Position numbers and translations under genes: made by a program | Notes under the pieces: generated by a model | Seen by the model: the letters and a program-made list of their open reading frames with translations, nothing else | The model's database searches: none | Told to the model about the DNA's origin: nothing | Shown: in pieces, positions 1-31,724 of the stretch | Position numbering within the stretch: the stretch's first letter is position 1 | Layout of the letters: every line of letters starts with the position of its first letter | From: a virus | DNA length: 31,724 bases | IMG/VR virus record: IMGVR_UViG_3300028835_000902 | Span: 1 to 31,724 of that record | Reading direction: 5' to 3' (one strand)

Positions 1-941
1 TTCAACAATATCCTCAGCAATACCCAACCGATCTGCATCAATAAATCCTAAAGCGATAGTAGCCCTGGATTCAGATAACACAGTGGCATCAACCTCACCG
101 ATACCGACAATGATAACAGCCGTGTCATACTGTGATTGAGTAATCCCTGTGACAAGATGCCATTCTTCAGTTGCTAAAATTGCATGACCAGCCTCAATAA
201 CATCATCCTCACCTGCTAATACCTCATCAACAGCTAAAACACCAGCTATAATCACATCACCGATGCGTACAACATGATCTTCAGTTGCTAAAATTGCATC
301 ACCAAGCAAAATTTCCTCCTCTACGGTGACTAATACATCTGGAATCTCTTCAACATGTTCAACCAATACCTGATCGAGAGCAATGGCATTCCGTGCTGTA
401 ATTTTCAATGGATCACCAATATTAACAACATCAGCAATACCAGCAATCACTTCATCAACAGCGAAAATTTCAGCATGCAACACTTGGTTAAGCTCAATGA
501 CATTGGCTTCAGTTGCTGCTATTACCGTCACCCCAACTTCAATAAGATCATTAGGGCCAACTGTTACAACATCTTTGGCTAAAATTTCAGCAACCAACAC
601 ATCATTAAGGTTAATAACGTCATCCTGACCAGCTAGCACCTCTTCAATAGCTGTAACACCAACTGTCAACACTTGGTTCAGATAAATAACATCATCCTGA
701 CCAGCTAGCACCTCCCACCAACTGTCAACACTTGGTTCAGATAAATAACATCATCCTGACCAGCTAGCACCTCCTGAACAGCCGTGACACCAGCTACTAA
801 TACGTCACCTGGAGAAATGAAACTACTTTCAACACTGCCCACAGAGGACATGGAAACATTAGAAGTGTCAGCATTCACAACACTCGCACTAAAAACACAT
901 GCACACGCCAAAGCACCAAATAATACATTTTTCTTTTTCAT
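1..941 (-). pseudogene. Autotransporter-type adhesin, N-terminal part, frame broken by a 59-bp tandem duplication
   Basis: The start codon is at 941, with a strong AAGGAAAG ribosome site upstream. It opens a classic signal peptide: KKK, a hydrophobic core (VLFGALACACVFSASV) and an Ala-type cleavage site near residue 24. A Val/Asp-rich passenger follows, built on variants of VLAGQDDVI and LNQVLTVG, the sort of repeat that could form a beta-helix stalk. The first frame stops at 705. The sequence at 661-719 is repeated head to tail from 720. Because 59 is not a multiple of 3, the frame shifts. With one copy removed, the reading continues without a stop to base 1, giving about 294 residues with the C-terminus beyond the window. 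The product would be secreted to the cell surface. The link to autotransporters rests on the barrel fragment at the other end of the window. It is probably a host gene, or cargo, rather than a virion gene. Confidence 0.7.
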
Positions 942-999
942 CTTGCATTCTTTCCTTTATTAAATTAATATGAGTGTGCCTGGGTTAAAATCTTTCCTT

Positions 1000-1028
1000 T
1001 TTATCTTGGGTTTATATAGATTTGTCTA
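1000..1028 (-). promoter_or_regulatory. Possible sigma70-type promoter for the adhesin gene
   Basis: On the minus strand, TAGACA (1023-1028) and GATAAA (1000-1005) are separated by 17 bp, about 60 bp upstream of the adhesin start. The -35 box matches consensus at 5 of 6 positions and the -10 box at 4 of 6. The region is AT-rich, so chance matches are easy. Confidence 0.35.
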
Positions 1029-1065
1029 GGATGGTTTATTTCTTTTTCTATTTTAGATAATGTGT

Positions 1066-1104
1066 TACAGTTCACGTCTAAGAAAATCCTAGACGTGAAC
1101 TGTA
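1066..1104. terminator. Perfect 15-bp inverted repeat, probable hairpin terminator
   Basis: TACAGTTCACGTCTA (1066-1080) and its exact reverse complement (1090-1104) flank a 9-base loop. It lies between the end of the late operon (1192) and the adhesin promoter. No T-run follows on either strand, so it is not a canonical intrinsic terminator. It could still insulate the two units, or be a protein-binding or attachment site. Confidence 0.5.
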
Positions 1105-1160
1105 CTTAATTGGTCAATGTTGTAACCATAGCACAGTGTGTATTGCAAATCAACAACATT

Positions 1161-1169
1161 CCCCCCCCC
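1161..1169. repeat. Homopolymer of nine C (G9 on the minus strand)
   Basis: A C9 run stands out in a very AT-rich intergenic stretch, about 220 bp upstream of the adhesin start and 23 bp downstream of the late-operon stop codon. Such tracts are prone to slippage. No regulatory effect can be read from the sequence, because the tract is too far upstream to lie between -35 and -10 of the proposed promoter. Confidence 0.6.
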
Positions 1170-1191
1170 ACATTAAATGCAATATTATCGC

Positions 1192-2196
1192 CTAAAGATT
1201 ATATTCATGGATAGCATCATTACCATTTCCAACCATGAAAATCTTAGTGCCATTATCATTGAACGCTATTCCACGTGGAGAGCCATCTTCTGAAGCAACA
1301 GATTTAGTAACTTGGACCGTTGATAAAGTGGATATATCAAATGCAGTACCCAGATCATATTCAAAAATAGAATCAGTTTGATTACCAACCATAAATATCT
1401 TGTCTCCAATATCATTGAAAACAACATCAGTAGGAGTTCCATCTTCAGAGCCTACAGATTTCGTTACCTGAACAACTGACAATGTAGATAAATCAAATGC
1501 TGTTGATAAATTGTATTCGTAAATAGAATTATTCTCTTGTCCAACCATGAATATCTTAGTACCATCATTATTGAAAGTAATGTCATTAGGACTATCATCT
1601 TCTGAAAGAATAGATTTCGTTACCTGAACTGTTGACAATGTAGATATATCGAATGCTGTTGATAAATTGTATTCGTAAATAGATGCATTACTACTTCCAA
1701 CCATAAATATTTTGGTACCGTCGTCATTAAACGCTATTCCTCTTGGAAAAGAATCTTCTGAAGCAACAGATTTAGTTGCCTGAACTACTGATAATGTCGA
1801 TAAGTCATATGCTGTAGTCAGATTATATTCAAATATAGAATCATTTTGACTACCACACATATAAACCTTGGTCCCATCATTATTAAAAATAACATCCCTG
1901 GGGTTAGCATCTTCTGTTGCTACCGATTTAGTTACCTGAACCGCAGATAAATTGTTTAAATCGTATCCAATAATAGGAGGTGCTTCTGATATGGATACAT
2001 TGATCAGGCCTTTAGAACCCAATTCGTCAATCAATTCATTAATTACAGAAACCGTCGTACCTATTGTTGCACTGGAGGCTAAATCTGTAAGCGTGACTTT
2101 TACAGATGGTGTACCACCAAAAAAAGCTACTTTTTCACCATTTTGACCGAGACAAATACCATCGGGATTTCCATCTCCTATGAAATTAATAGCCAT
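1192..2196 (-). CDS. Virion-type fusion protein: capsid-neighbour domain plus five 52-residue propeller-like repeats
   Basis: The 334-residue product has two parts. Residues 1 to about 66 closely match the whole 67-residue protein encoded at 14306-14509 (shared GDGNPDG, EKVAFFGGTPSVKVTL and a closing IDELxSKGLI). After a short linker come five repeats of about 52 residues, each of the form (F/Y)D-STLS-VQVTKS-SED-P--I-FN--GTKIFMVG---SI-EYNLSTA. The last repeat stops at EYNL. The same repeat is found ten times in the protein at 8802-11930. Repeats of this kind are seen in phage and environmental surface proteins and resemble beta-propeller blades; I infer one blade per repeat. It is the last gene of the late operon. 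A virion surface or receptor-contact role is inference. There are no signal peptide or membrane segments. Confidence 0.8.
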   Translation of the reverse strand: MAINFIGDGNPDGICLGQNGEKVAFFGGTPSVKVTLTDLASSATIGTTVSVINELIDELGSKGLINVSISEAPPIIGYDLNNLSAVQVTKSVATEDANPRDVIFNNDGTKVYMCGSQNDSIFEYNLTTAYDLSTLSVVQATKSVASEDSFPRGIAFNDDGTKIFMVGSSNASIYEYNLSTAFDISTLSTVQVTKSILSEDDSPNDITFNNDGTKIFMVGQENNSIYEYNLSTAFDLSTLSVVQVTKSVGSEDGTPTDVVFNDIGDKIFMVGNQTDSIFEYDLGTAFDISTLSTVQVTKSVASEDGSPRGIAFNDNGTKIFMVGNGNDAIHEYNL

Positions 2197-2232
2197 TTAT
2201 TTCCACACAGAAAAAGTGTGCCTTTGTAAAAA

Positions 2233-2595
2233 TCAGTTAAATATTAAAGCGGAAACTAAAAACGTAGTGATAGGTAAAGAATTATTCATTTGATGTTCTA
2301 CGTTTTTAGCTTTTGCCATTAAAACTCGATACTCTTCAAATTCACTTTCATATTTATCATAATCTTCATATTTATAATAATCCATTAAACTCATCATACC
2401 GCTATAGGTTTCTAAGTCATGTCCACGAGTGTAATAACTTTTTCGTTCATCTATCAAGTTCAAAATATCACCGATTGATTTTTTAGCATCGGATAGCAAT
2501 TTTACATAATGAAAATGTTTCGCTGTAATAAAACAACTGTAAATTACACTAACGATAGTGATTACCACCATCGCTTCTCTTAGATTATTTTCCAA
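2233..2595 (-). CDS. Small protein with hydrophobic segments at both ends
   Basis: I do not recognise this 120-residue protein. Residues about 8-25 (VVITIVSVIYSCFITAK) form a likely membrane segment, and the C-terminal 15 residues (ITTFLVSALIF) form a second short hydrophobic stretch. Between them lies a charged, helical, Tyr/Glu-rich region (YKYEDYDKYESEFEEYR). It overlaps the gene upstream (2580-2792) by 16 bp, so the two are probably translated together. Its position at the end of a late operon, its size and its topology would fit a lysis or membrane accessory protein, but no holin or spanin motif can be seen and that role is only a guess. Confidence 0.6.
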   Translation of the reverse strand: MENNLREAMVVITIVSVIYSCFITAKHFHYVKLLSDAKKSIGDILNLIDERKSYYTRGHDLETYSGMMSLMDYYKYEDYDKYESEFEEYRVLMAKAKNVEHQMNNSLPITTFLVSALIFN

Positions 2596-2792
2596 TATGC
2601 AAGCTCCAACTCAATTAACAAATCATCGGTCCAAGAAGAGTCAAAATCTTTAAATTGTTGAGCTGTTATATTCCCAGCTTTATTCGTCATTACGAGTTCT
2701 TGAATCACTATAGGTGCATTTTTGGACTCGTTAAGGAATGATTTTTTATAAAAACCAGGAAATGGAGGAGGAGGGTCTAGCTCATGTGTCAT
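2580..2792 (-). CDS. Unknown 70-residue protein with an N-terminal poly-proline stretch
   Basis: The product begins MTHELDPPPPFPGF and then has no recognisable domain. The start is ATG at 2792 with only a weak ribosome site. It overlaps the membrane-segment gene downstream by 16 bp, suggesting translational coupling. The opening EL-DPPPP resembles the opening of the VapE-like protein at 23636-25000 (ELHDPPPPP), although the rest of the proteins do not match. Function unknown. Confidence 0.5.
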   Translation of the reverse strand: MTHELDPPPPFPGFYKKSFLNESKNAPIVIQELVMTNKAGNITAQQFKDFDSSWTDDLLIELELAYWKII

Positions 2793-2888
2793 ACAAGTAC
2801 CACTTGTTTATAAATATCTTTAATATCCATTGAAAAATTACCTATTAAATCAAGCGGGTTCGTATCACCATGACTATAAAAACCCCTG

Positions 2889-2917
2889 TTGAACATTCTA
2901 AAAATTAGTGATACGAT
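2889..2917 (+). promoter_or_regulatory. Candidate promoter for the plus-strand coiled-coil gene
   Basis: TTGAAC (2889-2894), a 17-bp spacer and TACGAT (2912-2917) lie 40 bp upstream of the start at 2957. The -10 box sits in the right arm of a 9-bp inverted repeat, TCGTATCAC (2860-2868) and GTGATACGA (2909-2917), so a bound protein could occlude it. An own promoter is needed here, because this gene runs against the late operon. Confidence 0.5.
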
Positions 2918-2956
2918 ATTTTCAATTATAAAAACTCGGAAAATAAGGATATGAAA

Positions 2957-3364
2957 ATGTTAACATTTAATACTCTTGAATATGTTGAAACACTTACAGC
3001 TTCTGGTGTTTCACTAGAACAAGCTAAAGCTCAAGCTCAAGCGTTGTCAAAAGTTTCATGGTCTCCAGATGTCGCCACTAAAACTGACATATCGGACCTA
3101 AAAACTGAGCTTAAAACTGACATATCGGACCTAAAAACTGAGCTTAAAACTGACATATCGGATCTGAAAGTTGATATGTCAAATCTGAAAACTGAGCTTA
3201 AAGGTGACATATCGGATCTGAAAGTTGATATGTTAGAACTAAAAACTGAACTTAAAAGTGACATATCAGATCTGAAATTCGATCTCATCAAATGGATGAT
3301 CGGCATGGGTTTTTCTATCGTCGGTGTAATATTTGTTCTTCTTCGTTTTATGCTTCCATCATAA
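2957..3364 (+). CDS. Coiled-coil protein with C-terminal membrane anchor (DUF1640-like)
   Basis: I chose ATG 2957 (MLTFNTLEYVE) over 2951 because AAGGA at 2944-2948 is then 8 bases away, and because the paralogue at 23392-23625 starts at the same residue. The domain order is: an N-terminal segment with EYVETL-ASGVS-EQAKAQAQAL; a run of 11-residue repeats of the TDISDLKTELK type (roughly residues 35-105), which predicts a long hendecad coiled coil; and a C-terminal hydrophobic segment (MIGMGFSIVGVIFVLLRFML). Small proteins of this plan are common in proteobacteria and their mobile elements; their function is not established. It runs against the late operon and its end overlaps the fibre gene by 6 bp, so the two are convergent. 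Confidence 0.75.
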   Translation: MLTFNTLEYVETLTASGVSLEQAKAQAQALSKVSWSPDVATKTDISDLKTELKTDISDLKTELKTDISDLKVDMSNLKTELKGDISDLKVDMLELKTELKSDISDLKFDLIKWMIGMGFSIVGVIFVLLRFMLPS

Positions 3365-3880
3365 CGCAATTTTCATAATTTGAAAATCTGTACCATCATA
3401 AATAATTTGGTACATTTTATCGGCTTCAATATTTCCGGCACTCAAAGCAGCTCCTGAATTTTTAACATCCTTACCTCCGACACTATTTATATCAATAGTT
3501 ACGGGTCCAGTGTTAGGGGATGCACTAGCAATGAACACGGCTCTCATCCCTGAAACATAAGCTGTTATAGCTGGTGTCATGGTTAATGTTAAATCATCAG
3601 CCGTCCCGGTAGCTGTTCCTGTCCAAACCATTGATTCTGATTGGACTTGTCCAAGATTTACAGAGTCTGCTGCATTTGAGCCAATAACTAAATTGATGAG
3701 TTTATTAGTACCCATCAATATATCACCAGTAACAACAGTCTGACCATCCCTAGATATGCTTTGTGTTAACATATCTATAATATCATTGATTAAAAGATTC
3801 ATCTTTGATTCTGAAATTATAGTAGATGCGACAAAATCAGGTACTGCCTTAACCGCCGTTCCAGATCCGTTTCTTGACAT
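3359..3880 (-). CDS. Phage tail-fibre-type protein
   Basis: This 173-residue protein opens with the pattern usual for short podovirus fibres: GTAVKAVPDFVASTIISESKMN-L-NDI--MLTQSISRDGQ, then TGDILMG-NKLINL--GSNAADSVNLGQVQ. The second part (ITAYVSGMRAVFIASASPNTGPVTIDIN) resembles the beta-rich repeats of fibre proteins with an N-A-G-like pattern. It lacks a long C-terminal receptor or lyase domain, so it may be a fibre base, with the repeat protein at 1192-2196 a candidate for host contact. It lies directly after the internal-protein genes, 2 bases from the one upstream, as in podovirus late operons. The fibre family assignment is good; the receptor is unknown. Confidence 0.75.
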   Translation of the reverse strand: MSRNGSGTAVKAVPDFVASTIISESKMNLLINDIIDMLTQSISRDGQTVVTGDILMGTNKLINLVIGSNAADSVNLGQVQSESMVWTGTATGTADDLTLTMTPAITAYVSGMRAVFIASASPNTGPVTIDINSVGGKDVKNSGAALSAGNIEADKMYQIIYDGTDFQIMKIAL

Positions 3881-3882
3881 TT

Positions 3883-5670
3883 TTAATATCCTTGTAAATT
3901 TTCAAAGTCACCACTTGTTGCCTGTACAAGTAAAGCTTTCTTAATCGCTTCCTTTTGTGGTCCAACAGGCATAATATTCATTTGATTTGTTAAATACGCT
4001 CTACCGGCTTTTGAATTCATCATTTTTTGAATCACGGGAGGTAAAGCAAAACCACTTAAAAGCACAGGGTTTGCCAATCCAATCCCTGTTCCTGCTCCAA
4101 AAGTAAGCAAATTATTCATTAGGGTTCGTTGTGCTGTGCCAGAATCAGGAATATTTTCTTTTAATGCACCAATAATCCTAGATATTTCATTCAATTCGCC
4201 CCTACCTCTTGAATATCCAGACCTATCAAAACTTTTGACAGCATTTTTCAATCCACTAGCAGTTAATACTCCACTAGCTCCACTTTCAGAAGTCCCTTGC
4301 TGCATTGCTTTATCAATAATTAAAAGATTCCGATAGCGATTACGAACATCTTTCCAACTAGCTGCTATTTCAGGTCTATTTGCTGTTGATCGTGTCATTA
4401 TATCATCAAAAGAATTTTTTAATTCTAATAATGCATTTTTTGTATCTGAATCAGTTTCACCACGAATAGCTTCACGCAGATCTGTTGCGATTCTTTTATA
4501 TGTCGCTCCATCAATCTGGACTTTTTTGGTTGCGGAAGCTGCATTACCTGTAAGCATTTGTTGTAATGACCTAGCAGGTTGACCACGTTCAACATGTTTT
4601 GCCATTTCCATTAGATCGTCAAAACGTGATTGGAATTTTGGTTTTTTATCAGAGCCAAGCCTTCGTCCATATACATTCGCCACATTTTCAATTTCATCAA
4701 AGAACGTAGGATCAACGTTTAAAGTAGTACGGTCAGCTAATCTATTGAACTCTTCACCTAAATCGTCAAATCCTTTATCTAAAACAGTAGGGCTAGCGTA
4801 TTCAGAGTCTATTCCAGCTTTTTTTAGTACCATTTTATTCAATACTTTTGCTTGTTCATCATAAATTGCTAGTTGGGGTTTTGACGAAAAAGGCAATTGA
4901 GCAAGTTGACTTTCTACTTTTTTCAACATTTTGCTACCAGTTTCTTGTCCTGGTGTAACAGGGACACCTTGAGATTTTGCCGATGCGATTAATCTTGCTT
5001 GTTCTGGCGTTAATTGCCTTTGTATTGGCGCTACTACGGATTTTAAACCTCTTGCTCCCAAAGGTGCAGCAACAGAAGCAGCCATTCCAAGCAAAGGATT
5101 ATCTGTGGATTCAGTAACACCTCCACCGACCGCACCAAGGAGAGATTGCGACAATGGTTGTTCAGCCATTTTTCTACCAATACCTTGAACCATACCACCA
5201 GCTTTTCCTAACTTTGCCATGAGAGAGCCAGGAATCATAAAACTTGCAGCATCACCAACCCCTGTTCCTACACCATGGGCAAGTTTTTGAGCCATTGTCG
5301 AAGCTTCTGGTGGTTGAGGCAATAAACCAGTTAAAGCTTCATTGGCAAAAGGCTCTACAGGCAAGCCAGCAGCTTTACCCGCTGAGAAAGGAAGATCAAT
5401 AAGACTACCAAGAGAGCCTAAAATAGCTTGATTAAAACCACTTGCTAATTGTCCACCTATTTGCAACCCATCTTGTCCAAAAGATTGCTGTTGTGGTATT
5501 TCAGGCTCTTGAACTGGCTGTTGCATAGGAGTCAAAAAATTAGGCATTTGTTGCTGAATCGGCGCGCTAGATTCTTTCGGTTCAAAAAGTTTAAATTCAT
5601 CATATTCATTTGTTGGTATTCTGGATTCTTTCGGTTCAAAAAGTTTAAATTCATCATATTCATTAGCCAT
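3883..5670 (-). CDS. Large internal virion / DNA-ejection-type protein
   Basis: This 595-residue protein has no enzyme motif I can see. It opens with the segment NEYDEFKLFEPKES twice, then a Gln/Pro-rich stretch. Next comes a Gly/Ala-rich hydrophobic region (roughly residues 75-210, with pieces such as LLGAVGGGVTES and GMAASVAAPLGARG), then a long charged helical middle, and a second Gly-rich hydrophobic segment near residues 535-560. Amphipathic, glycine-rich helices of this kind are typical of podovirus ejection proteins that insert in the host envelope. The gene is third in a row of three such genes, after the tail protein and before the fibre. Its ATG directly follows the TAA of the gene upstream, with AAAGGG as ribosome site. 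I see no transglycosylase motif. Confidence 0.65.
   Translation of the reverse strand: MANEYDEFKLFEPKESRIPTNEYDEFKLFEPKESSAPIQQQMPNFLTPMQQPVQEPEIPQQQSFGQDGLQIGGQLASGFNQAILGSLGSLIDLPFSAGKAAGLPVEPFANEALTGLLPQPPEASTMAQKLAHGVGTGVGDAASFMIPGSLMAKLGKAGGMVQGIGRKMAEQPLSQSLLGAVGGGVTESTDNPLLGMAASVAAPLGARGLKSVVAPIQRQLTPEQARLIASAKSQGVPVTPGQETGSKMLKKVESQLAQLPFSSKPQLAIYDEQAKVLNKMVLKKAGIDSEYASPTVLDKGFDDLGEEFNRLADRTTLNVDPTFFDEIENVANVYGRRLGSDKKPKFQSRFDDLMEMAKHVERGQPARSLQQMLTGNAASATKKVQIDGATYKRIATDLREAIRGETDSDTKNALLELKNSFDDIMTRSTANRPEIAASWKDVRNRYRNLLIIDKAMQQGTSESGASGVLTASGLKNAVKSFDRSGYSRGRGELNEISRIIGALKENIPDSGTAQRTLMNNLLTFGAGTGIGLANPVLLSGFALPPVIQKMMNSKAGRAYLTNQMNIMPVGPQKEAIKKALLVQATSGDFENLQGY
5570..5664. repeat. 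41-bp perfect direct repeat at the 5' end of the ejection-type gene
   Basis: Positions 5570-5610 and 5624-5664 are identical, with a period of 54 bp (18 codons, frame kept). The repeat duplicates the N-terminal segment NEYDEFKLFEPKES. The perfect DNA identity points to a recent duplication. Confidence 0.85.
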
Positions 5671-6810
5671 TTATCGAACCCTTTTTTGACCATAATGATC
5701 AATAAATACAGTTCCAGGTGATAGCTCACGTGCTTGTTGTGCGCTTTGCACTTGGATCGGCACACCGTCAGTAGATGACAAATTAGGTTGAATACCACCA
5801 GCTTTACGAGCAGTATCAAGTGCGCGATTATAAATATCAATAACTTCTTGTCCTGCTCTACGATAGCTTTCTTCGCTTTGACCCGTGTTCATTAACCTAG
5901 ATATGGCTACAGTCGCTTTTTTACCTTCTACCTCACTTATCGCACCACCACCTTTGAGGCTTTCAAAAGCCTGCAAAAATTGCTGACCACCAAGCTGCTC
6001 TAATCTTGCATTAAAATCAGCCTCATCGGTTGCCGGAATTGTTTTATCAAATATTTTATAAGCTAAACTAGAAAGCGTAGCACTTGGCATCCCAACGATT
6101 CCAGGTAAACCAGGATGCGACATAAGAGATTCAACATTTGAAATTGCACCTTGTGCCTTTTGTTCTAATCTTGGAAATGCTTTTTTCGCTTCGGCTTGAG
6201 CTTGAGCAGCCTCTAAATCAATAGTAGTTTGAGCTTTTTGCATTGGAGTTTGTGGGACCGCTTTTCTTTCACCTGTAGAAGACATCATCATTTCAGGTTG
6301 GCTGGGATCAAGCCCCCACATCGGCCTACCAGCAGTTTGTTGTTCTAGTTTTTGCTTCTGCACGTCTTGGGGGAAAGCAATGTCAACACCGGGGCGTAAT
6401 CGCTGTGGAGGGAATGTTTTTTCTTGCTGTTGAAATCTATATAAGTCTTTGGCTGATTCTAATTCTTTGGCTTTAATACCAGCCTTGCGGGTTTCCGACA
6501 TTTGCCGCATTAAAAGATTTTGTAGCCGATTCTTTGCATATGGATTATCTGACATCCCTTTCAATGCCGCCATATCACCACTTTCAGCACTTTTAATAAA
6601 AGCATCTTGTGCAGATTGCTGTTGCCTTGCATCTTTACTCATCAAATAAGCACCTAGACCAGACTGAAGAAAATTTGCTACCTGTCCACCAGTACCACCC
6701 CTATAAGGTTGATTAGCCTGTTGTTTCAATAATATTTCTGAAAGCCGTCGATTCGGTGATTTATATTGCCGCTGTATTGGAGACATGCCGAAATTATATC
6801 CATTTGCCAT
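5671..6810 (-). CDS. Internal virion / ejection-type protein
   Basis: This is a 379-residue, Gln/Ala-rich, mostly helical protein. After a basic N-terminus (MSPIQRQYKSPNRRLSEILL) it has a segment with GGTGGQVANFLQSGLGAYLMSKDARQQQ. It then has a long charged central region and a more conserved-looking stretch (LEQLGGQQFLQAFESLKGGGAISEVEG) followed by a C-terminal PGTVFIDHYGQKRVR. The FLQAFE-LKGGGAI-E-EG---T-A---L pattern recurs in phage structural proteins of this position. It lies between two other ejection-type genes and its stop codon abuts the start of the next gene. DNA transfer during infection is inferred from place and composition. Confidence 0.6.
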   Translation of the reverse strand: MANGYNFGMSPIQRQYKSPNRRLSEILLKQQANQPYRGGTGGQVANFLQSGLGAYLMSKDARQQQSAQDAFIKSAESGDMAALKGMSDNPYAKNRLQNLLMRQMSETRKAGIKAKELESAKDLYRFQQQEKTFPPQRLRPGVDIAFPQDVQKQKLEQQTAGRPMWGLDPSQPEMMMSSTGERKAVPQTPMQKAQTTIDLEAAQAQAEAKKAFPRLEQKAQGAISNVESLMSHPGLPGIVGMPSATLSSLAYKIFDKTIPATDEADFNARLEQLGGQQFLQAFESLKGGGAISEVEGKKATVAISRLMNTGQSEESYRRAGQEVIDIYNRALDTARKAGGIQPNLSSTDGVPIQVQSAQQARELSPGTVFIDHYGQKRVR

Positions 6811-6872
6811 TTTTAAAAATCCCTACCCATAAACCAGTGGTCCGATTATTTATATCCATACTAACCAACAAG

Positions 6873-8381
6873 TTAACCACCCATCGCCCACCCGCCAATT
6901 TTTCCTCCTAATGCTGCACCACCTGGACCACCAAGGAAAGAACCACCTAAAAATCCCAGTGTTGAGCCTAAACCCGGACCTTGATTAGCCATTTGCGCCT
7001 GATAAGCGTTCATATTTGCTTGATTTTGCATCTGAGCATTTGACACGGCTAAACCAGCATAATCAGGCGCATTGACTTGAGGTGCGTTAATTGTCCCAAA
7101 TTGTGGCATTGTCGGTGCTGAACCAGTCATGAATGTAGAAAGTTCTTGTAGTGTTTGGTTTCTTGGCAATAATAATTCTTGTAGACTTTGCTGCCTCATA
7201 CCAAGCTGTTGAGCTAAATCAGCACGTCTTTGATTTTCCATCTGAAGGTTAGATGATAATTGTTGAGCTAAATCAGCACGTCTTTGATTTTCCATCTGAA
7301 GGTTTTCTTCAAACTCTTGTTTTCTCATACCCAATCTTTGGGCTAAATCAGCACGAGATTGACCTCCAGCTTGCAATTTTTCTTGAAATTCTTGTTCTCG
7401 CATGCCTAATTGTTGAGCTAAATTTGCACGTAATTGACCTTCAGTTTGTAGTTTCTCTTGAAACCCTTGCTCTCTCATGCCTAACATCTGAGCTAAATTT
7501 GCACGTAATTGACCTTCAGTTTGTAGTTTCTCTTGAAATCCTTGTTCTCGCATGCCTAATTGTTGAGCTAAATCAGCACGCATTTCACCACCTGCAAATT
7601 GATTAGTAGCTAATCTGAAATCATTTTCTCGACGGTTGATTTCATCCATTGCTGATTCCCACCCCGTGGCCCCGTATGTAAATCCTTGATTAGCCAATCG
7701 AGTTTCAAGAGCAGCTCTATCAGAAGTTTGCTGAGGTCGGAATCTTTCCATTGTTGAATCAATAATACTTTGCCTTGTGGCTTGATCAGCAATCGGCATA
7801 GCTCCCATGCTAAAATCTTGCCTACTAGCTTGATCAGCAATCGGCATAGCCCCCATGCTAAAATCTTGTCTACTAGCTTGGTCGGTAATCGGCATTGCCC
7901 CCATACTGTAATTCCGTGTCGCCGCTGTAGGCATAGCTCTCATACCTAATTTTTGTCCAGGTTGATAACGATCAATAATTGCCTGGATTGATTCTTGACT
8001 TCCCGCTTGACCAGTCTTAGGCATAGGGCCAAGACTAGACATGTCAATAGGACTAGAATACATTTTTTCTGTCTTGCCCATTAACTGACCAGCAAGATTT
8101 CCATATTGACCTTTTAAAGATCGTTGTTGATCCAATAAACCTTGTTCTATTGGATTGAGTTCTTGGACCATCCTTGTACGTTGTATACCTTCAGTAGAAA
8201 ATGCATCTGGTCCTGAAATATTCTCATATCTTAAGGTTCCATATGGTGTCTGTTGAGATGTAGACTCTTGTAATTGTTTATTATATAAAGCAGCCTTTTT
8301 TCCAAATTCATACTGAGATTCAGCTGTTTCCCAAGGATCAATTTTTATAGGCGCAGGAGGTGCTGGGGAAGATTTACCCAT
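6873..8381 (-). CDS. Internal virion protein with two families of tandem repeats
   Basis: This 502-residue protein starts MGKSSPAPPAPIKIDPW, a common opening for proteins in this slot of marine-type podoviruses. It contains four copies of a 16-residue unit built on SMGAMPIADQASRQ (roughly residues 157-205). After these come about five and a half copies of a 25-residue helical unit (RANLAQQLGMREQGFQEKLQ; roughly 258-405), then a Gln-rich segment and a Gly/Phe-rich hydrophobic tail (STLGFLGGSFLGGPGGAALGG) suited to membrane insertion. The start overlaps the GNAT-like gene by 8 bp, so they are probably coupled. An ejection or internal-core role is inferred. The repeat number is likely to vary between relatives. 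Confidence 0.65.
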   Translation of the reverse strand: MGKSSPAPPAPIKIDPWETAESQYEFGKKAALYNKQLQESTSQQTPYGTLRYENISGPDAFSTEGIQRTRMVQELNPIEQGLLDQQRSLKGQYGNLAGQLMGKTEKMYSSPIDMSSLGPMPKTGQAGSQESIQAIIDRYQPGQKLGMRAMPTAATRNYSMGAMPITDQASRQDFSMGAMPIADQASRQDFSMGAMPIADQATRQSIIDSTMERFRPQQTSDRAALETRLANQGFTYGATGWESAMDEINRRENDFRLATNQFAGGEMRADLAQQLGMREQGFQEKLQTEGQLRANLAQMLGMREQGFQEKLQTEGQLRANLAQQLGMREQEFQEKLQAGGQSRADLAQRLGMRKQEFEENLQMENQRRADLAQQLSSNLQMENQRRADLAQQLGMRQQSLQELLLPRNQTLQELSTFMTGSAPTMPQFGTINAPQVNAPDYAGLAVSNAQMQNQANMNAYQAQMANQGPGLGSTLGFLGGSFLGGPGGAALGGKIGGWAMGG

Positions 8382-8805
8382 AATTTAAAAATTTCCTTTG
8401 ATAATCAGGTTTTAACATACCTAATATTACTGCATGTTTATCTTTGCCGTAATTATGATTTAAAATAGCTTCTTGGACAAACCCTATGTGTTTCATGGTT
8501 TTCAAAGCTTTAATATTATCAACACTTATACTTAATAAAATCTTGAAGCAATCTAATTGATCATATGGGTATTGTAATAGTTTCCATATGATCTCTTTTT
8601 TTGCCCACATTGGACTAATAGCAGCCATACTCATTTGGATAATGCGAGCTTCAGGTTGATAATCATGATAAACCACACCTGCAATTAATTTAGAACCGCT
8701 TGAAACTCCGATAGCTACACAACACTCAAGCCTATGAAGACTATCAACTCTATCAATAACCCATTTTGTCACAAGTTTATCATGTCCATATAACAATTCA
8801 CTCAC
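8374..8805 (-). CDS. GNAT-like N-acetyltransferase-fold protein
   Basis: The 143-residue product has a GNAT pattern: a central strand region (LIAGVVYHDYQPEARIIQMSMAA), a helix after ISPMWAKKEIIWKLLQYPYDQL, a strand (CFKILLSIS), then the C-terminal signature VDNIKALKTMKHIGFVQEAIL. Proteins of this fold often sit beside the tail and internal-protein genes of podoviruses; their substrate is not known. The usual acetyl-CoA-binding Q/R-x-x-G-x-G/A is not clear, which may mean reduced activity or divergence. It overlaps the large tail gene upstream by 4 bp and the internal-protein gene downstream by 8 bp. Confidence 0.7.
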   Translation of the reverse strand: MSELLYGHDKLVTKWVIDRVDSLHRLECCVAIGVSSGSKLIAGVVYHDYQPEARIIQMSMAAISPMWAKKEIIWKLLQYPYDQLDCFKILLSISVDNIKALKTMKHIGFVQEAILNHNYGKDKHAVILGMLKPDYQRKFLNYG

Positions 8806-11800
8806 AACTGACCGCCTTTAATGAAAGTAAGATTTGTTGATATCCATGATGTGTTACTACTAGTACTGCTAATTCTAACTCGAACGCTACCTGATCGCCC
8901 ACGACCACGGACACCACGCCAACCTCTAAATATTATCCCTTCGGTTCCCCATACGCCAACACTCCATAAACTGCTACCCCATACGGCAGAATTTGGAGAG
9001 CTTGCTTGTGGAGAGGCAGTCGGCAACCGAATATTAAAATCAGTGTTAAAATCAACTGCTGCATTCGGATTCCCTGTACTTTCAAATATGGGTTCTACCA
9101 ATTTGAAAGCTTTTCTAACATTGACACTTTTAAAATATGAAAATGCCTGAATCGCATCGACTGCCACATTTGCGCCGTTATCTGATAAACCATCATCTGC
9201 TTTATACGTTTTTCCATCAAGTCCACCAAAAAACAGATTATCGTTAAGTAGTCCCCAACATAACGCATTCATCCCAGTGTATCGACAGGGTGCGCCTGTA
9301 ATCGTATTAAATACGTATTGATGGTATATATTGTCCTGCTGTGGCACGTTAAATAATAACTGAGTGCCTTTAGGATAGACAATGGGTTGCCACCCAAAAA
9401 CATTTTTGGAATCCCGTACAGAATCATTAACTGCTTTTGCTATCTGGTCCGACAATGCCACCAACCTAGATTGACTTCTATCAGTTGATAAAATAGCCGA
9501 TAAAGGTACAAATCCGTCTTGGGTAATAATCACAACATCAACACCAGCTTTAACTAGGCATCTCCTACCTATGGGCTTTCCAATACGAAACACACCAATT
9601 AATTGCCAAGTTGATGCAGAAGCAGGATCAAATCCGTTGTATACTATTGCTTCACCTTCGCTTGTGATAAAAACAGCCACATCATCCATGCCTTCACCAG
9701 AATCCCGTGTCCAAGTACCCATAGCCATGATAAAACCACCAAGACGGGAAATTCCTCCCAATGGGAATTCTGTAGCTGCACCACCAATGCTATTAACCGG
9801 AAGATACCATGCAGATAATGAACCTACTTCGCCACACCATAAACGCCGTTGATGAATATTATTCCATACAAGATTGGTAACAGTAGGACCAGTTATAGCA
9901 GGTGTAGTTCCCCACGTTGAACCATTATAAACAACTGGAGTATCCTCCCCGTTCATCAATGAAATGAATTGTCCCGCTGCTGTACTGATTTGGACATATT
10001 GCCAACGATTGTTTGAATGAAGACCAGGAGATCCCATATTATACTCAAAAATGGAATCGTTTTCTCCACCAAGCATAAATATTTTAGTACCGTCGTTATT
10101 GAAAACTATTCCTGTTGGATCAGTATCTTCTGAATATACTGATTTTGTAACTTGAACCGCTGATAATGTTGACAAATCGTACGCTGTACTCAGATCGTAT
10201 TCGTAAATTGAACTGTTAGTAGTGCCAATCATGAAAATTTTGGTACCATCGTCATTGAAAATTATCTCAGTTGGTCCCGTATCTTCCGAAGCTATGGATT
10301 TCGTTACCTGAACAACTGACAATGTAGATAAATCAAATGCTGTTGATAAATTGTATTCGTAAATAGAATCATTCTGACTACCAACCATGAATATCTTGGT
10401 ACCATCATCGTTGAATGCTATTCCTTCCGGATTACCATCTTCTGATTCTATGGATTTTGTTTCTTGAACTGCCGATAATGTCGATAGATCATATGCTGTA
10501 GATACATCATATTCATTAATTGCTGCTTCAGTTGTGTCTAGATTGTATTCATTAATTGAATCATTCTGAGCACCAATCATGAATATCTTGGTTCCATCGT
10601 TGTTGAATGCTATTCCATTTGGGAAACCATCTTCCGAATTTACCGATTTTGTCACCTGAACCGCTGATAATGTTGATAAATCATATGCTGTACTCAAATT
10701 ATATTCATTAATATTATCACTTCCTTGCCCAACCATAAAAATCTTGGTTCCATCGTTGTTGAATGCTATTCCTGTTGGTTGTGTATCTTCTGAAGTAACA
10801 GATTTCGTTACCTGAACTGCTGATAACGTTGATAAATCGTATGCAGTACTCAAATTATATTCAAAAATAGAATCAGTTTGATTACCAACCATAAAAATCT
10901 TGGTTCCATCGTTGTTGAATGCTATTCCTGTTGGTTGTGTATCTTCTGAAGTAACAGATTTCGTTACCTGAACTGCTGATAACGTTGATAAATCGTATGC
11001 AGTACTCAAATTATATTCATGGATGGAATCATTCTGGAAACCAACCATAAAAATCTTGGTTCCATCGTTATTGAAAGTAATGTCATATGGGAACGTATCT
11101 TCTGAAGCTACAGATTTAGTTACCTGCACCGCTGAGATACTGTTTAAATCAAATGCAGTACTCAAATTATATTCATGGATGGCGCCACTCACTTCTCCAC
11201 ACATGAATATCTTTGTACCATTATCGTTAAATGCTATTCCACTTGGAGTATTATCTTCTGAATTAACAGATTTAGTCACCTGAACCGCTGATAAACCGTT
11301 CAAATCATATGGAGTACCTAAACCATTAGCACCAACCAAAAACAATTTAGATCCATCATTATTAAAAATTATTCCACTTGGAGCAGTATCTTCAGAAGCG
11401 ATGGATTTAGTCACCTGAACAGAAGATAATGTTGATAGATCGTATGCGGTACTCAGATTGTATTCATAGATAGAATCGTTCTGGCTACCAACCATAAATA
11501 TCTTAGTACCGTCACCATTGAATATAATCCCTTCAGGAACCGTATCTTCTGCTGTGATAGATTTCGTCACCTGAACCGCTGAAAGATTTTCTAGATCGTA
11601 TCCAAAAATAGCAGTGCCGCCAGAAACAGGAGAACCTACCGCACCAGCGCTGGTAACATCATAAATACCACCAGAATTTGCACCGAACAATTCACCAACC
11701 CCAGACAAAGTGACGTACTCAATCAAAGTTTCAACATTGCCAATCATCCCAGTCGCATGTTCGGTGTATCCACGACGCATGATCACACGGTCAGTAGAAG

Positions 11801-11930
11801 GGAACCAATTGTCCAATTTTACAGCATTTTCAATCGGCATGTCAGATAATGCGTTGCGAGTATCCCACCCACCAGTTGGCGATTGGATAGCAACAGATGA
11901 ATTTGTTCTTCGACTTCCAATCGTTCGCAT
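8802..11930 (-). CDS. Tail / packaged-DNA stabilisation-like protein split by ten 52-residue repeats
   Basis: Residues 1-108 (AIQSPTGGWDTRNALSDMP, NWFPSTDRVIMRRGYTEH, GGIYDVTSAGAVG) and about 636-1042 (RWQYVQISTAAGQFISLMNG, RLWCGEVGSLSAWYLPV, a C-terminal WRGVRGRGRSGSVRV) form a protein typical of podovirus neck/tail modules, with a place like that of P22 gp10 or a tail tubular protein B. About 515 residues would be its normal size. Between GSPVSGG and LHSNNRW lie ten repeats of about 52 residues like those at 1192-2196. Repeat 2 is shortened and repeat 7 has a 12-residue extra piece. The insert falls between two beta-rich parts and keeps the frame, so a decorated but working virion protein is likely. 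The gp10 label is by position and general pattern only. Its end overlaps the GNAT gene by 4 bp. Confidence 0.7.
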   Translation of the reverse strand: MRTIGSRRTNSSVAIQSPTGGWDTRNALSDMPIENAVKLDNWFPSTDRVIMRRGYTEHATGMIGNVETLIEYVTLSGVGELFGANSGGIYDVTSAGAVGSPVSGGTAIFGYDLENLSAVQVTKSITAEDTVPEGIIFNGDGTKIFMVGSQNDSIYEYNLSTAYDLSTLSSVQVTKSIASEDTAPSGIIFNNDGSKLFLVGANGLGTPYDLNGLSAVQVTKSVNSEDNTPSGIAFNDNGTKIFMCGEVSGAIHEYNLSTAFDLNSISAVQVTKSVASEDTFPYDITFNNDGTKIFMVGFQNDSIHEYNLSTAYDLSTLSAVQVTKSVTSEDTQPTGIAFNNDGTKIFMVGNQTDSIFEYNLSTAYDLSTLSAVQVTKSVTSEDTQPTGIAFNNDGTKIFMVGQGSDNINEYNLSTAYDLSTLSAVQVTKSVNSEDGFPNGIAFNNDGTKIFMIGAQNDSINEYNLDTTEAAINEYDVSTAYDLSTLSAVQETKSIESEDGNPEGIAFNDDGTKIFMVGSQNDSIYEYNLSTAFDLSTLSVVQVTKSIASEDTGPTEIIFNDDGTKIFMIGTTNSSIYEYDLSTAYDLSTLSAVQVTKSVYSEDTDPTGIVFNNDGTKIFMLGGENDSIFEYNMGSPGLHSNNRWQYVQISTAAGQFISLMNGEDTPVVYNGSTWGTTPAITGPTVTNLVWNNIHQRRLWCGEVGSLSAWYLPVNSIGGAATEFPLGGISRLGGFIMAMGTWTRDSGEGMDDVAVFITSEGEAIVYNGFDPASASTWQLIGVFRIGKPIGRRCLVKAGVDVVIITQDGFVPLSAILSTDRSQSRLVALSDQIAKAVNDSVRDSKNVFGWQPIVYPKGTQLLFNVPQQDNIYHQYVFNTITGAPCRYTGMNALCWGLLNDNLFFGGLDGKTYKADDGLSDNGANVAVDAIQAFSYFKSVNVRKAFKLVEPIFESTGNPNAAVDFNTDFNIRLPTASPQASSPNSAVWGSSLWSVGVWGTEGIIFRGWRGVRGRGRSGSVRVRISSTSSNTSWISTNLTFIKGGQL
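10029..11603. repeat. Ten tandem 156-bp coding repeats inside the tail gene
   Basis: The repeat unit is 156 bp (52 codons). Copies are diverged except for 10729-10863 and 10885-11019, which are identical over 135 bp exactly one period apart, indicating a recent duplication or gene conversion. A 73-bp run at 10297-10369 is also identical to 1457-1529 in the other repeat gene. Confidence 0.9.
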
Positions 11931-11972
11931 TGTCGATATCCTTATTTTAATAACGGTATTTTGGTAATTTAA

Positions 11973-12272
11973 TTATGTTCTACTTACTAAAACACTTTCC
12001 CATTGTCTATGGCGTTCAGAAATTAAAATCACATGTACTATATTTGCAACTTCATCAATATCATATACAACAATATAATTATCAAATGTGAAAAAATTAA
12101 CACCATTGAAAATTGTACCAGTGTTAGGAAAAGAACTTAAAATATTAACTGTTCTTTCTTTTAAAGAAATAGCAAACTTTATGGCATTTTCTGGACTGTT
12201 TTGAAAGATATATTCAATGATTTCATCAAAATCATCATCTGCTGACTTTGTAAACCGAACTTTATATTTCAT
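11973..12272 (-). CDS. ParE/RelE-family toxin
   Basis: The 99-residue product has the ParE-type pattern: an opening strand and helix (YKVRFTKSADDDFDEIIEYI), a second helix with NAIKFAISLKERTVNILSSFPNTG, then NYIVVYDID and VANIVHVILISERHRQW at the end. Members of this superfamily inhibit gyrase (ParE) or cleave mRNA on the ribosome (RelE); the sequence does not decide between them. The ATG directly follows the TGA of the partner gene. The pair is wedged between the adaptor and the large tail gene, inside the virion operon. It could stabilise the element or the operon, or be a hitchhiker. Confidence 0.8.
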   Translation of the reverse strand: MKYKVRFTKSADDDFDEIIEYIFQNSPENAIKFAISLKERTVNILSSFPNTGTIFNGVNFFTFDNYIVVYDIDEVANIVHVILISERHRQWESVLVSRT

Positions 12273-12557
12273 TCAGAACATCTTTTCAATCATAGCTATT
12301 TTTTTATCAAAATAATCTGCATCAGCAAGAAATGTCTCACCAGTAGCTATTTGTTTTCGTCCTAATTCCAAACGCTCAAGAAAAATTTTTTTATCCATTA
12401 TAGTTAACTTTTTCAAATTATCATCAAATTTACTCACTTCATCTGTATATGAAATCTGTTTCTCTGAAATATGACCTAATAAAAATCCCAACTTAGATTC
12501 TTCTATAGTTTCCAACCTCTTTGCAATCTTGGAAGAAAATTCTCGGTCCACTCTCAT
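12273..12557 (-). CDS. Probable antitoxin partner of the ParE-like toxin
   Basis: I chose ATG 12557 (MRVDREF), because GGAG is 9 bases upstream; a GTG at 12572 is also possible but would include that site. The 94-residue product is charged and helical (EFSSKIAKRLETIEES, DNLKKLTIMDKKIFLERLELGRKQI). It sits immediately upstream of the toxin with abutting stop and start codons, the usual antitoxin-toxin order. The stretch ERLELGRKQIATGETFLAD resembles the C-terminal toxin-binding helix of ParD-like antitoxins. A clear N-terminal DNA-binding motif is not visible, so the antitoxin call rests mainly on context. Confidence 0.65.
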   Translation of the reverse strand: MRVDREFSSKIAKRLETIEESKLGFLLGHISEKQISYTDEVSKFDDNLKKLTIMDKKIFLERLELGRKQIATGETFLADADYFDKKIAMIEKMF

Positions 12558-12602
12558 GATATAAGACTCCACATTAAAATAATCTGTCGTACTTAATTAC
12601 TT

Positions 12603-13331
12603 CTAAAAATCACCACCATATGAAGCACGAGAGGCTTTTGGTGCGCCATCAAAATGTCTTGTATTTTGAGAAAACAAATCCCCTGTGACAGCAATGTTAT
12701 CAGTCGATGCATCATTATCAATCAACCTAGTAATCATTTCTTTTGCTTCAAAAGCTGACGCACTAGTCGGTTCACCCTCTAAGCTCAACCATTCATATTT
12801 CACAACAGATATGATCAACTCTGAATCCAAACGGGGTGTATCATCATCTGAAGACATAGCAGACAAGCCATTCCCTGTTAAATCTTCACACCAAAATTTG
12901 CTGATATACTCAAAGGCCAAAGATGCGCCTGAATCAAAAATTGGCTGTGTTAAAACGGAACCACCTCGAAATATAAATTTCTTATTTTGACTAGAAAAAG
13001 TTTGAACTTTTAACCCGTTCCATTCTACTGCGGATACCGGACCACTCAATAAATTATTACTAGATCTGTCCCAAAAAGTTTCTGGAACAAACCGATCAAA
13101 ATCGTTAGGCATGTCAATAAAAGGTATTAGAATTTCAGAACCATTCGCTGAAAAAGCATGTTCAACCCTTAAAATATTCCAATTATAAATCCTCATTAAC
13201 CGTGTTCCAACTTTGTTTACGAGTCTCAATATCTTTTGTGCTTCTGGATCGGAATTCTGAACAATGTTTTCGAATCTCGGCCCATTTGTTTCATCTGCAA
13301 CAGCTACTGCTATCTCCAATAACGTTGCCAT
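12603..13331 (-). CDS. Neck adaptor / tail accessory factor-type protein
   Basis: The 242-residue product starts ATLLEIAVAVADETNGPRFENIVQNSDPEAQKIL, followed by LVNKVGTRLMRIYNWNILRVEHAF, the pattern of podovirus adaptor proteins (P22 gp4-like in role). These assemble below the portal after DNA packaging and close the head. The C-terminal half has a conserved-looking region with FEYISKFWCEDLTG, then DTPRLDSELIISVVKYEWL. It lies between the coat cluster and the large tail gene, the expected place. The family resemblance is good; no lysozyme motif is present. Confidence 0.7.
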   Translation of the reverse strand: MATLLEIAVAVADETNGPRFENIVQNSDPEAQKILRLVNKVGTRLMRIYNWNILRVEHAFSANGSEILIPFIDMPNDFDRFVPETFWDRSSNNLLSGPVSAVEWNGLKVQTFSSQNKKFIFRGGSVLTQPIFDSGASLAFEYISKFWCEDLTGNGLSAMSSDDDTPRLDSELIISVVKYEWLSLEGEPTSASAFEAKEMITRLIDNDASTDNIAVTGDLFSQNTRHFDGAPKASRASYGGDF

Positions 13332-13332
13332 T

Positions 13333-13560
13333 TTAAATTACCTTAACATATATCGTTGTTGAATGATCACCTGTACAATTACTACAAGCGATTGGGCTAT
13401 CAAACCAACCTTTCGGAATCCATCCATCTTTAAAATCCATCATCTCAACAACACCTTTTGGGCCATTTCGATAGCCCGTTGTCGGACCATCAGAGGCCAT
13501 AAACCCTTTAGCAACACGATTTCTCATAGGAAGTGGTGGAGGAGCTATAGATTTTACCAT
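13333..13560 (-). CDS. Small unknown protein of the late operon
   Basis: I chose ATG 13560 (MVKSIAPPPLPMRNRV), with GAAAGG 8 bases upstream, over a TTG at 13575. The 75-residue product has a Pro-rich start, a Gly-rich middle (ASDGPTTGYRNGPKGVVEMMDF) and the end GWFDSPIACSNCTGDHS. The C-S-N-C pair could bind a metal but is alone. It overlaps the DUF115-like gene by 53 bp in another frame and ends 1 base before the adaptor start. Similar short Pro-rich proteins occur beside podovirus adaptors; function unknown. Confidence 0.6.
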   Translation of the reverse strand: MVKSIAPPPLPMRNRVAKGFMASDGPTTGYRNGPKGVVEMMDFKDGWIPKGWFDSPIACSNCTGDHSTTIYVKVI

Positions 13561-14302
13561 TCGTTTGCCTTTCAAAATATTCGTGCATAGATCTGGTGAC
13601 GTGAGTTACTTCAAAAAATCTATGCTCAATTAAACTAGATAAAAACCCGCTACCTTTTATCAAAATCCCCTTCGGTAATCCACGTGAAAGCTCTGCAAGA
13701 AATTCAGCCTGCATAATAAATTGTGAACACGTAATATATTCTACACCACCACATCTAACCCATATTTTAGATAGCGAATCATTTTTATAAATATGAGTAT
13801 CAGCAACGCCAAAACAGGACTGACAACCATAAAAAGTAACATGTTTATAACCACTTTCAGCTGCAACCATCGGAGCAGTTGCAGTTGCTGTTGTACTATA
13901 TTTAACGTCATTTACACCAAGCCAAACGATTTCGTTAACTTTATCACCAAGATAATCAAAAATATCTTGGTGAACCGTATCAGCTAAAATAGCTTTATGT
14001 ACATTTTTAACCAACGGTACTAATAAATGAGAAGGATCAATAGCATAAAAAATAGCATTGATTCCAACCGATCTACACCAATCATATGCCCCGTTAATAG
14101 CCCATATTTCACCATCAAAACATTTCAATTCGTCAATAAAATTTCCGATATCTGGGCTACCACCAACTACTGCAAGGTGGGGTTCTACCATACGTTTTCC
14201 AACTTTCTGAATACCTCTACATCTATTTACTTTTTTATTTTCACAAATTTGTTCATCTGATACGTTGTTTAAAGCTTTAAATGTTATTTGATTATTCACC
14301 AA
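13508..14302 (-). CDS. DUF115 / MptE-like phage protein
   Basis: The 264-residue product has an N-terminal NVSDEQICENKKVNRCRGI, then a Rossmann-like core: HLAVVGGSPDIGNFIDELK, GEIWAINGAYDWCRSVGINAIFYAIDPS, NEIVWLGVND and KHVTFYGCQSCFG. Proteins with this pattern are annotated as DUF115 or 6-hydroxymethylpterin pyrophosphokinase MptE-like, and recur in phage structural clusters and glycosylation loci. The substrate is unknown and sugar transfer is only a possibility. The start is TTG 14302 or GTG 14299, both with poor ribosome sites. ATG 14191 would omit the VSDE segment, which seems part of the family. It lies 3 bases after the capsid-neighbour gene. Confidence 0.6.
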   Translation of the reverse strand: MVNNQITFKALNNVSDEQICENKKVNRCRGIQKVGKRMVEPHLAVVGGSPDIGNFIDELKCFDGEIWAINGAYDWCRSVGINAIFYAIDPSHLLVPLVKNVHKAILADTVHQDIFDYLGDKVNEIVWLGVNDVKYSTTATATAPMVAAESGYKHVTFYGCQSCFGVADTHIYKNDSLSKIWVRCGGVEYITCSQFIMQAEFLAELSRGLPKGILIKGSGFLSSLIEHRFFEVTHVTRSMHEYFERQTNGKIYSSSTTSYEKSCC

Positions 14303-14305
14303 AAA

Positions 14306-14509
14306 CTAACCGCCAATCAGACCTTTTGAAGTCAATTCATCAATTAATTCGTTAACAACAGAAACCGTCGTACCCAGTGTGGCAGCAGATGCCAAATTTG
14401 TAAGCGTGACTTTTACAGATGGCGTACCACCAAAAAAAGCAACTTTCTCACCAGTCTGACCAAGACAAGTTCCATCAGGATTCCCATCACCTATAAATTC
14501 AACAGCCAT
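14306..14509 (-). CDS. 67-residue capsid-neighbour protein (decoration/head-fibre type)
   Basis: The short product contains IGDGNPDG, then GEKVAFFGGTPSVKVTL, then a helix-rich end TVSVVNELIDELTSKGLIGG. Short proteins with K-(V/I)-(A/G)-FFG-TP-V followed by a helix are frequent directly downstream of phage coat genes and are usually called head-fibre, decoration or minor virion proteins. It follows the coat gene by 28 bp. Its complete sequence reappears as the N-terminal domain of the repeat protein at 1192-2196, so one gene seems to be a duplicate of the other with or without the repeat domain. The exact structural role is inferred. Confidence 0.65.
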   Translation of the reverse strand: MAVEFIGDGNPDGTCLGQTGEKVAFFGGTPSVKVTLTNLASAATLGTTVSVVNELIDELTSKGLIGG

Positions 14510-14537
14510 CTTGTATTTTCCCTTTTAATATTAATAA

Positions 14538-15770
14538 TTAAGCAGTGCCAGATAATCTCACAGCTTGCCGTTGATCAATAGTCTTAACGCCATATAAAAT
14601 ATCAAGTCTCCACTTGGAAACATCATTAGTCCCATCATAGACGGGAATCACACGAACGTTACATCCCTTATACGATTGTCGTGAGACATCAACAGCACCA
14701 GGAGGAGCAACCAAAGGTACCATAACTAGGGCAAAAGCATTCTTGCAAAATATCATATTTTGAGCATAACCAGTAGATGCCGTTCCTTTTACAACAATTG
14801 CTTTCCCATCTGCAATATCTTCCGAAACAGTTTGATGAGCACCCGAAGATATCGCTGCTGGAGTCATGGTAAGAGTCATGTCACCAGTCGTATCACTAAT
14901 GGTTGTTACAACAGCAAACTGCTTCAAATGCGGCAATGTGGCTTTGGTAACAGGATTGACATCATACACGTCGGCGATAGTGAACGTATCGCCAGCATTC
15001 AATGTAACAGCCCCAGAAGTCCAGCCATCTGTTATGAGAGTCTGCGTATTTGTATCCTTAGTGGCAGCATAAGTTGTAGCCTGAGATGATCCATTGGTTA
15101 ACGGTGTACCAGCATGAGCACCTACAACATGTGTTGGAACATTTTGTGTCATGAAGGTATCAACCCCGCCGATCATACCCAAAGCACCCTTCTTGTAAGC
15201 TTCTCCAACAAGCTTATCATTTAAAAGAGTCGTTTGTGCTCCAACTAAGCCCCAATGATCTGAAGGGGACAATGTTGCACATCGGTTGTCTTGCGGAACA
15301 GCTGCCAAGTCAAGAGCTTCTGGACCTTTTGCAAAATCGGTATTACTGTTAATCGTCTGCCCTGGTGTACCTACCCATTTTGCAATATCTTTATACAAAC
15401 TTTGCAAATCACTATCGACTTGATTTGCAAGTTGAATCATAGCAGGTTTAATAACACGTGTAGATAATTCTTTAATATTTAATGTCAGTTCTTGCGATGT
15501 GAACTCAAAATCAATTCCTTTTCGTTTATCGACACTCAATAAAAATTTTCCTTCAGTCGTGGCCTGAACATTCATGACGGCACCATCACGAACAATAAAA
15601 TCCATTGGACGTTTCACCGATATGGAATTGCCACGCTCATACCCATTGATACTTTTATTGAACTCTTCTTCATAGCCTCGAAAAACTTGCTTCCCCATTA
15701 CCAAATGATTATCAAGTTGTAGAATTGCTTCTTTTGCTATCACACTAGCGGTTAAAGTGGTATTTGCCAT
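14538..15770 (-). CDS. Major coat protein, P22 type
   Basis: The 410-residue product has the P22 coat pattern: NTTLTASVIAKEAILQLDNHLVMG, GYERGNSISVKRPMDFIVRDG, FEFTSQELTLNIKELSTRVIKPAMIQLANQVD, and a middle domain with GLVGAQTTLLNDKLVGEAYKKG. The length is close to the family norm (P22 coat is 430 residues). It forms the HK97-fold icosahedral shell around the scaffold. The region with TLPHLKQFAVVTTISDTTGDM is the usual beta-rich segment, and the C-terminus has YGVKTIDQRQAVRLSG. It lies 12 bp after the scaffold gene, as expected. This is one of the firmest calls in the window. Confidence 0.92.
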   Translation of the reverse strand: MANTTLTASVIAKEAILQLDNHLVMGKQVFRGYEEEFNKSINGYERGNSISVKRPMDFIVRDGAVMNVQATTEGKFLLSVDKRKGIDFEFTSQELTLNIKELSTRVIKPAMIQLANQVDSDLQSLYKDIAKWVGTPGQTINSNTDFAKGPEALDLAAVPQDNRCATLSPSDHWGLVGAQTTLLNDKLVGEAYKKGALGMIGGVDTFMTQNVPTHVVGAHAGTPLTNGSSQATTYAATKDTNTQTLITDGWTSGAVTLNAGDTFTIADVYDVNPVTKATLPHLKQFAVVTTISDTTGDMTLTMTPAAISSGAHQTVSEDIADGKAIVVKGTASTGYAQNMIFCKNAFALVMVPLVAPPGAVDVSRQSYKGCNVRVIPVYDGTNDVSKWRLDILYGVKTIDQRQAVRLSGTA

Positions 15771-15782
15771 TGAATGAAATCC

Positions 15783-16709
15783 TTATTTTTTTAAATTGCG
15801 CCACTTGGCATATTCAGCCATTGACATTTTATTCAAATCTTTTGTTCCAGATCCAGAATTACCTTTGATTTTTGAAGCCTTTATCGGTGTTTTAACTTGT
15901 TTTATCTTTTGTCCACCCTTTACCCTAGTTTGCATGTCATCGTAAAGCATAGCTTTATAAGCCATGTCTGCTACTAAGGGACTCAACGGCCAATTTTCAG
16001 CATCTGATTTATTCATACCCTGTGAAATAACATATTTAACCAATAAAGGGGCTTTCTCAGTGGAAAAATCTTTATATTTTCGATCAAGAATAGCCACTCC
16101 TTCATTCCGAAGGCGTTTATCTTCTTCTTCTTTCGCAACAAATAATTGTTGTTCCTGCTCACCAACTTGAACAACAATTGATTGAAATTCTGCTTGTTTT
16201 CTACCTATCGTATCTGAAACTTGTCTGGCTTGGTCAGGGTTAGATTGCCATAATGAATTCAAATCTACTTGAGAAAGTTGGTTAATCTCATCTTTTAATC
16301 TTAAACCAAGAGAATAAGTATTTAATGCCGTATCATTAAGATTTGAAAAACTTTGTAAAGTTTTTTCTCTCAACCCCAATGAAGTTTTAATATTTTTAAT
16401 TTGTTTTTCACTTTCAAAACTGCTATTATTAACATTATCAGAAAATTCTTGAATCTTATTTGCAACATCTTCTGTGATAGAATCAAAAGGAATCGATATT
16501 TTATTATCACCGAAAATTAGTTCTCGCATTTTAGATGCTTCTTCAACTGTTGAATCTTCTTCAACTGTTGAATCTTCTTCAACTGTTGAATCTTCTTCAA
16601 CTGTTGAATCTTCTTCAACTTCTGTATCATCATTAGCAAGATGATTATCTATAACTTCTTGATCAACTTCAATCTCAACAGGTCCATCAACTTCTGATAA
16701 TTCAGACAT
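15783..16709 (-). CDS. Scaffolding protein
   Basis: The 308-residue product lies directly upstream of the coat gene. It has a very acidic N-terminus with four copies of EEDSTV, a long charged helical middle (residues about 90-210), and a Lys-rich C-terminal segment ending MSMAEYAKWRNLKK, a motif typical of podovirus scaffolds. The C-terminal basic helix would bind coat protein and direct procapsid assembly; scaffold then leaves the head. The N-terminal acidic repeat is encoded by an exact 18-bp tandem repeat and its length may vary. Place and composition make the call solid even though scaffold sequences diverge fast. Confidence 0.85.
   Translation of the reverse strand: MSELSEVDGPVEIEVDQEVIDNHLANDDTEVEEDSTVEEDSTVEEDSTVEEDSTVEEASKMRELIFGDNKISIPFDSITEDVANKIQEFSDNVNNSSFESEKQIKNIKTSLGLREKTLQSFSNLNDTALNTYSLGLRLKDEINQLSQVDLNSLWQSNPDQARQVSDTIGRKQAEFQSIVVQVGEQEQQLFVAKEEEDKRLRNEGVAILDRKYKDFSTEKAPLLVKYVISQGMNKSDAENWPLSPLVADMAYKAMLYDDMQTRVKGGQKIKQVKTPIKASKIKGNSGSGTKDLNKMSMAEYAKWRNLKK
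16542..16613. repeat. Four identical 18-bp tandem repeats in the scaffold gene
   Basis: TTCAACTGTTGAATCTTC occurs four times without a gap (16542, 16560, 16578, 16596), followed by a partial copy. It encodes the six-residue acidic unit of the scaffold N-terminus. The period is a multiple of three, so copy-number change keeps the frame. Confidence 0.9.
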
Positions 16710-16733
16710 TTTAATCCTTTGTTTATCTATATT

Positions 16734-17138
16734 TTAATAAAGCATTAATGTTAATATCGCTTCTTCGTCATCACGCAAATTAATAGTCAAACACCATTGA
16801 AAAAGAATAGTCAAAATATATTCACTGTCCGGTTTTGGCGTTGAGACTTCGATCACTACATCCCTACTATCAATTAACTTCTTTATTTCAGCAGGTGTGC
16901 GTCTGCTTTTAGATAAAATTTTGACAGTTTTCTTAACTTGCTCAACATTTCGTATTGTTTTTTTCGTTATTTTACGTATTTCTTTAATAGTTGAAATATC
17001 TTTAATGCTATGTTCTACTTTCTCATACAACCATTCCGGCGGTCTTATATTTATTAGATCATTAGATTTCTTTCTACTTTTAAAAAAAATCAGAAATCCT
17101 GGACCCATTGGCTCATCAAGAGAAATAAAATTACCCAC
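16734..17138 (-). CDS. Unknown basic helical protein of the head cluster
   Basis: The start is GTG 17138, overlapping the TAG of the previous gene. The 134-residue product opens GNFISLDEPMGPGFLIFFKSRKK. It has a central Lys/Ile-rich helical region (IKEIRKITKKTIRNVEQVKKTVKIL) and ends in a hydrophobic segment (SEYILTILFQWCLTINL) and DDEEAILTLMLY. I recognise no family. It lies between the virion-type trio and the scaffold, so a head-assembly role is possible. Confidence 0.6.
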   Translation of the reverse strand: MGNFISLDEPMGPGFLIFFKSRKKSNDLINIRPPEWLYEKVEHSIKDISTIKEIRKITKKTIRNVEQVKKTVKILSKSRRTPAEIKKLIDSRDVVIEVSTPKPDSEYILTILFQWCLTINLRDDEEAILTLMLY

Positions 17139-17776
17139 TACGGATAATGCCTATATCCCAAGACTCGGATAGTAAATTCCGTTAATCCGGTCAAATCATC
17201 AGATACCGTTGATTGTAATTTATCCAAAGTTCCCCTACCAATACGAAGACCACCAGGAATCAGTTCGTGTATGGGGACTACAACAGTCTGAGCATCATCA
17301 TTACCCGTCCATTTGGTTAATTCAAAACTGGTAGCACCATCACCATACGGGTGTCCAAAAATCGACTGAGCGATCATTTGACCACCTGTTTTTGCAGAGT
17401 CAAATATTTTTGATTCTTCCCCATTTTCAATAATAGAAAGATTATAACCATTTGGCAGCGGAGAAACATTTCCAAAATTATTATGAAAAACTAAATTGTC
17501 TGCTATAATTACCACAATAGCCATAATATACAAATCATAATCATTATGGGAAGAAATGTAGAAATTCTTAACATCAATTGAACCATTCACATTTTGATTA
17601 GTATCACCTAATCCGGCACCATTTGACCCCAACAATTTATTATAGTAACGATGGCGACTTGTCGTTCCAACAGGAGGCACTGGGCCTATGATTCTAGAAA
17701 CACAAAGGGCATTTTGTGGCGTTACGCATGCTTTATAATCAGAACCAGAACCATCTTGAATAACAGAATTTACCAT
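17138..17776 (-). CDS. Virion-type protein, third member of a paralogous trio
   Basis: The 212-residue product opens VIQDGSGSDYKACVTPQNALCVSRII, matching in pattern (V-DG-G-G--A-V---N-L-V) the starts of the two genes upstream. The rest is beta-rich: DVKNFYISSHNDYDLYIMAIVVII, ELTKWTGNDDAQTVVVPIHELIPGGLRIGRGT, then EFTIRVLGYRHYP. The GGLRIGRGTLDKLQ segment resembles GGIRLTQNTVFTLQ of the neighbour at 17796-18350. Proteins of this kind between portal and scaffold are presumably minor head or decoration proteins; no function is established. Confidence 0.65.
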   Translation of the reverse strand: MVNSVIQDGSGSDYKACVTPQNALCVSRIIGPVPPVGTTSRHRYYNKLLGSNGAGLGDTNQNVNGSIDVKNFYISSHNDYDLYIMAIVVIIADNLVFHNNFGNVSPLPNGYNLSIIENGEESKIFDSAKTGGQMIAQSIFGHPYGDGATSFELTKWTGNDDAQTVVVPIHELIPGGLRIGRGTLDKLQSTVSDDLTGLTEFTIRVLGYRHYP

Positions 17777-17795
17777 TGTTCATAACCTCAACTAT

Positions 17796-18350
17796 TTACT
17801 CAAAATGAAATCCTATTGTTGCCTCAATTGCTAAACCACCTGTTAAAGCTTGAAGTGTAAACACTGTGTTTTGTGTTAATCTTATACCACCAGGAATTCT
17901 TTCAATACTATCAACATTAGCGAGCACATGGACACGATCCAAATGATCACCAATATCTAAACCTGTAATATCAGGATCTTCATAAAAAATACCAAGTGCT
18001 GCATTCCCCGACGATAAATTTAAATTAACAGGAATTAAAGCAGTAGGTGAACCTCCAGGTTCTCCTACCTGATTAACAAAAAAATCAATTTTTTCATTGC
18101 TAGCACAATAAACACGATACCAATCAATTACCAAGGTCGTATCAGTTGAAGTATTCTTCATGTAGAAAAAAATATTATTTGCAGCTGCGGGAGTGACATC
18201 TGCAAAAACTGAATATGATAACCCATTTCGGTTAGAATAATAAATTCTTTCAGCCGTCCTAGCTGATACATCCAATCTTCCTTTATCGGAATCTTCAGTC
18301 ACATTAGCTCGAAGTCCAGTACCACCACCATCTACAATCTCAAACGGCAT
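17796..18350 (-). CDS. Virion-type protein, second member of a paralogous trio
   Basis: The 184-residue product starts PFEIVDGGGTGLRANVTEDSDKGRLDVSA, the shared trio motif. It continues beta-rich (NIFFYMKNTSTDTTLVIDWYRVY, GIFYEDPDITGLDIGDHLDRVHV) and ends RIPGGIRLTQNTVFTLQALTGG, then EATIGFHFE. It lies between the other two trio members with short gaps. Repeated duplication of one ancestral beta-sandwich-like gene would explain the trio; this is inferred from the shared motif. Confidence 0.65.
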   Translation of the reverse strand: MPFEIVDGGGTGLRANVTEDSDKGRLDVSARTAERIYYSNRNGLSYSVFADVTPAAANNIFFYMKNTSTDTTLVIDWYRVYCASNEKIDFFVNQVGEPGGSPTALIPVNLNLSSGNAALGIFYEDPDITGLDIGDHLDRVHVLANVDSIERIPGGIRLTQNTVFTLQALTGGLAIEATIGFHFE

Positions 18351-18385
18351 TTAATTTATTCCTTTGATCAAAATATCAATAATGT

Positions 18386-18976
18386 TCAATTTATCTTATT
18401 CATAATGAATAAAACACTCGAATACAATACTCCAGACAATTGATCTCCGGTATATGAAATATTTAATGTATGTCCTGGTGGGATAATCAAAACCCCTTCG
18501 GTTTCCCAAACAGCTACTCGACCATTTGAATCAGGGTGACAACGTTCAATTTCCTTTGGTATACCATCCAAAGTAGACCCATTAATATTGATTAACGTTG
18601 AAGATATTTTCGCACTACCAGCTGTGGTATTAACTGAATTTGCTGTTGATCCACCAGAAACATAATTTTCCCCAAATGTAATCGAAAAATAATTATCCGA
18701 ATTTGGTAAAGCAGAACCACCAGAACTGTCGAGGATTTCCATCCTTATCCTCATCGGCATCATGTCAAGATTATTAGAATCTGTATTCTCGATATGAATA
18801 ATACTGACAGTTCCATCTATGGCTATTGCAGTACCAATAGCCTGGTAAGCATTAGACTTAGTATGAGCAACTAAATGTTGAAAACTTGTCGTTATAGCAT
18901 CTACTTTTAACCGATTTGCACTATCAACAGCTGCTCTAAATCCTTTGCCTGTACCGTCTACTATAGACTCTGACAT
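18386..18976 (-). CDS. Virion-type protein, first member of a paralogous trio
   Basis: The 196-residue product begins SESIVDGTGKGFRAAVDSANRLKVDAITTS, the clearest version of the trio motif. It continues with beta-rich segments (TVSIIHIENTDSNNLDMMPMRIRMEIL, NYFSITFGENYVSGG) and ends GRVAVWETEGVLIIPPGHTLNISYTG. The start codon overlaps the stop of the preceding gene (TAATG), so translation is coupled. It is probably a minor head protein. Confidence 0.65.
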   Translation of the reverse strand: MSESIVDGTGKGFRAAVDSANRLKVDAITTSFQHLVAHTKSNAYQAIGTAIAIDGTVSIIHIENTDSNNLDMMPMRIRMEILDSSGGSALPNSDNYFSITFGENYVSGGSTANSVNTTAGSAKISSTLININGSTLDGIPKEIERCHPDSNGRVAVWETEGVLIIPPGHTLNISYTGDQLSGVLYSSVLFIMNKIN

Positions 18977-19239
18977 TATTCGACCTCATTATCAGAAATT
19001 TCAAATTCAGTTAACATCGCCATATGAGCATTAAGTTTTTTAAGTTGTATCAAAATATTTTTCAAAAACTCTTCAGATGATAAATCACTAACTGGTATAG
19101 GGTTAGACGCCGAAATCAAATCTGCGTCCCCATCATCTCCTATTGCCGTTTTATAAATCGGGTAATGAATATTATCAACTACATCAGTAGCAACATCCAC
19201 TCCTCCTTCTGAAGGTCTTACTTTTATATTATCCGCCAT
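18976..19239 (-). CDS. Small virion-cluster protein after the portal
   Basis: I favour ATG 19239 (MADNIKVRPSEGG); ATG 19242 just before it is equally possible. The reading frame extends further upstream inside the portal gene, but those residues do not look like part of the protein. The 87-residue product has VRPSEGGVDVATDVVDNIHYPIYK, then ADLISASNPIPVSDL, and a C-terminal helix (EEFLKNILIQLKKLNAHM). Short proteins with this VDVATD--N-HYP-YK pattern often follow portal genes in podoviruses and are thought to be virion components. It overlaps the portal end by about 11 bp. Confidence 0.7.
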   Translation of the reverse strand: MADNIKVRPSEGGVDVATDVVDNIHYPIYKTAIGDDGDADLISASNPIPVSDLSSEEFLKNILIQLKKLNAHMAMLTEFEISDNEVE

Positions 19240-21610
19240 CATACAACTCGTTGACAGACTCAACACCGATGATAGACCCATTTATATCTCTTACAACTCT
19301 TTTAGGAGCAGAAATCATTCTCATTGCCTCAACCATTGCCGAATCCATACTATCTTCTGAATTATTTTCACTAAGGGGAGAATCATCTTTTTTATTTATA
19401 ATTACTTTAGCAAGCTCAACTTGTCTATCTCGTTCATTTTGATCAGCTTCAAAAGTCTGTTTATCAGATTCTATAGACCTATCATGAGCCTGTTTATCGG
19501 ACTCTATAGACCTATCATATGCCCATTGTTCCTCTTGAGGCAACTTCGTTTTTGAGACAGATTCAGCCTGTTTAATCTGCAATTCAGCCTGTTTAATCTG
19601 CAATTCACCTTGCTTTATCTGCAATTCAGCCTGTTTAATTCCAGATTCAGATTGTATTTTTTGTATATCTACTTGTTTATCAGTTTTTAAATTTTCATTT
19701 TCTTGCTGAATTTTCTGAAACTCTTGAGCAAATTGTTGTTCCTTTTGATCCATCTCTTGTTTAAATTGTTGGAATTGTTGCTGAAGAGCTAAAGCTTCAG
19801 GATTATCAGATTCAGTGAATTCTTCTTTCTCAGATTCTTGAATTTCAGGAGGTAATAATTTATGCAAACGTTTTGAAACTTTATCTGCTCCGACAAAATC
19901 CATATGGTTTAGCAGAACATCACCTAGATAAGCCGCTGCGTCTGGAACTTGGCGCATTATCTCAATCAGAGTTTCACGTGTTTCTTCTCGCTGAGTACTA
20001 AAAGATGGGCCAGAAGACACCGTAACATCATACTTACCTACAGAAAGGTCGTATAATTTATCACTTCGTTGTGAATCTTTACTCTGAGATAACTTAACAA
20101 TATTTTCTTTTTGATCTGCTCCTAAAATTCTAATGCTTTCACGTTCACTGTATATGTGTGGGATAATTTCAACAAGAATCTGACCACAATAACGAATCGC
20201 ACGGGATAAATTGTCTATAAAATGATAATTTGAAACATCTCCTTGTCTTTCTCGTGCAAGGATAGCTTTCCCACTCGTTTCATTACTTCGAGCACCAATA
20301 CTAGAATCAAAAATCCCAGTAATGCTCTTCATATCATCCGAGGCGTTTAGAGCCTCTTGAAGTGCTCCAGCTGGCACTCCAGCAAACATCTGTCTTTCAG
20401 GCCGTAAATTACCTTCATACTCAAGGTAGGCATGTGATCGTGTATTTGCTGAGGCCCATTTAGATTCATGCCCACTAGGTACAAAACCTTTTGGACCAAC
20501 CCATGGGGCCTTAGGAGCCAACGCAACAAGCTCTGTAGTAGCACTACGCCAAAAATTATACATTTGTTGACTATCTTTTACATCACGGATAAGTGAACGA
20601 AAATTTCGTCGTCCGTCAATAAATATCTCATCACCCCAAACTGGACAAATTGGTATATTTTGCCCAGGCCAATCTTTTACCTCTTCCAATTCTTCAACAC
20701 CATTGAGTAAATGTTTTGTAACTTTATAATATTCAACTTCACGCTCATTTACAATTTCAGCACCAACAGCAGCGATAAACGCTTTTACTACATCCGTATC
20801 ATTTTTGTCAGTTTCCATTCCACCAGCTTGAAAAAACTGTCTAGACACTCTAGGTAAATCATCTTGAGTAATATTTTGAACTTGAACTTTACCTGTTTGC
20901 AAATCATGATATCTAAATTGTAATAATTTTCGACTTTTTCTTTCACGTTTAAAATATTCAGCCACTCGAATTTCATCATTGCTGGATATCCAATGATCAC
21001 TTGAAACATCCCGGCTATCTGATTCAAACGGGGTTGTTGATGCATCTGGAAAACGGTACTCAAATTCTTCTTTACTTAGCATATCTGAAATAAAAGCATA
21101 ATCCCAATCGGACGCATCAAATTCAGTAGATGTCGTGTCGTAATGAACAGTTAAAGCATTAGGGATACGCTTTATCCTAGCTTCCAAATCAAATGTTTCA
21201 TTATGAGCATAATCAATATCAATTCGGAAAAACCCCATTCCGCCCGTGACCGCATTATCAATGGCTGTACTGTACGCAACTCCAGCAGAGGACTGTCGTT
21301 CAATAGATCTGATAAGGCCGCCAATCACTTCTGCCGTATCCTCATCAGCCCCATTATCTACGGGGGAAACTTTAATAGCTGGTTTATTTTGACGGGATTC
21401 GTTTACAATTGATCTAATGAGGGATGGTAACTTATTGATAACAAGATGTGGTCTCCCTTCTTGGACACGTTGCTTTTTAACTGCGTCGGGCCATTGTTCA
21501 CCCATACGAGCAAATACCGTATCAGAATAATAATCGTCCCGATTATGGTCACTTCCTTCTTGCGAAGCTTCAAATTTTTTCAACGCATCTTTTACAAGAT
21601 CATCACTCAT
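19229..21610 (-). CDS. Portal protein, P22 type, with a long Gln-rich coiled-coil tail
   Basis: This 793-residue protein forms the ring through which DNA enters and leaves the head. It shows the P22-like portal pattern: YYSDTVFARMGEQWPDAVKKQR with GRPHLVINKLPSLIRSIVNESRQNKPAIKV, SAGVAYSTAIDNAVTGGMGFFRIDIDY, and a later SSIGARSNETSGKAILARERQGDVSNYHFIDNL. Residues about 605-760 are a helical, Gln-rich segment with tandem units QIKQAEL and RSIESDKQ, longer than needed for the portal core and probably the barrel inside the capsid. It lies 16 bp after the large terminase gene. The call is firm. Confidence 0.9.
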   Translation of the reverse strand: MSDDLVKDALKKFEASQEGSDHNRDDYYSDTVFARMGEQWPDAVKKQRVQEGRPHLVINKLPSLIRSIVNESRQNKPAIKVSPVDNGADEDTAEVIGGLIRSIERQSSAGVAYSTAIDNAVTGGMGFFRIDIDYAHNETFDLEARIKRIPNALTVHYDTTSTEFDASDWDYAFISDMLSKEEFEYRFPDASTTPFESDSRDVSSDHWISSNDEIRVAEYFKRERKSRKLLQFRYHDLQTGKVQVQNITQDDLPRVSRQFFQAGGMETDKNDTDVVKAFIAAVGAEIVNEREVEYYKVTKHLLNGVEELEEVKDWPGQNIPICPVWGDEIFIDGRRNFRSLIRDVKDSQQMYNFWRSATTELVALAPKAPWVGPKGFVPSGHESKWASANTRSHAYLEYEGNLRPERQMFAGVPAGALQEALNASDDMKSITGIFDSSIGARSNETSGKAILARERQGDVSNYHFIDNLSRAIRYCGQILVEIIPHIYSERESIRILGADQKENIVKLSQSKDSQRSDKLYDLSVGKYDVTVSSGPSFSTQREETRETLIEIMRQVPDAAAYLGDVLLNHMDFVGADKVSKRLHKLLPPEIQESEKEEFTESDNPEALALQQQFQQFKQEMDQKEQQFAQEFQKIQQENENLKTDKQVDIQKIQSESGIKQAELQIKQGELQIKQAELQIKQAESVSKTKLPQEEQWAYDRSIESDKQAHDRSIESDKQTFEADQNERDRQVELAKVIINKKDDSPLSENNSEDSMDSAMVEAMRMISAPKRVVRDINGSIIGVESVNELYDGG

Positions 21611-21626
21611 AAATCACCAATTAATT

Positions 21627-22892
21627 TCAACCCAACCAACCAGCTGCTTGAGTAGGATAAAAATTGCTCTCCGGTTTGCTTTTAGGTGTTGTTAATTCTC
21701 GAAATAATTCAGAAAAACACCATATTAATGCTTCTGCACGATCAGGAGATTTATCTTTACTACCTTCCCAACCCCAACTCGTAAATTTGCAAAGTTGATC
21801 TTCAATTTCGAGGAAACTCCCAACATGATGAACTTTTCCAGTCGCATAGAGAGCACTGATAGGTTCAGCCCTAACATGCTTTCCTCTGGTTGCCCTAACT
21901 TCTATAATTCTAACATCACGGCGTACAGATTCAAGCGTATGACGGCACATATCACCACCTTGATTAATCTCTATAACTATCGCGTCTGCATCATATTTAT
22001 CGTATAAATTAATCGCTCTCGTTGCCCAATCATGAGGTGAGCCGCTTCTACTGGCATCTTCTAAAACATAACCTTTTTTATCCGAACCTAACGCACAACA
22101 GACTATACCATGCTCATCACTTGTAATGGTATCACTAATTGCCGGATCAATACCAATTAAAGTACGTTCTCTACCTACATGCATCTCATCAATACGGCAG
22201 GCATGGATTATTTCACGTGACCAAATAGCACCAACTGCCTGTGGTTCATATTCTCCATCCCAAATATGATAATAACGATCGGGATCATATTCAAAATCAT
22301 GCAATCTATCTTCTTCAAGCTCTTTTGGAAAATATTTATTATCGTTATAGTTAATTTTTGCAATTATTGCATTTTTAGGCGGTTTTAACCCACGAAAAAA
22401 CTTATCAATCGGGTCACTTGCACTCCGGGGGTTCCATGTGAACCACATTTCAGAGCCAGGAGCACGAATGGTCGGTCGTAACATCTCTAAGCTCTTCATT
22501 GAAAGTGTTTGCGCTTCTTCGACCCATGCTACCTGTATATTCTCTAGGCTTTTTATTGATTCTGCGGTATGATCCTGCATACCTTGGAACAAAATAACCC
22601 CGTTTCCAGGCGTTTTTATACAGTCATTGAGGATTCTAAATAAATGCCCAAAACCCATCAGTTGAATTTTATCTTCCAACAATCTTTTTGCAGACTGTGT
22701 GAGATTCTTTTGAATTTCTCGTATACAAAGAGCACGAAAACCACGGTTTGCCACCGCATTGGCTATTAAAAATTCAGCCATAGCGTGTGATTTTGCCGAA
22801 CCTCTCCCACCAAAAAGAGCTTTATACCTAGAGGGTCTCATAAATTGATCTAAAAGAGGTGAAGCAGAACCAACTACATATGAATCATTCAT
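21627..22892 (-). CDS. terL: Terminase large subunit (packaging ATPase and nuclease)
   Basis: The 421-residue product has the two TerL domains. In the ATPase domain are the Walker A-like GGRGSAKSHA (residues about 29-38) and a Walker B-like VAWVEEAQT near residue 125. The RNase H-like nuclease domain shows LIGIDPAISD, then DADAIVIEINQGGD, and near the C-terminus DKSPDRAEALIWCF, giving the three acidic metal-binding positions. The enzyme pumps DNA into the procapsid through the portal and cuts concatemers. Its start overlaps the TerS end by 8 bp. The length is a little short but both domains are complete. Confidence 0.93.
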   Translation of the reverse strand: MNDSYVVGSASPLLDQFMRPSRYKALFGGRGSAKSHAMAEFLIANAVANRGFRALCIREIQKNLTQSAKRLLEDKIQLMGFGHLFRILNDCIKTPGNGVILFQGMQDHTAESIKSLENIQVAWVEEAQTLSMKSLEMLRPTIRAPGSEMWFTWNPRSASDPIDKFFRGLKPPKNAIIAKINYNDNKYFPKELEEDRLHDFEYDPDRYYHIWDGEYEPQAVGAIWSREIIHACRIDEMHVGRERTLIGIDPAISDTITSDEHGIVCCALGSDKKGYVLEDASRSGSPHDWATRAINLYDKYDADAIVIEINQGGDMCRHTLESVRRDVRIIEVRATRGKHVRAEPISALYATGKVHHVGSFLEIEDQLCKFTSWGWEGSKDKSPDRAEALIWCFSELFRELTTPKSKPESNFYPTQAAGWLG

Positions 22893-23367
22893 TCACAGGG
22901 CTACCCCACATCACAACACTACTATCATTTGTCCCAGAATTAATTTGTTTAAATTCTCCATTAAAACCATCAGATTCTACATGTTTGCTGATTATTAATA
23001 AAGCCTTGGCAGCACCTGCCGAATCAAATTTATAAACTCCGGTATTTTCACCCATTAAATTTTTAATTGGCGTATCTGCCATTGATTTATTGTACAATAA
23101 TACTGCCTTATCAATTACCCATTGCACATTTATCTTTCTTCTTTCACGACTTTCTTTTGCTAATTCAGTCATATAAAAAACTGTGTTAAATTGTCTTAAC
23201 AAATTATAGCTTTGTTCATTTGCGTCTACAAGCGGATATCCAGCTTTCAATGCAGCTTTTTTTGCATTGAAAGAAATATTATATTCTTCACAAAAAGCAA
23301 TTTCAATTTGAGTCGGCAATGCAAAACCTCGTCTAATCATTTCTTGTTGGATAGAATTATATTCCAT
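22885..23367 (-). CDS. terS: Terminase small subunit
   Basis: The 160-residue product has the small-terminase pattern: QIEIAFCEEYNISFNAKKAALKAGYP, then EQSYNLLRQFNTVFYMTELAKESRERR, and a region with VQWVIDKAVLLYNKSM. This is the helix-turn-helix and oligomerisation plan that selects the packaging site on phage DNA. It directly precedes TerL with an 8-bp overlap. The C-terminal SDGFNGEFKQINSG is a usual ending for the family. Confidence 0.88.
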   Translation of the reverse strand: MEYNSIQQEMIRRGFALPTQIEIAFCEEYNISFNAKKAALKAGYPLVDANEQSYNLLRQFNTVFYMTELAKESRERRKINVQWVIDKAVLLYNKSMADTPIKNLMGENTGVYKFDSAGAAKALLIISKHVESDGFNGEFKQINSGTNDSSVVMWGSPVNE

Positions 23368-23391
23368 AATATTAATACCTAAAATTCTAAG

Positions 23392-23625
23392 TTAAGAAGG
23401 CAGCATTAAACGAAGGAGAATGAACATTATACTGGCAAAAGAGATACCTATAGCAATAACCCACTTGATAAGTTCAATTTTTAGTTTCAAAATATCCATT
23501 TTAGTGGCGACATTTGTTGATTCAAAAACTTCGCACAATGCTTTAGTTTGAGCCCTAGCTTGTTCTGGTTGAATTCCAGACGCTATTAATGTCTCAAAAT
23601 ATTCAAGGCTGTTAAATGTTAACAT
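23392..23625 (-). CDS. Short DUF1640-like protein with C-terminal membrane anchor
   Basis: The 77-residue product is a paralogue of the gene at 2957-3364: MLTFNSLEYFETLIASGIQPEQARAQTKAL against MLTFNTLEYVETLTASGVSLEQAKAQAQAL, and the same hydrophobic tail ending LLRLMLPS. The hendecad coiled coil is almost gone here (only MDILKLKIEL). It sits between the VapE-like gene and TerS in the late operon. Its start lies in an 18-bp perfect palindrome (23612-23629). Function unknown. Confidence 0.7.
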   Translation of the reverse strand: MLTFNSLEYFETLIASGIQPEQARAQTKALCEVFESTNVATKMDILKLKIELIKWVIAIGISFASIMFILLRLMLPS

Positions 23626-23635
23626 TTAATCACTA

Positions 23636-25000
23636 TTAAGAATATGGAGGAACATAACATCTCTCAATTTCAACAGGTCTCATCTTTTTGTACTTTTCAA
23701 TATTATGAATAGCCCAATATTTTCTTTTATTTATTTGACACTCCAACCCTAATTTAAATTGTTTCATTGTTTTATTAATTATCATTACAGAAGGTATTTT
23801 AGCTGAACCATGCCTAGAATTAACACTAATTTTCAGATGATTTTGAATATCAATACCTCTTACAATATCTTTGGCGAATATTCCTTTTTTAGAGTCAATC
23901 AATGATTCAATTATTTCATCTATTGAATCATCAGTAATTGATGCATTAAAAGATAATCTATGGGAATCCAAAAGTTCTTCTAATCCAGAGTCAGGCCACC
24001 ATTGCTCACCATTAATATAAGCATTCCAAGCTTCAGACCATGCAGAGTTTACAATTTGTTCATCTGGCATTTTTATATTCTTGATATCAAGGGGCCAATA
24101 TCGCCTGTTTCCCGTATAGTCCTTTAAAAAATTCCGTTCATTAGTTGATCCTACAAATATAGTTCTCCGATGGAACCGCTCGGTTACTCTTCCAAATGGC
24201 GGACGTAATACGTCTTCTGACTCAGAAAGAAATGCTTTAATTCTAGCATTGTCGCTCTTGCAAAAACTACTATCGACTTCTCCAATTTCATTTATCCAAT
24301 ACATCATACATTTTAAAACTGAATCTTTGTCTGAAGGGTCTAAAAACTGACCATCTTTAAAATAAATTTGCAATTGTTCTGGTAACATGTTTTTAAAAAA
24401 CTTAGTCTTTTCAATACCTTGTTTCCCTACCAGGATCATCATGTATTCAAATTTTGCTTTGGCTTCTTCATTAGTCGTGCATGATGCATGGTCAGCAGCA
24501 GCACACGCACCAATCATGAACATTCTGAAAATTTTATTTCTAATATTTTTACTATCAGGTTCTACACAAAGTGAATTAGCTAATGATTGTATGCAACTAC
24601 CACTAGAAGAAGGTAGATTTTTTAAATATTCAACAACTGGGTTTATGGCTTTTTCGTAACCAATAGCAATGGTTTGATTAACAACATTTACTGCTGGCAA
24701 TCTGTTTAATATTGCAAGATTGATAATTGTTTCGACGTTGACAGTATGCAATCCATCCATAATGTCGAGTCCAGGAATATTAATAACCTGATTTTTTGTT
24801 ATTTGATTGTAGTTAGACGTTATTTTGTACTTGCGAAACATATATTTAAGATTACTTATTACACCGAGCAATGCTGAATTTTGATTACCGGGTTTTCTTC
24901 GGTGTGGGAAATTTGCAGGATGAATTGCAATCGATATGTCAGTTTTCGATTTTACACGAGGTAGTGGTGGTGGTGGTGGATCGTGTAATTCTATTTGCAT
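23636..25000 (-). CDS. VapE-family P-loop ATPase with an altered Walker A motif
   Basis: I chose ATG 25000 (MQIELHDPPPPP) over TTG 25018. The 454-residue product matches virulence-associated protein E: an N-terminal NPVVEYLKNLP, a P-loop at residues about 192-199 (GKQGIEKT), a Walker B region with MYWINEIGEVD, then ARIKAFLSESEDVLRPPFGRV and RTIFVGSTNERNFLKDYTGNRRYWPL. In the P-loop the Gly before the catalytic Lys is Glu, which should disturb nucleotide binding. VapE-type proteins act in replication of phages and phage satellites. It is the first gene of the leftward operon, back to back with the primase operon. It may be inactive, or it may have changed role. Confidence 0.85.
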   Translation of the reverse strand: MQIELHDPPPPPLPRVKSKTDISIAIHPANFPHRRKPGNQNSALLGVISNLKYMFRKYKITSNYNQITKNQVINIPGLDIMDGLHTVNVETIINLAILNRLPAVNVVNQTIAIGYEKAINPVVEYLKNLPSSSGSCIQSLANSLCVEPDSKNIRNKIFRMFMIGACAAADHASCTTNEEAKAKFEYMMILVGKQGIEKTKFFKNMLPEQLQIYFKDGQFLDPSDKDSVLKCMMYWINEIGEVDSSFCKSDNARIKAFLSESEDVLRPPFGRVTERFHRRTIFVGSTNERNFLKDYTGNRRYWPLDIKNIKMPDEQIVNSAWSEAWNAYINGEQWWPDSGLEELLDSHRLSFNASITDDSIDEIIESLIDSKKGIFAKDIVRGIDIQNHLKISVNSRHGSAKIPSVMIINKTMKQFKLGLECQINKRKYWAIHNIEKYKKMRPVEIERCYVPPYS

Positions 25001-25107
25001 GCAAAATATCCACTTCAAATTATATATAAAATTATGTTCAAGGCTAACATTATTCGGTTTACAGTGTCAATTTATAATTTCATAGTGTTCAATCTTCGGA
25101 ATTTCGG

Positions 25108-25159
25108 TAATCGAATTAATGCATTAACATGTTTGACTACTGCATTAATCGAATTAATG
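25108..25159. promoter_or_regulatory. Two 14-bp direct repeats, possible operator of the leftward operon
   Basis: TAATCGAATTAATG occurs at 25108-25121 and 25146-25159, 38 bp apart. Each contains or adjoins short palindromes (TTAATGCATTAA beside the first; CATTAAT-CGA-ATTAATG at the second). They lie 110-160 bp upstream of the VapE-like start, where a repressor or activator of the late operon could bind. No convincing -35/-10 pair for the leftward operon was found. Confidence 0.45.
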
Positions 25160-25240
25160 GTTAATTAATAATGATTATGCTGTCTACTTTTAGTTGTATT
25201 TCTGCGGTTTTAATATGAAAAATAGAATTTCAATTGGGTG

Positions 25241-25544
25241 TGCCTCAGCTATGCCTCACATAAAATTTTCAATGTGAGGCAGCATAATGCTTTTAAATTT
25301 ATGCATTTACATTCCTATGCCTCACATGCCTCACATAAAATGGGTAATTCTCTATATATGTAAATTTCACCATTTTGTTCATTATTATATTAACATTATA
25401 TTTTTGTTATTTATATGCTTTTTTCTTCTCACACATAGTTATCATTTTATGTGAGGCATGTGAGGCATAGGAATGTAAATGCATAAATTTAAAAGCATTA
25501 TGCTGCCTCACATAAAATTTTCAATGTGAGGCATAGCTGAGGCA
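25241..25544. repeat. Long inverted repeat: two 102-bp arms around a 100-bp AT-rich spacer, origin-like
   Basis: The arms are 25241-25342 and 25443-25544. They are perfect reverse complements except for a 12-bp core. In each arm GCCTCACA and TGTGAGGC flank the core TAAAATTTTCAA (25253-25280 and 25505-25532), and the core reads the same way on the plus strand in both arms instead of being inverted. The box TGAGGCA occurs eleven times within 25241-25553, six times on the plus and five on the minus strand. With the 9-bp iterons and the divergent replication genes this is the best candidate for a replication origin; it is also a regulatory region. Confidence 0.85.
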
Positions 25545-25560
25545 TATGAGGCATGTGAGA

Positions 25561-25611
25561 AGTTCAGAAAGTTCAGAAAGTTCAGAAAGTTCAGAAAGTT
25601 CAGAAAGTTCA
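25561..25611. repeat. 9-bp iterons (AGTTCAGAA), five full copies and a partial sixth
   Basis: AGTTCAGAA repeats without interruption from 25561 to 25605, followed by AGTTCA. The array ends exactly where the -35 box of the rightward promoter begins. A protein bound here could both start replication and control the promoter. The copy number may vary by slippage. Confidence 0.85.
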
Positions 25612-25640
25612 TTGACAAACAAGTGCTGATTTTTTATAGT
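25612..25640 (+). promoter_or_regulatory. Near-consensus sigma70 promoter of the replication operon
   Basis: TTGACA (25612-25617) is followed by a 17-bp spacer and TATAGT (25635-25640). The -35 is perfect and the -10 matches 5 of 6 bases. It faces the ribbon-helix-helix and primase genes, with the first start codon 36 bp downstream of the -10 box. Confidence 0.8.
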
Positions 25641-25650
25641 GATGATCATC
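25641..25650. promoter_or_regulatory. Palindromic operator at the transcription start
   Basis: GATGATCATC is a perfect 10-bp palindrome that directly follows the -10 box, covering the expected start point. The first gene of the operon encodes a ribbon-helix-helix protein, a class that often binds short palindromes over its own promoter, so autorepression is likely but not shown. Confidence 0.5.
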
Positions 25651-25675
25651 AACAAAAATAAGGATATCAAACGAT

Positions 25676-25873
25676 ATGAAAAAAATAAAAAAGGCTTTTA
25701 CTAGCAGAGTTGATATTGAAATTGCTGAAGAATTTAATAATATAGCTAAAAAACTAGGAAAAAAACCGACTCAATTAATTCGTGAATTTATTATAGGCAT
25801 TGTGGAAAATAGAGTTAAAATAACCCATCATGAAAGCACAAATTTAGAAGTTCATAATAATATATACACTTAG
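25676..25873 (+). CDS. Ribbon-helix-helix (CopG/Arc-type) regulator
   Basis: The 65-residue product fits the RHH fold: a basic N-terminus and strand (KKAFTSRVDIEIAEEF), helix A (NNIAKKLGK), a turn (KP) and helix B (TQLIREFIIGIVENR). Such dimers bind short palindromic operators, or iterons in plasmid copy control. It is the first gene after the iteron-promoter-operator array, with AAGGA 11 bases before its ATG. It is therefore the likely regulator of the replication operon. The primase start follows after 18 bp. Confidence 0.8.
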   Translation: MKKIKKAFTSRVDIEIAEEFNNIAKKLGKKPTQLIREFIIGIVENRVKITHHESTNLEVHNNIYT

Positions 25874-25891
25874 CAGCATGAAGGAACCAAC

Positions 25892-28258
25892 ATGAAAGGA
25901 ATTGCAGAGATAAAATCAACAGGTTTAGGGTGTTTTCCGTGCTATCAACGTAAAAATCCAATGATAGATAAATGGAAAGAAAATGCATTTTTACCCGAGG
26001 ATAAGTTACCAAAGTCAAACATTTGGGGTTTGTTAGTACCCCCTCGAATTTTGATAATTGATTTAGATCTGTATAAAACCAATGTAAAACTGAACAGGAA
26101 GATTACACGTGAAGATGCTGATAAAGCTTTAAATTGCAAGCTACCGTGGGACCAGTCGTTAATCCAAAACACACAGAGTGGTGGCGAACACCATGCATTT
26201 CTTGTTGATTCTGTTGATTATCCAGAAAATATGAAACAGCAAAATGGTACGTTGCTTGAAGGTTTGGATACCAAAGTAGCTGGGAAGGGATATATTTGTT
26301 TTGGGGAAAATTATACTGAGATGGGATCAGGGATTATAGGATTGAGTAACCCTGATGGGTTTCCACGGCTCCCAGATGCTGCGTATGACGTTCTGAAGCG
26401 TGATAAGCATCAACATGACCTACCACCACCTGTTCCAACCATGAAAGCCGAGCGTGACAACCATGAACATCCACCTTCAATCAGAAATACCGATTTAGAC
26501 AATAGTTGGATCAAGGAAGCGTTAGCCAAGATTCCTCCCAATTGCAGTTGGGAGGATTGGCGTAACGTTGGCTTTGCTTTAAAAAATGGATTTGGTAATG
26601 ATCCTGAAGGATTTGAACTTTGGGATCAGTGGAGCAGAGGTGATTTTCACGGTAATGATATCCCAGAAAAATATATAGAGCAAGATATGTTTAAAATATG
26701 GGATAAATTTAAGCAGTATGTTCCAGGTGGAATAACGATATACAGTATTTTTCGCACTGCTAAGATGAATAGATTTAGACCCATGAAAATGGATGCAATA
26801 TGTGAAGTACTTGGCAAGTGCGAACAAGTAGATCAATCTAAACATCCAGGAAATGTTATTATTCATGTTGATAAGATTCCACCGTGGCAAATTGCAGACC
26901 GTCCGACCGAAGGAAAGAAAAAAACTAGGTTTTCCGATGAAGAGTGTGTTTTTGAGATCTTTAAAGGTCCATATGGCGATAGATTTAAGGATTTTAATGG
27001 TACTCCTCGCTGGTGGTCAGGAAGAGAATGGGAATACATAGGTAAAAAAGACCTGAATAATTTTTTATTTGACTCTCTACCTAAAAGATATCGAGATATG
27101 AACCGTGTTAATCAAATACGGGAGGCTTTTTTATGTCGAATGCCTGATACTGGTATTTTGAAACCATCTAAAAAGGTATTTTTTCTTGATGGGGTATTAG
27201 ATTTATATTCTGGTGAATTTGTCCAGCACAAAAAGAACAATCATAATATCGGTACACTGCCAATAAACTACAAAGATAAAACAGGGATTATTGAGTGGCT
27301 TAAGTTTTTACATAGTACACTTGAGGAAGATGAGATTAGAAAGCTGCAAGAGATTATGGGTTTTTATCTAGTACATCATAATCTTGGTATAGAAAAATTT
27401 ATTGCTTTCACCGGAGCCACTAGGGCAGGTAAGGGTATAATTTTAAGAATTTTGACAGCTATTTTAGGTAGTGGATTTTGTGAATCGTTTAACTTTGACA
27501 TGGTAGGGACACCTCAGGGACATGATGCGTTATGGCAATATCAGGTTTTAATAGATCCTGAAGCCAAGGCTCCGAAGAGGGAGGAGAAAGTATCTACTTT
27601 GCAGACGATACAGAAGGTGACATCGAACGAACGAATAAGTTCCAAAAGGTTGTATGAGAATCAATATAAAAACGGCATAGTAAATTGTAAGTTAATTATA
27701 GCGTGTAATAATTTACCGATATTTTCAGATGACAGTGGAGCATCGGCAAGTCGTATAGAGATTTTGAAATTTAGCAAGAGCTTTTTAGGTAAAGAGGATT
27801 TTAATCTTTATGAACGGTTAGAGAAAGAATTGCCTGGTATTGCTCACTGGGCTATTGAAGGCTTGCAAAGATTGATAGCTAACAACGGAGCATTTACAAA
27901 GAGTAAATCTAGCATAAAAGAGATGAAAGATTTAGAAAATTTATCGAAACCGTTGAATCCATTTATTGAAAATTATTTAATTTTTGATCATGCCTACAGT
28001 GTCTCAATTAAGGATTTATATGCTGCTTACAAGCAATATTGTGGAGATAATAAAATGCGGATTTGGAGTGAAATTATGTTTAGAAAGAAATTGGAAGCTA
28101 CTTTATTAAGTAAAAATTTAGACTGGTGTCAATACAGAGAAAATGGAGTTAAAATTAGAGGAGTAAAAGGCGTGAAGATTATTGATTCAGTATTTATACC
28201 TGGAGTATCTCCATCATCTGCACCATTACCACCAACTCCTATGGTTGATCAGTCTTAA
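25892..28258 (+). CDS. Primase-polymerase / SF3 helicase fusion (phage-plasmid replication protein)
   Basis: The 788-residue product has four parts. Residues 1-170 are a prim-pol domain with the catalytic acids in IIDLDLY (57 and 59), the motif QSGGEHHAFL (95-104) and KVAGKGYICFG. Residues 204-292 are a PriCT_2-type domain (WIKEALAKIPPNCSWEDWRNVGFAL). Residues 345-420 form a linker (FKGPYGDRF, RWWSGREWEY). From about 460 an SF3/D5-type helicase follows: GATRAGKG (508-515), IDPEAKA (554-560), LIIACNNLP (601-609) and SRIEILKF (620-627). The P-loop ends in Gly where Ser or Thr is usual, as in some D5 relatives. It would start and unwind replication at the adjoining origin-like repeats. Residues 331-418 recur as a separate gene at 29450-29773. 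Confidence 0.9.
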   Translation: MKGIAEIKSTGLGCFPCYQRKNPMIDKWKENAFLPEDKLPKSNIWGLLVPPRILIIDLDLYKTNVKLNRKITREDADKALNCKLPWDQSLIQNTQSGGEHHAFLVDSVDYPENMKQQNGTLLEGLDTKVAGKGYICFGENYTEMGSGIIGLSNPDGFPRLPDAAYDVLKRDKHQHDLPPPVPTMKAERDNHEHPPSIRNTDLDNSWIKEALAKIPPNCSWEDWRNVGFALKNGFGNDPEGFELWDQWSRGDFHGNDIPEKYIEQDMFKIWDKFKQYVPGGITIYSIFRTAKMNRFRPMKMDAICEVLGKCEQVDQSKHPGNVIIHVDKIPPWQIADRPTEGKKKTRFSDEECVFEIFKGPYGDRFKDFNGTPRWWSGREWEYIGKKDLNNFLFDSLPKRYRDMNRVNQIREAFLCRMPDTGILKPSKKVFFLDGVLDLYSGEFVQHKKNNHNIGTLPINYKDKTGIIEWLKFLHSTLEEDEIRKLQEIMGFYLVHHNLGIEKFIAFTGATRAGKGIILRILTAILGSGFCESFNFDMVGTPQGHDALWQYQVLIDPEAKAPKREEKVSTLQTIQKVTSNERISSKRLYENQYKNGIVNCKLIIACNNLPIFSDDSGASASRIEILKFSKSFLGKEDFNLYERLEKELPGIAHWAIEGLQRLIANNGAFTKSKSSIKEMKDLENLSKPLNPFIENYLIFDHAYSVSIKDLYAAYKQYCGDNKMRIWSEIMFRKKLEATLLSKNLDWCQYRENGVKIRGVKGVKIIDSVFIPGVSPSSAPLPPTPMVDQS

Positions 28259-28297
28259 CCTGTTGAATTAGTTCCGATGCGGCAATTCCCGCATCGG
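28259..28297 (+). other. Hairpin unit 1 after the primase gene
   Basis: Right after the primase stop codon comes CCTGTTGAATTAGTTCCGA, then a hairpin: CCGATGCGG (28274-28282), a 6-base loop, CCGCATCGG (28289-28297). It is the first of four related units; the other three are in tandem at 29797-29991. No T-run follows, so it is not a normal intrinsic terminator. It may limit transcription or RNA decay after the primase gene. Confidence 0.7.
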
Positions 28298-28336
28298 CTC
28301 ATGAAGCACCACCAATGAAAGGATGAATTGAAATGG

Positions 28337-28450
28337 ATGAACCATATAGTTTATTTATATGATTCTGAACAGATAGAAACTTTAGATGAAGCACATATTG
28401 AATGGAATATGCAAGGAGAACATTTAAATGTCGCAAGGAGTTATTTTTGA
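28337..28450 (+). CDS. Possible 37-residue miniprotein
   Basis: The ATG at 28337 opens MNHIVYLYDSEQIETLDEAHIEWN and the frame ends at 28450, overlapping the next gene by 23 bp. AAAGGA lies 13 bases upstream, rather far. The composition is protein-like, but the short length and the competing ATG at 28333 (only 9 codons) make it uncertain. Confidence 0.3.
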   Translation: MNHIVYLYDSEQIETLDEAHIEWNMQGEHLNVARSYF

Positions 28451-28745
28451 TACACATGAGAATGTCAAACAATTAAAGGCTGTGGGGTTTACAGAAGTAC
28501 AGACTCGTACTATCGTTAATCTGGTTGATGATCAATTATCTACCAAGCGTGATTTAAAAGAGCTTGAGGTAAATTTAAAACATGACATGAAAGAGCTTGA
28601 GGTAAATTTAAAACATGATTTAGAAAAACATCAATTATCTACCAAGCGTGATTTAAAAGAGCTTGAGGTAAATTTAACTCTGCGGATGGGTGGAATGTTG
28701 GTAGCTTCCATAGGTATTATTACTGTGTTAAATAAGATGTTTTGA
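28428..28745 (+). CDS. DUF1640-like coiled-coil protein with C-terminal membrane segment
   Basis: The 105-residue product has the family plan: VIFDTHENVKQLKAVGFTEVQTRTIVNLVDDQ, then a coiled coil built from tandem units LSTKRDLKELEVNLKHD, then LRMGGMLVASIGIITVLNKMF as membrane anchor. It is closer to the classic bacterial family (FDTH---K-L---GF-E-QA) than the two other copies in this window. GGAG lies shortly upstream. It is in the plus operon after the primase. Function unknown; membrane tethering of a partner is a possibility. Confidence 0.75.
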   Translation: MSQGVIFDTHENVKQLKAVGFTEVQTRTIVNLVDDQLSTKRDLKELEVNLKHDMKELEVNLKHDLEKHQLSTKRDLKELEVNLTLRMGGMLVASIGIITVLNKMF

Positions 28746-28757
28746 GGATGAATTAAT

Positions 28758-29342
28758 ATGGGCAAGGAAGAAAGATTGCATAAAAGATACATGAAATTTG
28801 GTCATAAATTCCTTAAGAAAGGCAACATTGATTATGCTATTAAATATTTTATTAAAGGGATGGAAAGGTTCCCTCGTGATGGTGGATTTTTTATAGGAGC
28901 GAGTTTTTGTTTTATGCTTAGAGGAGAAACAGATTTTGCTATTGCAAATTTAAAAAAGGCTATAGCTATAAATCCATTTGATCCAGTAGGCTATTTAGCT
29001 ATTATTGAGTGTTTTATTGGGATGAAAGAATATTATGAGGCTTTTGTTTATTATCACCACATAGATAGTAGTTTACTTAATACTTTAGAATTAAAAGCTG
29101 ATTATGATCATTTCACTGAATTTTTTGAAGGAGCAGGATTTAAATTTGGGGAGAAGGTCTCGGACGATCAGAAAATGAGAATGATGTATGATGAATTAAT
29201 TAGATTTGGGTTGGAGAGTGGGAAGCTATCAGAAGGTTATATTGAAAAACTTGAACAAAAACTAGGGAATGTTACTGATCATCTTATGAACACAAAAGAT
29301 GATATTTCTTCTGTTAAATTGAACATACTATATGAGAAGTAG
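28758..29342 (+). CDS. TPR-repeat protein
   Basis: The 194-residue product starts 12 bp after the coiled-coil gene. Residues about 10-110 hold two or three tetratricopeptide-like units: FLKKGNIDYAIKYFIKGMERFP, then GETDFAIANLKKAIAINPFDPVGYLAIIECFIGMKEYYEAF. The C-terminal third is a charged helix-rich region (KMRMMYDELIRFGLESGKL, IEKLEQKLGNVTDHL). TPR proteins hold protein complexes together; the partner is unknown. No signal peptide is visible, so it acts in the cytoplasm. Confidence 0.7.
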   Translation: MGKEERLHKRYMKFGHKFLKKGNIDYAIKYFIKGMERFPRDGGFFIGASFCFMLRGETDFAIANLKKAIAINPFDPVGYLAIIECFIGMKEYYEAFVYYHHIDSSLLNTLELKADYDHFTEFFEGAGFKFGEKVSDDQKMRMMYDELIRFGLESGKLSEGYIEKLEQKLGNVTDHLMNTKDDISSVKLNILYEK

Positions 29343-29449
29343 AATCAATAGAAAGACAATATTAACAGTCAAAGTGAAAGTGACCCTGTAGCTATACCTG
29401 GGGTATCGTCTGCACCATTACCACCAACACCAATGAAAGGATGACTGAA

Positions 29450-29773
29450 ATGACTGAAGAAGAAGATTTTTTCAATGTGGATAATATCCCAACGCAGGTA
29501 ATTGCAGACCATCCGATTGTAGACAATAAGCATCCAAAATTAGTTGACGGTCAATGTGCAAAAGCTATATTAAAAGGTCCATATGGTGATAGATTTAAAC
29601 TTTTTAGTGGGAGACCTCATTGGTGGACAGGGAAAGAGTGGGAATATATGAATGAAAGAAACTTGTTTAATTTTATAACTGACTCTTTACCTAAAAGGTA
29701 CAGAAATATGAGTCGTATCAAACAAGTGCAAAAAATGTTTTTATATCGAATGCCTATTTCGTCCAGGATATAG
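29450..29773 (+). CDS. Stand-alone copy of the primase linker region (truncated paralogue)
   Basis: I prefer ATG 29450 (MTEEEDFF), which is about 8 bases after AAAGG; ATG 29441 directly abuts that site. The 107-residue product matches residues 331-418 of the primase-helicase: QVIADHPIVDNK against QIADRPTEGKK, KGPYGDRFKLFSGRPHWWTGKEWEY against KGPYGDRFKDFNGTPRWWSGREWEY, and DSLPKRYRNMSRIKQV against DSLPKRYRDMNRVNQI. It then stops at MPISSRI where the helicase would begin. The DNA before it (29392-29437) also copies the 3' end of the primase gene. It may be a remnant, or a small protein that competes with or binds the primase. The frame is open and the ribosome site is kept, so it could be expressed. 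Confidence 0.7.
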   Translation: MTEEEDFFNVDNIPTQVIADHPIVDNKHPKLVDGQCAKAILKGPYGDRFKLFSGRPHWWTGKEWEYMNERNLFNFITDSLPKRYRNMSRIKQVQKMFLYRMPISSRI

Positions 29774-29796
29774 AGTCAGTTCAATTCGTTCAGGGT

Positions 29797-29991
29797 GTTG
29801 AATTAATTCCGAGGTTGGAATTCCAACCTCGCTTGTAAGTGACTAGTAACTCAGGATGGCTACCCTTAACTTGTTGAATTAGTTCCGAGGGGAGGTTTCC
29901 CCCATCGGCTACAAGTGGCTTGGAACTCTGGACAACCACCCTAAACCTGTTGAAATAGTTCCGAAACGGGAATTCCCGCATCGGGTTTTTT
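29797..29991 (+). repeat. Three tandem 76-bp hairpin units (units 2-4)
   Basis: GTTGAATTA-TTCCGA begins at 29797, 29873 and 29949, exactly 76 bp apart. Each is followed by a hairpin. Unit 2 has the 22-bp perfect palindrome 29810-29831 (CGAGGTTGG, loop AATT, CCAACCTCG). Unit 3 has GGGGA/TCCCC inside CCGA/TCGG (29885-29908). Unit 4 has CGGG/CCCG inside CCGA/TCGG (29961-29984). The stem sequences differ but pairing is kept, which suggests selection for RNA structure. The last unit runs into a T-run. No open frame of note spans the array. Confidence 0.8.
29961..29991 (+). terminator. Intrinsic terminator (last hairpin unit plus T-run)
   Basis: The hairpin CCGA-AA-CGGG-AATT-CCCG-CA-TCGG is followed by G and six T. 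This is a canonical rho-independent terminator for the plus-strand replication operon, though the following genes begin only 14 bases later and may be reached by read-through. Confidence 0.75.
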
Positions 29992-30004
29992 GTTTGGAGT
30001 AAAT

Positions 30005-30076
30005 ATGACCATAAATGCTTATTTTAGAAATTTGGAGACTAAACTATGGAAGATCAAACTATGTCTGTTTCATTAA
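30005..30076 (+). CDS. Possible 23-residue leader peptide
   Basis: GGAG is 5 bases before ATG 30005 in a 24-bp cassette (29984-30007) that recurs with one change at 30247-30270 before the gene at 30268. The frame reads MTINAYFRNLETKLWKIK and stops at 30076, overlapping the zinc-ribbon start in another frame. The good ribosome site argues for translation and coupling; the short length argues for caution. Confidence 0.3.
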   Translation: MTINAYFRNLETKLWKIKLCLFH

Positions 30077-30225
30077 AATGTTTTTCTTGTGGTTGTGAAC
30101 TTCAAGGAGATACAGAAAAAAAATATAAATCAGGAGATTTAATTAAATGTCAGGAGTGTGGAAAATTAAATGAAAAAATAGAAGAAATAAGAAAACCCCT
30201 TTTTAGAAAAAGCCGTAAAATGTAG
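30046..30225 (+). CDS. Zinc-ribbon miniprotein
   Basis: The 59-residue product has two cysteine pairs, C-F-S-C (residues 12-15) and C-Q-E-C (35-38), about 20 residues apart, as in small zinc ribbons that bind nucleic acid or proteins. An extra Cys at 17 is present. The C-terminal third is basic and helical (KIEEIRKPLFRKSRKM). GGAG is 8 bases upstream of the ATG. Such proteins are often regulators of transcription in phages; the target is unknown. Confidence 0.65.
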   Translation: MEDQTMSVSLKCFSCGCELQGDTEKKYKSGDLIKCQECGKLNEKIEEIRKPLFRKSRKM

Positions 30226-30267
30226 AATAAGTAAGATCCACCTTTTGGTTTTTTGTTTGGAGTAGAT

Positions 30268-30636
30268 ATGGAAAAACTTAAAAAACGTTTCAATTATGAA
30301 TTACTAAAACAGTGTAAAGAAGCCGAATTGAAACTAGGTTATAAGGCAGAAAAAATTAGAACAATGTTTTATGAACATGGTGGTGTAGAAACATGTCGAA
30401 GGCTTATAAAATATAACAATGCTAGGTCAGATTTTATATCTTTATGGGATCTTCCTGGAAGAAGATTAGATCTTACAATGGAAGCTTTAATTTTTGACAA
30501 TCAAAAATTTCATAAACTTTTTCCTGTAGACGGTTTATCCTGGGTTAATTGTTTTACAATTGAATATGCGAGTGACATTTTGAAAAAGTACGGATATCCA
30601 GATTATGAAAACTGCAAAAGGAGAATTTTAACGTGA
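30268..30636 (+). CDS. Conserved-looking unknown protein (GGVET / LW-GRLDLT-EALI family)
   Basis: I chose ATG 30268 (MEKLKKRF), with GGAG 5 bases before it. The 122-residue product shows a pattern I have seen in many small bacterial proteins of unknown function: LGYKAEKIRTMFYEHGGVETCRRLI, then FISLWDLPGRRLDLTMEALIF, then KFHKLFPVDGL and an end with AS-ILKKYGYP. It is mainly helical, with no catalytic motif evident. It stands after the terminator, and its 24-bp leader copies that of the leader peptide upstream. Function unknown. Confidence 0.65.
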   Translation: MEKLKKRFNYELLKQCKEAELKLGYKAEKIRTMFYEHGGVETCRRLIKYNNARSDFISLWDLPGRRLDLTMEALIFDNQKFHKLFPVDGLSWVNCFTIEYASDILKKYGYPDYENCKRRILT

Positions 30637-30681
30637 TGAAAGTGGTTGATATCAACATCCAGATTTTAAAGGAGATTTGCT

Positions 30682-30798
30682 ATGGATTCTACAGAATTCC
30701 AAAGATGGTTGGCAAGAATAGACGAATTGACACCATCCCAGTGCCAACGAGCTATTGACACGTTGTATCCGGCAGATGAGGGAGATACACCATCCTGA
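30682..30798 (+). pseudogene. Possible N-terminal scrap of an IS1595-type transposase
   Basis: A 38-codon frame with a strong AAAGGAG ribosome site starts MDSTEFQRWLARIDELTPSQ and stops after EGDTPS. The F--WL-RID-LT-SQ pattern resembles the extreme N-terminus of IS1595-family transposases, just before their zinc ribbon, which is missing here. It could instead be an independent miniprotein. No matching transposase body or clear terminal repeats were found nearby. Confidence 0.35.
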
Positions 30799-30938
30799 GT
30801 TTTTGAAAGAAGGCAATGTGACCTTTAAGAGAACTCATTATTTTTCGTCAGGAGGAAGTCGAATTCCCGTTTACTCTACTAAGAACAGCCTGTTTGGATT
30901 CTGACCAGATTTAAACGCCATTATTGCCTTCCCCTCTC

Positions 30939-30983
30939 ATCTTTTTAAGTTTTAGGTGAATATATAGTAAAACTTAAAAAGAT
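30939..30983. repeat. 16-bp perfect inverted repeat in a gene-free stretch
   Basis: ATCTTTTTAAGTTTTA (30939-30954) and its exact reverse complement (30968-30983) flank a 13-base loop. It is AT-rich with T- and A-runs in the stem, so it may act as a weak bidirectional terminator. It is one of three inverted repeats in the 364-bp gap 30799-31162, in which I see no gene. Confidence 0.6.
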
Positions 30984-31032
30984 AAAAATCAAGAGAAATT
31001 ATCAGTATCCCTATCTAATTGAAAACGTTAAC

Positions 31033-31084
31033 AAATCTACATACACTCTAACTATTACACAATAGTTAGAATGTCTGTAGATTT
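31033..31084. repeat. 24-bp inverted repeat with two mismatches
   Basis: The arms 31033-31056 and 31061-31084 pair at 22 of 24 positions around the loop ACAC, giving a long hairpin. It lies between the plus-strand genes and the adhesin fragment and would fit a bidirectional terminator or an element boundary. Confidence 0.6.
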
Positions 31085-31113
31085 AGTGCAACATGGGGTA
31101 TTTATTTAAACAC

Positions 31114-31151
31114 GATGTAGGCATAGCAGCATGACTCACTATGCCTACATC
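31114..31151 (-). terminator. Hairpin after the autotransporter stop codon
   Basis: GATGTAGGCATAG (31114-31126) and its perfect reverse complement (31139-31151) enclose a 12-base loop. It begins 12 bases after the original stop codon of the adhesin (31163-31165, minus strand). It is the likely transcription terminator of that gene, though the T-run is weak. Confidence 0.6.
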
Positions 31152-31162
31152 AACACGCTATG

Positions 31163-31724
31163 CTAGAAATTTACACGAATTTTTGCATTGGCGGAATGGG
31201 AAAGAAAATCAGGTCGAATACCCGCATCATAGCCCACACTGAGGGCATATGTACCGTCTACCGTCATTACTGGCATAGTCAATACCTACACCGATAATGC
31301 CACCCATGGCAGATGGTTTAACACCAGTTGACATAGGGATAATGCTACCATTACTCACCCAAGATGAATTTACCACAGCTTGTTCTCTAGTCATATCCAA
31401 ATCTGCAATCAAACGCAACTTAGGAATAACCACACCGTTCTCTGTTGACATCTTGGTCGCTATGGTTGTACCAGCTTGAATATTAAACATATCCATACTG
31501 TTAACATCAACTTTTAAAGCACCTATGCCAGTTTCAGAATATTCTTCCGGTGACACATGTGAATAAGACATGCTGATTTTTGGTGTGATTGCCATAGAAC
31601 CCGTATCCATTGGTACACTGAAACCAACACCGGCTGAATAAATGTCAGTGCCGAATGAACCTATCACCTGACCACCTAGTCCAGTACGTTTTGTATCACT
31701 CGTTGAATGACCATATGCAACAGA
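31163..31724 (-). pseudogene. Autotransporter C-terminal beta-barrel, frame broken by a 7-bp tandem duplication
   Basis: The frame enters from the right edge (VAYGHSTSDTKRTGLGGQ) and shows alternating barrel strands: IYSAGVGFSVPMDTGSMAI, KISMSYSHVSPEEY, KLRLIADLDMTREQAVV, IIGVGIDYASNDG. At 31252-31265 the heptamer TACCGTC stands twice in a row, which shifts the frame to a stop at 31227. With one copy removed the protein continues TYALSVGYDAGIRPDF and ends AKIRVNF at 31163, with the terminal Phe that marks outer-membrane barrels for insertion. About 185 residues of the barrel are in the window. It points in the same direction as the adhesin at the left end and could be a tandem paralogue. Confidence 0.8.

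Follow-up and report, generated by a model that had tools for sequence, protein, structure and literature searches.

Mirrored boxes around an AT-rich centre form a putative replication origin of a P22-like phage, conserved in geometry rather than in box sequence

Introduction

Iteron plasmid origins place repeated boxes beside an AT-rich region and the initiator gene. The P4-family primase-helicase of phage P4 also initiates at repeats, and the origin of this phage uses two separate sites. For SaPI Rep and for Cch2 of SCCmec it has been reported that the origin iterons are bound via the C-terminal domain, apparently as two hexamers (PMC7581432). Inverted repeats have been studied for a second reason, namely their own rearrangement. 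In yeast, template switching homogenises the arms of inverted repeats and inverts their spacers, with spacer inversions described for arms longer than 9 bp (PMC8604942), and chloroplast DNA commonly shows inverted loops between palindromic stems (PMC2903610).

Here we describe an element in a stretch of viral DNA of 31,724 nucleotides (IMG/VR record IMGVR_UViG_3300028835_000902), referred to as the window. The window is part of a P22-like phage, as indicated by the P22 coat and portal families and a terminase. A preliminary description, made from the letters alone, had pointed out an inverted repeat with cores that are not inverted and had proposed an origin or control site. We consider it likely that positions 25241–25553 are an iteron-type replication origin of this phage, acting by the mechanism proposed below.

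Anatomy of the element

The two arms of the element (Table 1) are 94% complementary (96/102) and lie 100 nt apart. All six mismatches fall inside a hairpin loop: the arms agree at 35 of 35 box positions and at 61 of 67 non-box positions, the six exceptions being the loop. The claim that the arms are perfect reverse complements except for their core was therefore accurate, coordinates included. This core had been given as 12 bp between 8-bp flanks; a flanked core is indeed present, but it really consists of a 10-bp stem (TGCCTCACAT/ATGTGAGGCA) and a 10-nt loop. On the plus strand the loop reads AAAATTTTCA in the left and the right arm alike, AAAATTTTCA and TGAAAATTTT being exact reverse complements. 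Since the loop runs the same way in both arms, the 30-mer TGCCTCACATAAAATTTTCAATGTGAGGCA, composed of TGCCTCACAT-AAAATTTTCA-ATGTGAGGCA and present in both palindromic box pairs, forms a direct repeat within the inverted repeat.

Table 1 Features of the element and its neighbourhood (positions in the window)
Feature	Position	Strand	Remarks
VapE-like ATPase/helicase, divergent neighbour	23636–25018	−	
Left arm of the 102-bp inverted repeat	25241–25342	+	
Outer boxes, left	25241–25258	−	at 25241 and 25252, 11 bp apart
Palindromic box pair, left	25252–25281	+	10-bp stem; loop AAAATTTTCA at 25262–25271
Inner box doublet, left	25318–25333	−	TGCCTCA at 25318 and 25327, 9 bp apart
AT-rich centre, putative duplex-unwinding element	25334–25451		118 bp between the inner boxes
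Right arm, 102 bp	25443–25544	−	96/102 identical as reverse complement
Inner box doublet, right	25452–25467	+	TGAGGCA at 25452 and 25461, 9 bp apart
Palindromic box pair, right	25504–25533	+	identical 30-mer, same orientation; loop (non-inverted core) at 25514–25523
Outer boxes, right	25527–25553	+	at 25527, 25538 and 25547; spacings 11 and 9 bp
Tandem array, 5.8 perfect copies of AAGTTCAGA	25560–25611		immediately right of the putative origin
65-aa ribbon-helix-helix-like ORF	25676–25873	+	before the primase also in L044 and L046; weak fold matches only
P4-family primase-helicase, 788 aa, proposed initiator	25892–28258	+	

The stem is simply two boxes facing each other. Eleven TGAGGCA boxes are spread across 25241–25553, whereas in shuffled versions of the 800-bp region preceding the primase no 7-mer occurs more than five times. 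All eleven had already been counted, although the last one (25547–25553) lies just outside the interval originally drawn (25241–25544). Between the inner boxes the AT fraction rises to 0.85 over 25345–25424. The AAGTTCAGA tandem array was not seen at the corresponding place in the related locus L044 introduced below, and this 9-bp array (25560–25611) may be the operator of the small ORF's product.

Folded as a single strand, the element reaches −114 kcal/mol, as opposed to −29 ± 4 for shuffles. No other independent inverted repeat with arms of at least 25 nt within 2 kb was found in the whole window. An Rfam search of the element gave no match, and among 50,697 phage records there was no DNA match to 25.0–25.9 kb.

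Gene neighbourhood

To the left of the element the genes run leftward (portal, terminase, VapE-like ATPase), to its right rightward, with the 65-aa ORF followed by the 788-aa primase-helicase, whose gene starts ~340 bp downstream of the boxes. The GC skew, which the preliminary description had proposed to inspect around 25.2–25.6 kb, changes sign and has its minimum at ~25 kb, at the element. As transcription also diverges here and the skew follows gene orientation, this is weak and non-independent evidence for an origin.

The primase-helicase scores just above the curated cut-off of TIGR01613 (primase_Cterm; 109.3 versus 108.7 bits) and also passes PriCT_2 (55.8 versus 22). A search of its sequence against solved structures returned nothing at E ≤ 0.01; the fold search did match. 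The best fold match of the AlphaFold2-predicted structure (mean pLDDT 76.5) is the SaPI5 primase-helicase 7ola_C (Z 30.6, rmsd 5.7), with 397 aligned residues between model positions 325 and 772, the C-terminal domain included. Ranked lower are ASFV PrimPol, poxvirus D5/E5, NrS-1 and the AAV Rep40 and papilloma E1 helicases. Within the predicted model, the helix-helix-strand-strand order of residues 689–763 fits a winged helix. The model of the small ORF is modest (pLDDT 70.5), and its ribbon-helix-helix (RHH) fold matches have E >1.

Further genes in the window were observed along the way. A 110-aa ORF at 29441–29773 repeats residues 323–418 of the primase-helicase (52% identity, E 6e-35) and, judged by this similarity, is a partial duplication of that gene in the same genome. 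Between tail genes, at 11973–12572, lies an ORF for a ParE-type toxin (Pfam E 2.5e-10), preceded by a small ORF. Tail-region proteins at 8802–11930 and 1192–2196 contain many near-identical YDLSTLSAVQVTKSV...DGTKIFMVG repeats with beta-propeller family matches, and the copy number of these repeats could vary between phages. Near the window end, at 31227–31667, lies an autotransporter beta-domain ORF (Pfam E 1e-13), which is either carried by the phage or part of the host DNA bordering a prophage.

Relatives with the same geometry and other boxes

A primase profile search brought in 54 loci. The loci L044 and L046, with primases 69% and 41% identical to that of the window, have 13 boxes of other sequence in a mirrored layout upstream of the same two genes. 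The plan is common to all three phages: the inner doublets are 9 bp apart, the outer boxes 11 bp apart, and an AT-rich centre of 97–118 bp separates the inner boxes. The box itself reads TGCCTCA in the window, TGTCCAG in L044 and (T)GCCACAG in L046 (TGCCACAG). The centres of the window and L044 are homologous (83/122 columns identical, z 9.4) and have the strip TATATTAACATTATA-N-TTTTGTTATTT in common, whereas on the left side the sequence separating the inner from the outer boxes shows no similarity (z 0.7). Homologous centres with different boxes therefore mean that homologous putative origins have swapped their boxes and kept their geometry.

Unlike the 102-bp arms of the window, mirroring in L044 and L046 is confined to the box arrays and short stretches, and neither has an equivalent of the window's loop pair. 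Both loci contain palindromes of their own. A perfect 26+1+26 palindrome lies left of the putative origin in L044 (3235–3287), of which the window has only a resembling half (~25158–25190), and in L046 the right half holds a palindromic box pair (3574–3602; 12-bp stem, 5-nt loop) without a left counterpart.

Mirrored boxes of further sequences (GACTACA, CGTTACA, CGTCACA and others) were found in Aeromonas AeroV_348, Alteromonas R9Y1/R9Y2, Oceanospirillum PD0307 and several IMG/VR contigs, the boxes of some relatives (L016, L051, L052) having been picked after looking. They stand in opposite orientation on either side of an AT island, 94–118 bp apart, before a small DNA-binding gene and a primase. 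Primase identity is ~25–35% for AeroV_348, R9Y and several IMG/VR contigs. The presence of a 7-mer alone does not discriminate inverted from direct arrangements, as 20 of 40 upstream regions contain a shared inverted 7-mer and 18 of 40 a direct one; the signal lies in the AT-island subset. No clear box system was seen in L017, L019, L047–L049, L054–L056 and others, and many very distant primase loci showed no mirrored boxes. A first genome-contig scan with the primase yielded no relative, and the vapE scan added nothing close. None of the loci from a capsid scan (alphaproteobacterial and other prophage-like) had the vapE-origin-primase module within the stretches examined.

The preliminary description had named relatives with unrelated sequence and no boxes at this place as evidence against it. 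What the relatives have are unrelated box sequences, yet boxes in the same geometry.

A putative origin and its initiator

Together with the gene context and the switch in GC skew, the mirrored boxes that relatives carry upstream of the same kind of primase-helicase uphold the suggestion of an origin or control site, the comparison with relatives weighing most. How might such an origin work? We propose that the TGAGGCA boxes are the binding sites of the neighbouring gene's product, the primase-helicase, which probably contacts them by its C-terminal domain, with one initiator assembly on each mirror half. By analogy with initiators of the SaPI/SV40 type, the two assemblies would open the AT-rich centre of 118 bp and be loaded back to back, leading to bidirectional replication.

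Which of the two proteins would read the boxes? In the small ORF the residues T9-S10-R11-V12, expected to be the DNA-reading residues of an RHH protein, are invariant in three phages with three different boxes. This makes its product a poor candidate for the box reader and points to the primase-helicase. Against this, the C-terminal domain of the latter is not exceptionally diverged, with 60% identity versus 84% in the helicase and 52% in the linker.

It is unlikely that the boxes are instead operators at which a repressor, the small RHH-like protein or another, controls the divergent vapE and primase units, with no origin involved. Such a role would suit a divergent intergenic region with a small DNA-binding ORF directly downstream and a promoter-like TTGACA-17-TATAGT at 25612–25640, but the 11 promoter-like sites are not clearly above the 6.6 ± 3.3 of shuffles, and the presumed reading residues do not change with the boxes. 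Moreover, the small gene is elsewhere annotated as another transcriptional regulator or DNA-binding protein, and the mirrored AT-island geometry stays. Operator and origin roles could coexist. Two further candidates were considered. Phages whose terminase proteins differ still have boxes flanking their replication genes, which makes a pac site unlikely. Nor do we accept a mobile element (MITE), since relatives hold at this very site a copy with matching geometry but another sequence.

Origin of the non-inverted core

The core is real, and the question is how it came to read the same way in both arms. In the scenario that we favour, polymerase template switching between the self-complementary arms would recently have homogenised the two, leaving a near-perfect inverted repeat with 102-bp arms; another switch within the hairpin would have inverted the loop in one arm. 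The signature of a microinversion is there: an exactly reverse-complemented loop of 10 nt enclosed by a 10-bp stem. If the arms were homogenised and the loop inverted in this way, the flip would have arisen as a side effect of the arms of the origin folding on each other. Among the data compared it was found only in the window virus and hence looks like an incidental rather than a conserved design feature; the non-inverted core is thus probably incidental. Both a site-specific and a hairpin-mediated inversion had been suggested at the outset. The hairpin-mediated one stands as the simplest account and matches the yeast observations (PMC8604942), while the site-specific one found no support, as no recombinase was recognised among the window's main ORFs.

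An account without any inversion, in which two independent 2-bp indels added TG on one side and removed CA on the other, seems improbable. The minimum-energy fold pairs AAAATTTT with small bulges, and as AAAATTTT is self-complementary, a shift of 2 nt mimics an inversion. This account, however, needs two events in sequences that are by chance complementary and mirror-placed, whereas one inversion accounts for all six differences. Very unlikely is an invertible switch, with the 30-bp palindromic core of each arm as the substrate of a site-specific recombinase. Inverted repeats of 10 bp do flank the core in both arms, and the relative orientations are opposite, but these repeats are merely the facing boxes, and the core orientation is identical in a second contig. 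The palindromic 30-mer, with any loop, is absent from all other viral contigs searched, and a scan of the main ORFs of the window, which is possibly an incomplete genome, recognised no member of a recombinase or integrase family. Finally, although short reads cope poorly with inverted repeats this long, an assembly artefact in which one arm or core was copied from the other is very unlikely, since the arms match without interruption over no more than ~71 nt, L044 and L046 have analogous arms, and the separate 16-kb contig IMGVR_UViG_3300009488_000143, with one mismatch to the window across 14.9 kb, contains the element letter for letter in its interior, both cores included.

The right arm holds a leftward-facing TTGAAA-16-CATAAT (25524–25497), and the flip abolishes the mirror copy that the left arm would otherwise contain. 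It may be that the flipped loop switches promoter direction; with promoter-like sites not clearly enriched in this region, this is speculative and a lead only.

Implications

The wholesale turnover of boxes between homologous putative origins is more interesting than the flipped core and deserves follow-up. One tentative explanation, on the unlikely side, is that initiator and boxes co-evolve fast at a fixed geometry while template switching homogenises the arms. Incompatibility among phages that infect the same cell might be the driving force, and the promoter switch in the loop would come in addition. The geometry kept would be the box spacings of 9 and 11 bp and the AT-rich centre of 94–118 bp.

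Geometry, not sequence, would define a class of tailed-phage origins of P4/SaPI5-type primase-helicases, so that such origins could be found where no box is conserved. Pairs like the window and L044, with homologous centres and different boxes, lend themselves to asking how specificity shifts jointly in an initiator and its dozen boxes, and whether a new box reaches both arms by template switching.

Comparison with known systems

As in SaPI and SCCmec Cch2, short repeated boxes adjoin a primase-helicase of the same (predicted) fold. The SaPI origin lies just downstream of rep (PMC7581432), whereas the boxes of the window are upstream of the small ORF and the primase. Also unlike SaPI, they precede a small DNA-binding gene, form strictly mirrored arms and belong to a tailed phage. 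The resemblance to the origin of the phage P4 alpha protein (ori/crr) lies in the P4-family primase-helicase, which passed TIGR01613, but one composite site takes the place of the two sites of P4. With iteron plasmid origins the element has in common that an AT-rich region and an initiator gene adjoin the repeated boxes; it differs in that the boxes are inverted around this region and the proposed initiator is itself a helicase. Like hairpin-associated microinversions and template-switch spacer inversions (PMC8604942, PMC2903610), it combines an inverted loop with perfect flanking inverted repeats of at least ~10 bp. Unlike the known cases, this proposed microinversion is deduced from the two arms of one molecule and lies inside a putative phage origin.
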